Source: Singulisphaera sp. GP187
GTDB taxonomy: Bacteria; Planctomycetota; Phycisphaerae; Phycisphaerales; SM1A02
Assembly (NCBI GenBank): GCA_945869475.1
Contig: CAMBOV010000018.1
Coordinates: 1 to 53,718 of the forward strand
DNA: 53,718 nt
Direction of reading: 5' to 3'
Numbering within the stretch: position 1 is the first letter of the stretch; each line of letters starts with the position of its first letter. The translations under genes and the position numbers were made by a program. The notes beneath the pieces were generated by a model. It was given only the letters and a program-made list of their open reading frames with translations, did no database searches and had not been told where the DNA came from. Shown here one piece after another: positions 1-53,718 of the stretch.

Positions 1-1472
1 GCATCAACGACGGTGCAGCGCACGAGTTCTCCAGGCGCGAGCGCATTGCGGCTCAACACGTGCATGACGCCATCGATTTGCGGTGCTTGGTGGTAGGCGC
101 GTCCGGTGTACATCGTGGTCGCCTCGTTGACGCCAGTCGTCGCGCGCCCCTTCGTCTTTCCGCGTGCGGGTCCATCAATGAGAACGTCAAATTGTGCCCG
201 CTGTTCAGCCACATACGCGGCATTTTCGAAGGCAATGGATTGCTGCAACTCCATCAGTTCACTCTCGCGGCGTCGGCTATCTGCGTCGCTGACGCACAAC
301 GCAGGATCATCATGCATCGTGCCCGAAGGCGTGCCCGACTCCTGCGAGTAGCGAAAGACTCCCATCGCGTCGAACTGCGCGCGCTCGACGAATGCGATGA
401 GTTCTTCATGATCGGCCTCGGTCTCGCCGGGGTGTCCTGTGATGAGGGTCGTGCGGATTGCCATCCCAGGAATTCGTTCTCGCAATTCTTGCACGATGTT
501 CTCTTGATGTTCAGCCGTCACATTGCGCCGCATGAGCGTGAGCATGCGATCGCTCGCGTGCTGCAAGGGCATGTCGATGTATTTCACGAGGCTCGAAAGG
601 CGCGCGATCGCATCCATCATTGCGGGAGTGAAGTTCGTGGGATAGGCGTACATCAATCGCACCCAGCCGCCGCCGGCATCTTGCACGACACGGTCGAGTT
701 GCTCAAGCATTCCAACAAGACCGCGCTCGTCGCCGATGTCCATTCCCCAACTGGTTGTGTCTTGCCCGATGAGGTTCAATTCGACGGCGCCATCGGCCAA
801 GAGCACGCGCGCTTCGCTGGCGATCGCATCGCTTGTTTTCGAGCGCATCTTGCCGCGAATCGATGGAATCGTGCAGAATGAGCAGCGTTGGTTGCACCCT
901 TCAGAGACGCGCAGGTAGGCCCAGTGGCGCGGGGTGAGGCGATAGCGATTTTCATCTCCTTCGAAGTATCCGACGCCGCGGCCATCTTTGCCATTGACGG
1001 TGAGTCCCACAGTCGGAACCCCGCGCTCGGCCGCTGCGATCAGTGCATTCGAAGAGATCCAGTAGCCAGGGCGAGCGCCTGCATCATCGAGACCCTCACG
1101 AGGTGCGGTCGATCCTCGAACTGCGTCGATGATGTGATCGCGGTCAAAGACGCCGATGAGCGCGTCGATGCCGGGAGCCCACTCCAAGATCTTCGCGCGA
1201 TGGCGTTGCACGAGGCACCCGGCCACGACCACGCGTTTGAGTTCGCCACGGGCCTTACGTTCGAGCGCATCTTTGATGACGCCGAGCGACTCTTCTTTGC
1301 TCGCTTCGAGAAAGCCACAGGTGTTGACGACGACCGCGTCGGGCGACTGATCTTCGTTGACGAGCTTCATGCCATCCGCGGCGAGCAGTCCAAGCATTTT
1401 TTCGCTATCGACCAAGTTCTTTGGACAGCCCAAACTCACAAACGCCACGCGCTCAATCACAGGTGCACTCAT
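1..1472 (-). CDS. rimO: Ribosomal protein S12 methylthiotransferase RimO (3' end off the window)
   Basis: Radical SAM enzyme that adds a methylthio group to an aspartate of ribosomal protein S12 using two iron-sulfur clusters. Seen: the N-terminal UPF0004 domain opens with VAFVSLGCPKNLVDSE, the signature that separates RimO from MiaB; a radical-SAM motif EGCNQRCSFC with the CxxxCxxC cysteines lies near residues 193-202; a TRAM-like C-terminal domain ends at the window edge. 490 codons are present, so only a few residues are missing. The ATG at 1470-1472 sits 12 nt downstream of the nadD-fusion stop codon on the same strand, suggesting co-transcription; a TAGACT hexamer (1481-1486 on the minus strand) that includes that stop codon lies 8 nt before the start. 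Family assignment is secure. Confidence 0.95.
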   Translation of the reverse strand, partial: MSAPVIERVAFVSLGCPKNLVDSEKMLGLLAADGMKLVNEDQSPDAVVVNTCGFLEASKEESLGVIKDALERKARGELKRVVVAGCLVQRHRAKILEWAPGIDALIGVFDRDHIIDAVRGSTAPREGLDDAGARPGYWISSNALIAAAERGVPTVGLTVNGKDGRGVGYFEGDENRYRLTPRHWAYLRVSEGCNQRCSFCTIPSIRGKMRSKTSDAIASEARVLLADGAVELNLIGQDTTSWGMDIGDERGLVGMLEQLDRVVQDAGGGWVRLMYAYPTNFTPAMMDAIARLSSLVKYIDMPLQHASDRMLTLMRRNVTAEHQENIVQELRERIPGMAIRTTLITGHPGETEADHEELIAFVERAQFDAMGVFRYSQESGTPSGTMHDDPALCVSDADSRRRESELMELQQSIAFENAAYVAEQRAQFDVLIDGPARGKTKGRATTGVNEATTMYTGRAYHQAPQIDGVMHVLSRNALAPGELVRCTVVD

Positions 1473-1483
1473 TGAATCGAAGT

Positions 1484-2836
1484 CTAGGCATAGAGCCCGT
1501 GCTGGCGAATCCACTCTTGCACCGCAGGCAGGACGAGGTCGTCGATGGATTGACCCGCGCGCAGTCGCGTCCGCACCTGCGATGCGCTCAATTCGACAGC
1601 TTTGATCGGCAAAACAGCGCGTTTCCACCGTTCGCCGTCACTGCCGAGCGCGGCAAACTTGCTGGCAAGATCGCGGGCAAGTTGCACGGGTTCGCACGGG
1701 GGACGTGCGACAACGGCCACGGTCGCGAGCTTCTCGTCGATCTCACGCCAGGCCATCCACTGATCGAACTGCATCGCCTGATCGCTGCCGATGAGCAGCA
1801 CGAGATTCTCGCGAGTGAGTCGCCGCTCTGCAGCGATCTCGCGCAAGGTCTCGACGGTGAACGATTTGCCCGGGCGAGTCAGTTCTCGCGTGTCGATCGT
1901 GGCGTGTGGCACGCTTGCGAAGGCCCGTCGCGTCATCGCGAGTCGGTCCTCGACCGATGCGCACACCTGATCGCTTCGCAGTGGACTCTCTCCCGCAGGA
2001 ACGATGTTGATCGAGTCGCACTGCAGCATCGCTGCCGCTTCTGCGACGATCTCGCAGTGACGCCGATGGGGAGGATCAAATGTTCCACCGAAAACGAGTG
2101 TGCGCGGTGGAGCGGTCGCGCGTTTGAGAAGTCGCACAAGTTCATCAGCGAGAGCTTCGAGTGGTTTGCGAAGCACTCGACCAATCTGTAGCAACGTGAG
2201 TGCGCGCCGCGGATCTTGCACGCACGCAAAGAAGAGCGCGCCTGCATCGATCGAACCGTCGTTGTGCAGCACAGAGCAGATCCACTCTGGAACCTCTGAA
2301 GATGCATCGTCGCTGACAACTCGCAGAACTCCCCAGTCCCACTGCCGCAGCGTCGCGAGCGAGGCGAATGATCCCGATTCCATGTCAACCATCTCACATC
2401 CAGACGCCCTCCAAAGTGCGCTCTTTCGCGCGGCGGTCGTGATGATTTCATCGACCGCTGCGATCGTCGTCGTCTCTACGGATTGCAGAGTCGGCACGAA
2501 TGACGCGCTGGGCCTTTCGAAATCAGATCCAGCGCAGACGATCTTGCGTGCAGTGCGCACAGTTGCAAACTTTATTGAGGGATCAAGCGCTCCAGAGAGC
2601 CCTGCGAGAATCACAATTCGTCCAGCGGGGGAGTGACTCGCCTGCGCGGTTGCAGAGGTGCGCGACCAGCGAAGCACGGCTCCGGGTCCGACTCCAACGC
2701 ACTCAAACTCTGCACGAAGGGCGTGGTTGAGCGCGTACCTCTTGATCGCGCTGAGCTCGAACCGAGTGGGAACGAGAATGAGTGGAATCGCGGGAATCGC
2801 GGGAACTCGCGGGGTTGTTGGTGCGTGTACGTTCAT
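1484..2836 (-). CDS. nadD: Nucleoside phosphorylase-like domain fused to nicotinate-nucleotide adenylyltransferase (NadD)
   Basis: Two-domain protein of 450 residues. Residues about 19-230 resemble the nucleoside phosphorylase/nucleosidase superfamily (MTA/SAH nucleosidase, futalosine hydrolase, HpnG): DMES near 151-154 and VVSDD near 173-177 match the ribose-contact Glu and catalytic Asp positions. Residues about 247-450 are NadD, which adenylates nicotinate mononucleotide to NaAD: GGTFDPPHRRH (250-260, nucleotidyltransferase HxGH-type motif), SDQ (351-353) and SASQVRTRL (417-425, the ISSTxIR-type motif). Known NadD proteins are about 190-220 residues and stand alone, so the fusion is the odd part. 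An in-frame TTG at 2869 would add 11 residues; I prefer the ATG at 2836 although neither has a Shine-Dalgarno sequence. The substrate of the N-terminal domain is unknown; a role in pyridine nucleoside salvage is inference. Confidence 0.88.
   Translation of the reverse strand: MNVHAPTTPRVPAIPAIPLILVPTRFELSAIKRYALNHALRAEFECVGVGPGAVLRWSRTSATAQASHSPAGRIVILAGLSGALDPSIKFATVRTARKIVCAGSDFERPSASFVPTLQSVETTTIAAVDEIITTAARKSALWRASGCEMVDMESGSFASLATLRQWDWGVLRVVSDDASSEVPEWICSVLHNDGSIDAGALFFACVQDPRRALTLLQIGRVLRKPLEALADELVRLLKRATAPPRTLVFGGTFDPPHRRHCEIVAEAAAMLQCDSINIVPAGESPLRSDQVCASVEDRLAMTRRAFASVPHATIDTRELTRPGKSFTVETLREIAAERRLTRENLVLLIGSDQAMQFDQWMAWREIDEKLATVAVVARPPCEPVQLARDLASKFAALGSDGERWKRAVLPIKAVELSASQVRTRLRAGQSIDDLVLPAVQEWIRQHGLYA
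2784..2811. repeat. Short tandem repeat, 9-10 bp unit, about 3 copies
   Basis: GGAATCGCG occurs at 2784-2792 and 2793-2801, followed by the variant GGAACTCGCG at 2802-2811. It lies inside the 5' end of the nadD fusion gene and encodes the PAIPAIP stretch just before the first domain. Confidence 0.85.
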
Positions 2837-2850
2837 AGAGAGTGAGGCGA

Positions 2851-2878
2851 TTGCCTCGTGGGTTCGCAACGCTATACT
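2851..2878 (+). promoter_or_regulatory. Sigma-70-type promoter of the tRNA-Glu pair
   Basis: TTGCCT at 2851-2856, a 16-bp spacer and TATACT at 2873-2878, ending 11 bp before the first tRNA. Good match to the housekeeping consensus; the start of transcription would fall near 2885. Confidence 0.75.
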
Positions 2879-2889
2879 CTCCGCCCCTC

Positions 2890-2963
2890 GGCCTCATCGT
2901 CTAGCCCGGCTAGGACACATCCCTCTCACGGATGGAACAGGGGTTCAAATCCCCTTGGGGTCA
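2890..2963 (+). tRNA. tRNA-Glu (anticodon CTC)
   Basis: Cloverleaf can be folded by eye: acceptor GGCCTCA (2890-2896) pairs with TGGGGTC (2956-2962, with G-U pairs), discriminator A2963. The anticodon stem CATCC/GGATG holds the loop CTCTCAC, giving CTC. T arm AGGGG-TTCAAAT-CCCCT. CCA is not encoded. The acceptor has a wobble pair at position 5 that the second copy lacks. Confidence 0.95.
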
Positions 2964-3008
2964 TTGTCAGTCTTCCGCGCGCACGAGAGCGCGGATCCGT
3001 TACGTGCA

Positions 3009-3083
3009 GGCCCCATCGTCTAGCCTGGTCCAGGACACCTCCCTTTCAAGGAGGACACATGGGTTCGAATCCCATTGGGGTCA
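3009..3083 (+). tRNA. tRNA-Glu (anticodon TTC)
   Basis: Acceptor GGCCCCA (3009-3015) pairs with TGGGGTC (3076-3082), discriminator A3083. Anticodon stem CCTCC/GGAGG with loop CTTTCAA gives TTC. It lies 45 bp after tRNA-Glu(CTC) with no visible promoter between them, so both are probably one transcript. Confidence 0.95.
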
Positions 3084-3139
3084 CTTTCTTCCGGTCCGAA
3101 TTGCGTTTTTGCAGGGCGGGGGTAGGTTGTGGGACCACC

Positions 3140-4609
3140 ATGTTGAATCCACGCCGCGAATTGTTCTCACTCATGGCTCTGTTGTGCGCTGTCCAAGGCG
3201 CTCATGGAGCCGTTCGGTATGTCGATGGTTCTCTCACAACGGGATTGAACAACGGCACCTCGTGGGCCGACGCCTACTACGGACCAACTGCTGTCGCCAC
3301 GGCGATGACTGCAGCCGTCTCGGGTGATCAGGTCTGGGTGAAGGCTGGCAGTTACAAGCCAACGACTACCGCGACGCGAACGATCTGGCACACGATGAAG
3401 TCGGGTGTCGCTGTCTACGGCGGATTCGCCGGTGGTGAGAGCGAGTTGACGGCGCGCAATCCGCTCGTGAACGTCACGACGCTCACCGGCGATCTGACGG
3501 GCAACGACAATGGCACTGTCACAAACATGGCAGAAAATTCATACCACGTCGTCGTCGGAAGCAGCGTGCTCAACACGGCGATCCTCGATGGATTTCGCAT
3601 CGTGGGTGGATACGCCAATGGCGCGACGGCATCCAACTATGACAAGGGCGGCGGCATTCTCATTCTCTCGAGTGGCAATCCCACAATTCGAAACTGCAAG
3701 TTCATCGGCAATCGCTGCACCTTTGGCGGCGGAGCTGGCTACATCTTCGGCGCGCAAGGCACCTTCACCGATTGCGAGTTCACCGACAACGTCGGTGGCT
3801 CGTATGGCGGCGCCTTCGACACCAACAGCACAACCGTGACGTGGGATCGTTGCATTTTCACGAACAACCAAGCCTCTCGCGCGGGTGCGATCGAGTCGTA
3901 CGGAAGTTCGCAGACGCGCATCTCCAACTGCATCTTTCGATTGAACAAGGCAACGTCGACGAATTCAGGCGGAGCCCTCTGGATCGGCACAACCTCAACG
4001 GTCACTCTGCGCGATTCGACCTTCTACGGCAATACAACAGCGGCAACCACAGGTGCCGGGATGTACAACACCAGCGGCACAAGCACCGTGTCGAATTGCA
4101 TTTTCTGGGCAAATACTGGATCGGGCGGCGCGACCACCAACAATCAGATCACTGCGGCGGGCGGCACCAACACGGTGACATACTCGACCGTGCAACTCGG
4201 TGCCACAGGCACCGGCAATCTCTCGGTCGATCCACTCTTTGTGAATGCTGCGACAGGTGACTTTCATTTGCAAATGACCTCGCCCGCGATTGATTCGGGA
4301 AGCAACACGATGATTCCAGCTGGCATCACACTCGACTTCGCGCTGCTGCCTCGTCGCGTTGACATCACGACAGTCACCGACACCGGCGTCGGCACCTCAC
4401 CAATCGTTGATATGGGAGCCTTCGAAACTCAAGCGCCTCCGCCGCCAGCGTGTCCCGCTGACGTCAATGGAGATTTGTACGTCGACGGCGCCGACATGTC
4501 GGTCGTGCTCTCAGGATGGGGCTCGAGCTCAGGCGATATCAGCGGCGATGGATCGACCGATGGTGTTGACCTCGCGATCCTGCTTTCGAGTTGGGGTGCT
4601 TGCCCGTAA
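3140..4609 (+). CDS. Secreted right-handed beta-helix protein with C-terminal dockerin-like repeat
   Basis: 489 residues. Seen: Sec signal peptide (residues 1 to about 24, cleavage after GAHGA); a body of beta-helix repeats rich in N, T, G and S (DGFRIVGGY, NPTIRNCKFIGN, DSTFYGNT, SNCIFWANT) as in the pectate-lyase fold and choice-of-anchor-Q proteins (FVNAATGDFHLQMTSPAIDSG near 375-395); and a final ~50 residues with two calcium-loop units (DVNGDLYVDGADMSVVLSGWG-like and DISGDGSTDGVDLAILLSSWG-like), each ending in WG. The dockerin-like tail is typical of secreted planctomycete proteins, but no cohesin partner is visible here. The ATG is 56 nt after the second tRNA-Glu. Likely surface or extracellular; substrate, if any, unknown. 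Confidence 0.9.
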   Translation: MLNPRRELFSLMALLCAVQGAHGAVRYVDGSLTTGLNNGTSWADAYYGPTAVATAMTAAVSGDQVWVKAGSYKPTTTATRTIWHTMKSGVAVYGGFAGGESELTARNPLVNVTTLTGDLTGNDNGTVTNMAENSYHVVVGSSVLNTAILDGFRIVGGYANGATASNYDKGGGILILSSGNPTIRNCKFIGNRCTFGGGAGYIFGAQGTFTDCEFTDNVGGSYGGAFDTNSTTVTWDRCIFTNNQASRAGAIESYGSSQTRISNCIFRLNKATSTNSGGALWIGTTSTVTLRDSTFYGNTTAATTGAGMYNTSGTSTVSNCIFWANTGSGGATTNNQITAAGGTNTVTYSTVQLGATGTGNLSVDPLFVNAATGDFHLQMTSPAIDSGSNTMIPAGITLDFALLPRRVDITTVTDTGVGTSPIVDMGAFETQAPPPPACPADVNGDLYVDGADMSVVLSGWGSSSGDISGDGSTDGVDLAILLSSWGACP

Positions 4610-4618
4610 CGTGCGCGG

Positions 4619-5227
4619 GTGATTTCACAGCAAGCGACTGCCGATTGGCCAAGCGAACAATTTGAATTGATCTGGAGCGAGGTTGCTTCAGCCGCGCCAC
4701 CAGGGTCGTTCACGAGTGAGTACGTCGCAGGTGTGCCGGTCATCACCACGCCAGACTGGGCAAAGATTCCCGTTGGCGCGTGGGTGCATCTCACGGGGAG
4801 ACTCGAACAGCGCACACCAATGGGGGCAGTGCATCCCGATGGCGAAGAGTGGTTCGTGCGCACGAGTGCGGGCGATCCAATTGCTGCCTACGTGATGACG
4901 CATCAGAACTTTTCGGTGGGATCGTTTGTCGCACTCTTGGGTCGCGATGCGGGGAGCATCTCGCTGATGAACCGCGCCGGAGTTTTGCAGCGCTATCCCG
5001 CAGTGATCGCCCGTCCACTCGAACGCGCCGCGGCTCACACGCTGCACCCTGCGTCGCGCGCAGCACTGGGCGATCTTCCGGTTGGATTCGTCGCCGTCGG
5101 TGGAGTGCTCGTGCTGCTCGTGGGATGGTTTTTCGTGCGAATGTTTTCGAAGCGTGCGGGCTCGCGGGGAATGAGCAAGATTCACGCCGTCGCCGATCGC
5201 GCACGCGCACAGGAGTATCGCTCGTGA
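4619..5227 (+). CDS. Hypothetical protein with one C-terminal membrane span
   Basis: 202 residues, not recognised. Residues about 1-150 form a soluble domain with a hydrophobic/glycine pattern reminiscent of an OB-like barrel (VHLTGRLEQR, VGSFVALLGRDAG), which I treat only as an impression. Residues about 157-176 (VGFVAVGGVLVLLVGWFFV) are a clear transmembrane helix followed by a basic tail, so the C terminus is probably cytoplasmic. The start must be GTG at 4619 because an in-frame stop lies just upstream (4607-4609); there is no strong Shine-Dalgarno sequence. Its stop overlaps the aroB start (GTGA), so the two are probably translationally coupled. Confidence 0.7.
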   Translation: MISQQATADWPSEQFELIWSEVASAAPPGSFTSEYVAGVPVITTPDWAKIPVGAWVHLTGRLEQRTPMGAVHPDGEEWFVRTSAGDPIAAYVMTHQNFSVGSFVALLGRDAGSISLMNRAGVLQRYPAVIARPLERAAAHTLHPASRAALGDLPVGFVAVGGVLVLLVGWFFVRMFSKRAGSRGMSKIHAVADRARAQEYRS

Positions 5228-6393
5228 CGCGCGAGCTCGTGCAGTGCGTGGGCGAGCGTCGTGCGCCGGTGATCATCGGCAGCGGAATCCTCGATTCAGT
5301 CGCGGCGCGAGTACGCACGATGAACGGCGGAGTCGATCCGACGAAGGTCTTGATCGTCTGCGATGGTGCCGTTGATGCAACGTGGGGGCAGGTTGTCGCC
5401 GACTCATTCAGCGCCTCTCACGCGACACGTGGGCAGGATCAGGCGCCTCGAAGCGCTGTTGACGTGACGCGCCTCACTCTGCACGCGAGCGAGGCGAACA
5501 AGTCGATCGAGTCGTGGCAGAAGATTCTTGCAGCAGCGATCGAGGGGAACCTCGACCGAAAGAGCCTCATCGTTGCTGTGGGAGGTGGAATAGTGACCGA
5601 CCTCGCGGGTTTCGCCGCAGCGAGTTATCTGCGGGGAATTCAGTGGCTCACACTGCCGACGACGCTGCTTGGAATGGTCGATGCTGCTCTCGGCGGAAAG
5701 ACAGGCATCAACCTCTCCCTCGGTGGCGGCGCGCTGGGAAAGAATCTCGCCGGTGCGTTCTGGCCTCCATCGGCGGTGATCTGCGATGTTGCGACACTCT
5801 CAACGCTGCCGGTGCGCGATTTTCGCGCTGGCCTCGCCGAGTGTTTCAAACACGCGATGATTGCTGATGCGTCCATTGAATCGCTTCTCGCAACTGCCGC
5901 CACCTCGTACACGAGTCGCGAGGCGGGGGAGCAGTGGCGGCTCATCGACCTCGTGGCGCGCAGTGCGGCGGTGAAGTTGGCGATTGTCGCGCGCGATCCT
6001 CGAGAGCAGCATGAGCGGATGGTTCTGAATCTCGGCCACACCTTCGCCCACGCGATCGAGTCGCAGTTGTCCGATGAAGTCTTGCACGGCGAGGCGGTCG
6101 CACTTGGTCTCGTCGCTGCATCGTTCGCCTCGGCGGCGTCGGGTCGAATGACTCTCGAGCAGGCGAGGTCGGTGCGTGCTCGACTCGCAGCGCTTGGATT
6201 CGCGGTGCAGTTGCCGCGTGCGATCGCGATGAAAAAACTCGAAAACGCCGCTGGATTCGACAAAAAGCGCGTGGGAAAGGCGCTCACGCTGGTCCTGCCG
6301 CTGGGGGATGGTGGCGCGCAGATCGTGCATGGCGCCGACGGCGAACTCCTGCGCGCAGGGTTCGCAGCGATCGGCGCCGTCGACGGCGAATAG
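5224..6393 (+). CDS. aroB: 3-dehydroquinate synthase
   Basis: Second step of the shikimate pathway: DAHP to 3-dehydroquinate, NAD- and metal-dependent, cytoplasmic. Seen in 389 residues: the NAD-binding stretch VAVGGGIVTDLAGFAAASY, the PTTLLGMVDAALGGKTGIN motif and metal ligands in NLGHTFAHAIE, all hallmarks of AroB, and the length is normal. Start is GTG at 5224, overlapping the previous stop (GTGA); the same frame stays open upstream but that part is out of the family and covers the preceding gene. The C terminus ends in a short variable tail. Confidence 0.97.
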   Translation: MTRELVQCVGERRAPVIIGSGILDSVAARVRTMNGGVDPTKVLIVCDGAVDATWGQVVADSFSASHATRGQDQAPRSAVDVTRLTLHASEANKSIESWQKILAAAIEGNLDRKSLIVAVGGGIVTDLAGFAAASYLRGIQWLTLPTTLLGMVDAALGGKTGINLSLGGGALGKNLAGAFWPPSAVICDVATLSTLPVRDFRAGLAECFKHAMIADASIESLLATAATSYTSREAGEQWRLIDLVARSAAVKLAIVARDPREQHERMVLNLGHTFAHAIESQLSDEVLHGEAVALGLVAASFASAASGRMTLEQARSVRARLAALGFAVQLPRAIAMKKLENAAGFDKKRVGKALTLVLPLGDGGAQIVHGADGELLRAGFAAIGAVDGE

Positions 6394-6467
6394 CAGGCTG
6401 CTCGAACCTCCCAATTCTCGGCGCAGACTTCAAGCAAACGAGCCGAGTCGGTCGATCCAAAGACGAC

Positions 6468-7454
6468 ATGCGTGTTCTCGCCGTCGTCAATCAGAAAGGT
6501 GGGAGCGGAAAGACCACCACCGCCGTTCACCTCGCTGCGGTTCTCGCCGCCCGCAAGCAGCGAACGCTTCTGGTCGATCTCGATCCGCAGGGACATTGTG
6601 CTCTCGCACTTGGCATCGCCCCTGCTCGAATTGAGAAGGGGATCGAAGATGCGATGCAGCAGGGCGCTGGCACCGCATTGCTCGACGATGGCCTCTTCTG
6701 GGAACCCGCTGCAAACTTGGTGCTCGCTCCTTGCACGATTCGGCTCGCTGCGTTCGAGGCGCCAGGGGGTCCACTCGCTGAAGCGCATGACCGCGACCGT
6801 CGACTGAGCGGAATTTTGGACCGCGTCGCGCCCAACTTCGAGTGGTGCATCATCGATTGCCCTCCACACATCGGACTGCTCGTCTTCAACGCCTTGCGCG
6901 CCTGTGACGAAGCGCTCATCCCCATCGAAACTGGCTACTTCGCTCTGCGCGCAGCCGAACGACAGGTCGCCACGATTCGCGCCGTCGCCGATCGATTGCA
7001 GCGAAAAATTGCCGTGCGAGTCTTGCCGACACTGGTGCGCAAAGATTCGCCGAGTTCACAGAACATTCTCGCGGCGATCGATCGCATATTCGGCGAGAGT
7101 GTGATTCCCGCGATGATTCGAGAGCATGACGTGCTGCGCGAGGCTGCCGGATTTGGTCAGGCCATCACGGAATACGCACCAACCTCTGAGGCTCGCCGCG
7201 ATTTCGAGTGGCTCGCCGAGTGGTTGATCACGAATCCAGTTGATGCGCAGCGAAGCGATGGAGTGCCCGCGGGTGCAGACCGCACGAATCCAGATGCGTC
7301 GCTCATGGCGAAGCTCGCCGCGCCGCGCACGAACGCGCGCCCAGTCGATCCGCCGCTGATCGAAGTCGAGAGGCTGAGTCTGAACCCATCGCCGCAGCCC
7401 GTTGCCGACAATCGACTCACCGAAGTGGCCGAGCGACTTCGCGCAGCGAGATAG
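6468..7454 (+). CDS. ParA/Soj-family ATPase
   Basis: 328 residues. The first ~245 residues form a deviant-Walker P-loop ATPase: KGGSGKTT at 10-17 with the signature lysine K10, LLVDLDPQGH (Walker A'), and IIDCPPHIG (Walker B). ParA proteins form dimers on DNA and position plasmids, chromosomes or protein cargo. The last ~80 residues are proline/arginine-rich and unlike the family. No ParB gene follows; the next gene (10 bp away) encodes an unknown protein, so this may be an orphan ParA positioning some other cargo. Start ATG at 6468 gives the canonical MRVLAVVNQKGG beginning. Confidence 0.93.
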   Translation: MRVLAVVNQKGGSGKTTTAVHLAAVLAARKQRTLLVDLDPQGHCALALGIAPARIEKGIEDAMQQGAGTALLDDGLFWEPAANLVLAPCTIRLAAFEAPGGPLAEAHDRDRRLSGILDRVAPNFEWCIIDCPPHIGLLVFNALRACDEALIPIETGYFALRAAERQVATIRAVADRLQRKIAVRVLPTLVRKDSPSSQNILAAIDRIFGESVIPAMIREHDVLREAAGFGQAITEYAPTSEARRDFEWLAEWLITNPVDAQRSDGVPAGADRTNPDASLMAKLAAPRTNARPVDPPLIEVERLSLNPSPQPVADNRLTEVAERLRAAR

Positions 7455-7457
7455 GAT
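7452..7457 (+). promoter_or_regulatory. Candidate -10 element for a leaderless transcript
   Basis: TAGGAT, 6 nt before the ATG at 7464. Its TAG is also the parA stop codon, so a chance match is possible. Confidence 0.4.
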
Positions 7458-7463
7458 CTAACG

Positions 7464-8720
7464 ATGAGCCGAGCAGCCGACGACTATGACGGACTGACAG
7501 CGGCTTTCTTGGGGGGTTCTTCGGGCGGTTTGCAGGCGGGGCACACCAGTTCATCTCGAGGCCGACCACTCGCGCGGGCGAGCGAATTGCCGACCGTCTT
7601 GGTGGTCGGAAATGTGCCCACGCTCGCAGGAATTTGGATCGCGCAGTACGCCGATCAACTCGCTCGATCGGTTGGCGCGGTCGCATTGATTCGATTGGAT
7701 GGCGCCGCGAGCCGTGCAGAAGTCTTTCGCTCACAGGGACGCGCAATGCCACTCGATGGCAGTGCATGGCTCGAGCGAGCAAGCGCATTCGCGCGGGCGT
7801 GGATTGTCTGCGTCGACTCACGCTGCGGTGCTGCAGAACTCGTGCAATCTGGTTGTGCATTGACATTGATGAGCGGTACCGACGAGACAGCACTCGCGGC
7901 AGCTCGGCGCACAATCGAGTCGATTGTGCACGCGGCGACGAATGGCGGGGCGGCGATCCCATCGATCGATTTGGTTTTTGTTGGATCGCCGCAAGAGGCC
8001 GCGCGCACCGCCCGTGATTCACTCGTCGCGTGGGCGAGCGAACGCGCGTACGCCGTGCAACTTGCGATGACCGCGCATGCTCCGCGCGTCGACCGAGTCG
8101 AATCGACTGGACCGGTGCCACTTGCAATGCTCAGCGGACTCGACCTCGCGGCGGCGACTGAATTCATCGCGATGGCGATGAGTGGAAGTCCATCGCGCTT
8201 TGCGCCAGAGCCCGTTGCGCCGAGTGTGATTGCGCCAGAGCGCCTCGCGCCACTCGTGGTTGAGCACGTGTCGCCCGTGTCAACGTCGAATGCATCAACG
8301 CACACCAGTCAACCTACCGCACACGTTCAACCAGGTGCCGTCTCATCGACCATCGTGCAGGATTTCTTCTCGCACTTCACCGCACTTCCGTTCAACTGTC
8401 CCGATGCACCACTTGTGCAACTTGCGCGCGACGACGCGGGATCGTTGCATCTGATTCAAGCTGGCAACGCAGCCAACACACTGCGCGTCGCAGCGGCGTG
8501 GGCTCGGGCGAACTGGGCGCTCATCGCCGCGGCGTGTCCGCGATTGCAGGCGAATCCCCCGCACATCATCGAACATCTCTTGCTCGACGATGCGCGCGAT
8601 GGCGCACTTCTGCACCGCACGGGTGTGCTCTTGCATGCACGAATCGAACTCACCGTTGGCTCGTCCATCGTGCGCCAGCGGATTGATCTCAACGACAGCG
8701 CCAGTGCCGGGTTGCGCTGA
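7464..8720 (+). CDS. Hypothetical ParA-linked protein
   Basis: 418 residues, not recognised. Residues about 40-200 begin with LPTVLVVGNVPTLAGIWIAQYADQLA and alternate strand and helix, like the Rossmann-type core of MinD/FlhG ATPases but without a Walker A lysine. Residues about 250-290 are a low-complexity Pro/Val/Thr/Ser linker; the last ~120 residues form a second compact domain (ending VRQRIDLND). The 9-bp spacing to parA and the domain look suggest that it works with it, perhaps as adaptor or cargo; this is inference. A terminator follows at 8761. Confidence 0.75.
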   Translation: MSRAADDYDGLTAAFLGGSSGGLQAGHTSSSRGRPLARASELPTVLVVGNVPTLAGIWIAQYADQLARSVGAVALIRLDGAASRAEVFRSQGRAMPLDGSAWLERASAFARAWIVCVDSRCGAAELVQSGCALTLMSGTDETALAAARRTIESIVHAATNGGAAIPSIDLVFVGSPQEAARTARDSLVAWASERAYAVQLAMTAHAPRVDRVESTGPVPLAMLSGLDLAAATEFIAMAMSGSPSRFAPEPVAPSVIAPERLAPLVVEHVSPVSTSNASTHTSQPTAHVQPGAVSSTIVQDFFSHFTALPFNCPDAPLVQLARDDAGSLHLIQAGNAANTLRVAAAWARANWALIAAACPRLQANPPHIIEHLLLDDARDGALLHRTGVLLHARIELTVGSSIVRQRIDLNDSASAGLR

Positions 8721-8760
8721 CGATCCGACAGTCGATGTCGCGCATTCACGCCTGTAGGTA

Positions 8761-8789
8761 AAAAAAGCGCCCGAATCGGGCACTTTTTT
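8761..8789. terminator. Bidirectional intrinsic terminator
   Basis: Six A, then a hairpin GCCCG-AAT-CGGGC (8769-8781), then six T (8784-8789). Symmetrical, so it can work in both directions; it closes the aroB-parA transcription unit. Confidence 0.85.
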
Positions 8790-8828
8790 CACCTGGCGGA
8801 GGCGGCGGAGGGTCCCGCGCGCGACTGT

Positions 8829-8834
8829 TAGCCT
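8829..8834 (+). promoter_or_regulatory. Candidate -10 element for a leaderless transcript
   Basis: TAGCCT, 6 nt before the ATG at 8841 and 40 bp after the preceding terminator. No Shine-Dalgarno sequence lies before the ATG, so transcription may start at the start codon. Confidence 0.55.
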
Positions 8835-8840
8835 CAATCG

Positions 8841-9839
8841 ATGGCGTTTGACTGGATCGATGGTCACCTTGATCTCGCGTACATCGCCATGAGCGTCGGC
8901 GACATTCGCACGGATGCGAGCGACCGATCACGTCGCTGTGTCAGTCTGCCCGCGCTCGTACGCGGAAACGTGCGCGTTGTCGCAGCGACGATCTTTGTCG
9001 AGCGAGGCAGCGAGGCGGCATCCACCCCGTGGGGATACCGCGACGAAAACGATTGGCAGGGGGCGAACCGTGCCGCCGAATTGCAGATGGCCTACTACGA
9101 GCAACTCGAATCAGAGGGGCTCGTACGAATCGTGCGAACGCGAAGCGATCTGCACGACCAATCCGATCGAGCACGACCAAAACTCATCATCCTGATGGAG
9201 GGAGCTGATCCAATTCGTGATGCGAGTGATGCGGCGCGTTGGCACGCGCGGGGAGTTCGGATGGTCGGACTCACCTGGGCTCTCGGATCGCGATTTGCCG
9301 GCGGAAATCAGAGTGGTGGTGCACTCACGAGCGCTGGTCGCGAGCTTGTTGCCGCACTCGATGCGCTCCACATCGTGCATGACGCGAGTCATCTCAGCGA
9401 CGTCGCGTTTGACGATCTTCTCTCGGCGACGAGTCGTCCCATCGTCGCGTCGCACTCGAACGCGCGCGCGCTGATGGCGCACAATGAGCGACACATCACC
9501 GATGACAAGGTGCGCGAGATTGCCCGTCGAGGTGGCGTCGTTGGACTCAATCTCTACGGACGCTTTCTCGCCAATGACCGACCCGCGCTTCTCGAGGATG
9601 CGATCAATCACGTGCAGCACATCACCGATGTCGCGCAGTCGCACAACGTCTGCGTGCTCGGCTCTGATCTCGATGGTGGATTTCTTCCCGAACTTGCTCC
9701 AGCACAAGTGCGTGGATGCGACTGCTCTCACGCGCTCACAGACGCTCTCGCGGGACGCGGATGGAACAACCAGGCGTGCGAGAACTTTGCCGGCAAGAAC
9801 TGGATGCGCGTCTTTGATCGTGCGCTCGCAGGTTCGTGA
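8841..9839 (+). CDS. Membrane dipeptidase (peptidase M19)
   Basis: 332 residues. Zinc-dependent dipeptidase fold (amidohydrolase barrel) of the renal/membrane dipeptidase family, which cleaves dipeptides, often with D-residues, and some beta-lactams. Seen: DGHLDL (first metal HxD) at residues 7-12, LIILMEGAD, HDASHLSD, the metal-ligand pair IVASHSNAR, and GSDLDGG near the C terminus. No signal peptide, so it is probably cytoplasmic despite the family name. Starts a new transcription unit after the terminator. The DUF2752 gene follows directly. Confidence 0.92.
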   Translation: MAFDWIDGHLDLAYIAMSVGDIRTDASDRSRRCVSLPALVRGNVRVVAATIFVERGSEAASTPWGYRDENDWQGANRAAELQMAYYEQLESEGLVRIVRTRSDLHDQSDRARPKLIILMEGADPIRDASDAARWHARGVRMVGLTWALGSRFAGGNQSGGALTSAGRELVAALDALHIVHDASHLSDVAFDDLLSATSRPIVASHSNARALMAHNERHITDDKVREIARRGGVVGLNLYGRFLANDRPALLEDAINHVQHITDVAQSHNVCVLGSDLDGGFLPELAPAQVRGCDCSHALTDALAGRGWNNQACENFAGKNWMRVFDRALAGS

Positions 9840-9892
9840 CCCACCGCGCCTCCTTCGAATTGCGGCGATCGAGTGGTACTCTCCCTCCCCCA

Positions 9893-10369
9893 ATGCAGGC
9901 TGACTCGATTTCACCAATTGCCACCGCTGCGCGGCTCGCGCGGCTCTCGACTGCTCGACGCATTCGCGTTGCAGCTCTCGCAGTTGCCGCCATCGCCCTG
10001 CTCGCCGTTGCCGCATGGTTGCAACCAGCCGCTGCCGGAGTGGGAACGCACACGCAACTGGGCATCCCGGCATGCACCTGGCCGACAACACTCGGGATGC
10101 CCTGTCCAAGTTGTGGAATGACCACCGCCTTCGCCTACGCCGCCGATGGTCGACTCATCGACTCGTTTCGAACGCAACCGTTTGGATGTGTGCTCGCGGT
10201 CGCGACGGCTGCTCTGGCGATCGTTGCGGCTTTCGCTGCGATCACTGCGTCACCGATCGTTGAAGTGATGATCCGCTCGCTCCATTCAGCAGGATGGTGG
10301 ATTCTCGGCGGAGCGCTTCTGCTCTCGTGGGGCTATAAGATTCTGGACTATCGAGGAGTGTTCTCATGA
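9893..10369 (+). CDS. DUF2752 membrane protein
   Basis: 158 residues from the ATG at 9893. Seen: three hydrophobic segments (about 24-48, 96-120 and 128-148) and the family motif GMPCPSCGMTTAF near residues 67-79. DUF2752 proteins are small membrane proteins of unknown function with this conserved CPxCGxT. An in-frame GTG at 9836 overlapping the dipeptidase stop would add 19 polar residues; I prefer the ATG. Its 3' end overlaps the next gene (ATGA). Confidence 0.85.
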   Translation: MQADSISPIATAARLARLSTARRIRVAALAVAAIALLAVAAWLQPAAAGVGTHTQLGIPACTWPTTLGMPCPSCGMTTAFAYAADGRLIDSFRTQPFGCVLAVATAALAIVAAFAAITASPIVEVMIRSLHSAGWWILGGALLLSWGYKILDYRGVFS

Positions 10370-11055
10370 AACCGATGACCCGAACGATCGCCATTCGACT
10401 CTGCGCCGCAGTTGCCCTTGCAGTGCTCGTGCCCCTGGGTGGATGCATGATCTTTGGACTCGCATCCGCCGTCGGCGCGAACATCGAAAAGGGAAAAGAG
10501 ATCGAAGTGCTCGCGAAGTATCACGGACTTGAAAACAAGTCGGTCGCTGTTCTGGCGCATACCGACATGCGCACGGCATACGAATATCCAACAGCACTTC
10601 CCAACATCGTTGGAAACGTCGCCAATGGCATCCAGAAAAATGTCGGTGGTGCGCGCGTGCTCGATCCTCGATACTCCGTCTCATGGATGCATCAGAATCC
10701 AGGATGGCCTACGACACCGCTCGCCGACTTGACGAGCGAGCTCGACGTCGACCGGGTCGTCGTGGTCGATGTCTACGAGTATCGGTTGAATCCAGAGGGA
10801 AACAGTTTTATGTGGGATGGCGTTGCGGGTGCGAACATCGGCATCGTCGAGCGTGACGGCATCGATCCCGACTCATACGCCGAAGAGTTTCAGATCATCT
10901 CGAAGTTTCCCGACATGGAAGGCATCGGCAAGGCGCAAGCAGGACCACGCGAGATTGAGATCGGTTTGCAGAAGACCTTCGTCGATCAAGTCTCGTACTT
11001 GTTCTACGACCACATCGAAGCGAAGTATCCCGACCGAGGCATTCGCCGCAAATGA
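10366..11055 (+). CDS. Putative lipoprotein
   Basis: 229 residues, not recognised. Seen: lipoprotein signal peptide with lipobox LGGC (Cys27), then a domain in which VAVLAHTDMRTAYEYP and DLTSELDVDRVVVVDVYEYR suggest an alternating alpha/beta fold. Four-base overlaps with both neighbours place it in one translationally coupled operon with DUF2752, a second lipoprotein and a GT-B-like protein. It shares with the next protein the layout of a C-terminal stretch predicted to end in a helix, so the two may act as a pair at the membrane. Function unknown. Confidence 0.8.
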   Translation: MKPMTRTIAIRLCAAVALAVLVPLGGCMIFGLASAVGANIEKGKEIEVLAKYHGLENKSVAVLAHTDMRTAYEYPTALPNIVGNVANGIQKNVGGARVLDPRYSVSWMHQNPGWPTTPLADLTSELDVDRVVVVDVYEYRLNPEGNSFMWDGVAGANIGIVERDGIDPDSYAEEFQIISKFPDMEGIGKAQAGPREIEIGLQKTFVDQVSYLFYDHIEAKYPDRGIRRK

Positions 11056-11702
11056 TCCGCGCACAGACGTATCTCTACGCACTGCTCGTGACCGGCGCTC
11101 TCGCCGGGTGCAATATTCTCTTGCCGACCTCGTACATCTTGCAGGGTGGACCCAAAGCTCCCGCGGCCTACGTGCTGCCATCGAAGCGCACGGCGGTGAT
11201 CGTCGATGATCGATCGAATCGCATGTCGCGCGTTGCTCTGCGCGTTGAGATCGGCGAGACGATCGCGACTCAACTTCTCGAGAACGATGTCATCCCCGAG
11301 GCGATTTCAACGCGCGATTCGGTTGCGTACGCGCGGCGAAGCGACTCTGCGAAACAGCCAATCTCGATTCAACGCATCGGCGAAGCGCTCGGAGCTGAGC
11401 AAGTCATCTTCATCGAAGTCGATCAGTTTGTGCTCGCAGGTGGATCCGAGCAGGGGGGTCCAGAGGCGATGGCTCTGATCAAAGTCTTCGACATCACAAG
11501 CGGCACCCGCCTCTGGCCGAGTGCCGGTTCTGAAGCGGTGCAGAGTTTCATTCGCGATATCGATCCATCGCTGCTCACCACCAGCGCCGGTCGTCGCGAG
11601 ATCGAAGACAAACTTGCGCAGCAACTCGGAAGCGATATCGCCAAGATGTTCTACGAGCATGAGCGCCGCGAACTCGGCGCACGACTCGGTGTCAAAAAAT
11701 GA
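11052..11702 (+). CDS. Putative lipoprotein
   Basis: 216 residues, not recognised. Seen: lipoprotein signal with lipobox LAGC (Cys20); residues about 45-200 include RTAVIVDDRSNR, LGAEQVIFIEVDQFVL and VFDITSGTRLWP, the kind of pattern found in TolB-N/GNA1162-like periplasmic domains that sense or assemble at the membrane; that comparison is only suggestive. Start codon overlaps the upstream stop (ATGA) and the same holds downstream, so expression is coupled to both neighbours. Confidence 0.8.
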   Translation: MIRAQTYLYALLVTGALAGCNILLPTSYILQGGPKAPAAYVLPSKRTAVIVDDRSNRMSRVALRVEIGETIATQLLENDVIPEAISTRDSVAYARRSDSAKQPISIQRIGEALGAEQVIFIEVDQFVLAGGSEQGGPEAMALIKVFDITSGTRLWPSAGSEAVQSFIRDIDPSLLTTSAGRREIEDKLAQQLGSDIAKMFYEHERRELGARLGVKK

Positions 11703-12592
11703 ACTGGCGAGATGAGCTGGCGCACCTGCCTCGTGCGGGAACGCTGCATCTCATTCAAACATCTGCTGGAGTTGGGTGGAGCGCCGGCGCGATGGCCTCT
11801 GGCAGCGACGACGAGCTTCGCGTCACCATTGGACCGACGCGCACTGCCGAGTTCGCCCGTGTCTTGCCGTGGAAAAACAGCGACGTCTTGACGGCACCGC
11901 TCGGCATTGAGCGACTCGCCGCGAGACGATTGCGCGCGTGGATCGCCCGCCGTGGAACGTGCCCCGTGCAAGTGATCGCGTACGGACGGGCCGTGGGGGC
12001 TCTCGCTGCCAAAGCACTCCCGACGGTCGATCGACTCGTGTACGCGGTGCCACCCGAGCGGGCAGCGATCGATTGCCAGCATGCCGCGCGTGTGTGGGCG
12101 CAACGTGAGGCGCTCGAGACTCGTAGTGCGCTTCGCGAATCATTGGGAATCTCGAACGAGACGTTCGTCGTCTTGGCGGGCGGCGATTGGTGCGAGGGGA
12201 TCGACGCGCGCGATGCTTTCGGTGTGGTCGGTAAGGCAGCGCTCGCAGGTGCCGATGTCGCACTCGTGGTGAGTTCGGGAGCGCAATGGGTTGGCGAGAC
12301 CCGACGCTTTGCGCGCGGGCTGCAGATGAGTCACCGATTCATCGCAGTCGACGGAGCAGAAGTTCCAAGTGCACTCTGGGGGATCGCCGACGTGATGATG
12401 CTCTTGCCACCAACGGTCGAGACGCAGAGCGAGTGGTGGGGTCACTGTGTCTGGTGGGCCCACGCAGCGCAGATTCAGGTGATCGCGCAGGAGTGTGCGC
12501 TCAGTGTCGAGGGAACAATTCAAGTTGCCGGCGGTGATCGATCTGCGATGACGCTCGCGCTGCTCGAGTGCGCTACGCCACAATCGACCTGA
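11699..12592 (+). CDS. GT-B-like protein of unknown function
   Basis: 297 residues. The C-terminal half resembles the nucleotide-binding half of GT4-type glycosyltransferases: RESLGISNETFVVLAGGDWCEGID then a helix and ADVALVVSSGAQW. The N-terminal half is weakly similar at best, and the usual donor-binding EGFGLxxxEAMA-type motif is absent (the corresponding part reads ADVMMLLPPTVETQSEWW), so activity is doubtful. Last gene of the coupled lipoprotein operon; its 3' end overlaps the convergent DUF1501 gene by 20 bp. Confidence 0.65.
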   Translation: MNWRDELAHLPRAGTLHLIQTSAGVGWSAGAMASGSDDELRVTIGPTRTAEFARVLPWKNSDVLTAPLGIERLAARRLRAWIARRGTCPVQVIAYGRAVGALAAKALPTVDRLVYAVPPERAAIDCQHAARVWAQREALETRSALRESLGISNETFVVLAGGDWCEGIDARDAFGVVGKAALAGADVALVVSSGAQWVGETRRFARGLQMSHRFIAVDGAEVPSALWGIADVMMLLPPTVETQSEWWGHCVWWAHAAQIQVIAQECALSVEGTIQVAGGDRSAMTLALLECATPQST

Positions 12593-14084
12593 TCACCGAT
12601 CCCTTGACATCGGTGAGTCGAAAGTCGCGACCCTGCGCGCGGTAGGTGAGCTTGTGATGATCGACGCCCATCAGATGCATCATCGTCGCGTGAAGGTCAT
12701 GAACCTCGACAGGATTCTCGACGATGTTGTACGAGAAATCATCTGTTTTTCCGTATGAAATGCCTGGTTTCACTCCTCCGCCGGCCATCCAGATGCTGAA
12801 GCAGCGTGGATGGTGATCTCGACCATAGTTTTCGCGCGTGAGTTGCCCTTGGCTATACACCGTGCGGCCGAACTCTCCAGCCCATAGCACGAGCGTTTCG
12901 TCGAGTAATCCAAGTCGCTTGAGATCTTTGACGAGCGCAGCCTGCGGTTGATCGACGGCGCCACACTGCGCGCGAAGTTCGCTCGGAAGATTTCCGTGTT
13001 GGTCCCATCCACGCATATAGAGCTGGATGAATCGAACCCCACGTTCGGCAAGTCGTCGTGCGAGCAAACAATTCGCCGCGAAGCTTCCGGCGGTTCGTAC
13101 ATCAGGACCGTACATCTCGAGCGTCTGCGGCTTTTCCTGCGAGAGGTCAGTCAGTTCAGGCACCGACATCTGCATTCGATACGCCATCTCAAACTGTGCG
13201 ATGCGCGCACGAATCTCAGGGTCAAGCGTTGTCTGAAACTCCTCTTCGTTCAACTGCCCGACGAGATCGAGCATGCGCCGTCGATCGTCGCGAGAGACTC
13301 CGTCGGGATCACGCAGGTAGAGCACCGAGTCTTTGCCCGCTCGCAGGCGGCATCCTTGATGTTCGCTCGGAAGAAAACCGCTCCCCCAAAACCGCGCCGA
13401 AAGCGCTTGCATGTTGCCGATCCCTTGCGTGATCAGCACAACAAATGAAGGCAAATTCGAGTTGGCGCTGCCGAGACCGTAACTCATCCACGATCCAAAC
13501 GATGGGCGCCCTGGCTGCTCGGTGCCCGTTTGAAAAAACGTGATGCCGGGCTCGTGATTGATCGCCTGCGTATGCATCGAACGGATGACGCAGATCTCTT
13601 TGGCGATGCTGCCAGTGTGTGGAAGCAACTCCGAGAGCATGAGTCCACCCTCATTGTTCTCATGTCGGTCGAAACGAAAAATCGTTGGAGCCACCGGAAA
13701 GCGCGCCTGTCCGCTTGTCATCCCAGTGATGCGCTGTCCATTTCGAATCGTGTCGGGAAGATCGGCGTTGTATCGATCGGTCAACCCTGGCTTGTGGTCG
13801 AAGAGATCGAGCTGGCTCGGAGCTCCCTCCATGTGCATGTAGATCACGCGCTTGGCTTTGGGAGCGAAGTGCGGAAGGTTTGAAAGAATCTCCTGCGGAG
13901 TTGGATTCGACGGCACGGCCGCGGCCGGTCGCGCACCGACCAATTGCGCGAGTGCGAGCGATCCCATGCCAGCGCCGAATGTTCCAGCGAGCGTGCCGAA
14001 GAATCGGCGACGAGTGAGGTTGGTGAGGTACTCCTCAAGTGCGTCTGCCGGCACTGCGCTCGAAAGTGGAGGTGGTCGTTTCAT
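12573..14084 (-). CDS. DUF1501 protein, Tat-exported
   Basis: 503 residues. DUF1501 proteins have the alkaline-phosphatase/sulfatase fold and are abundant in Planctomycetota. Seen: a twin-arginine signal LTRRRFFGTLAG (near 23-34) then a hydrophobic stretch; KRVIYMHMEGAPSQLDLFDHKP, the conserved DUF1501 opening; GWDQHGNLP; LVLWAGEFGRT and GRDHHPRCFSIWMAGGG, probable metal-ligand regions. It lies 3 bp after the DUF1549/DUF1553 gene, the usual partner, so both are made from one transcript and probably act together in the periplasm. Substrate unknown. Confidence 0.93.
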   Translation of the reverse strand: MKRPPPLSSAVPADALEEYLTNLTRRRFFGTLAGTFGAGMGSLALAQLVGARPAAAVPSNPTPQEILSNLPHFAPKAKRVIYMHMEGAPSQLDLFDHKPGLTDRYNADLPDTIRNGQRITGMTSGQARFPVAPTIFRFDRHENNEGGLMLSELLPHTGSIAKEICVIRSMHTQAINHEPGITFFQTGTEQPGRPSFGSWMSYGLGSANSNLPSFVVLITQGIGNMQALSARFWGSGFLPSEHQGCRLRAGKDSVLYLRDPDGVSRDDRRRMLDLVGQLNEEEFQTTLDPEIRARIAQFEMAYRMQMSVPELTDLSQEKPQTLEMYGPDVRTAGSFAANCLLARRLAERGVRFIQLYMRGWDQHGNLPSELRAQCGAVDQPQAALVKDLKRLGLLDETLVLWAGEFGRTVYSQGQLTRENYGRDHHPRCFSIWMAGGGVKPGISYGKTDDFSYNIVENPVEVHDLHATMMHLMGVDHHKLTYRAQGRDFRLTDVKGSVIRSIVA

Positions 14085-14087
14085 GCG

Positions 14088-17000
14088 TCAGTCTTTCACG
14101 AGCGCCGGGTCACTGCACAGGATGGCATTCGCCACGAGCGTCCACGCCGCAACTTCTGGAGAATGTTCGAGCGAAGGCGACTCTGAATCGCCCGTTGCAA
14201 CAAATTTCACAGCGTCCCCCGGCGCCGCAACGTATCGCGCGCGATTGGCGTTGAGCGTGGCTGTCAGCACAGCGAGTTGCTTCTGTGATGGACGCTCGCT
14301 CGTGCAGCGCACGTAGAGCAACGAGAGGCGAGTCGCGTCATCTCCGGGTTCGCGCAAGACGCGTGCCGCGGCGTGGCGCGCAGCCTCGACAAACTGCGCG
14401 TCGTTCCAGAGCACGAGCGCCTGCAGTGGCGTGTTCGTCGTGAGTCGCCTTGTCGAACAGAACTCGCGGGTGGGAGCATCGAGCGTGAGCATTGCAGGTG
14501 GTGGCGATGCGCGCTTCCAGTAGGTGTAGAGACTGCGCCTCCAGAGATCATCGTTCATGCTCTGCTCGTAGACGCGCGTGTTTGATTGGGGCATTGCGAC
14601 CTCTTGCCAGAGTCCCTCGGGTTGATAGGGCTTGACACTGGGGCCTCCAAACTTCTCTTTGAGGATGCCCCCGACGTAGAGAACCTGATCGCGAATCTGT
14701 TCGGCCGCGAGTCGTTGCCGTGGATACCACGCGAGCAGCCGATTCTCTGGATCACGCTGCGCAAGATCTTCGCGCACACGCGATGATTGTGCGTAGGTCT
14801 CGCTCGTGAGAATCTCTCGAATCACCCGCTGCAAGTCCCATCCGTTGGACGCGAAGTCAACGGCCAGCCAATCGAGCAGTTCAGGATTCGTCGGCCATTC
14901 GCCTTGAAATCCGAAGTCGTTTTCGGTGCGCACGATGCCGCGACCAAAGAACTGCTCCCACAATCGATTCACGACCACGCGCGCCATGAGCGGGTTGTCG
15001 GTGGAGGTGATCCACTGCGCGAGCCCAAGTCGGTTGGAGGGTTGTTCATCGCGCAGCATTCCAAGCGCGACTGGGATCGCACGCTTGACGGGTCGCTCGC
15101 GATCCGGTTGGTCATACGCACCTCGTGTGAGCACAAAGGTCTCGGTGGGGACCATGCGATCCTTCATCACCATCGTGTGTGGAATCTTCGCTGTGATGAC
15201 TTCGCGCTCTGTCTGCGCAGCGGTGAGCTCTCGCGTGAGTTGCGTGTAGCGGGGCGAGGCGCTCGACCGCCAAGCCGTTCGCGCGGCAATGCGACTCGTC
15301 TCGCGTGTGAGAGTTGCCGGAAGCGCGATGGGGAGCATCTCTCGTGTCATCGCGCCGATCTCGCGTAGTGCGCGGTGATAGAACCCGCCGAGTCCTCCAG
15401 TGTTGACGACCTTGCACACCAAGAAGTTCTCGCCGGCATTGAGAGCGAGTTTGACACGCTCTTGGTCGGCTTTGACTCCGCGTTCGATACGCGCCTCTCG
15501 CACAAGCGCGCCGTTGAGGTAGACCTGAATGCCATCGTCACTGCCGAGCGAGATCTCGAGTTCACGCGCTGAGGGTGCGAAGATTTGTCGCGCGACGTAT
15601 TCGGTGCTCGATCCCTGCCCGAGTCCGACCAGTTGATCTTCCAACACACCAGGGGCGTGGCGCCATGCAAAATCGCCCCACGTCTCGCCGTGTGAAAAGC
15701 GCTGCGCTTTCTCGGGTCCTCGTGCGATCTCGTACGCATTTGTTCCAACGAGTGTTGGCCACGGACCGGCGATGTACCACGCACTCGTCGCCTCAGGAAG
15801 CTTCGACAGCAGTGCATCGCTCGCCTGCGCGAGCGAGAGGCGCACCCGACCAAAGACATGCTGGGCGTACTGCGATGTGTAATCCAAGGTAACGCGCAAT
15901 TCGGTGCCGCCAACGAATCCGAAGGGTTCGACTGCGACGAAGAGCGCGATGCGGCTGCCAGGCTGCACGTGCGAGTCGACCGCCCATTGTCGACCCTCAC
16001 CTGCAGTGAGTGCGTTGGTCGAATGAAAGTCACCATTCGATTGCTCGACATCGCCCCAACTCCACTCGAGCGGAATGATCTTTCGCTGCGTCGGGTCGAG
16101 AGTCGAACGCGCTTCGACGGTGATCGCATCGAGCACCGCGTTACCGTTGTGCGCGCGGCCGACGCGGTTCTCAGTGAGCGATGGATCACTCATCACTTCG
16201 AGTGCGACCATCCTCAGATTGATCGAATCCGTCGAGAGCGTGAGCACGTGTTTGTCACTTGCTGGATTCGCGCCGCTCGCGATCACCGACCCATCCGGCA
16301 CGATCGTCATTGTGGCGCCGTTGGTCGATTCAGCAGCGACCATCGCCGACGGCACCCACACCAGGTCGCCTGGGACGACCGTCGCTGACGAGTACGCGGC
16401 AAACGCCTGCTCTTCGTCTGCCGCAGGAATGTCGCGCTCTGTGCTCAGGTTTCCGATCGACTGATCGAGCAGTGCGAGTTGCGCACTCTGCATCGGAGTT
16501 GGAGTCTCGATGAACGGCTCAAACGATCGCTCTGCGTCTGGAAGCTGCGAGTAGACGCCGGGCTCTTCGTTCGAATTAAAGAACGCGAGCATGCTGTAAA
16601 AGTCTTCAGTCGAAATCGGATCGAATTTGTGGTCATGGCAGCGAGCGCACTGCATACTGAGTCCTAGGAATGCTGCGCTCGTGGTCGCGACACGATCGAC
16701 CGCGTACTCCAAGAGGTATTCCTCATTGATCGCTCCACCTTCATCGCTTGTGACGTGGTTGCGATTGAATCCACTCGCGATGACCTGCTGCGTCGTCGCC
16801 TCTGGGATGAGATCTCCAGCGAGTTGGTCGATCACGAATTGGTCATAGGGCTTGTTGCTTCGAAAAGCCTCGAGCACCCAGTCGCGGTAGAGCCAGATCG
16901 ATCGCCCCGCATCCATATGAATGCCCGAGGTATCTGCGAACCGTGCAACGTCGAGCCAGGGCACAGTCATCCGTTCGGCATAGCGCGATCGGTAAGGCTC

Positions 17001-17672
17001 GGTCGTGAGAAGTTGATCGATGAGCCGAGCACGCGCATCGGGCTGCGTGTCCTGCGCGAAGGCATCGAGCTCTTGTTCGGTCGGGGGGAGTCCCGTCAGG
17101 TCGAGAAAGATTCGCCGACAAAGAACAGATCGGTCGGCAGGGGGGCTCGGTGCGATTCCCTCGCTCGCAAGGCGCGCAAAGATGAAACGGTCGATCGCGT
17201 TCGAGTTCCACGCCGCGTTCGTGACAGGCGGAGGCTCAGGTTGAACGGGTGCGGCAAACGCCCAGTGTGCTTCGTAGTGCGCTCCCTCATCGATCCACCG
17301 GCGAATCGTCTCACGTTGTTGCGCGTCAAGCGCGTGCTTGTTGCTGTCGGGCGGAGGCATCCTTTCATCGGGATCGTCCGATGAGATCTTCTGCCAGACG
17401 AGGCTCTTGTTCGCATCCCCCGCGACGATGGGCGTGCCGTGCGTTCGGGCGCGAGTCGCTTCGTCGGACGAATCGAGGCGAAGGTCACCCTTTCGAGCAG
17501 CCTCATCGGGTCCGTGGCAGACGAAGCAGCGATCCGAAAGAATCGGTCGAACATCGCGACCGTAGCGGATTGGAACAGTGGGTGCGGCACTGCTGTGCAG
17601 CGGAGGTCTGGTGACCGCAAAGGCGATCCCAGTTGCCACAACTGCCAGCACAAGCCAACGAGCGCGACCCAT
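14088..17672 (-). CDS. PSCyt1 (c-type cytochrome) / DUF1549 / DUF1553 protein
   Basis: 1194 residues, a Planctomycetota-specific family. Seen in order: membrane anchor or signal (about 7-22); PSCyt1 haem motif CFVCH at 49-53 followed by GPDEAARKGDLRLD; DUF1549/PSCyt2 from about 155 (FIFARLASEGIAPSP, DLTGLPPT, CARCHDHKFDP); a less conserved middle that includes a carbohydrate-binding-like beta domain (GSDDGIQVYLNGALV); and DUF1553/PSD1 near 880-1130 (NPLMARVVVNRLWEQFFGRGIV, APTREFCSTRRLTTNTPLQALVLWND). The second CxxCH (CARCH) may bind another haem. Function experimentally open. A TAGGCT hexamer 7 nt before the ATG suggests a leaderless start. Confidence 0.93.
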   Translation of the reverse strand: MGRARWLVLAVVATGIAFAVTRPPLHSSAAPTVPIRYGRDVRPILSDRCFVCHGPDEAARKGDLRLDSSDEATRARTHGTPIVAGDANKSLVWQKISSDDPDERMPPPDSNKHALDAQQRETIRRWIDEGAHYEAHWAFAAPVQPEPPPVTNAAWNSNAIDRFIFARLASEGIAPSPPADRSVLCRRIFLDLTGLPPTEQELDAFAQDTQPDARARLIDQLLTTEPYRSRYAERMTVPWLDVARFADTSGIHMDAGRSIWLYRDWVLEAFRSNKPYDQFVIDQLAGDLIPEATTQQVIASGFNRNHVTSDEGGAINEEYLLEYAVDRVATTSAAFLGLSMQCARCHDHKFDPISTEDFYSMLAFFNSNEEPGVYSQLPDAERSFEPFIETPTPMQSAQLALLDQSIGNLSTERDIPAADEEQAFAAYSSATVVPGDLVWVPSAMVAAESTNGATMTIVPDGSVIASGANPASDKHVLTLSTDSINLRMVALEVMSDPSLTENRVGRAHNGNAVLDAITVEARSTLDPTQRKIIPLEWSWGDVEQSNGDFHSTNALTAGEGRQWAVDSHVQPGSRIALFVAVEPFGFVGGTELRVTLDYTSQYAQHVFGRVRLSLAQASDALLSKLPEATSAWYIAGPWPTLVGTNAYEIARGPEKAQRFSHGETWGDFAWRHAPGVLEDQLVGLGQGSSTEYVARQIFAPSARELEISLGSDDGIQVYLNGALVREARIERGVKADQERVKLALNAGENFLVCKVVNTGGLGGFYHRALREIGAMTREMLPIALPATLTRETSRIAARTAWRSSASPRYTQLTRELTAAQTEREVITAKIPHTMVMKDRMVPTETFVLTRGAYDQPDRERPVKRAIPVALGMLRDEQPSNRLGLAQWITSTDNPLMARVVVNRLWEQFFGRGIVRTENDFGFQGEWPTNPELLDWLAVDFASNGWDLQRVIREILTSETYAQSSRVREDLAQRDPENRLLAWYPRQRLAAEQIRDQVLYVGGILKEKFGGPSVKPYQPEGLWQEVAMPQSNTRVYEQSMNDDLWRRSLYTYWKRASPPPAMLTLDAPTREFCSTRRLTTNTPLQALVLWNDAQFVEAARHAAARVLREPGDDATRLSLLYVRCTSERPSQKQLAVLTATLNANRARYVAAPGDAVKFVATGDSESPSLEHSPEVAAWTLVANAILCSDPALVKD

Positions 17673-17679
17673 ATCGAAC

Positions 17680-17685
17680 AGCCTA
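17680..17685 (-). promoter_or_regulatory. Candidate -10 element for a leaderless transcript
   Basis: TAGGCT on the minus strand, 7 nt before the ATG at 17672; no Shine-Dalgarno sequence in the gap. Confidence 0.5.
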
Positions 17686-17704
17686 ACCCCAAATCAGCGA
17701 GTAG

Positions 17705-18808
17705 CTACGTTTGTGGGGAAATTTGTGGCGGTCGAAGCGTCGCCTCTGCGAGCACTGCGAGCGCAGCATCACGATAAAAGGTGCAGAGCGTCGAGTCGGG
17801 CAGCGCAACTCCACGCAAGTGGGCCGAATCTCGCGCACCAAATCGCACTGGATCGACCATCGCAAGGTCTGGGTCGACGATCGGGCTCGCTCCCTCCCAA
17901 TTGCTCTCCCAGAGTGTGCGCAGCGCCCAGTACCGACTCGCGTAGAGATCAAACGCACTCTCGTTCGAGTGAGCCTTCGCATCCATTTCGTGCGCTGTTG
18001 TCGACGCATTGAGATGCTCGTCGCTTGTGACGATGTCTGACCCGAAAAGCAACCGCCCACTGAACCGCGAAAAGAAAGCGCGAACGTCCCTCGCATCGTG
18101 CCGGGAGATCTCGCGAACGATCCACTTGGTCGCACTCGTGTCAAGAACAAGATTTGGATGGCGCGTCAACAGCCCCGTGAGAAAGTTCAAGTCTTCTGGC
18201 CATCCACCCATGTGGGCGGCGATCCACCGAGTTGGAAATCGATCGAGCGCGATCTCGAGCGGTTCATAGTGTGATGCCTTGGTTCCATAACGCGAGGAGT
18301 CTGCGTAGCGCGTCTCGAACCAAGTGTTGGGATCAGCGACATGCACCATGAAGGTCATCCCAAGATCAAACGCTGTTTGCATCGCTTCGAGTCGCACAGG
18401 ATTGTCGAGCCGCATCAGCGTTGGATCGCCGACCTCGTGGCCGATGTCGATGCCGCGTGGCGCCGCCCAGAACTTTGCGATGCGCGCTCCCTTGGCATGA
18501 AACTCGCCAATCCGCGCCGAGTAACCGCGACCGTGCGCTTCGCGTCGATCACTCTCGCGCCAGTTGGGAACGGCGATGAAGTCGATCTGTCCATCAAAGA
18601 TTTCTCGCATCGCGTCGATCTGCTCGATCGCGCTCGTCATGCTGACAATGTGGGAGATTCCGTAGAGTTTCATTGCCTCGCGCAAGATCACCGCGGCTTT
18701 CAATCCGCCGACATGTGCATGCGCATCGATGATGGCGACGCAGGGGGGACCCATGCGCGCAGCTTCAGCTCGGTAGTCGAAGTCTCGCAGATTCGAATCG
18801 TTGATCAC
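17705..18808 (-). CDS. Amidohydrolase (amidohydro-rel/ACMSD-like)
   Basis: 367 residues. TIM-barrel metal hydrolase of the amidohydrolase-2 family: IIDAHAHVGG (HxH, residues 25-34), MTFMVHVADP (central His), WIAAHMGGWPEDLNFL (second His), and LLFGSDI (catalytic Asp) are all in place. Family members decarboxylate or hydrolyse small carbon compounds; the substrate cannot be told. Start is GTG at 18808, 9 bp after the stop of the flavin-reductase-like gene, so they are probably co-expressed. TAGCAT on the minus strand (18815-18820) lies 6 nt before the GTG. Confidence 0.87.
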   Translation of the reverse strand: MINDSNLRDFDYRAEAARMGPPCVAIIDAHAHVGGLKAAVILREAMKLYGISHIVSMTSAIEQIDAMREIFDGQIDFIAVPNWRESDRREAHGRGYSARIGEFHAKGARIAKFWAAPRGIDIGHEVGDPTLMRLDNPVRLEAMQTAFDLGMTFMVHVADPNTWFETRYADSSRYGTKASHYEPLEIALDRFPTRWIAAHMGGWPEDLNFLTGLLTRHPNLVLDTSATKWIVREISRHDARDVRAFFSRFSGRLLFGSDIVTSDEHLNASTTAHEMDAKAHSNESAFDLYASRYWALRTLWESNWEGASPIVDPDLAMVDPVRFGARDSAHLRGVALPDSTLCTFYRDAALAVLAEATLRPPQISPQT

Positions 18809-18817
18809 GCGCAGATG

Positions 18818-19432
18818 CTAGGAAGATCGCCGTGACTTCGATGGACCACTGCCACGCGTTGCACCACCGGGACGAGCGGCACTCGAGGCTTTCGGCGCCG
18901 GAGCGTTCGAACCGATTGCGCGAATGCGTCCAGTCGAATGCGCGTGCGAGTGACCAGGGCGCGCGCCCTTCACCTTTGATTGTTCGACGAGTGCGGCGCT
19001 ATGCACCATGCCGATGTACACCTCGTGATCCGATTCGATGTCAAGATGGCGAATGAGTTCGCATGCGACATAGCCGCGCGCGCGCAGTGGCACGGGGCAT
19101 CCACCTGGCGCAACAACATGAGGAATGGTCAGGAACGCATCGAACCCTTGATCGGGCGGTGATGCGAAAATCTTGGGAGTTGTGCGATCGTCACTCGCGA
19201 GAATGCAGAGCGCAAAGTTGCGACTGTCGCGAATGATCGGCGAAATCGATTGACCCTTTTCCATCGCGATCAAGAGCATCGCAGGCTGCATCGCGACTTG
19301 CTGCACGCATCGCACGATGACTCCACCGCGCAGTTCGCCGTAGGCGCTGGTCAGCAAGAAGAGGGATGAAGGAATGAGCTCGAGCACATGCTCGACACTC
19401 TCACGTTTTGCTGCCGGTCGATCAGTTTGCAT
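18818..19432 (-). CDS. Flavin reductase-like protein
   Basis: 204 residues. Residues about 15-150 resemble the FMN-binding split-barrel flavin reductase domain (SSLFLLTSAYGELRGGVIVRCVQQVAMQPAMLLIA then SISPIIRDSRNFALCILA, the usual FMN/dimer region, and DHEVYIGMVHSA). The family either reduces flavin with NAD(P)H or acts as a flavoprotein oxidoreductase. The last ~50 residues are a low-complexity tail rich in A, S, G, P, R and H with no family counterpart. Upstream, a T-rich stretch (on its own strand) directly precedes the ATG and no clear promoter is visible. It is divergent from mraZ. Confidence 0.8.
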   Translation of the reverse strand: MQTDRPAAKRESVEHVLELIPSSLFLLTSAYGELRGGVIVRCVQQVAMQPAMLLIAMEKGQSISPIIRDSRNFALCILASDDRTTPKIFASPPDQGFDAFLTIPHVVAPGGCPVPLRARGYVACELIRHLDIESDHEVYIGMVHSAALVEQSKVKGARPGHSHAHSTGRIRAIGSNAPAPKASSAARPGGATRGSGPSKSRRSS

Positions 19433-19599
19433 GGGTAGAAAAAAATCCCAAAAAGAATCTGCCTCGGCGGAGTATGGCGCGAGATCGCAGAAAGTCCATA
19501 AATGTTTGCATTACAGATTGTTATGCGAAAAACTATCGGTCACATCGACTTCTCGGACCTTGTGAAGTCGTTGCGTTGTGTGGCGTTCAGCATGAAATT

Positions 19600-19639
19600 T
19601 GGTTCAAAGTGTTGCAATGTGGGGCAGGGTGGGTATATT
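19600..19639 (+). promoter_or_regulatory. mraZ promoter with four 10-bp direct repeats (probable MraZ operator)
   Basis: Four head-to-tail decamers: TGGTTCAAAG (19600), TGTTGCAATG (19610), TGGGGCAGGG (19620), TGGGTATATT (19630). E. coli MraZ is known to bind TGGG-type repeats with a 10-bp period in front of mraZ, and mycoplasma MraZ binds AAAGTG repeats; both cores occur here. The repeats overlap a promoter: TTGCAA at 19612-19617, 16 bp, TATATT at 19634-19639. Binding would block RNA polymerase, so autorepression is the simple reading. Confidence 0.75.
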
Positions 19640-19666
19640 GATGGCGTCTCCACATGGACCTCCCTC

Positions 19667-20137
19667 ATGCTCTTCCTCGGCGAATTCGAACACAGCCTCG
19701 ACTCCAAGCAACGCCTCGCAATTCCAAGCGAATTGCGCGAAGTGTTGAATCCTGCAGTCAACGGCGATTCGTTTGTTGCAGTGCCTGGACCAGATCAAGC
19801 ACTGCTGCTCTGGCCCAATGGAACGTTCGAGAAACTTGCGGATGGCCATGGGGGATCACTGATCGGCGACGAAGTGTTGCGTCGCTTCGAACAAGAATTC
19901 TTCAGCCAAGCCGCTCGCTGTCCGCTCGACTCAGCAGGACGCGTGCGAATTCCAGACAGACTCCTCTCACGGTTCTCGCTCGCGGGAGCTGTGATCATTC
20001 TTGGAGTTCGGGATCACCTCGAACTGATTTCGTCGGCGACCTGGAAGGCCAAGCAGAAGGAACGGGACTCCACTGCCGCGACTCTTTGGCGCGACGCGAG
20101 TCAGCTTCTCAATTCACGGTCAGGTGGTGCACGGTGA
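19667..20137 (+). CDS. mraZ: Transcriptional regulator MraZ
   Basis: 156 residues. DNA-binding ring-forming regulator of the AbrB/MraZ superfamily. Seen: two MraZ repeats, the first with DSKQRLAIP (residues 12-20) and the second with DSAGRVRIP (near 90-98), the DxxxR signature of the family, and the opening MLFLGEFEHSLD. Normal length. The ATG at 19667 follows a promoter with 10-bp repeats; an upstream ATG at 19641 is out of frame. In most bacteria mraZ leads the division and cell-wall cluster; here no rsmH, fts or mur gene follows. Instead the stop codon lies inside the first of five CsrA-target-like hairpins that lead to csrA. Confidence 0.95.
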   Translation: MLFLGEFEHSLDSKQRLAIPSELREVLNPAVNGDSFVAVPGPDQALLLWPNGTFEKLADGHGGSLIGDEVLRRFEQEFFSQAARCPLDSAGRVRIPDRLLSRFSLAGAVIILGVRDHLELISSATWKAKQKERDSTAATLWRDASQLLNSRSGGAR

Positions 20138-20373
20138 TGGATCGCCCGCACCAAGATGACCTCGCTTCGACACGGATGTCGTAGCGCACGATTAACTCTC
20201 AGGATCCGCAAGGATGCGGTTTCTGAGCGGAAAAACGGGTTATGGATGACCCGAAAGCACGTACGGCATCCGCCATGGATGGCAATGTCGTACACATTCT
20301 CGGGTTGGTTTGTTATCCACCCCGATAACGCTGTTGTCCCCCGCGTCACTGGCCCGACGCGGGGGCTTTTTTT
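20126..20373 (+). ncRNA. Candidate CsrA-sequestering RNA: five ANGGAT hexaloop hairpins plus terminator
   Basis: Seen: five hairpins with GGA hexaloops. H1 20126-20152: loop ATGGAT 20137-20142, stem GGTG/CGCC plus GGTGC/GCACC. H2 20164-20185: ACGGAT 20172-20177, stem CGAC/GTCG plus GCT/AGC. H3 20198-20227: AAGGAT 20210-20215, CCGC/GCGG plus CTCAG/CTGAG. H4 20236-20253: ATGGAT 20242-20247, CGGGTT/GACCCG. H5 20261-20293: ATGGAT 20275-20280, GCC/GGC plus a 9-bp stem GTACGGCAT/ATGTCGTAC. A sixth hairpin without GGA (20312-20329) and a terminator follow. Known: CsrA dimers bind ANGGA in hairpin loops, and CsrB/RsmZ RNAs titrate CsrA with arrays of such loops. Inference: a CsrA sponge. H1 contains the mraZ stop codon, so it may be the mraZ 3' UTR or a processed product; I see no strong separate promoter. 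Confidence 0.8.
20338..20373 (+). terminator. Strong intrinsic terminator of the mraZ/sponge transcript
   Basis: Ten-bp perfect stem CCCCCGCGTC/GACGCGGGGG (20338-20347 and 20356-20365), 8-nt loop, then C and seven T (20367-20373). It separates the hairpin array from csrA. Confidence 0.95.
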
Positions 20374-20591
20374 CGCCGATGTGTGTGGCTCCCATAACGG
20401 GGTATTTCTTGGAATTGTGAATTGGACCGGTGGATCAATCCGATCGAGCGATACCCTTCAAGAAGGTCAGTCGCTGAGCCGATGAAGAATCGACTCGGCA
20501 TTCGCAGGGAGGACGCACGGTGTGTCCGAGGCGAGCTGAACAAGTCGGTGGGCGACGCCCCACCGTATCAAGGGCAGGAGGTCCGCACGTT
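20374..20591 (+). promoter_or_regulatory. Long csrA leader, possible autoregulatory region
   Basis: 218 nt between the terminator and the csrA ATG without a credible gene. Seen: GGA motifs at about 20420-20440 in an ATTG/CAAT-closed loop, a GC-rich hairpin GGTGGG/CCCACC at about 20546-20563, and a strong Shine-Dalgarno AGGAGG at 20576-20581 that itself contains GGA. CsrA often represses its own translation by binding GGA at the ribosome site; that this happens here is inference. I cannot place the promoter confidently. Confidence 0.45.
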
Positions 20592-20828
20592 ATGTTGGTC
20601 ATCACCAGACGAGAAGGCGAAGAAGTTGTGATCGGAAATCCAGCATCCCCAATTGGGATCGTTCGGATTGCCTCGATCAAAGGTGACCGGGTGCGCATCG
20701 CATTTGAGTTCCCCCGTGAAGTCGCCGTGCACCGCAAAGAAGTCGCCGAGCAGATTCTTGCTGGAGCGGTCGATCCCACAAAGAATGTCATTGGACAGAT
20801 TCGCCCCGCAGCCGAAGGCGGCGCGTAA
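20592..20828 (+). CDS. csrA: Carbon storage regulator CsrA
   Basis: 78 residues. RNA-binding dimer that controls translation and stability of mRNAs by binding GGA in hairpin loops; in many bacteria it controls flagella and central metabolism. Seen: MLVITRREGEEVVIG, the IVRIASIKGDRVRIAFEFP strand region, and EVAVHRKEV, with the RNA-contact arginine at R48 in VHR. About 10-15 residues longer than the E. coli protein at the C terminus. ATG at 20592 has AGGAGG ending 10 nt upstream. The candidate CsrA-binding RNA lies directly upstream. Confidence 0.97.
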   Translation: MLVITRREGEEVVIGNPASPIGIVRIASIKGDRVRIAFEFPREVAVHRKEVAEQILAGAVDPTKNVIGQIRPAAEGGA

Positions 20829-20837
20829 GCGCGCACA

Positions 20838-21101
20838 TCAATTCAGCGCGCGAACATCCGTAATCTCTGGAATCGCTTGGCGAAGTTGAGCGGCAATGCC
20901 CGACTGCAAGGTCATGTTGCTCGAGGGGCAGCCAACGCACGCTCCGTGAAACCGAACTTCCACGATGCCATCGTGCACCCGCACGACCTCGACGTCACCG
21001 CCATCCGCTTGAATGTCGGGCCGAATCAAGTCAACGACCGCGCGAACACGCGCGAGCAGCGTGGTTGGACTCTTGTCTGGCTGTGAAGGCTTTGAGCGCA
21101 C
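20838..21101 (-). CDS. NfuA/NifU C-terminal-domain iron-sulfur scaffold protein
   Basis: 87 residues, stand-alone NifU C-terminal domain, which holds a [4Fe-4S] cluster between two subunits and passes it to target enzymes. Seen: RPDIQADGGDVEVV, the typical opening, and GACVGCPSSNMTLQSGI with the CxxC cluster ligands. Normal length for the short form. Convergent with csrA; 3 bp separate it from the first codon of an upstream-extended reading of the next gene, so it probably shares a divergent promoter region with the lipoprotein gene at 21138. Confidence 0.93.
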   Translation of the reverse strand: MRSKPSQPDKSPTTLLARVRAVVDLIRPDIQADGGDVEVVRVHDGIVEVRFHGACVGCPSSNMTLQSGIAAQLRQAIPEITDVRALN

Positions 21102-21125
21102 ACGATGAGTCTAGACAGATTTTTC

Positions 21126-21131
21126 TACACT
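21126..21131 (+). promoter_or_regulatory. Candidate -10 element for a leaderless transcript
   Basis: TACACT, 6 nt before the ATG at 21138. It supports this ATG over an upstream one at 21105. Confidence 0.6.
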
Positions 21132-21137
21132 CCGTCG

Positions 21138-22613
21138 ATGCAAATGACCCGTCGAGAGAGTGCGCAGCCGCGTGTGCGAGGAGTGCTCGGTGTGTTGGCG
21201 GTGTGTGCGACTCTCACCGCAGTGCTCCTGCTCTCTGCGTGCGCTGCGACTCCGGCGGGAGATCCGCTGCAATCACTCGATCGCACAGACCTCACTCCGG
21301 CGCGACAAGTCGCAGCGATGCGGGTGCTCGACGCTGATCCAGTTGCGCCTGCCTATCTCAAGGCGCTGCGCCGAATGATCGTGCAGCCTGGGTTCTCGCT
21401 CGAGCTTCGCAATGAAGCATGGGATCGACTCGTCGTGAATGACATGGCGGGATTGAAGTCTGCGCTCGAACTGAATCTTCCGCGAATGATGATTTATGAG
21501 TGGCGACGAGAAATCTGCAAGCGCGTCGGCGGCTTGGGATGGAAAGACCTCACGCCGACGCTTGTGCGCGCATGGGCGGTGATCATCCCGGCGTACGGCG
21601 CCGATTTGTGGGAGCGCCCTGAATATCTCTCACTCGTCACGCTTTGGGGAAAGGACCGCGTCCCACAAGTGCTGTACGAACTGTTGCTGAAGGCCGATCC
21701 AATCAAAGAAGCGAATCTGCGCAGTCGATGCTGGGAGTTGTTGCTCGCAACCGGCGAGCGACCGCGCATTCTGGCGCTGCTCGCTGACACGCAGAGCGCG
21801 TCGACCGATTCGTTCATCCTCGACATGCGCCGGTCGGCGACCGATCTTGGAATCATTCCACGCAATCGCGAAGAGATCTTGTGGATGCGCGCGCTGCGAA
21901 TGCCTCAGAAGCGTGCATTCTGGGATGCCACTCGCGCAGCGGCGCAGAAGTTGTCGCCAGAGATTCGCGAGACGCTCGAGCCACGCGACCTCGCGATCAT
22001 CGTTGCAGCAGAGGCTTGGAAGCCCGAGTTGCTCAGTGCGACTCGCGATCAACTCTTCGCGCAAGTCAGCCTTGCCCTTTCGCCCGAGAAAATACGGCGA
22101 TATGGAGCCTCATTCGAGGGGTATGGCACGCAACTACCCGAAACTCCTCGCGCTCACGATGCGCAGTTGCGGTGGGGGGATTGTGCGGCGATCTTGATCG
22201 CACTCGACGCGCTCGAGAATCCAGCCATTCGAGCGCATCTCTTTGACATCGCGGATCGCGATCAAGCGGATCGATTGACAGAGTATGGAGGATTGCTGCG
22301 ACTCGATAGCAACGGTCGCTACGAACTCGTCGAATGCGCTCCCCAATCACGCGGCAGTGATGTGCGCTTCGAAGCCTCGCAAGAGATGTTCGATGCGGGC
22401 TACGACGCACTCTTTCACTTTCACAATCACGCGCAGACCTTCGACAATCAGCGGTATGCAGGTCCGCACTTCGGCGACTTCGGCTACGCCGACGCGACCG
22501 GAGTGAATGGATTGGTCTTCACGTTCATCGACCGCAGCACGATGAACGCCGACTACTATCGGCGCGGGCAAGTCGTGATCGACCTCGGAACCGTCAAGCG
22601 CCCGGAGCAATGA
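21138..22613 (+). CDS. Putative lipoprotein of unknown function with JAMM-like C-terminal motif
   Basis: 491 residues, not recognised. Seen: lipoprotein signal with lipobox LSAC (Cys35), a long helical middle (about 60-370) that looks like HEAT/TPR-type repeats, and a C-terminal domain with ALFHFHNHAQTFDN followed by GPHFGDFGYAD, which recalls the HxH...(S)xxD metal site of JAB1/JAMM proteins; this is a visual comparison only. I chose the ATG at 21138 over that at 21105 because of the -10-like TACACT 6 nt upstream and because it gives a normal signal peptide. Its stop overlaps dapF (ATGA). Confidence 0.75.
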   Translation: MQMTRRESAQPRVRGVLGVLAVCATLTAVLLLSACAATPAGDPLQSLDRTDLTPARQVAAMRVLDADPVAPAYLKALRRMIVQPGFSLELRNEAWDRLVVNDMAGLKSALELNLPRMMIYEWRREICKRVGGLGWKDLTPTLVRAWAVIIPAYGADLWERPEYLSLVTLWGKDRVPQVLYELLLKADPIKEANLRSRCWELLLATGERPRILALLADTQSASTDSFILDMRRSATDLGIIPRNREEILWMRALRMPQKRAFWDATRAAAQKLSPEIRETLEPRDLAIIVAAEAWKPELLSATRDQLFAQVSLALSPEKIRRYGASFEGYGTQLPETPRAHDAQLRWGDCAAILIALDALENPAIRAHLFDIADRDQADRLTEYGGLLRLDSNGRYELVECAPQSRGSDVRFEASQEMFDAGYDALFHFHNHAQTFDNQRYAGPHFGDFGYADATGVNGLVFTFIDRSTMNADYYRRGQVVIDLGTVKRPEQ

Positions 22614-23524
22614 CCTCGATGCGATTTGCAAAAATGCATGGCATCGGCAATGACTACATCTACGTCGATGCGGCGGCTGAGCACATCGACGATGCTCCAG
22701 CGCTCGCGCGTGCGGTGAGTGATCGACACACGGGCATAGGTGGCGATGGGTTGATTCTGATTCTGCCCGCGACGCAGGGTTCTGGCGCCCACGCGCGCAT
22801 GCGCATTTTTAACGCCGATGGAAGCGAAGCGCAGATGTGTGGGAACGGCATCCGCTGTGTCACGAAGTTTGTCGTCGACCGAGGGATGTCGATTGAAAAT
22901 CCGCTGCGAATTGAAACGGCTCGAGGCGTGCTCGAGATGCGCTGGTGGCTTGGCTGCGACGGCCGCGTCAGCGACGTCGAAGTCGACATGGGCGCGCCGC
23001 TGTTGAGCGCGCACGAGATCGGACTTGCGTGGCCAGAGATTGCGGGGGCCGCACAAATCGTTGCGCGCAACTGGCCTCAAACGCTGCACTGCGACGACGC
23101 GCGAGTTGAGAGTGGTGCAACACTCGTCTCGATGGGCAATCCACACATCGTCTTCTGGTGCGGTGACGTTGCGCGCGTGCCGATCGAAGTCGTGGGACCC
23201 GCCATCGAGCGCCATCGTTTTTTTCCTCAGCGGATCAACGTGCACTTTGTCGAAGTGCTCTCGCGCACCGAGTTGCGCATGCGCACGTGGGAACGAGGAA
23301 GCGGAGTCACTCTCGCGTGTGGAACGGGGGCGAGCGCGGTCTGTGTTGCGGGGGTGCTCGAAAACCGAAGCGATCGCGCGGTGCGCATTCACCTGCCTGG
23401 CGGCGATCTCGATCTGAAATGGGATGCGCAGGATGGTCGCGTGCGAATGCGCGGACCAGCAACACACGTCTTTGACGGAGAGTTCACACTCCAAGAATTG
23501 CGAGTGCTCGATGCCGCTGAGTGA
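22610..23524 (+). CDS. dapF: Diaminopimelate epimerase
   Basis: Converts LL- to meso-diaminopimelate for lysine and peptidoglycan. Seen in 304 residues: FAKMHGIGNDYIYVD opening, FNADGSEAQMCGNGIRC with catalytic Cys77, and GVTLACGTGASA with catalytic Cys237, plus GNPHIVFW between them. Start at 22610 overlaps the upstream stop (ATGA); an in-frame ATG at 22619 gives MRFAKMHG and is equally possible. The 3' end overlaps the M20 peptidase gene by 14 bp. Presence of DapF fits a planctomycete with a peptidoglycan wall. Confidence 0.96.
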   Translation: MTSMRFAKMHGIGNDYIYVDAAAEHIDDAPALARAVSDRHTGIGGDGLILILPATQGSGAHARMRIFNADGSEAQMCGNGIRCVTKFVVDRGMSIENPLRIETARGVLEMRWWLGCDGRVSDVEVDMGAPLLSAHEIGLAWPEIAGAAQIVARNWPQTLHCDDARVESGATLVSMGNPHIVFWCGDVARVPIEVVGPAIERHRFFPQRINVHFVEVLSRTELRMRTWERGSGVTLACGTGASAVCVAGVLENRSDRAVRIHLPGGDLDLKWDAQDGRVRMRGPATHVFDGEFTLQELRVLDAAE

Positions 23525-24725
23525 ACTCGAAGAGAAGATTGCTCGCGAAGTCACCGAGCGTGGCGATCGCATGCTGCGTGATCTCGCGCAACTCGTTGCG
23601 ATTCCTACTGGTCGCGCAGCGCACGCGGGTCTCGAGGCAGCGCGCGCGTGGATGAACAGTCGACTCACCGCGCTTGGAGCAACGATGACACGGCATCCCG
23701 GCGCTCCACGTCCGCAGTGGCTGCGCGAGCCAACTGTTGATGGCGCAGACGCGGGTGATCTCATCGTTGCGAATCGCCTTGGCACACGACGCGGGGTTCG
23801 CATCTTGCTCAGTGGTCATCTCGACACGGTGCACGATCCAGCGGGAACGTTTCAGATTTTGAGCGAAGAAGTGGATGGCATCCGACGAGGTCCTGGATGC
23901 GCGGACATGAAAGGCGGGCTTATCGTCGCACTGACTGCGCTCGAGGCCTTGCACGCGCAGGGAGTCGCCGTGCGCTGGTCGTTCGCACTCAACGCAGACG
24001 AAGAGACTGGAAGTTTTTCGAGCGCTGATCACTTGCAGACACTCGCCACGCAGCATGACATCGGACTGGTGCTCGAGCCAGCGGCGGCAGAGGGAAAGTT
24101 CGTCACGGCGCGCGCGGGGTCAGCGCAGTTTCGAATCGACGCGTTCGGTCGCGCCGCGCATGCGGGGCGCGATGCCGCTGGGGGAATCTCTGCGGTTGGT
24201 GCACTCGCTGCGGCGATCACCGACGTGTTGGCGCTCTCCGATCCATCGAGCGGTCGCACGGTCAACATCGGTCCACTGCAGGGTGGTGCGGCAACCAACA
24301 TCGTTCCAGATCATGCCGTTGCGTGGGGAAATGCGCGCTATCAGAGTGTCGAGCAGCAGGGGATGATCGACCGTGCGCTTGCGTCGTTGAACACGCGAGA
24401 CCCGACGCTGCTTCCACGGCTCACCGTGCAAATCACGCACAATCGGCCTCGAAAACCAGAGACCTGCGAAGTTGCCGCGATCGCTGCAGTTGCGCTCGCC
24501 GTTGCAGCAGAGTTCGGAGTCGCCGCAGGCACAACATCGACTGGCGGAGTGAGTGATGCGAACGTCTTGCAGGCCGCTGGTCTCGCGTGCCTCGATGGAC
24601 TTGGAGTGTGCGGTGGCAACCTGCACCGCGCGGATGAGTTCATCGTCACGGCGAGTCTGGTCGAGCGCGCGCGCATCTTGGCCATCGTGATGAGCCGACT
24701 CGCATCGCAGCCTTCCGTACCATAG
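23511..24725 (+). CDS. M20-family metallo-deacylase (possible succinyl-glutamate or succinyl-DAP desuccinylase)
   Basis: 404 residues. Two-zinc hydrolase of the M20/ArgE/DapE/CPG2 group. Seen: SGHLDTV (His103 and Asp105), GPGCADMKGG (bridging Asp), NADEETGS (catalytic Glu and metal Glu), VLEPAAAEG and a C-terminal GGNLHRADEF metal His; a typical dimerisation domain (about 180-295, with AAHAGRDAAGG) is inserted. Context suggests two readings: desuccinylation of N-succinylglutamate in place of the missing AstE, since aminotransferase, AstA and AstD follow, or DapE activity, since dapF overlaps its 5' end. I lean to the first. No Shine-Dalgarno sequence; translation is probably coupled to dapF. 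Confidence 0.85.
   Translation: MPLSELEEKIAREVTERGDRMLRDLAQLVAIPTGRAAHAGLEAARAWMNSRLTALGATMTRHPGAPRPQWLREPTVDGADAGDLIVANRLGTRRGVRILLSGHLDTVHDPAGTFQILSEEVDGIRRGPGCADMKGGLIVALTALEALHAQGVAVRWSFALNADEETGSFSSADHLQTLATQHDIGLVLEPAAAEGKFVTARAGSAQFRIDAFGRAAHAGRDAAGGISAVGALAAAITDVLALSDPSSGRTVNIGPLQGGAATNIVPDHAVAWGNARYQSVEQQGMIDRALASLNTRDPTLLPRLTVQITHNRPRKPETCEVAAIAAVALAVAAEFGVAAGTTSTGGVSDANVLQAAGLACLDGLGVCGGNLHRADEFIVTASLVERARILAIVMSRLASQPSVP
24718..24723 (+). promoter_or_regulatory. Candidate -10 element for a leaderless transcript
   Basis: TACCAT, 7 nt before the ATG at 24731; the gap is AGTTTTT without a ribosome site. Its last T begins the upstream stop codon. Confidence 0.5.
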
Positions 24726-24730
24726 TTTTT

Positions 24731-26197
24731 ATGCCCGTTGCAAGACCTACAGCAGTCGCGTCCCATGGTGGGCTTTCGCACCTGCCACCTCTCGCCATCG
24801 ACCCCACTGTGCGCGCGGCGATCGACCAGATTCTCGTGCAGTTGCGCCGCGCACAGGCCTCACTCACCGGCGCACGCCCAGCAGACCCAGCGAAAGCAGA
24901 GTCCTACTCCGCGTGGATGCAGCGCAACAATGAACTGCGTGGCCGTCCGACGATGTATCCATACGTCGGTGCGGGCTTCGGTCACGGACTGCTCGTCGAA
25001 CTCGCTGATGGAAGTGTGAAGTGGGACATGCTCAGCGGCATCGGCGTGCATATGTTTGGTCACTCCGACGCGCGCATGGTTGAAGCCGCCCTTGAAGGAG
25101 CGCTTTCAGATTTATGCATGCAGGGTCATTTGCAGCACAACACCGACGTGCTTGCGGTCGCAGAGATTCTTGCGAGTGAAGCCGCGCGCACGAGTCGATT
25201 GCGCCACTGCTTCGTCACGAATTCTGGATGCATGGCCAACGAAAACGCGCTCAAGATCTGCCAGCAGAAGACGCAGAGTGCGCCGCGCATTCTCGCATTT
25301 GCAGATTCCTTCATGGGGCGGTCGACGACGATGAGTCAGATCGGCGACACCGCTGCCTATCGGCAGGGACTTGTACTCAACACGCTCGTCGACTACATGC
25401 CGTTTTACGACGCCGCCCTCGCAGAAGAGTCGACGCGCACCACTCTCGCACTGCTCAAGCAGACGATCGCGCGCTATCCCAAGCAGCACTCCTGCTTCGT
25501 GATGGAGGTCGTTCAGGGCGAGGGTGGGTTCAACGTCGCATCGAGGGAGTTTCTCGTCGCGCTGATGCAGACCTGCAAAAATGCATCCATCCCAGTCTGG
25601 GTCGACGAGGTTCAATCGTTCGGTCGCACTGAAAACATGTTTGCGTTTGAGACGCTCGGCGTTGGCGAGTATGTCGACGTCGCCACAGTGGGGAAGCTCT
25701 CGCAAGTCTGCGCGTGTCTCTTCACCCCAGAGTTCAATCCGGGACCTGGACTTCTCGCAGGAACGTTTAGTTCAAGCACGAGTGCCTACCACGTCGGTGC
25801 GCGAGCACTCGAGATACTGCGCACGGGTGGGTATTACGGTCCATCGGGACGCATCGCGAAACTGCACCAGGGCTTTCGCGACTGCGCGCAAGATCTTGTG
25901 CGGCGCCGTCCAGAATTCTTTCCGCCAGTTCTTGATGGCGCTGGCAGAACCCTTCCAAGTGTGATTGGTGGCATCGGCGCGATGTTGCGATTGACTCCGC
26001 TTGGAGGCGACAAAGATCGACTCGTCGCGTTTCTGAAAATCTTGTTCGACGAGGGAGTGATCGCGCTGACGTGTGGTCACGGTCCGTACCACTTGCGATT
26101 TCTTCCGCCGCTTGGCGTGATGGAAGTCGCTCAATTCAAGCCAGTCTTTGCAATTCTTGAGAAGGCTCTCGAGAAAGCGCTCGAGAAGACGAACTAA
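24731..26197 (+). CDS. Class III aminotransferase, probable succinylornithine transaminase
   Basis: 488 residues. PLP-dependent fold-type I enzyme of the ornithine/acetylornithine aminotransferase group. Seen: NSGCMANENALKIC (phosphate-binding region), FVMEVVQGEGG, WVDEVQSFGRTENMFAFE (Asp that contacts the PLP nitrogen) and VATVGKLS with the probable Schiff-base Lys322. Longer than AstC/ArgD (about 400) because of an N-terminal extension of about 60 residues. Placement directly before astA and astD suggests that it converts N-succinylornithine to succinylglutamate semialdehyde (AstC role); the exact substrate is inference. Its 3' end is an imperfect 12-bp tandem repeat encoding LEKALEKALEK. 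Confidence 0.87.
   Translation: MPVARPTAVASHGGLSHLPPLAIDPTVRAAIDQILVQLRRAQASLTGARPADPAKAESYSAWMQRNNELRGRPTMYPYVGAGFGHGLLVELADGSVKWDMLSGIGVHMFGHSDARMVEAALEGALSDLCMQGHLQHNTDVLAVAEILASEAARTSRLRHCFVTNSGCMANENALKICQQKTQSAPRILAFADSFMGRSTTMSQIGDTAAYRQGLVLNTLVDYMPFYDAALAEESTRTTLALLKQTIARYPKQHSCFVMEVVQGEGGFNVASREFLVALMQTCKNASIPVWVDEVQSFGRTENMFAFETLGVGEYVDVATVGKLSQVCACLFTPEFNPGPGLLAGTFSSSTSAYHVGARALEILRTGGYYGPSGRIAKLHQGFRDCAQDLVRRRPEFFPPVLDGAGRTLPSVIGGIGAMLRLTPLGGDKDRLVAFLKILFDEGVIALTCGHGPYHLRFLPPLGVMEVAQFKPVFAILEKALEKALEKTN
26159..26193. repeat. Imperfect 12-bp tandem repeat, about 3 copies
   Basis: GAGAAGGCTCTC, GAGAAAGCGCTC, GAGAAGACG in a row at the 3' end of the aminotransferase gene; it encodes EKALEKALEKT, probably an extended C-terminal helix. 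Confidence 0.75.
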
Positions 26198-26199
26198 AC

Positions 26200-27303
26200 A
26201 TGTTCATCATTCGCCAAGCCATCACTGCCGATATGCCGCAACTCTTGAAGTTGTCGCGGCTCGTGCACTCATTCAATCTGCCACAAGACAAAGATTCGCT
26301 CGCTGCGAAGATCGACCGAAGTCAACGCGCCTTCGCTGGATCGGTCAAAGAAGCCAAGGGTCGCGAGTTTGTCTTCGTGCTCGAGGATCTCGAGAGTGGC
26401 ACAGTCGTTGGCACCAGCGCGGTCTACTCAAAGATTTCGTGGCCGGGCCATCCACACCTTTTCTTCAAAGTGCGCAAGCGCGAGCATTACAGCCGCGACC
26501 TTGGCACGGGACAGGTGCACGTCACGATTCAACTCGACACCGACGAGACGGGACCGAGTGAGATTGGCGGACTCATTCTCGCTCCGGGCTACCGCGGCCA
26601 TCCACAAAAGCTTGGATCGCTTCTTTCGTACGTTCGCTTTCAATACATCGCGATTCACCGCGCGTGGTTTCAATCGCGCATCCTCGCCGAGTTGATGGGA
26701 GCGTTGACCCCCGACAGTCGCTCGTCACTTTGGGATTACCTCGGACGGCGCTTCATCAATCTCTCCTATACCGAAGCAGACACCTTCAATCAGCGAAGCA
26801 AAGAGTTCATTTTGAAGCTCTTTCCAGCGGTTGAGATTTACATCTCGCTTCTGCCACCCGAGGCCCGTCAACTCGTCGGCAAGGTTGGCGACGAGACACT
26901 GCCTGCGCTCAAGATGCTCGAAAAGTTGGGATTCACCGCGCAGGATCACGTCGATCCATTTGATGGTGGTCCCTATCTTCACGCTTCGCGCGACGACATT
27001 CCAATCGTGACACATTCGATCGAGCGAGCGCTTGTTGGTGCGAGTAAGAGCGCGGCGCGCGCAGCATCGATCGAGGTCATGGGCGTGGTTTCGTGCACTG
27101 GCGAGCAGGGATTTCGCGCCGTGCGAAGCGCGTTCGAACTCTCAGCATCCGGTGTGCGACTGCCCGCCAAGACAATCGCCACGCTCGGCGCAGAGTCGGG
27201 CACCAAGATCGGACTCACCGCCTTTGACAAGGGCGGCAACGCGATCGCACTCGAACGAGCGTCGGCTGTACAGAGCACGAAGGGCAGCCGGAGCCGTCGA
27301 TGA
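26200..27303 (+). CDS. astA: Arginine/ornithine N-succinyltransferase
   Basis: 367 residues. Transfers succinyl from succinyl-CoA to the alpha-amino group of arginine (or ornithine), first step of the AST pathway; acetyltransferase (GNAT-like) fold. Seen: MFIIRQAITADMPQLLKL opening, EIGGLILAPGYRGHPQKLG (acyl-CoA site), WDYLGRRFINLSYTEAD and LLPPEARQLVGKV, which are diagnostic for AstA. About 25 residues longer than usual at the C terminus. Starts 2 nt after the aminotransferase stop and overlaps astD by 4 nt (ATGA), so the genes are one operon. No astB is present, which leaves open whether ornithine or arginine is the acceptor. Confidence 0.94.
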   Translation: MFIIRQAITADMPQLLKLSRLVHSFNLPQDKDSLAAKIDRSQRAFAGSVKEAKGREFVFVLEDLESGTVVGTSAVYSKISWPGHPHLFFKVRKREHYSRDLGTGQVHVTIQLDTDETGPSEIGGLILAPGYRGHPQKLGSLLSYVRFQYIAIHRAWFQSRILAELMGALTPDSRSSLWDYLGRRFINLSYTEADTFNQRSKEFILKLFPAVEIYISLLPPEARQLVGKVGDETLPALKMLEKLGFTAQDHVDPFDGGPYLHASRDDIPIVTHSIERALVGASKSAARAASIEVMGVVSCTGEQGFRAVRSAFELSASGVRLPAKTIATLGAESGTKIGLTAFDKGGNAIALERASAVQSTKGSRSRR

Positions 27304-28820
27304 GTGAGGGTGTTCGTCGCGGGCTGCTGGCGCACGAGCCGAGCGACTTCATCGGTGGTCGTTTTCGCCTGCTGCCATCGGTGGTCGGCGAGGCGAGCGC
27401 AGAGCTGATCTCAAGTCATGATCCTGCAGAGCCGAGTGTTGAAGTCTGGTCCGCTGCGGCGCAACTTGCACACGTCGATCTCGCCGTCGCGAGCGCCCGA
27501 GCTGCTGGTGCACTGTGGCGCGCCGCAGGCGATGAGAGTCGTCGAGAGGCGCTTCATGCTCTTGCCGAAGTGTTCGTGGCAGCCGAAGATCGCATCGCAC
27601 GATTGATCACGCTCGAGAGTGGAAAGACTCTCGCCGAGAGTCGACTCGAAGCGAAAGCGCTCTGCGAGAAAATCAAAATCACACTTGAGCCTTCGAGTAC
27701 AGCGCGTGTGCGTGGGTTCGAGTTTGAAGTGACCCCAACGAGACGGGGCGTCTGCGACTTTCGACCCTATGGCGTGATGGCGGTGATGGGTCCATTCAAT
27801 TTTCCTGCGCACCTTCCGAACGGTCACATCGTTCCAGCACTTCTCGCTGGAAACACGGTTGTCTTCAAGCCAAGTGAGCGAACTCCAGCCGTGGGGCAGT
27901 TGCTCGCAGAGTGCGCCGACCGCGCGAACATTCCCCCTGGAGTCTTCAACGTGATCGCAGGTGGACCACTCCTCGCCGCGCGGCTGTGCGGCCACTCCGA
28001 TGTCGATGGCATTCTCTTCACCGGATCGTGGCCAACGGGACGGCGCATCCTCGAAGCGAATCTTGATCGTCCTGGACGGATCATCGCGCTCGAAATGGGC
28101 GGCAGTAACGCAGCGATTGTCTGCGCCGACGCTCACCTGAAGCAAGCGGTGATCGAGTGCGTGCGGTCGGCATTCGCAACGGCAGGGCAGCGGTGTACCT
28201 GCACCCGCCGCATCATCGTTGATGCATCGATCGCGAGCGCATTCATCTCGCTCTTTGCGAAGGTCGCGAGCACGCTCGTGATTGGCTCGGGCGACTCGAG
28301 CGAACCGGTCTTCATGGGGCCGCTCATTTCGAGCGATGCCCGCGACGCAGTCATCAACTTTCAAGCGCGACGGGCGCGTGCGGGGGCGAAGGTCATCCTT
28401 CACGCGCAACCACTTGAGCGCGCAGGATGGTTTCTCACTCCAGGCATCCTGCAGGTTGATCGCTTTGAGCTCGGCCATGATGAAGAGGTGTTCGGTCCCA
28501 TCGTGCAGATTTCAGTTTCGACGAGTGATGACGATGCGATTGCGCAGGCGAACGCATCGCACTTTGGTCTCGCTGCCGCCGTGTTTACCGCGAGCGAAGA
28601 GCGGTGGAAGCGCATGGCGCCTGAGATTCGCTCTGGATGCATCAACTGGAATGTTGGGACGGCGGGTGCGAGCAGTCGTCTGCCGTTCGGCGGACTCGGT
28701 CGCTCGGGAAACAACCGTCCTGCGGGCGCATTCAGTCTCGACTATTGCGCGGCGCCAGTGGCGCAGTTGCACGAACGATCCGATGCAGCAGCGCTGCCGC
28801 AGGGCATGCGACCGTTCTAG
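27300..28820 (+). CDS. astD: N-succinylglutamate 5-semialdehyde dehydrogenase
   Basis: Oxidises succinylglutamate semialdehyde to succinylglutamate with NAD. Seen in 506 residues of an aldehyde dehydrogenase: FNFPAHLPNGHIVPALLAGN, the AstD-specific opening of the coenzyme domain, LEMGG with general-base Glu265, GQRCTCTRR with catalytic Cys299, and the C-terminal CINWNVGTAGASSRLPFGG and NNRPAGAFSLDYC, characteristic of AstD rather than other ALDHs. ATG at 27300 overlaps the astA stop. The ureohydrolase gene follows after 58 bp. Confidence 0.95.
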   Translation: MSEGVRRGLLAHEPSDFIGGRFRLLPSVVGEASAELISSHDPAEPSVEVWSAAAQLAHVDLAVASARAAGALWRAAGDESRREALHALAEVFVAAEDRIARLITLESGKTLAESRLEAKALCEKIKITLEPSSTARVRGFEFEVTPTRRGVCDFRPYGVMAVMGPFNFPAHLPNGHIVPALLAGNTVVFKPSERTPAVGQLLAECADRANIPPGVFNVIAGGPLLAARLCGHSDVDGILFTGSWPTGRRILEANLDRPGRIIALEMGGSNAAIVCADAHLKQAVIECVRSAFATAGQRCTCTRRIIVDASIASAFISLFAKVASTLVIGSGDSSEPVFMGPLISSDARDAVINFQARRARAGAKVILHAQPLERAGWFLTPGILQVDRFELGHDEEVFGPIVQISVSTSDDDAIAQANASHFGLAAAVFTASEERWKRMAPEIRSGCINWNVGTAGASSRLPFGGLGRSGNNRPAGAFSLDYCAAPVAQLHERSDAAALPQGMRPF

Positions 28821-28878
28821 CCACTGGCTTCGGTGAACTGCTGCGGCGAAGAGCCACAGAACTACATACGCTTGGCGC

Positions 28879-29850
28879 ATGCCGACTGAACTCCCAAGCG
28901 GGCGAGTGCAACCGCGCTTCGCAGGACTCTCGACCTTCATGCGGTTTCCGCGCTTGAGCGATCTCAGCCAAGACTCTGCACCCGATTGGATCGTCTACGG
29001 CGCACCATTCGACGGGGGAACAACCTTTCATCCTGGCGCACGATTTGGTCCTCGCGCGATTCGAGATGCGAGTCAGTATCTCAAAGCTGCGAGCATCGAA
29101 CTCGAGGTCGATCTCGCTGCGACCTTCTCGCTTGCTGATGGCGGAGACTCGCCAGTCGCTCCCTATTCGTGCGGTGACACGCTCGAACTCTTGACGACCT
29201 TCGCGCAAGGTCTTGGACAATCATCACACTCGCACCTCTTGGCACTCGGCGGTGACCACTCGATCTCGCTCGCCAACATTCGCGTCGCCTGGGAGCGCGC
29301 GGGACGCCCCGCCACGGGTCTCGCCGCGATCATCTTCGACGCACACATCGACACGGTCGATGTGGTCTGGGATGAGTCGTACGGCCACGCATCTTTTCTT
29401 CGTCGCGCGATCGAAGATGGATGCGTTGATGCCTCGCGCACGATGATCGTCGGCGTTCGCGGCTCGCTCAACACGCTCGACGATCTGCACTTCGCGCGCG
29501 AAAAACACATGACACTTGTGCCGATGAGTCGCTTCATCGATGACTTCGCCGCAGGCGAGCGCGCGGTCCTCGAGTTTCGTGATCGCATTGGCGACGCACC
29601 GGTCTACTTCTCGTGCGATGTTGACGCAGTCGATCCAGCGTTCGCGCCGGGTACTGGCACGCCGGTCTGCGGAGGTTTTTCGTCGTCACAACTGCTTGGA
29701 ATCCTGCGCAGATTTCAAGGTGCGCAAGTTGTCGGAGCGGATGTCGTCGAAGTCTGTCCTGCGCGCGATCAATCGGCGAACACGGCAATGCTCGCGGCAC
29801 AGATCGCTTTCGAACTCTTGTGTCTCGACGCCGTCGGACGGCGCGAGTGA
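28879..29850 (+). CDS. Ureohydrolase of the arginase/agmatinase family
   Basis: 323 residues, two-manganese enzyme that splits a guanidino group to give urea. Seen: PFDGGTTFHPGARFGPRAIRD (agmatinase/guanidinobutyrase-type opening), GGDHS, FDAHIDT and SCDVDAVDPAFAPGTGTP, the complete metal set. Sequence style is closer to SpeB and guanidinobutyrase than to classical arginase, so the substrate is open. In this operon, which has astA and astD but no astB, it may make ornithine from arginine or cleave N-succinylarginine to succinylornithine and urea. A TACATA lies 10 nt before the ATG, so it may also have its own promoter. Confidence 0.88.
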   Translation: MPTELPSGRVQPRFAGLSTFMRFPRLSDLSQDSAPDWIVYGAPFDGGTTFHPGARFGPRAIRDASQYLKAASIELEVDLAATFSLADGGDSPVAPYSCGDTLELLTTFAQGLGQSSHSHLLALGGDHSISLANIRVAWERAGRPATGLAAIIFDAHIDTVDVVWDESYGHASFLRRAIEDGCVDASRTMIVGVRGSLNTLDDLHFAREKHMTLVPMSRFIDDFAAGERAVLEFRDRIGDAPVYFSCDVDAVDPAFAPGTGTPVCGGFSSSQLLGILRRFQGAQVVGADVVEVCPARDQSANTAMLAAQIAFELLCLDAVGRRE

Positions 29851-29897
29851 TTGCACGTTTACCGAATCGGGGAAGCACGCCTGTGCTCGAGTGGGCT

Positions 29898-31526
29898 CTA
29901 GCGAATCGTCACGCTCTCGTGCAGCTCGATCTCGTACACCCCTGACATCTCGGGGGTGCGCAGGAGCCCGCCGTCGAGGTCAAACGTCGGCACGAATCGC
30001 TTGTAGGCCTTGCCGGAGAGCACGATCCAACCGCGTGCGCGAATCTCGTGCGTTCCCGGTGTGAGCGCGAGCGCGGTCACGTAGCGCAGTTGCGATTCGG
30101 GCAGGATGGACAGCGGGGAGTCTGCCGGCTTGAGCGCGCGCCAGAAGCTATCGAGATCGTGATGCATGAGCGACAACGCACTGCTCGCGCTCCACGCACC
30201 GCCATCGACGGAGATTCCGCCAAAGACAAACCGTGGGGTCGCGTCGTCGCCGAGGATGAGCGCGCCAAACTCGGGCGCAACGGTCGCCGTCGTGACGCCG
30301 TCTTTCGTTGCGAGTTCAAGTTCGGCGAGGACAGTCGCGCGCGCGGCGACTTCTCGCGTGCTCTGGGGCACTTTGCCCGACGCGAGCGCCTTGACCAGAA
30401 AATCGAAATCAAACACGGGACGAGATCCATCGGGCGCAGCTTGAGCGATCAAGAGCTGCGCGGCAGTGGCGGCTTCGGCCGGTGAGAGGGTGGCAACAGT
30501 GAGCGATCGAAAAAATCCATGCGGTGGGCTCGTCCATGAGTGGCACCACATTTGCATCGAGAGCGGAAGTTGACTCATCACCCCGAAGCCGCCAGTGACA
30601 GCGAGCAACATCGGCAGTGAAATCATCAGCGCAAAGATCAACATGGGCGCCCAGCGAGATCCCATGGGACGGGAGTGGCGATCGACCGCGCCAGCCTTGG
30701 TGAGATCGCTGCCGCACTCTGGGCAGCGGCTGGGTGTCGCGTCGGCGCAGAGTTGGAAGCATTTCGTGCAGCGCAATCGCCCCGCACGCGACATTGGACC
30801 GATGACCGCGGCGACGATCGTGAGCGGAATCACATACCAACATCCGCTCAGCACGCCCAAGAAAATCGAGCGGCCGAAGATGGCGTAGACCAACGTCCCG
30901 AGGATCGCGCAACCCGCGCCGAGAAAGAGCCAGGAGGGAACCGCTGCGCGCACACGCATGAGCGCGGTCGCGTTGGAGTCGCTTGAAGCGGTGACCGCGT
31001 GCGCCTTCGCGCGGCGATAGGGCGCAGTCACGCCGCGCCAGAGTCGCAGCGCGATGTTCGCTGGTGGACGCAAACTCTCAGCAAGGCGACGCAGTTCGGC
31101 CGTGCGAAACTCGATGGCGCTCATGTCTCGCATCGCGAGCGCTTCCCAGTACGCGAGTAGTTGAGGCTGCGCCGCGGCAGAAAATCCATGACGCTTGCAT
31201 GGAGTCGTATCGACGCGGGTCTTGCACCAGGGACAGGCACAACCACGGGCTTCCCACACCACACCGTGCAACGCGATCCAGCGCGGAGTCGCTCGTCGAA
31301 CCCACGTCCAACTGCCCACGCCAATGAGAAACATCGCGAGCGCGATCCACAGCAAGAAGTGAAGCACGAAGGGCAATTTAATGAACGACCACGCCGCGCA
31401 GAGGCCGACGACGAGGAGCAGGTCCAACAACAGCGTCATGCGAAAGATGAACTGCGCGAGCGCAGAGGGCTTCGCGAGCGCATCCCACTCAGCCTTGGTG
31501 CAAGTCCAGTCGTTTGATTCTGCCAT
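29898..31526 (-). CDS. Multi-span membrane protein with two zinc ribbons, unknown function
   Basis: 542 residues from the ATG at 31526 (an upstream start would add 14). Seen: two helices near 30-75, a CPWC...C knuckle (CACPWCKTR, near 97-105), two more helices near 200-245, a full zinc ribbon (LRCTKCFQLC then RCPECGSDL, near 255-280), one helix near 300-320, and a ~210-residue C-terminal domain that is probably extracytoplasmic (mostly beta strands, ends GVYEIELHESVTIR). Such ribbon-plus-span proteins are common in planctomycetes and uncharacterised. It lies 35 bp downstream of folE on the same strand? No: folE ends at 31562, so both may share a transcript. Confidence 0.75.
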   Translation of the reverse strand: MAESNDWTCTKAEWDALAKPSALAQFIFRMTLLLDLLLVVGLCAAWSFIKLPFVLHFLLWIALAMFLIGVGSWTWVRRATPRWIALHGVVWEARGCACPWCKTRVDTTPCKRHGFSAAAQPQLLAYWEALAMRDMSAIEFRTAELRRLAESLRPPANIALRLWRGVTAPYRRAKAHAVTASSDSNATALMRVRAAVPSWLFLGAGCAILGTLVYAIFGRSIFLGVLSGCWYVIPLTIVAAVIGPMSRAGRLRCTKCFQLCADATPSRCPECGSDLTKAGAVDRHSRPMGSRWAPMLIFALMISLPMLLAVTGGFGVMSQLPLSMQMWCHSWTSPPHGFFRSLTVATLSPAEAATAAQLLIAQAAPDGSRPVFDFDFLVKALASGKVPQSTREVAARATVLAELELATKDGVTTATVAPEFGALILGDDATPRFVFGGISVDGGAWSASSALSLMHHDLDSFWRALKPADSPLSILPESQLRYVTALALTPGTHEIRARGWIVLSGKAYKRFVPTFDLDGGLLRTPEMSGVYEIELHESVTIR

Positions 31527-31561
31527 GGTTGGCTCGGCGGGTGCTCTCAGCGCCGTCCCCG

Positions 31562-32170
31562 CTACCACCCCGAGGCAGGGCCCTGTCCAATTGAAATCAG
31601 GCGCAGGAATTCAGATCGCGTTGCGGGATCCTCAAGAAAAATTCCGGTGAGTTTGCTCGTCGTGGTCCACGCGTGCGGCTGTCGCACCCCGCGATAACAC
31701 ATGCAGAAGTGTCGCGCTTGGATGACGACCGCGGCACCGAGTGGTTGCAAGTGCGTCTGAATCGCGTTGGCGATCTGCGCGGTGAGTTTCTCTTGCACCT
31801 GCAACCGCTTCGAATAAATCTCGACGACTTTGGCGAGCTTTGAGAGTCCAACGACCTTTCCATCAGGGATGTACGCGACGTGCGCCTTGCCGACGAACGG
31901 CACCATGTGATGTTCGCAGTGGCTGTGCACGTCGATGCCACTGAGCAGCACCATCTGGTCATATCCCTCGATCTCAGAAAAGGTGCGAGCGAGTTCGTCG
32001 GCGGGATCCATCGTGTAACCGATGAAGTGCTCACGCATCGCATGCACCACACGCTTGGGTGTATCGATCAATCCTTCGCGGTCGGGGTTTTCACCGATGA
32101 ATGAGAGCATCGCGCGAACGTTGGCCATGGCGGCAAGACTCTCTGGATCGGTCGGTGCAGGTCGTGACAT
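31562..32170 (-). CDS. folE: GTP cyclohydrolase I
   Basis: Converts GTP to dihydroneopterin triphosphate, first step of folate synthesis. Seen in 202 residues: [15 protein letters not shown], the opening signature; [22 protein letters not shown] with zinc Cys and His; [23 protein letters not shown]; and CMCYRGVRQ with the second zinc Cys. Normal length. The ATG at 32170 gives the family start; the frame stays open upstream. It is divergent from the AsmA-like gene: only 28 bp lie between the start codons. Confidence 0.96.
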
Positions 32171-32180
32171 AGAGCGCCCA

Positions 32181-32190
32181 ATGATAGGCT
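32181..32190. promoter_or_regulatory. Overlapping divergent -10 elements (folE / AsmA-like gene)
   Basis: On the plus strand TAGGCT (32185-32190) lies 8 nt before the ATG at 32199; on the minus strand TATCAT (32181-32186) lies 10 nt before the folE ATG. The two hexamers overlap by 2 bp. Confidence 0.5.
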
Positions 32191-32198
32191 CAAGGGGC

Positions 32199-33068
32199 AT
32201 GTCACGCACTCCAACTCCATCGACGCAGCGCAGGGATCGCTCGTCGCTCTCACGCATGATTCGCAAGGTGGTTCTCGCTGTCTCGGTGCTCATCGCAGCG
32301 TGCGTCGTCGCGACGATTTTCTTTCTCGACGCGGCGGCAGCGCGCATCCTGACGACGGCTGGCTCGCACGTTCTTGGAACGACAACGACCGTTCGTTCGG
32401 TGCATTTGGGCATTTTTGAAACCACATCTTCGCTCAATGAACTTCAGATCGCGCAGCCCACCGGCTTCGGCGATGGTGCGATGATCGCTGTGCAGCGGGC
32501 ATCGATCACGGTGGGGCTCAGCGAGTTGCTCAGTCACGACATCCTCATTGATGAGATTCTCATCGACGGGGTCGAGGTGCATCTCGTTGAGGCCGGGGGA
32601 AAGGTCAACCTGCAGGTTGTAGCAAACACGGTCGCTGGAACCGATGATGCTGCGACATCTGCGACGAGCACCACGCCTGCGACCAGCGCGCCGCCGAGCA
32701 GCGGCGCAGTCACGATTCGATCGCTCAAGGTCACCAACATTCGCGTCAATGCAAGTGGAAACTCTGCCCTCGCCGATGGGCAAACCGTGCAAGTGACGAT
32801 CCCAGACATCATCGTCACTGACCTTGGCTCGAAGACTCCGATGAGCGAGGTCGCCACGAGAGTCACAACTGAATTGATGGACCGCCTACTCATTGCGATC
32901 GTCGAAGCGAAGATTCAAGGGCTTCCATCGCAGATGCTCAGCGGACTGACGAGTGCATCTTCGACGCTGAGCGATGTGACCTCGTCGATCTTGCGCGAGA
33001 GTGGCGATGCGATTCAGAAGGGTCTCAAGGGAGCGGGCGACGCGATCAAGGGACTGTTCGGAAAGTAG
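32199..33068 (+). CDS. AsmA-like / DUF748-type membrane-anchored protein
   Basis: 289 residues. Seen: an N-terminal transmembrane helix (about 21-45), then strands characteristic of AsmA-type proteins ([49 protein letters not shown]), a Thr/Ser/Ala linker near 155-170, further strands ([16 protein letters not shown]) and a helical C terminus (about 220-289). AsmA proteins are bridge-like or outer-membrane-biogenesis factors; this one is short and would be a partial relative. A GGGG four bases before the ATG is too close for a normal ribosome site. Confidence 0.7.
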
Positions 33069-33075
33069 CGCTCAA

Positions 33076-35121
33076 TCACTTCGCAAAGATGCGCTTCCAC
33101 CACGCAAGAATCTCACCGAGTCGGTGAATGCGTAGGTCGGGGGGTCCTGTGCGGCTCATGCCGTGGCTCGACTCACGCGGATATCGCACGAAACGCACCG
33201 GCACATCTTGCGCAGCGAGCGCCGCATGAATCTGCTCTGACTGTTCGATGTTGCAGCGTAAATCTCCCTCACTGTGAATGAGCAACATCGGCGTGCGCGC
33301 TTTCGAGAATGCCGCGATCGGGCTCGACTTCCACATCGCCGATGGATCGGCGTAGGCCGATCCTTTCCAGTACACCCCTGGAACGTTCGGATAATCCGAA
33401 TTGCCGCAGTGGCTGACGATGTTTGAAACACATCGATCGCTGATTGCTCCGCGGTACGCGTTGGAATGTCCCACCGCCCAGAGTGTCATGTAGCCGCCAT
33501 ACGAGCCACCCATGATGCCGATGCGCTTGGCGTCGATGCTCGCATCGCGTTGCAGCGCGCGCGTGATCGCCTGCACATCGAGCCAGTCTTTGTCACCCCA
33601 CGTTCCGTGAATAGCGCTGCAGAAGTCGACGCCATATCCCTTCGATCCGCGTGGATTTCCATAAGCGACGGTGTAGCCCGCCGCAGCGAGCAACTGAAAC
33701 TCGTGAAAGAAGGTCCATCCATATTGTGCATGTGGACCTCCATGAACTTCGAGCACTGCGGGTGTGCGACCCTTCGCGCGCGCCGCCGCTGGAGGACGCA
33801 TAATCCAGTAGTGCACCCAGGCGCCATCCTTGGCCTTGACCCACTCGTCGTGAGGAACCGCGAGGTCGAGTTCATCACAGAGCGCGCTGTTGAGTTGTGA
33901 GATCTGTCGCACTGGAAACTCGCGTCCGACGATGTCGGCGACGCAGACTTCAGGTGGTTCAGTTGGTGCGCAGCGAATGAGTGCGATGCGGCTGCCGTTT
34001 GTCGCGATCGATGCGGGAATGTGGTCAGCTCCAGGCGAAGTGTTCGCGACCACTGCGCCCGCGCGCGAACCGGCGCTCACGAGAAAACCCGAGCCGTGCC
34101 ATCCAATGCGCATGATGAGCGACTCACTGTCGGGCATCCATCGATACCAGGCACCGAATCCACTCTCGGCAGAATCAGAAAGCGTTGGACTCATCAAGCA
34201 GAAATCAGTTGCGCCCAGCAGATCGCGTGTCTTCTTCGAGTGCCGGTCGTGCACGAAGAGTCCAAGATTCTTTGTCGCGTACATGTCGTTGCGTCCACGG
34301 CGTCCCGCGTAGGCGATCATGCTTCCGTCGGGGCTGAACGATGGCGTGCTCTTTGGTCCCTCGGGCAATCCCGCGACCGTCGTGCACCGTGCGGTGCGCA
34401 CGTTGGCGATCACGAGCTGCGTCATCCACGGTTCGAAGATTGCTCGCGCGGATCGATTGACCGCAGCGATGATCGACTGAGAATCGGGCGACCAGTCAAA
34501 GGTGAAGGTACCCATGGTGTCGCCGAGATCGAGCGTGCGCACTCGACCCGTCGCGACATGCACCACCATGAGTGCGAAACGCGCCGATCCAAAGACGCCG
34601 TCACCATCGAGTCGATACCACGGATCTTCAACAACGAGCGGGGGAGTGCTCTGCCCAGCAGATTCGCGCACCTTCGCAGCGCCACGCGTGCGATCAGCCA
34701 TCGTCGCGCGAAACGCAAACGCAATCTCGTCGCCGCGGGGAGACCAGCGCACATCCGCAATCGTTCCCTCGCCGAGTCGCGTGAGTTGCTTCGGTGTTGC
34801 AAGATTCAGTTTCGTGATGCCAACAACAAAGAGTTGCGGCGATCCCTGCTCTTCTTCGCGCACGAACAGCAACTTCGAACTGTCGGGAGACCAGCGGGGT
34901 GTTCGATCGCGCGGTCCTCTCGTAATGCGTCGCCCGCTCGCGGTGCCGTCGGCACGCGCGATCCACAATTCAGTGCGAGATGTGCCCGGTCGGTCGGCGG
35001 ATTTGTTCGTCCAGACGATGCGTTCGCCCTCACGATCAATCTGCGGATCGGTGGGAGTGACCAATCGTCTCACGTCTGCTGCGGTGATCGTCCGGAGTGC
35101 TTTGTCTGCTCGTCGTGCCAT
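33076..35121 (-). CDS. Prolyl oligopeptidase family serine peptidase (S9)
   Basis: 681 residues. N-terminal beta-propeller (WD40-like/TolB repeats: IVWTNKSAD, TPRWSPDSSKLLFV, TPSFSPDGSMIAYAG) and C-terminal alpha/beta hydrolase. Seen: catalytic Ser540 in GGSYGGY, Asp620 in SEGD, His653 in SSHGM; PAVLEVHGGPHAQYGW is the oxyanion region. Resembles acylaminoacyl-peptidase-like S9C enzymes. No signal peptide, so cytoplasmic. I chose ATG 35121 (MARRADK) over 35130 because TACGAT lies 7 nt upstream of it. Confidence 0.93.
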   Translation of the reverse strand: MARRADKALRTITAADVRRLVTPTDPQIDREGERIVWTNKSADRPGTSRTELWIARADGTASGRRITRGPRDRTPRWSPDSSKLLFVREEEQGSPQLFVVGITKLNLATPKQLTRLGEGTIADVRWSPRGDEIAFAFRATMADRTRGAAKVRESAGQSTPPLVVEDPWYRLDGDGVFGSARFALMVVHVATGRVRTLDLGDTMGTFTFDWSPDSQSIIAAVNRSARAIFEPWMTQLVIANVRTARCTTVAGLPEGPKSTPSFSPDGSMIAYAGRRGRNDMYATKNLGLFVHDRHSKKTRDLLGATDFCLMSPTLSDSAESGFGAWYRWMPDSESLIMRIGWHGSGFLVSAGSRAGAVVANTSPGADHIPASIATNGSRIALIRCAPTEPPEVCVADIVGREFPVRQISQLNSALCDELDLAVPHDEWVKAKDGAWVHYWIMRPPAAARAKGRTPAVLEVHGGPHAQYGWTFFHEFQLLAAAGYTVAYGNPRGSKGYGVDFCSAIHGTWGDKDWLDVQAITRALQRDASIDAKRIGIMGGSYGGYMTLWAVGHSNAYRGAISDRCVSNIVSHCGNSDYPNVPGVYWKGSAYADPSAMWKSSPIAAFSKARTPMLLIHSEGDLRCNIEQSEQIHAALAAQDVPVRFVRYPRESSHGMSRTGPPDLRIHRLGEILAWWKRIFAK

Positions 35122-35128
35122 AGAGTTC

Positions 35129-35138
35129 ATCGTAGGAT
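35129..35138. promoter_or_regulatory. Overlapping divergent -10 elements (S9 peptidase / HutG-like gene)
   Basis: TACGAT on the minus strand (35129-35134), 7 nt before the ATG at 35121; TAGGAT on the plus strand (35133-35138), 8 nt before the ATG at 35147. The start codons are 25 bp apart, leaving room for little else. Confidence 0.6.
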
Positions 35139-35146
35139 CATCCTCT

Positions 35147-36100
35147 ATGACATGGACATGGCGCGGACGTGATGATGGACCCGACCCTGCTGCGCAACGG
35201 TGGCATCAGGTGATTCGTCCGTGGGGAGCGATGCCCGCGACACGCGCGCGCCGTCAACCAATTGTCGTCATCGGATATCCCACCGATGCTGGAGTTCGGG
35301 CGAACTTTGGTCGCGCAGGCACTGCCGAAGCACCAAACGTCTTGCGCACCGCCTGCGCAAATTTGCCAGCGCCAACCGCCCACGCACTCTTCGACGCAGG
35401 CGATGCGGCGGGCGCCGGTGATGACGTTGAGTCGTGGCAACAGTCGCTCGCAGCGGCGGTTGCGGCGGTGCGCGCGGGTGGTGGAATCCCGATGATTCTT
35501 GGCGGCGGTCACGATCAAGCGTACGGGCACTGGCTTGGAACCGTGCAAGCCGAATCTCCTGGAACAATTGTTGGATGCATCAACTTCGATGCGCACATCG
35601 ATATGCGTCCGCTGCATGCTGGACGGGCGCACTCGGGATCGCCCTACGCGCAAGTGCAATCGTGGAGTGAGGCGCACAACCTTCCATTCAAATATCTCGC
35701 GCTGGGCATGCAGTCTCCACATAACACGCCGGCGCTCATTCAAGCGGCGTGCAGTGCGGGAGCGCAACTCGTCGATGCAGACGCGTTTCATCCCTGCCAA
35801 GAGGCGCAACTCTTGCAACTGATCGATCGCTTTCTCGCGACGGTTGATCTCGTGTGTTTGAGCGTTGACCTCGACGTCTTCAGTGCAGCGGTGGCTCCAG
35901 GTGTGAGCGCGCCTTCGCCGATGGGAATTTTTCCAGACGCGACGTTTCGCACAATTCTTCGACGCATCACGGCGAGTGGACGGGTCTCTGGAATCGAAAT
36001 CGCCGAGTGCGCTCCGAATCTCGATGTCGGAGGACGGACGGCGCGACTCGGTGCAGCGATCATCGACACGATCGTTCGATCGCTCGCGGTGCCCACATGA
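35147..36100 (+). CDS. Formimidoylglutamase-like ureohydrolase (HutG type)
   Basis: 317 residues, arginase fold. Seen: GYPTDAGVRANFGRAGTAEAP, ILGGGHDQAYGH, NFDAHIDMRP and SVDLDVFSAAVAPGVSAPSP. GGGHD and the SAPSP ending of the metal segment are typical of HutG, which hydrolyses N-formimidoylglutamate to glutamate and formamide in histidine degradation. No other hut gene is in view, so the physiological role is inferred from family only. The ROK kinase gene overlaps its stop (ATGA). Second ureohydrolase-fold gene of the window, of a different subfamily from the one at 28879. Confidence 0.85.
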   Translation: MTWTWRGRDDGPDPAAQRWHQVIRPWGAMPATRARRQPIVVIGYPTDAGVRANFGRAGTAEAPNVLRTACANLPAPTAHALFDAGDAAGAGDDVESWQQSLAAAVAAVRAGGGIPMILGGGHDQAYGHWLGTVQAESPGTIVGCINFDAHIDMRPLHAGRAHSGSPYAQVQSWSEAHNLPFKYLALGMQSPHNTPALIQAACSAGAQLVDADAFHPCQEAQLLQLIDRFLATVDLVCLSVDLDVFSAAVAPGVSAPSPMGIFPDATFRTILRRITASGRVSGIEIAECAPNLDVGGRTARLGAAIIDTIVRSLAVPT

Positions 36101-37017
36101 TTCGAATCGGCATCGACCTCGGTGGCACAAAGATCGCAGCGTGTGCGCTCGGCGATGACGGCGTTGAACTCGTGCGCCACCGCGTCGCGACGCCTCAAGG
36201 CAGTTACGAACAGACACTGAAGGCGATCGAAGATCTGGTGCGACGAGTTGAAGGCGATGTTGGTGCGAGCTGCACCGTCGGTATCGGCTATCCCGGAAGC
36301 GTCTCGCCGCGCACTGGCCTCCACCGCAACGCAAACTCGACCTGCCTCAATGGTCATGATGTGGTGGGTGACTTGCAGAATCAGATGAACCGCGAGATTC
36401 GCGGGGCGAATGACGCAAATTGTCTCGCGCTGAGTGAAGCCTTCGATGGCGCAGGTGCGGCGTCACGCGTGGTCTTCGCGGTGATCATCGGAACCGGCAC
36501 CGGTGGAGGGATCGTCGTCGATCAGCGGATTCTCGTGGGTCGCAATGCGATCGGGGGTGAGTGGGGGCATTGTCCGATGCCAGGCACCGATCGCGCGGAG
36601 CGTCGCGCGCGTCCCTGCTACTGCGGTCAGTTCGGATGCATCGAACAGTTTCTCGCAGGGCCCGCACTCGAGGCGGAGTATTTTCGCCATGAAAATATCC
36701 ACCATCCACTCGAAGAAATTGCGGGACGGTCGCACGCGAATGTTGATCCAAGCGCGCGTGCGCTCATCGAGTTGCTCTGCGAACGGCTCGCCGATGCACT
36801 TGCAGTTGTTGTCAATACGCTCGATCCAGATGTGATCGTGCTCGGCGGAGGTGTGAGCAACATCGCCGAGATCTATTCGCGCACGCCACGACTCATCGCC
36901 CAGCGCATCTTCTCAGATCAATTCGACACGCCGATTCTTCGAGCGAAGTTCGGAGATGCAAGCGGCGTGCGCGGCGCGGCGAGACTCTGGGGTGAACCGC
37001 GCTCGTCGATAGACTGA
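36097..37017 (+). CDS. ROK-family sugar kinase
   Basis: 306 residues. Seen: IGIDLGGTKIA (phosphate-binding loop), GYPGSVSPRTG, NDANCLALSEA with the catalytic Asp, GTGTGGGIV, GEWGH with the zinc His and CYCGQFGCIEQF, the ROK CxCGxxGCxE zinc motif. Family members phosphorylate glucose, fructose, allose or N-acetyl sugars; fructokinase or glucokinase is the most likely but cannot be decided. Coupled to the HutG-like gene by a 4-base overlap, a pairing without an obvious pathway link. Confidence 0.92.
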   Translation: MIRIGIDLGGTKIAACALGDDGVELVRHRVATPQGSYEQTLKAIEDLVRRVEGDVGASCTVGIGYPGSVSPRTGLHRNANSTCLNGHDVVGDLQNQMNREIRGANDANCLALSEAFDGAGAASRVVFAVIIGTGTGGGIVVDQRILVGRNAIGGEWGHCPMPGTDRAERRARPCYCGQFGCIEQFLAGPALEAEYFRHENIHHPLEEIAGRSHANVDPSARALIELLCERLADALAVVVNTLDPDVIVLGGGVSNIAEIYSRTPRLIAQRIFSDQFDTPILRAKFGDASGVRGAARLWGEPRSSID

Positions 37018-37054
37018 CGTGCACGAAGACCGTAGTTCAGCGAAGGAAAGATTC

Positions 37055-37252
37055 ATGAGTGACGATTTCATGGAGAAATTCGGAACCGTCGGTGCGTTCC
37101 TCGCAACGTGGCTTGGGATTCTTGTCCTCGTCATGTGCGCCACCTACGCCCTTGGCGGCGTGGTTTCAATACCACTGCCTCTTGAAACATGGCATGAAGT
37201 CGTAATCGCATTTCTCGCTGCAGTCGTGCTCTTTGTAAGGGAGAGAAAATGA
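37055..37252 (+). CDS. Small membrane protein, two spans
   Basis: 65 residues, not recognised. Two hydrophobic helices (about 9-33, FGTVGAFLATWLGILVLVMCATYA, and 43-60) and a basic C terminus RERK. Start ATG at 37055 is preceded by AAGGAAAG at a normal Shine-Dalgarno distance; a GTG at 37019 would add 12 residues without benefit. 37 bp after the ROK kinase, so probably the last gene of that operon. Confidence 0.65.
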   Translation: MSDDFMEKFGTVGAFLATWLGILVLVMCATYALGGVVSIPLPLETWHEVVIAFLAAVVLFVRERK

Positions 37253-37283
37253 GACACGGATTGCGACAACCGCACTCGCTCGG

Positions 37284-38549
37284 TCACCCTCGCGCGAGTC
37301 GGTCGGGACGCACGGCGGCAAGAAGTTCTTCATCGATTGATTGCGGTTCGCCGCAGATGTCCGCGGCAACGATGCGACCCGTCACTGGACCGAGCATCAA
37401 GCCCATCATCGCGTGGCCCGTCGCGACGTAGAGCCCGGGCAGTTCGCGCACCGCGCCAATGACCGGCATTCCATCGGCCGTGCAGGGTCGATAGCCCGCC
37501 CACTCGTGCGTCACGCGACCTCCATCAATGCCGTGCAGATACTTGCGCGCGCCGGCAACGAGCGCGTTCATGCGCTTGCGCATCCATGGACGTCCCACAG
37601 GCGCAATCTCGAGCGTGCCCGCGAGGCGCAGTTGCGATCCCATTGGGTTGTAGGCAATGAAAGTCTCTCGCATCACGCCACCAGTGACGGGGAGGTGCGG
37701 CACTCCATCAAGTTGCACGTGATAGCCGCGCGCGGGTTGCATCGCGATGCGCACACCCGCCGAACGTGCGAGTTCGTCCGACCAGATTCCAGCGGCGAGC
37801 ACGGTCGTCTGCGCGCGCACGACTTCGCCGCTCTCGAGACGCGCGCCGACACATCGACCACTGCTGTCGCGGGTCAATCCTGTGACGGTGACGTTGGTGC
37901 GAATGGTCACGCCGCGCTTGGCGAGTGCATCGGCGAGTCCGCGCACGAGTTGACCTGGATGGATGATGCCGCTGTCAACGTAGTGAATCGCTCCTGCAAC
38001 TTCGTCTGCGTACGCGCCGTCACGCCGCCTCAGTTCAGCGCCGCCGATGCGATCGGTGCGATAGCCGTAGCTGCTCAGCGCGCGACCTTCAGCAGCAGCG
38101 GCGTCGAGATTCGCCTCGTCGTGAATGAGGTCGAGCCATCCACTTCGTCGGTAGAGGCAATCGATCGACTCAGCGTCGAGCATTGCTTCGAGCGCCTGCA
38201 CGGTGCGCCATCCCATCGCGCAGAGTGTGCGCATGCACCGATGCATGTGCGCTTCATTGCAGTGGGTGTGAAAGGTGTAGAGCCAGCGCAAGAGTTCAGG
38301 CGAGAAACTCGGACGAATCCAGAGCGGACTTGTGGAGTCGAACATCCAGCGCAGACCGCGCCACGAGGCTCCGGGCTTCGTGAGCGGGTAGTGGCCGATC
38401 GAGAAAAGTCCGGCGTTTCCGCACGAAGCGCTGTCGAAGGTTGCGCTTCGATCGAGCACGACGACATCGACGCCGCGCAGAGCGAGTTCGTATGCAGTGC
38501 ACAATCCGACGATGCCCGCACCGACCACAACTGTCCGTTGATTTCCCAT
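37284..38549 (-). CDS. D-amino-acid dehydrogenase-like FAD oxidoreductase (DadA family)
   Basis: 421 residues. FAD-binding DAO fold: VVVGAGIVGLCTAYELALRG (ADP-binding loop, residues 7-26), CGNAGLFS (DadA-type), VDSGIIHPGQLVRGLADAL, VLAAGIWS, EWAGYRPCTADGMPVIGA and YVATGHAMMGLMLGP at the C terminus, all in family order. Family members oxidise D-amino acids or D-hydroxyproline and pass electrons to the respiratory chain. Substrate open. The ATG at 38549 is 19 bp from the divergent start of the Gfo/Idh gene, with a shared -10 region. Confidence 0.88.
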   Translation of the reverse strand: MGNQRTVVVGAGIVGLCTAYELALRGVDVVVLDRSATFDSASCGNAGLFSIGHYPLTKPGASWRGLRWMFDSTSPLWIRPSFSPELLRWLYTFHTHCNEAHMHRCMRTLCAMGWRTVQALEAMLDAESIDCLYRRSGWLDLIHDEANLDAAAAEGRALSSYGYRTDRIGGAELRRRDGAYADEVAGAIHYVDSGIIHPGQLVRGLADALAKRGVTIRTNVTVTGLTRDSSGRCVGARLESGEVVRAQTTVLAAGIWSDELARSAGVRIAMQPARGYHVQLDGVPHLPVTGGVMRETFIAYNPMGSQLRLAGTLEIAPVGRPWMRKRMNALVAGARKYLHGIDGGRVTHEWAGYRPCTADGMPVIGAVRELPGLYVATGHAMMGLMLGPVTGRIVAADICGEPQSIDEELLAAVRPDRLARG

Positions 38550-38556
38550 TGTTCCC

Positions 38557-38563
38557 TATCCTA
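38557..38563. promoter_or_regulatory. Symmetrical -10 element shared by two divergent genes
   Basis: TATCCTA reads TATCCT on the plus strand (6 nt before the ATG at 38569) and TAGGAT on the minus strand (8 nt before the ATG at 38549). Only 19 bp separate the two start codons, so both transcripts would be leaderless or nearly so. Confidence 0.6.
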
Positions 38564-38568
38564 GAGAG

Positions 38569-39702
38569 ATGACGATTCGACTTGACTCTGGACTTGACTC
38601 TCAACTTGACTCTGGGCTTGGCGTTCGCGAGAGCTTTCGACTCGGCATGATCGGCTGCGGCGGAATCGGCAACGTGCACGCGGCGACGGCGCGGCGTGCG
38701 GGCATCGAGATCGTTGGAGCGTGGGACATTCTGCAAGAGCGTGCGGAAGCATTTGTGAAAGAGTATGGCGGCACTGCCGTTGCGAGCCTCGACGAGTTGC
38801 TCGCGATGAAATCGATCGACGCGGTTGTTGTCGCAGTTCCCAACGATCGACACGCAGCGTGCGCATGCGCTGCGTTGCGAGCGGGCAAGCACGTGTTGCT
38901 CGAGAAGCCGATGGCGCTCTCGACAGCGCAGTGCGATGAGATTCTTGCAGCCGCGAAAGCAAGCACGGGCAGTTTGCAGATGGGCTTTGTCTGCCGCCAA
39001 TCGCCCACCGCACTCGCGGCCAAGAAATGGATCGATTCGGGACGCTTCGGTGAGATCTATCACATCAAAGCGAGTCTTTACAGACGGCGAGGCATTCCAG
39101 GACTCGGCGGTTGGTTCACGACGAAAGCGCACTCGGGGGGCGGTCCACTGATTGATCTTGGAGTGCATGTGATTGACCTCGCGCTGCACCTTGCGGGTCA
39201 TCCACGTGTTGAGCGAGTGAGCGGGATGACCTGGTCAAAGTTTGGGTCGCCCATCGCCGACTACCGATTTACCTCGATGTGGGCTGGACCGCCGAAACTT
39301 GCTGGGGTCTTCGATGTTGAAGACGCCGCCACGGCGCTCATTCGCTGCGCGGGTGGATTGACCATCGAAGTGAACGTCACGTGGGCTGCGAACATTCCAG
39401 AGGGATCGACCCGCGATGGCATTTCGATCTGGGGAACGCGCGCCGGCGCATGGTTCGATGTGCTGGGCAAAGAACTTTCGATCGCGACCGAAGAAGAGGG
39501 GATGCTCGTTGACCTCAAGCCGCAGTTCGACGCGACCGATCCAATGGGTCAAGCGTGGGATGAGCAGTACCGACACTTCGCGCAGATGGTGACACACAGA
39601 AAAACGCCCGTGGCAACTGGATGCCAAGGGCGTTCACTTCAAGCGGTGATCGACGCGATCTACGAGAGTTCGAAGCAGAATCGCGAAGTCGAAATCAGTT
39701 GA
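38569..39702 (+). CDS. Gfo/Idh/MocA-family oxidoreductase
   Basis: 377 residues. NAD(P)-dependent dehydrogenase of sugars or inositols. Seen: LGMIGCGGIGNVHA (Rossmann loop, residues 26-39), DAVVVAVPNDRHA, GKHVLLEKPMAL with the catalytic EKP Lys, GGPLIDLGVHVIDLALHLAG with the catalytic His, and a C-terminal sheet domain. The first ~20 residues (MTIRLDSGLDSQLDSGL) come from a 12-bp repeat and have no family counterpart; a later ATG at 38647 would start inside the Rossmann strand, so I keep 38569. Substrate open. Confidence 0.92.
   Translation: MTIRLDSGLDSQLDSGLGVRESFRLGMIGCGGIGNVHAATARRAGIEIVGAWDILQERAEAFVKEYGGTAVASLDELLAMKSIDAVVVAVPNDRHAACACAALRAGKHVLLEKPMALSTAQCDEILAAAKASTGSLQMGFVCRQSPTALAAKKWIDSGRFGEIYHIKASLYRRRGIPGLGGWFTTKAHSGGGPLIDLGVHVIDLALHLAGHPRVERVSGMTWSKFGSPIADYRFTSMWAGPPKLAGVFDVEDAATALIRCAGGLTIEVNVTWAANIPEGSTRDGISIWGTRAGAWFDVLGKELSIATEEEGMLVDLKPQFDATDPMGQAWDEQYRHFAQMVTHRKTPVATGCQGRSLQAVIDAIYESSKQNREVEIS
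38580..38615. repeat. 12-bp tandem repeat, 3 copies
   Basis: ACTTGACTCTGG, ACTTGACTCTCA, ACTTGACTCTGG. In frame in the Gfo/Idh gene, it encodes LDSGLDSQLDSG in the N-terminal extension. Confidence 0.9.
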
Positions 39703-39715
39703 GGCGACTCAACTG
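39696..39715. terminator. Hairpin between convergent genes
   Basis: Perfect 8-bp stem CAGTTGAG/CTCAACTG with a GCGA tetraloop, covering the stop of the Gfo/Idh gene and the 3' end region of the TlpA-like gene. No T tract on either side, so a role in termination or mRNA 3'-end protection is a guess. Confidence 0.45.
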
Positions 39716-39722
39716 AAGAGAT

Positions 39723-40877
39723 TCAGATTGCTTTGCCGTCGGCGGGTGATCCGCTTTCGTACTGCTTGAGAGTCTCTTTCATCTCATCGAGCATGTCGCC
39801 AGCGGGAGTCTTCTCGATCGCCAACTTCTGTGTTGTGATTGCCTGTGTCTTATCGCCCGAGTCGAAGTAGGCACGAGCGAGCGTGTCGAGCAGTGCTCCA
39901 TCATTGCCGCCCGACGTTTCGACGCCAGCCTTCGCCGCAGCGAGCGCGAATGGAAGGTCGCGCGTCTTCACAGCAGGTGATGTGAGCACCGTCCAGGCGA
40001 GTTGATTGAGCGCACCGCTCTCCTTCTTTGCGGTGAAAGTCGCAACGAGTTTGCGGCCGAGGGTGTAGCCAGCCTCGGGTTGATTCGCGCCGCCGACCAA
40101 GATTTGAAACTTCTGCATTTCCACTGCGAGTGCCATGTCGGGAGTCGCCGTTGCAATCGACGCGTCGAGCGACGCGAGAAAAGCCGTGTAATCGCCTGTT
40201 TTCTGAGCTTCGCGAAGGAGTCCAGAAGCTCGGCTTCGAACCTTCTTTTCTGCCGCGCCACCGAAGAATGCCTCCTTGGCTTTCGCAACGTCCCAGGTGC
40301 CCGCAACGATTTCTTCGAGTGGCCCATCCATCGACATCGGATGGCCGATCCACTGCACGGTCGAATCCTTCACAATGAACGCGCATGGGATGCCATTCTG
40401 CATCGCAGGCTTCATGTACGCATCGTGCGCCGATCGATCTGGATCGCAGCAGAGTGTGTACTGCGTCTTCTCTGCCCACTCAGGCTTGTCGAGAAAAGTC
40501 TTGACCTTGTCGAGCGGTTCATCGCTGATGCCGATGATGCGAAGTCCGATGTCGGCATACTTGTGTTGCACTTCGCTGAGATGCGGCATGCCTGATCGGC
40601 ATGGACCGCACCACGTCGCCCAGAATTCCATGATGTAAATCTTGCCTGGAGCGAAACCCGAGACGGAGTCGCCCTTGACCCACTCAGCGATTTCAGGAAA
40701 AACTGCTGGCGCGCCCGGGAAAAGAGTTGGGTCGAGCACTTCGGCGGCGGCTGGTCCTTTGGCCGCGACTTGCACGATCTTCGCAGCTGCAACGGTGGGG
40801 GGAGCGATGATCCCGCCGCCATCCGCTGGTGGAGATTGTGCGATGAAGAGAGATGCGCAAGCGACGAGTGTGATCAT
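39723..40877 (-). CDS. Secreted TlpA-like thioredoxin-fold protein
   Basis: 384 residues from the ATG at 40877, chosen because CAGGAG lies 7-8 nt upstream. Seen: Sec signal peptide (MITLVACASLFIAQS), a TlpA/ResA-type redox domain (about 75-200) with FWATWCGPCRSGMP as the active CxxC, and GIPCAFIVKD near 155-165 with the cis-Pro replaced by a Cys neighbour; then a helical C-terminal half (about 210-384) that looks like TPR-type repeats. Such proteins reduce or exchange disulfides in the periplasm. Partner not visible. Confidence 0.87.
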   Translation of the reverse strand: MITLVACASLFIAQSPPADGGGIIAPPTVAAAKIVQVAAKGPAAAEVLDPTLFPGAPAVFPEIAEWVKGDSVSGFAPGKIYIMEFWATWCGPCRSGMPHLSEVQHKYADIGLRIIGISDEPLDKVKTFLDKPEWAEKTQYTLCCDPDRSAHDAYMKPAMQNGIPCAFIVKDSTVQWIGHPMSMDGPLEEIVAGTWDVAKAKEAFFGGAAEKKVRSRASGLLREAQKTGDYTAFLASLDASIATATPDMALAVEMQKFQILVGGANQPEAGYTLGRKLVATFTAKKESGALNQLAWTVLTSPAVKTRDLPFALAAAKAGVETSGGNDGALLDTLARAYFDSGDKTQAITTQKLAIEKTPAGDMLDEMKETLKQYESGSPADGKAI

Positions 40878-40949
40878 GAGGTGCTCCTGAAGTGAGAGGT
40901 GCGGTGAGGTCAAATGTCGACCCGTGAAACAGAAGGCTACCGCACGCGA

Positions 40950-40955
40950 TACCTT
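40950..40955 (+). promoter_or_regulatory. Candidate -10 element for a leaderless transcript
   Basis: TACCTT, 7 nt before the folD ATG at 40963. Confidence 0.5.
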
Positions 40956-40962
40956 TCACCGC

Positions 40963-41805
40963 ATGGCGGCACAGATGATTGACGGCAAGGCTCTCGGCGC
41001 TCAGGTTCGCGAATCGCTTCGCACGCGCATCGCCGCGAGTGGACGCAACGTGCGACTCGACGCGGTGCTCGTGGGTGACGACCGTTCGGCAGCGATTTAT
41101 GCCCAGAATCAAGCGAAGAACTGCGCAGAGGCTGGCATCGAATACCACCTGCACACACTTCCTGCCACCTCGGGATATGACGAGGTTGCTGGTCGCGTGC
41201 TTCTGATGAACAGCGAAGAGTCGGTGCGGGCGATCATGGTGCACGTACCGCTTCCCGCGGGAATCGACGCCGAGCGGGTGCAGTCGCTGATCGCTGCTGA
41301 AAAGGACGTCGAGGGAGTGAATCCAGCCAATATCGGCAACGTCGTCTACGGACGCCGAAGTCTCGTGCCATGCACAGCACTTGCCGCGCTCGAGATGATC
41401 GAATCAACGGGCATCACACTTCGTGGATCGCGCTGCGTCGTTGTCGGCGCGAGCAACATCGTCGGCAAGCCCATCGCCGTGCTCTTGATGCGCAGCGAGG
41501 CGACGGTGATCAGCGCGAACAAGTTCACTGTTGCACTCGATGCACTCACGCGCAGTGCCGATGTTGTGATCGCCGCCGCTGGTGTGCCAGCACTTGTCAA
41601 GCGCGACTGGATTCGCCCCGGAGCGGTGGTGATCGACGTCGGCATCAACCGCATCGTGCGCAGTGATGGAAAGAGTGTGACGGTTGGCGATGTTGATCCG
41701 GCTGTCGCAGAAGTTGCAGGATGGATGAGCCCCGTGCCAGGTGGAGTTGGTCCGATGACGGTTGCGATGCTGCTGCGAAATGTTGTCGAAGCAGCGCTGC
41801 GATGA
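40963..41805 (+). CDS. folD: Bifunctional methylenetetrahydrofolate dehydrogenase / methenyltetrahydrofolate cyclohydrolase
   Basis: Interconverts 5,10-methylene-, methenyl- and 10-formyl-tetrahydrofolate with NADP. Seen in 280 residues: VGDDRSAAIYAQNQAKNC with the catalytic Tyr and the Lys of the cyclohydrolase site (YxxxxxK), VHVPLPAGID, KDVEGVNPANIG, VVGASNIVGKPIAVLL (NADP site) and MSPVPGGVGPMTVAML. The start at ATG 40963 gives MAAQMIDGKALG; a GTG at 40924 is in frame but adds residues outside the family. The stop lies in the first unit of an 18-bp tandem repeat. Confidence 0.96.
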   Translation: MAAQMIDGKALGAQVRESLRTRIAASGRNVRLDAVLVGDDRSAAIYAQNQAKNCAEAGIEYHLHTLPATSGYDEVAGRVLLMNSEESVRAIMVHVPLPAGIDAERVQSLIAAEKDVEGVNPANIGNVVYGRRSLVPCTALAALEMIESTGITLRGSRCVVVGASNIVGKPIAVLLMRSEATVISANKFTVALDALTRSADVVIAAAGVPALVKRDWIRPGAVVIDVGINRIVRSDGKSVTVGDVDPAVAEVAGWMSPVPGGVGPMTVAMLLRNVVEAALR

Positions 41806-41845
41806 GCGCCTTCGCTGCGATGAGCGCCTTCGCTGCGATGAGCGC
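41796..41845. repeat. 18-bp tandem repeat, 2.8 copies
   Basis: Units GCTGCGATGAGCGCCTTC at 41796-41813 and 41814-41831, and a partial unit at 41832-41845. It spans the folD stop codon (41803-41805) and fills the gap to the convergent purC stop. Confidence 0.95.
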
Positions 41846-41847
41846 GC

Positions 41848-42789
41848 CTACGCAAACAGTGCGTCGTACGCCTCGTGATAGCGCGCGAGAGTTCCAGCAA
41901 CAATCTCTGTTGGAACTTCTGGACCCGGCGGCGTCTTGTCCCACGCGCCTGACTGCACGAGCGTGACGAGCCAATTGCGCAAGAACTGTTTATCGAAGCT
42001 TGGCTGATCGCGACCGGGGGCGTATCCAGCGGCCGGCCAGTAGCGACTCGAATCGGGAGTGAGCACTTCGTCGACCAACATGAGTTCGTCGGTGGGCGAT
42101 CCACTTCGATCGAGGGCGAAACCGAATTCGAACTTCGTGTCAGCGAGAATCACCCCGCGCGCGAGCGCGTGCGCCGCAGCAACCGTGTAGGTGCGCAGTG
42201 TGATCTCTCTGAGTCGGCGCATGAGTGGCTCACCGACGAGTTCGCTGGCTCTCTCGAACGAGACGTTTTCGTCATGTCCATGCGCGGCCTTGGTCGCTGG
42301 TGTGAAAATCGGCTCAGCAAGTCGCTCGCACTGGCGCAGTCCCGCGGGCAATGCGACCCCGCAGACGCTCGAACTCGCTTGGTATTCGCTCCAACCGCTT
42401 CCAGCGAGGTACCCGCGCGCGACGCACTCAATTGGAACGACGTGCGCGGCGCGACAAATCATCGATCGTCCGCGAAGGGCGCACTGCTGTGCGTCATCGA
42501 GCGCCACAATCTGCGAGAGATCGGTCGAAAGAAGGTGATCCTTCACGATCGCATGGCCGCGCAAGAATTCGAACCATCCCGAAGCGATCGCGGTCAAGAG
42601 CCGACCCTTTCCTGGGATCGCCGTGGGCATCACGACGTCAAAGGCCGAGACGCGGTCGGATGCCACGAGCAAGAGTCGAGGACCGTGCGCATCGGCGGGG
42701 AGGTCGTAGATCTCGCGCACCTTTCCTTGGCGGCGTCCGCTCAGAGGAAGATGCGTCTCGAAGACGGCGTCATCAGTCGGTGTCGGCAT
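41848..42789 (-). CDS. purC: Phosphoribosylaminoimidazole-succinocarboxamide synthase
   Basis: SAICAR synthase of purine synthesis: CAIR plus aspartate plus ATP. Seen in 313 residues: GRRQGKVREIYDL (ATP site), LLLVASDRVSAFDVVMPTAIPGKG, VPIECVARGYLAGSGWSEY, LADTKFEFGF and DEVLTPDSSRYWPA, the PurC signatures in order. Length fits the longer, single-domain eukaryote-like form. The frame is open upstream of 42789, but the ATG there gives the family start and has TACACT 6 nt upstream. Confidence 0.96.
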   Translation of the reverse strand: MPTPTDDAVFETHLPLSGRRQGKVREIYDLPADAHGPRLLLVASDRVSAFDVVMPTAIPGKGRLLTAIASGWFEFLRGHAIVKDHLLSTDLSQIVALDDAQQCALRGRSMICRAAHVVPIECVARGYLAGSGWSEYQASSSVCGVALPAGLRQCERLAEPIFTPATKAAHGHDENVSFERASELVGEPLMRRLREITLRTYTVAAAHALARGVILADTKFEFGFALDRSGSPTDELMLVDEVLTPDSSRYWPAAGYAPGRDQPSFDKQFLRNWLVTLVQSGAWDKTPPGPEVPTEIVAGTLARYHEAYDALFA

Positions 42790-42795
42790 GTTCGA

Positions 42796-42801
42796 AGTGT
42801 A
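42796..42801 (-). promoter_or_regulatory. Candidate -10 element for a leaderless purC transcript
   Basis: TACACT on the minus strand, 6 nt before the ATG at 42789; no ribosome site in the gap. Confidence 0.6.
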
Positions 42802-42875
42802 GGGAGCAGCGCATCGTGCGTAATGGGCGTGAGTGCAGAGTGTGACGCAACGAGCGATACACTCGCAACCGTTCC

Positions 42876-44381
42876 ATGTTGCGATTTTCATTTCTTCAGC
42901 GCGAGGGAACCTCTCTCGCAATTGACGTCGCACACGCCTACTTGATGGGGGCGAGCGATCAATCGGTCGCGGGCGGAATCACGCACGCCGATGGAATCGT
43001 CGAGTGCAAGCCACCCAAAGGTCGCGCCGCCGCGCTCATGCTCGAATGCGAAACGAAAGAGATGGGACGGCTCTCGATTGCGACCTGCCTTCTCGAGCAA
43101 CGAGAGCAGCCCTACAGCTTGACGCTCGAACTCGCTCGCCACCGCATCAAACAGTTCATCGCCAAGTGTGAGGACTGGCAGATTTGGGATCACCCAGCCG
43201 CGAGCGACGCACTCGCGCAGTGGAACGAGGCGCGCAGGCACTTCACTGCGGCGATGACGACGCAAGATTGCGCGCAGGCCGATGCGCTGAGTTGTCGCGC
43301 ACTTGTTGCAGGACTGAAAGCAAGCGAGCGTCTCGCCGTCGCGCACGCGCAAGTCTTGATGCATCGCCGGTATGGCAAGAAAGCGGCGTCGACGTTGGTG
43401 CTCGGCGTGCGTGTCGATGGTCGCGTGAATCCTGCGGCCGTCGCGAGTGCGCTGAGTGCATTCGACATGATCAATGTTCCACTGCGTTGGTCAGAGATTG
43501 AACGAACTCCTGGTCAGTTCGATTTTTCAGGAGTCGAAACGTGGATCGATTGGGCGGCGACGAGCGGGCGCACCGTGCTCGCGGGACCCATTGTCGATTT
43601 GCGTCCCGGCGCGATGCCTGCGTGGATCGAGGCGAAGCGCGGCGAGTTTTCGGTGCTGCGCGATGGCATCTGGAAGTTCGCGCAAGCTGCAGGCAAGGCG
43701 CTCTCGGGACGAGTTGGAATGTGGGACATCGCCGCGGGCCTCAACGACAATTCGTGGTGGTCACTCAACGTCGAAGAGATGGTTGAGATCGCGCGTCGCG
43801 CGAGCGTCGGCCTGCGACAAGCGCGCAAAGATGTTCCGACACTTCTCGAAATCGTCGAACCCTTCGGGCAAGCCGTTGCGAGTCACACTGGAGCGATTAC
43901 GCCGCGTGCACTTGTCGATGCGCTGGTCAACGACGGCATCCATCTGGACTGTCTGCTGCTGCAGTTGGTGATGGGTGAAGCCACAAGTGGACGGGTTGCG
44001 CGTGACCTGCTGCAAGTCTCGGCGCTTCTTGACAATTACATTCCATTTCGAAAACCAGTCTTCGTCGAGATTGGAGCTCCGAGCACTTCGACCGGTGAGG
44101 GCAGCGGCTACTGGCGGGCTCCGTGGAGTGAGAAGTCGCAAGCGATCTGGGCGAGCCGGATCTTCTCGATCGCGATGTCGAAGCCGCACGTCGAGTTGGT
44201 TCTCTGGCATCGACTCGTCGATGGCGATGGCACGCAACCCCGCTACGGAGTCATTGATCGAGCGAAGAAGGTGAAGGCGACGTTGCCGACACTGCTCAAA
44301 GTGCGCAAGGCGTTGCGTGCGCCGATCGGACCATGGCAGGCGCCCGAGTCCGCTGAAAAAAGTGAGCCCAAGCCATCATGA
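42876..44381 (+). CDS. GH10-like TIM-barrel protein, possibly without the acid/base glutamate
   Basis: 501 residues. Residues about 175-480 look like a family 10 glycoside hydrolase barrel: LGVRVDGRVN, FDMINVPLRWSEIERTPGQFDFSGVETWIDWA (the xylanase opening, W and E at the usual places) and PGAMPAW. The strand-4 motif, WDVVNE in active GH10 enzymes, reads WDIAAGLN (283-290), so the acid/base Glu is absent; on strand 7 FVEIG keeps a Glu (E398) at the nucleophile-like place. The first ~170 residues form a separate domain. No signal peptide. Could be an inactive or altered hydrolase; GH10 placement is by eye. Overlaps the ComEA-like gene (ATGA). Confidence 0.65.
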   Translation: MLRFSFLQREGTSLAIDVAHAYLMGASDQSVAGGITHADGIVECKPPKGRAAALMLECETKEMGRLSIATCLLEQREQPYSLTLELARHRIKQFIAKCEDWQIWDHPAASDALAQWNEARRHFTAAMTTQDCAQADALSCRALVAGLKASERLAVAHAQVLMHRRYGKKAASTLVLGVRVDGRVNPAAVASALSAFDMINVPLRWSEIERTPGQFDFSGVETWIDWAATSGRTVLAGPIVDLRPGAMPAWIEAKRGEFSVLRDGIWKFAQAAGKALSGRVGMWDIAAGLNDNSWWSLNVEEMVEIARRASVGLRQARKDVPTLLEIVEPFGQAVASHTGAITPRALVDALVNDGIHLDCLLLQLVMGEATSGRVARDLLQVSALLDNYIPFRKPVFVEIGAPSTSTGEGSGYWRAPWSEKSQAIWASRIFSIAMSKPHVELVLWHRLVDGDGTQPRYGVIDRAKKVKATLPTLLKVRKALRAPIGPWQAPESAEKSEPKPS

Positions 44382-44757
44382 GCGCACCGAAAGTCAACGG
44401 CGCGCGCGCACGATCGACGATGCGATTTCCCTGGCTCCTTTCGGCTGGCACAACAAGTCTCGTGGCGGTTCTCGCGTTGGCGGTGCTCGTGCCCGCAGTT
44501 GGTGTGCTCGTGCACGAGCGACTCTCGCAGCGCGCGCCACTCGCGCCAGTGCACTTTCAGATCGACATCAACCGTGCCGATGCCGCTGAACTCGCGCTCT
44601 TGCCTTCCGTTGGTCCAGCGCTCGCGACGCGTATCGTCGATGATCGCACGAGGCGCGGAGCATTCACCTCGGTCGATGAACTTCAACGAGTGAAGGGCAT
44701 CGGTCCTGCAATTTCAGAGTCGCTCGCACCCTGTGTTCGCGTTGAGATCACTGCGCG

Positions 44758-44761
<4 letters not shown>
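44378..44761 (+). CDS. ComEA-like helix-hairpin-helix protein
   Basis: 127 residues. One transmembrane helix (about 27-48) followed by a ComEA-type DNA-binding domain: INRADAAELALLPSVGPALATRIVDDR and FTSVDELQRVKGIGPAI, two helix-hairpin-helix units with the LPxVGPxxA and VKGIGP turns. ComEA is the periplasmic DNA receptor in natural transformation; in other contexts the same domain is a general DNA binder. Four-base overlaps with both neighbours (GH10-like gene, mfd) show a coupled operon. Confidence 0.9.
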
Positions 44762-48064
<3,303 letters not shown>

Positions 48065-48068
48065 AGAC

Positions 48069-48452
48069 TCAGTGCAGCGTCTGCGTCGACTGTCCGTAGT
48101 GGCGTTCGAGAAAGCGCGCGACGTAATCGAGAATGCTCGAACACTCGGGAATCTCTGGATTGCTCGTCGCGCCGAGCGGCTCGAAGCGCATCCCGCGAAA
48201 GCGCTCGGCGGCATCGCCCAGCGAAAGTCCATGCTGAAGCGAGAGGCTGAACGCGCGGCAGAATCCTTGGATCAACCCAGAGAGGGTCGATCCCTCTTTG
48301 CTCATCTTGATGAAGATCTCGCCAGGGCGTCCATCTGGAAAGAGCCCGACCGTGAGATACCCCTCATAGTTCGCGATCGAAAACTTGTGTGTCAGAGAGC
48401 GGCGCGTTTCAGGCAGAATCTCGCGGGACGTAGAGACATTCATTCGACTCAT
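48069..48452 (-). CDS. Stand-alone C-terminal domain of class II ribonucleotide reductase (NrdJ, TSCPD-like)
   Basis: 127 residues from the ATG at 48452; GGAGG lies 10 nt upstream of it. Seen: LPETRRSLTHKFSIANYEGYLTVGLFPDGRPGEIFIKMSKEGST, SGLIQGFCRAFSLSLQHGLSL, RFEPLGAT and NPEIPECSSILDYVARFL, which match the accessory domain after the catalytic barrel of adenosylcobalamin-dependent reductases. It stops where the usual CxxC redox tail would follow. Whether it is the small part of a split NrdJ or a regulator cannot be decided here; the catalytic subunit is not in the window. Confidence 0.85.
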   Translation of the reverse strand: MSRMNVSTSREILPETRRSLTHKFSIANYEGYLTVGLFPDGRPGEIFIKMSKEGSTLSGLIQGFCRAFSLSLQHGLSLGDAAERFRGMRFEPLGATSNPEIPECSSILDYVARFLERHYGQSTQTLH

Positions 48453-48666
48453 GACAGGCGATCCTCCATGAAGGCGCAGAGAAGGCGCGAAGACAAGAAT
48501 CGCCCGCAAGTCCGTGCAGGCGAGATCGGGGCGACGATCAGCGAAGGCTACTCAACGAATGTCGCCGAAAGAATCAATCGACAAAATTCACCGCTTCACT
48601 GCGGATTTCTACGACGAAGAATTCGACGGTCGGCTCACCGCAACGGCGGCTGCGAACAGCCGCGCC

Positions 48667-49290
48667 TTACGACTTCTTCTCGCGACCCTTGCGTGCACTC
48701 TTGGTGCCTCGCTCAGCCTTCGAGTCGTCGCTCTCAGCAGTCGGAGCTTCCTGTGCGTCCGCACTGTCGTCGGCCTCTTCGTCATTCGAGGCCGAGGCCT
48801 TGCTTGGAGCAGCGGAAGTCTCAAGTTCGATGATCCGGTCGGGCTTGACGGTGACGGTGATCTCGGCAACAAGGTCGCGTCCGAACTGAATCGTGACTGA
48901 CTGAGTGCCGACGCGGCGCATCGGGTTGGCGAGGCGCACGGCGCGCATGTCGATTCCGTATCCCTCTGCGATGAGCTGGTCGCTGATGTCGCGCTGAGTG
49001 ACGGCTCCGTAGAGCACGCCTTGATCGTTGCACGCTCGCACGAGCGTGATGGTGATTCCTTCGAGACGCGCAATGACAGCCTCGCGCTCGGCGCGTTGCT
49101 TCGAGACCTCAGCCTGCGCAATCGTGCGCGCCGCCTTGAGCGACTCGATCTTCTCTGCGGTTGGCGCCTCTGCCATCGCGTTTGGCAGCAGGTAGTTGCG
49201 TGCGAAGCCAGGGCGAACCTTGACGACGTCTCCGACGAGACCAAGGTTTTCGATCGTTTCGAGAAGCAGGAGTTCGTAATTGCGTGCCAT
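48667..49290 (-). CDS. rplI: 50S ribosomal protein L9
   Basis: 207 residues. N-terminal L9 domain with LLLLETIENLGLVGDVVKVRPGFARNYLLP (family signature), a helical connector (about 45-75) and the C-terminal rRNA-binding domain (LYGAVTQRDISDQL). The family normally ends near residue 150; here ~55 extra residues form a tail that is acidic (ASNDEEADDSADAQ) then basic (KSARKGREKKS). Not next to rpsF or rpsR, its usual partners. AAGGA lies about 12 nt before the ATG. Confidence 0.96.
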   Translation of the reverse strand: MARNYELLLLETIENLGLVGDVVKVRPGFARNYLLPNAMAEAPTAEKIESLKAARTIAQAEVSKQRAEREAVIARLEGITITLVRACNDQGVLYGAVTQRDISDQLIAEGYGIDMRAVRLANPMRRVGTQSVTIQFGRDLVAEITVTVKPDRIIELETSAAPSKASASNDEEADDSADAQEAPTAESDDSKAERGTKSARKGREKKS

Positions 49291-49416
49291 GAGTCGGTGT
49301 CCTTGGTAAGAGTTAGAGGCGCCGCCGGACCTCAGCGAGTTTCTCCCGCGAGCGCGAAAGAAGGCGGCTTGGATGTACCCCGAGTGGTTGGTGGGGGGGC
49401 AAAGTATTGCAGATTT

Positions 49417-50799
49417 TCACTGCTGGCGCAAGTAGTGGATCAAGTCGATTTTCGTAATGATTCCGTAGAAAACCTTCGCATCATGCACCACCGCGACGCG
49501 ATCCGCTCGAAAGATCGGCAGGAGATCATCGGTCGACTTTGCAGGATGGATCGTCTCGACGCGGCTCGTCATGTACGCACTGACCGGGTCAGCGGCGGCC
49601 TTGGCATCTCGAGCGAGCGCGAGAAGCACGTCGCTCTCATCGAGAATTCCAACAAGCGCATCATTGGCGTCGAGCACCGCCAACTGACTCACCGAGAACA
49701 TGCGCATTCGGCGAATGGCGAGCGCGAGCGGCATCGTTGGATCGAGCACGAAATCTTCGCCGCGGTCGTGACGACGAGTGATGAGATCGCGCAGGTCGCC
49801 CGTCTTTGGGCGGGCGAGAAATCCCTGGTCGCGCATCCAGAAATCGTTGTACATCTTCGAGAGGTACTTTGCGCCGCCGTCGCAGATCAGAGTGACGACG
49901 CGCTTGGGGCTCTTCTGCTCGCGGCAATATTGCAGCGCCGCGTGCATCAAGACTCCGACGCTCGATCCAGCAAGAATTCCCTCTTTTCGAAGCAACTCGC
50001 GCACTGCTGCGAACGCCTCGCCGTCGCTGACCGCGTACGCGTGGTCGATCACCTTCATGTCAAGAATCGATGGGATAAAGTCTTCGCCGATTCCTTCGAC
50101 GAGCCATGATCCTGCTTCGACTGTCTTACCTTCGTTCACGAGCGGCGCGAGGATTGATCCGCGCGGATCCGCCAAGATCACTTGACACGCTGGATTGCGC
50201 GACTTCAGAAATGCGCCGACGCCAGCGACGGTTCCGCCCGATCCAACGCCCGCGACGAATGCGTCGATGCGGCCATCCATCTGCTGCCAGATTTCTGGAC
50301 CGGTCGTCTCGAAGTGCGCGCGCGTGTTGTCTTCGTTGGCGAACTGATTGACGTAGAACGACGTGGGATCTTCGCGTGCCATTCGCTCGGCCATGTCTTG
50401 GTAATACTCAGGATGCCCCTTGGCAACGTCCGAGCGTGTCAGCACAACCTCGGCGCCCATCGCGCGAAGGTGCGCCATCTTTTCGTCGCTCATCTTGTCG
50501 GGCATCACGACGGTGAGGCGGTATCCCTTGAGTGCTCCCACGAGCGCGAGGGCGATGCCGGTGTTGCCAGCGGTCGCTTCGATGATGCGTCCACCGGGCT
50601 TCAATGTGCCTGAACGCTCGGCCGAGTCGATCATCGCGATTGCGATGCGATCCTTGATCGATTGGCCCGGATTCAAGTTCTCCAATTTGACGAAAAGTTC
50701 GCAGGCACCCGTGTCAAGATGGCTGATCTTGAGCATCGGCGTGTTGCCAATCATCTCGAGAATGTTGTTGAACACGGGGGCGATCGTGGCGGTGGGCAT
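49417..50799 (-). CDS. Cystathionine beta-synthase with CBS domain pair
   Basis: 460 residues. Residues 10 to about 320 are a fold-type II PLP enzyme: IGNTPMLKI, LENLNPGQSIKDR with Schiff-base Lys49, ATAGNTGIALA, GVGSGGTVAGVGAFLK (phosphate loop) and VTLICDGGAKYLSKMYND at its end. Residues about 335-460 are two CBS motifs that may bind adenosyl ligands. This arrangement is that of cystathionine beta-synthase (serine plus homocysteine); a cysteine synthase with CBS domains is the alternative. TACACT lies 6 nt before the ATG. Confidence 0.9.
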   Translation of the reverse strand: MPTATIAPVFNNILEMIGNTPMLKISHLDTGACELFVKLENLNPGQSIKDRIAIAMIDSAERSGTLKPGGRIIEATAGNTGIALALVGALKGYRLTVVMPDKMSDEKMAHLRAMGAEVVLTRSDVAKGHPEYYQDMAERMAREDPTSFYVNQFANEDNTRAHFETTGPEIWQQMDGRIDAFVAGVGSGGTVAGVGAFLKSRNPACQVILADPRGSILAPLVNEGKTVEAGSWLVEGIGEDFIPSILDMKVIDHAYAVSDGEAFAAVRELLRKEGILAGSSVGVLMHAALQYCREQKSPKRVVTLICDGGAKYLSKMYNDFWMRDQGFLARPKTGDLRDLITRRHDRGEDFVLDPTMPLALAIRRMRMFSVSQLAVLDANDALVGILDESDVLLALARDAKAAADPVSAYMTSRVETIHPAKSTDDLLPIFRADRVAVVHDAKVFYGIITKIDLIHYLRQQ

Positions 50800-50805
50800 C
50801 GTGCG

Positions 50806-50816
50806 AGTGTAAACAT
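50806..50816. promoter_or_regulatory. Divergent -10 elements (cystathionine beta-synthase / rsmJ)
   Basis: TACACT on the minus strand (50806-50811) is 6 nt from the ATG at 50799. On the plus strand TAAACAT (50810-50816) lies 6-7 nt before the ATG at 50823; this copy fits the hexamer less well. Confidence 0.5.
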
Positions 50817-50822
50817 CACTCG

Positions 50823-51500
50823 ATGGAGCGCGCCGAAGATGCCGTTGTCGTACAAACCGATCCGGATGGACGGATGGAGCTCATCACTGCGGGCGAGAAA
50901 GCGGGTCACGGCGCGTCGGTCGATTTTCGACGAGTGACACTCAAAGGAATCTCATCGTCGCCGCTCGTTCGTGCGTGCGGACCCAAGGGTGCTCTGCTCG
51001 ATGCGACTGCTGGACTCGGCGGCGATTCGTTCATCTTGGCCGCGGCAGGATTCGCCGTGACGGCGATCGAGCGTTCGCCGCTCGTTGCAGCTGTTCTTCG
51101 CGATGGACTCGCGCGCGCTCGTGCCGAACCGCGCACCGCGGCAATCGCTCACCGCATCGAGTTGCACGAAGGGGATGCGCGATCGTTCATCGCTGGCGCT
51201 GCGCACGAGTGGGCGGTGATCTATCTTGATCCGATGTACCCAGTGAAGAGTGCCAGCGCGCTCGCTGCGAAACCAATTCGACTCGTGCGTGGCGCGGTGG
51301 GCGACGACCTCGATGCGCTGCAACTCTTTCGCGCGGCAGCACTGAGCAGTTGTGGACGGATTGTCGTGAAGCGTCCCCATCACGCAGAGAGTCTCGCGCC
51401 AGGAGCCGATCTCGTTTTCGACAGCAAACTCGCGCGATATGACGTCTATGTGCGGCACGGCAAGGCACTGCGCGCGAGCGCGCAGCGGAGTGAATCATGA
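50823..51500 (+). CDS. rsmJ: 16S rRNA (guanine1516-N2)-methyltransferase
   Basis: 225 residues. SAM-dependent methyltransferase: LLDATAGLGGDSFILAAAGF (SAM loop), VTAIERSPLVAAVLRDGLARA, VIYLDPMYPVKS (NPPY-like catalytic DPMYP) and IVVKRPHHAESL; this combination is specific for RsmJ. Normal length. Next gene is another 16S rRNA methyltransferase, rsmE, which overlaps it by 4 nt (ATGA). Confidence 0.92.
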   Translation: MERAEDAVVVQTDPDGRMELITAGEKAGHGASVDFRRVTLKGISSSPLVRACGPKGALLDATAGLGGDSFILAAAGFAVTAIERSPLVAAVLRDGLARARAEPRTAAIAHRIELHEGDARSFIAGAAHEWAVIYLDPMYPVKSASALAAKPIRLVRGAVGDDLDALQLFRAAALSSCGRIVVKRPHHAESLAPGADLVFDSKLARYDVYVRHGKALRASAQRSES

Positions 51501-52219
51501 GTGCACCCTGGCTCTTTCTGCCGGAGATTCCCGTGAGTGCTCCGTCGACGTGTTGCGTCAATGCCGACGAGGCGCGCCACGCAACCGCGAGCCGGCGATT
51601 GCGCGCGGGTGATGCGATTCACATCTTCGATGGCAAGGGACGGGTCGCCGACGCGCTGCTGAGTGTGCCCAACAACAATGGATCGCTCGACGCATCGGTG
51701 ATCGCGGTGAACACGCGTGCGCGTGCGGTGCCCGATGTCGAGATCGCCAGTGCGATTCCAAAGGGCGACCGACTCACGACGCTGCTCGAGGCGATTGCTC
51801 CACTCGCGGCTTCGCGCTGGACTCCACTTCGATGCACTCACTCTGTCGTGACGTGGTCACCGTCGAATGAAATGCGCAGCGCGCGGGTCTTGATCGCCGC
51901 GTGCAAGCAGTCGCAGCAACCCTGGTTGCCGGTCGTGGCAGCTGAGTCGAGTCCCATTCAAGTGACTCGCGACGCGATCGCACGAGGACGGCGCGTCTTC
52001 ATCGCGCACACGAGCGGGGCAAGTGTGAGTGCCCTCGGTCGTGCACCGTGCGGCGCCGCAGCCACTGCGATTACCGTGCTCATCGGTCCAGAAGGCGGAT
52101 TTACGACTGAAGAATTCGAAGCGGTGAAAGCCCTCGGCGCAGAGTGCATCTCACTTGGCAGCGCAATTTTAAGAATTGAATTGGCTGTCGCCGCGGCACT
52201 TGCGTGCTTTCGGCTGTGA
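51497..52219 (+). CDS. rsmE: 16S rRNA (uracil1498-N3)-methyltransferase
   Basis: 240 residues. SPOUT (knotted) methyltransferase with N-terminal PUA-like domain. Seen: DEARHATASRRLRAGDAIHIFDGKG (HxxxVLR-type opening), ASAIPKGDRLTTLLE, IAACKQSQQPWLPVV (ACxQS), TVLIGPEGGFTTEE and LGSAILRIELAVAAALA, with the knot motif IGPEGG and RxETA replaced by RIELA. Start at 51497 coupled to rsmJ. Small-subunit rRNA modification pair. Confidence 0.95.
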   Translation: MSAPWLFLPEIPVSAPSTCCVNADEARHATASRRLRAGDAIHIFDGKGRVADALLSVPNNNGSLDASVIAVNTRARAVPDVEIASAIPKGDRLTTLLEAIAPLAASRWTPLRCTHSVVTWSPSNEMRSARVLIAACKQSQQPWLPVVAAESSPIQVTRDAIARGRRVFIAHTSGASVSALGRAPCGAAATAITVLIGPEGGFTTEEFEAVKALGAECISLGSAILRIELAVAAALACFRL

Positions 52220-52274
52220 TCCGACAGCATCCACCCCCGCCCCCCAGCACAACCAAGCAGAATCAAGCAGAAAA

Positions 52275-52347
52275 TGGAGCGTATCGGGGTCGAACCGATG
52301 ACCTCCGCCTTGCAAAGGCGGCGCTCTCCCAATTGAGCTAACGCCCC
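52275..52347 (-). tRNA. tRNA-Ala (anticodon TGC)
   Basis: Minus strand: acceptor GGGGCGT pairs with ACGCTCC, discriminator A. Anticodon stem CCGCC/GGCGG with loop TTTGCAA gives TGC. T arm TCGG-TTCGACC-CCGA. D arm GCTC-AATTGGGA-GAGC. CCA is not encoded. Confidence 0.95.
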
Positions 52348-53118
52348 AGTGAATGAACACCGAGCCGAAGCATCCTAACGAGGAAACCAGAAACGCGCCT
52401 GTCGAGATTGAGCGTCGTGAGATCAGCCGTGTGCCAGACGTGGATGCGCGCAGTTGATGGCGTCGATTGGATGCCACATCGGGTCGGCGCGACCTCGCCG
52501 CCCGAGTTGGCGATGCCTCAGTAGTTCAACTCGTCAGTTCAACTCGTGCGTGCGCCGAATCGCCCTTCGAGGATTCCAAGGACAGTGAGATCCTCGCCCG
52601 CGTCTGGCCAGTGAAGACCTGTTTCGCCGCAGATGAGTTCAACATTCTGGCGATGCGCGTGGCTCGCTGAAGCAAGTCGCGGGTTCTTCGCCCATGGGAA
52701 CCTGATTTCGCGGCCGTCACGCGCACCCCCCCCTGGTTACGGGCAAATCGTAAGGCTGCAGCACGTCGATCTGCCCGTAGAGAGGGGGTCATAAAAGACC
52801 CATGCTTCGTCAAGATTAGGCGTGTTTTTCAACAGCGGAGGTTTGTGATCAAGCGAATTGATCAAACCGTTTTCGATTGACATGCGCGCGCTCGAGGCGT
52901 CGGCGCACAGCGCTCCCTCACAACAACCGCGTCCACAACAGCCGCCTCGGGAATCGGCAACTCGACGGTCAGATTTTGCTCTCATGCGGAAACTTTCCGA
53001 CCGGAGACGAGGGTGAATCGCACGAGGAACGATTGACTTCGCGTGCGGTGGGTGTACTTTGAGGCAGGCTTGTTTGATCGGAGTTCGGTTGTTTGGGGTT
53101 CTTCGCGGAGTTCGTCCA
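52348..53118. other. 771-bp region without a convincing gene
   Basis: Between tRNA-Ala and the right-edge gene. Small frames here (for example 52526-52813 and 52737-52985, both minus) have no family resemblance and poor ribosome sites. Contents: a direct repeat AGTTCAACTCGT at 52523-52534 and 52536-52547; an inverted repeat at 52840-52868 (GGTTT/AAACC outside GATCAA/TTGATC, loop GCGAA), a smaller one around 52787-52802 (GGGTC/GACCC) and the promoter at 53033. The upstream promoter of tRNA-Ala should lie in its left part. Confidence 0.6.
53033..53060 (+). promoter_or_regulatory. Sigma-70-type promoter of the right-edge gene
   Basis: TTGACT at 53033-53038, 16-bp spacer, TACTTT at 53055-53060. 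The leader to the ATG at 53119 is about 50 nt. Confidence 0.7.
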
Positions 53119-53718
53119 ATGAAAATTCACCACTTCGGTTCGTCGTTTGCCGTTGTCGCGCTTGCGCTCTGCAGCATCGAACAAGCCGCGCAGGCACAAT
53201 GCAAGGCTGACCTCATCGTTGATGGCGTCGTGGACGGTGCTGATCTCGCAGCATTGCTTACTGCGTGGGGAACGACCAGCGACCCACTTGGATGCGACAT
53301 CAATGGCGACTCTCTCGTGGATGGATCCGACTTGGGATTTGTCCTGAGCGGTTGGGGATCTTGTCCGCCTCCGACTCAACTTTGGGCAACGATTCTGCAG
53401 TGGAATCCAAGCCAGGCGGTCGTGACGAACGTCACCTTGCGCAACGCGATCACTGCATCAGGCTTGCCCTGGCGCGTTCGCGACAACGCGAGCAACATCG
53501 AGATGTTGTTGGTGCCAGCGGGGATATTCACGATGGGGTGCAGTACGTCGACTACGTATCCTAATTGCAATTCCCATGAAACCCCCTTGCATCAAGTGAC
53601 ATTGAGTGCGTTTTATATGGGTCGTTATGAAGTGACGCAGGCGCAGTGGACGGCTGTGATAGGGAGCAATCCGAGTTATTTTCAAGGCCAAACTAATAGC
53701 CCATCGCGTTCTGTCGAA
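53119..53718 (+). CDS. Secreted formylglycine-generating-enzyme-like protein with N-terminal dockerin-like repeat (3' part off the window)
   Basis: First 200 codons. Seen: signal peptide (residues 1 to about 27, ending QAAQA), two dockerin-like calcium loops (about 31-52 and 60-81, DGVVDGADLAALLTAWG and DINGDSLVDGSDLGFVLSGWG) and, from about 115, an FGE-sulfatase/SUMF1 domain (MLLVPAGIFTMGCS, HQVTLSAFYMGRYEVTQAQW). FGE-like domains in secreted planctomycete proteins often lack the oxidase cysteines and have other roles; the part needed to judge this is missing. The repeat is N-terminal here but C-terminal in the beta-helix protein at 3140. From about 53560 the DNA becomes clearly less GC-rich. 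Confidence 0.88.
   Translation, partial: MKIHHFGSSFAVVALALCSIEQAAQAQCKADLIVDGVVDGADLAALLTAWGTTSDPLGCDINGDSLVDGSDLGFVLSGWGSCPPPTQLWATILQWNPSQAVVTNVTLRNAITASGLPWRVRDNASNIEMLLVPAGIFTMGCSTSTTYPNCNSHETPLHQVTLSAFYMGRYEVTQAQWTAVIGSNPSYFQGQTNSPSRSVE

Follow-up and report, generated by a model that had tools for sequence, protein, structure and literature searches.

CsrA-sponge circuits are well known in Escherichia coli and Pseudomonas. The small RNAs CsrB/CsrC and RsmX/Y/Z carry an intrinsic terminator, and the Rfam family TwoAYGGAY comprises RNAs of other taxa with two hairpins and AYGGAY terminal loops. The gene mraZ codes for a widely conserved regulator whose role is poorly understood. In work on E. 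coli, MraZ was found to repress its own promoter.

Control of the Csr/Rsm small RNAs by BarA-UvrY/GacA was described for Gammaproteobacteria (PMC7652899). RsmW of Pseudomonas aeruginosa is the 3' UTR of PA4570 (PMC4950607). RsmU of Xanthomonas campestris is an RsmA-sequestering RNA processed from the 3' UTR of XC1332, a predicted ComEA gene. It has four predicted GGA motifs, a GGA mutant still bound RsmA, and it lies outside the known Rsm families (PMC7694677). Together, RsmW and RsmU indicate that CsrA-family sponges can be made from 3' UTRs. RsmA sponges derived from 3' UTRs were also predicted in Vibrio fischeri (PMC5568370).

The locus described here is part of a stretch of 53.7 kb, which was analysed as a whole and is referred to as the window. 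An array of GGA hairpins is located between mraZ and csrA on the mraZ strand (+). It has several GGA hairpin loops in common with CsrB/CsrC and RsmX/Y/Z, which titrate CsrA (PMC7652899). It differs from these RNAs in having no Rfam match, in that no sigma70-like promoter of its own was found, and in being tied to mraZ. RsmW, to which the array is likened in its mode of action, belongs to another phylum and another carrier gene; the present array rides on mraZ, whose promoter is MraZ-box-like, and is conserved order-wide. With RsmU the array shares the 3'-UTR type and a position outside the known Rsm families, but order-wide conservation and linkage to csrA are not described for RsmU in the cited sections of that report (PMC7694677). 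UpsM of Rhodobacter sphaeroides likewise shares the mraZ transcription unit. It is, however, a 5' leader RNA upstream of mraZ that is made by termination, and the cited part of the source describes no CsrA role for it (PMC5089854).

At the gathering score, Rfam models identified three tRNAs in the whole window and no CsrB, CsrC or RsmX/Y/Z. Nine sub-threshold matches to 20050-20650 were obtained with E up to 10, six of them over the terminator. NsiR1 scored best, its 30.5 bits (E 0.00046) falling short of the cut-off of 39. TwoAYGGAY was not among these matches, and no paper on it was found. The CsrB, CsrC and RsmX/Y/Z families were also absent from 20 fetched loci. A first-pass annotation of the window had suggested that such an RNA was not described for Planctomycetota, and none was present among the literature matches listed, with subscription journals mostly outside the search. 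The array would work like RsmZ or RsmW, yet it falls outside the Rfam families, rides on mraZ, occurs order-wide and, as far as searched, belongs to a new phylum. The segment 20118-20373 very likely forms the 3' portion of the mraZ transcript, a predicted array of CsrA sites with a terminator that would act in trans as a sponge under the control of MraZ.

Hairpin array in the window

The first-pass annotation had proposed five hairpins with GGA hexaloops at a spacing of 32-38 nt, four of them with an outer stem, the mraZ stop codon within the first hairpin and a terminator at the end. This description was correct at each point examined. The hexaloops, in the DNA ATGGAT, ACGGAT, AAGGAT, ATGGAT and ATGGAT, were found at the proposed sites (Table 1) and are 35, 38, 32 and 33 nt apart. 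Outer stems are present in H1, H2, H3 and H5. With G-U pairs allowed, the stem next to the loop comprises four contiguous pairs in H1, H2 and H3, six in H4 and three in H5.

Table 1. Features of the mraZ-csrA region, in window coordinates
Feature	Position	Strand	Remarks
Predicted sigma70-like mraZ promoter	19612..19639	+	TTGCAA-16-TATATT; sole such match in 19450-20650
MraZ-box-like direct repeat	19620..19633	+	TGGG-N6-TGGG, 10-nt period; inside promoter spacer; only one in window
mraZ	19667..20137	+	TIGR00242, E 5e-22, below curated cut-off; tblastn relatives
H1	20118..20161	+	Loop AUGGAU at 20137; inner and outer stems; mraZ stop codon inside
H2	20163..20186	+	Loop ACGGAU at 20172; 87% paired, 4 pairs with two-sided change
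H3	20198..20227	+	Loop AAGGAU at 20210; two helices, 80-84% paired, 8 pairs with two-sided change
H4	20236..20253	+	Loop AUGGAU at 20242; single stem; 93% paired, 3 pairs with two-sided change
H5	20261..20293	+	Loop AUGGAU at 20275; short inner stem (three pairs)
Extra hairpin without GGA	20300..20325	+	Weakly conserved, 56% paired only
Intrinsic terminator	20338..20373	+	10-bp stem (20338-20365), C, seven T
csrA	20592..20828	+	PF02599, above cut-off; single CsrA match in own genome

The minimum free energy of 20110-20390 was -121.6 kcal/mol, compared with -100.5 +/- 5.25 kcal/mol for shuffled sequences (z -4.0), and 0/200 shuffles were as low. Dinucleotide shuffles of 20120-20300 (20,000) held zero, one or two hairpins each and never the five observed. 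A chance origin of the window array is excluded, because of the fold z of -4.0 and because the shuffles never exceeded two hairpins. Across the whole window and on both strands, no other place had three or more ANGGAN hairpins with stems of at least 3 pairs clustered within 180 nt. A three-motif pattern scan of the own genome gave 13 places, two of which overlapped the array, and the reversed control gave none. The other 11 places were judged from their motif matches.

Elsewhere in the window, a 502-aa frame follows a NifU-like gene (21105-22613, +). Neither Pfam nor NCBIfam gave a match for it at an E-value limit of 0.001.

Conservation in the family

The CsrA search included 67 genomes of the same family, and 66 csrA loci were fetched (G159 was left out). 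mraZ was absent from the stretch in L018, L053, L055 and L056, and csrA was upstream of mraZ in L032. The other 61 of the 66 loci had a gap of 231-685 nt (median 441 nt) after mraZ, followed by csrA. Grouped by shared 30-mers, these 61 gaps formed 60 groups and were thus strongly diverged.

On the mraZ strand of the gaps, 138 of 355 hexaloop stems with at least 5 pairs carried ANGGAN. The opposite strand had 0/318 and the flanking DNA, on both strands, 11/1895. The 138 hairpins represented 109 distinct stem sequences. Given how far the gaps have diverged, the loops are retained amid otherwise changing sequence. With stems of at least 3 pairs, at least two ANGGAN hairpins were present in 59/61 gaps, at least three in 48/61 and a single one in 2/61; on the opposite strand, one such hairpin was found in 2/61 gaps. 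Hairpin spacing within the array differed between genera. The array fold in 18 hand-picked gaps had a median z of about -3.6, ranging from -1.3 to -5.9.

Base-pair compensation was analysed in 17 sequences of the genus. Two-sided pair changes numbered 31, compared with 22.8 +/- 2.4 in shuffled alignments and 11-19 with the partners slid. The reference structure was the window's own, a choice that tilts the slide control in its favour. The covariation score was 0.189 versus 0.102 shuffled and 0.044-0.085 slid. The number of further pair types was a weak measure, with 67 versus 61.0 and this level reached by 36/500 shuffles. The H1 helix was 81% paired with 6 pairs changed on both sides. Three helices were poorly kept with 40-62% pairing, namely the extra hairpin, the outermost stem of H1 (20118-20122/20157-20161, 62%) and the outer stem of H5 (40%). 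The inner stem of H5 was 71% paired, and in 10/16 genus relatives its position was held by a GCC/GCT-AGGAN-GG pentaloop instead of a hexaloop. All cells of the terminator were paired (100%), yet 9/10 pairs were invariant. In the 17 genus sequences, the stems vary with compensation and the GGA loops stay, as expected from the first-pass reading. The array thus has several GGA motifs in ANGGAN hexaloops, compensated stems and invariant loops, the traits of small RNAs of the CsrB/RsmZ type, although compensation was weak by the pair-type measure and in the three poorly kept helices.

Named loci were kept for 80 of 348 relatives, mostly MAGs. Many were named as Phycisphaerales, Phycisphaerae, Planctomycetia or Planctomycetota, and some bore other names. 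Among the named loci kept, the best match was L141, a Lake Baikal MAG assigned to Phycisphaerales, with 95% identical mraZ and the same five-hairpin array.

Loop features and the CsrA protein

The CsrA of the window gave phmmer matches to solved CsrA-family chains including 2jpp, which we take to be RsmE. Strand 1 (MLVITRR) and the VHRKE segment align with 2jpp and the other chains, with a four-residue insertion between them. Residues L4 and R44 were named as critical in the CsrA family (PMC7652899, PMC4950607). The window protein has I at position 4, a conservative change, and keeps the arginine. A CsrA match was present in 201/201 genomes of the order; in family f5 the match was weak only, yet 3/6 f5 loci had ANGGAN hairpins.

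The SELEX consensus of CsrA is RUACARGGAUGU, with six-base loops closed by AC/GU in 44/55 ligands and mostly stems of up to 4 pairs, and RsmE ligands have an ANGGAN hexaloop (PMC7652899). In the 61 gaps, the closing pair was C-G in 124/138 ANGGAN hairpins versus 73/217 other hexaloop hairpins. Loop position 2 was free, and position 6 was U or C in 125/138. Unlike in the SELEX consensus, the second stem pair was mostly not A-U, and many stems, notably in other genera, were longer than those of the SELEX ligands. Over the 29 kb of gaps, there were just 4 occurrences of the exact SELEX core ACANGGAUGU. The loop, the closing C-G and the pyrimidine at position 6 fit a CsrA/RsmE site and would be compatible with binding of this kind.

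Another GGA-hairpin-binding protein than CsrA might be the ligand, or the array might be a structured RNA of some other kind. The rarity of the full SELEX core in the gaps and the f5 loci that have hairpins beside a weak CsrA match would suit this explanation. We consider it extremely unlikely, with loop, closing pair and position 6 all fitting the CsrA/RsmE site, a CsrA match in every genome searched and csrA following the array in 61/66 family loci. The first-pass assignment to CsrA gained support from the retained loops, the compensated stems, the C-G closure and CsrA in all 201 genomes. As judged from these features, a CsrA-type binding array is a strongly supported prediction.

Linkage to mraZ and taxonomic range

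According to the first-pass annotation, the RNA was encoded in cis directly before csrA. This is the arrangement in the window and in 22/61 gaps including the window, where csrA lies downstream on the same strand, and it does not hold in general, with csrA convergent to mraZ in the other 39/61 gaps. The orientation bears on whether the array is an autoregulatory 5' region, that is a leader or attenuator, of csrA. The 22 same-strand gaps agree with such a leader, but the 39 convergent gaps do not. In genome G189 (L032), csrA is upstream of mraZ and two GGA hairpins are still located downstream of mraZ. Other families bear hairpins behind mraZ without csrA nearby, and in the genus the array is set apart from csrA by the terminator and by a separate, conserved leader that belongs to csrA. 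A csrA leader was therefore rejected as the general reading. As a general mechanism it is already contradicted, and the probability that the array has this function is very small. The RNA belongs to mraZ rather than to csrA, because csrA is convergent in 39/61 gaps and the hairpins follow mraZ where csrA lies elsewhere in the genome.

The separate leader, 20375-20591, is conserved in the window and 15 genus relatives. It comprises a TCGCANGGARGACGCACGGTGCGTCCGAGGCGA-like block, a GGTGGG/CCCACC hairpin and the ribosome site AGGAGGTC, and possibly serves csrA autoregulation.

For the other families of the order, mraZ was matched in 36/39 genomes, and loci were taken for the best 30 of these 36, 27 of them from five other families. 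Up to 450 nt downstream of mraZ, these 27 loci from the best 30 of 36 had ANGGAN in 26/87 hexaloops on the mraZ strand and in 0/117 on the opposite strand; the control region at 600-1200 nt had 0/81 and 1/88. At least one ANGGAN hairpin was present in 18 of these 27 loci (best 30 of 36). The other 9/27, including all 3 of family f4, had none with a stem of at least 5 pairs. Among the loci sampled from these other families, none was found to have csrA beside mraZ. Conversely, no hairpin cluster was found beside csrA in 48 csrA loci without nearby mraZ, 4 of them from the same family; isolated single hairpins occurred in some. This distribution, with hairpins following mraZ in other families and csrA elsewhere, favours the 3'-UTR link to mraZ that the first-pass annotation had considered.

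The sole cluster among these 48 loci was observed in another family, where three AGGGAA/AAGGAA hairpins (L092:3724-3850) are located about 1.6 kb from csrA.

A survey of the class used the same region of up to 450 nt behind mraZ and an rsmH-like motif within 750 nt of mraZ. This motif was a home-made pattern from recall, so the rsmH counts are approximate. The order (f1-f6, 30 loci) had ANGGAN in 29/100 hexaloops and the rsmH-like motif in 0/30 loci. Families f8 and f11 (12 loci) were intermediate with 9/37 hexaloops and 1/12 loci. Thirteen families of the class (f7, f10, f12, f13, f15-f20, f22-f24; 33 loci) had 8/83 hexaloops and 28/33 loci, or 9/87 and 29/34 with L251 included. The sample comprised f1-f24 except f9, f14 and f21, and L232, L235, L252 and L257 were dropped as repeats of counted genomes. 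Outside the class (29 loci), ANGGAN was found in 3/108 hexaloops, and the rsmH-like motif was present in 16/29 and missing in 13/29. Loss of rsmH behind mraZ alone brings no array, because the hexaloops outside the class were at 3/108 though the motif was missing in 13/29 loci. It seems that the array first appeared inside the class, among lineages whose mraZ had already parted from its former neighbour. The groups were separated by the hairpin measure alone, not by how densely bare ANGGA occurs on the mraZ strand (for example f20 12.0 per kb, f2 9.4 per kb).

A frame of about 60-75 codons after mraZ was seen by eye in L123, L128 and L140 (f5) and in several of L229-L278 from other families of the class. 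It often precedes an rsmH-like frame. Family f5 seems to keep a related frame, partly with GGA hairpins.

Promoter and terminators

The promoter scan covered one promoter type (sigma70-like), and in 19450-20650 a mean of 0.5 promoter-like matches is expected from shuffles. No site of this type was found between the mraZ start and the array. A MraZ site was described as four seven-base repeats with three-base spacers and a GTG motif (PMC7761207), and the direct repeat in the window has the same 10-base period. The exact repeat was present up to 170 nt upstream of mraZ in 47/78 named loci, compared with 0/78 control stretches (L169 and L189 were excluded from this count), and in 18/30 further mraZ loci versus 1/30 control stretches. 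The exact repeat was missing in 31/78 named loci, and its carriers include many close relatives. The sequence GTGTTGCA..GTGGGGC...GTGGG was largely kept in 12 relatives, picked among those with the repeat.

No terminator-like hairpin was located between the mraZ stop codon and the last GGA hairpin in 53/61 gaps. After the array, one was recognised in 52/61 gaps and none in 9/61. One terminator-like site lies inside the mraZ of the window (19967-19994). With no terminator between mraZ and the array and one after it, the layout is that of a 3'-UTR-derived RNA. As in sponges of the RsmW/RsmU kind, the array is found directly behind a same-strand open reading frame and has its terminator only at the end.

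The same layout raises the question of whether the hairpins serve the mraZ mRNA in cis. CsrA on the 3' hairpins would stabilise or destabilise this mRNA or block 3' decay, with no meaningful titration. Three observations agree with a cis element: the array comes after mraZ in the family loci and, in the other families of the order, in most of the loci sampled; the mraZ stop codon lies within H1; and a separate sigma70-like promoter was not found. The number of sites, however, usually two to four (at least three in 48/61 gaps) and kept in diverged sequence, exceeds the needs of one cis switch, and the 3'-UTR-derived RsmW and RsmU can bind RsmA (PMC4950607, PMC7694677). A purely cis-acting element is unlikely, though cis action and a sponge are compatible and not exclusive.

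Proposed mechanism of the sponge

In the preferred reading, a trans-acting sponge, the mraZ transcript would bear high-affinity CsrA sites in its 3' part (20118-20373), in the form of C-[ANGGAY]-G hairpins, and end in the terminator. The full-length or processed RNA would act in trans on CsrA. Each CsrA dimer may be held on one or two hairpins, which would free CsrA-repressed mRNAs. The mraZ promoter would determine how much of the RNA is made. Because this promoter carries the MraZ-box-like repeat, autorepression by MraZ probably keeps the sponge in check. In this way, MraZ may couple growth or envelope status to CsrA.

FliW and a second CsrA

FliW was present in 47/61 family genomes searched. 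Both counts were available for 38 of the 61 genomes, the other 23 being outside the 201-genome CsrA search. Thirty of these 38 had FliW and two CsrA matches, eight had no FliW and one CsrA match, and none was mixed. All eight genomes without FliW had three to five hairpins behind mraZ. A clearly different second csrA was located near fliW in 12/12 of the FliW loci fetched (L279-L290, 12 of 47). FliW-type antagonism was rejected for the CsrA of the window: in the own genome, which is 96.7% complete, no FliW match and one CsrA match were found. Since FliW tracks the second csrA (30 with both, 8 with neither), the sponge probably serves the FliW-independent CsrA. The csrA beside the array is most likely this one, and a division of labour between two CsrA proteins would fit these counts.

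A joint reading for the Phycisphaerales is conceivable, at slightly less than even odds. The ancient dcw pioneer mraZ would have left its operon and become an autoregulated carrier of a CsrA sponge; it is placed outside its operon because 0/30 order loci had the rsmH-like motif within 750 nt. Many cells would then have two insulated Csr circuits, with CsrA1 controlled by the MraZ-linked sponge and CsrA2 by FliW, and division or wall status would set the global post-transcriptional programme via MraZ. Family f5, with its weak CsrA match and hairpins in 3/6 loci, fits this two-circuit picture poorly.

For the DNA that follows mraZ, the array suggests a function. Whether FliW and small RNAs act together in any species "remains to be determined" according to a 2020 review (PMC7652899). 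With FliW and two CsrA matches in 30/38 genomes and the family array in 61/66 loci, this question becomes directly testable.
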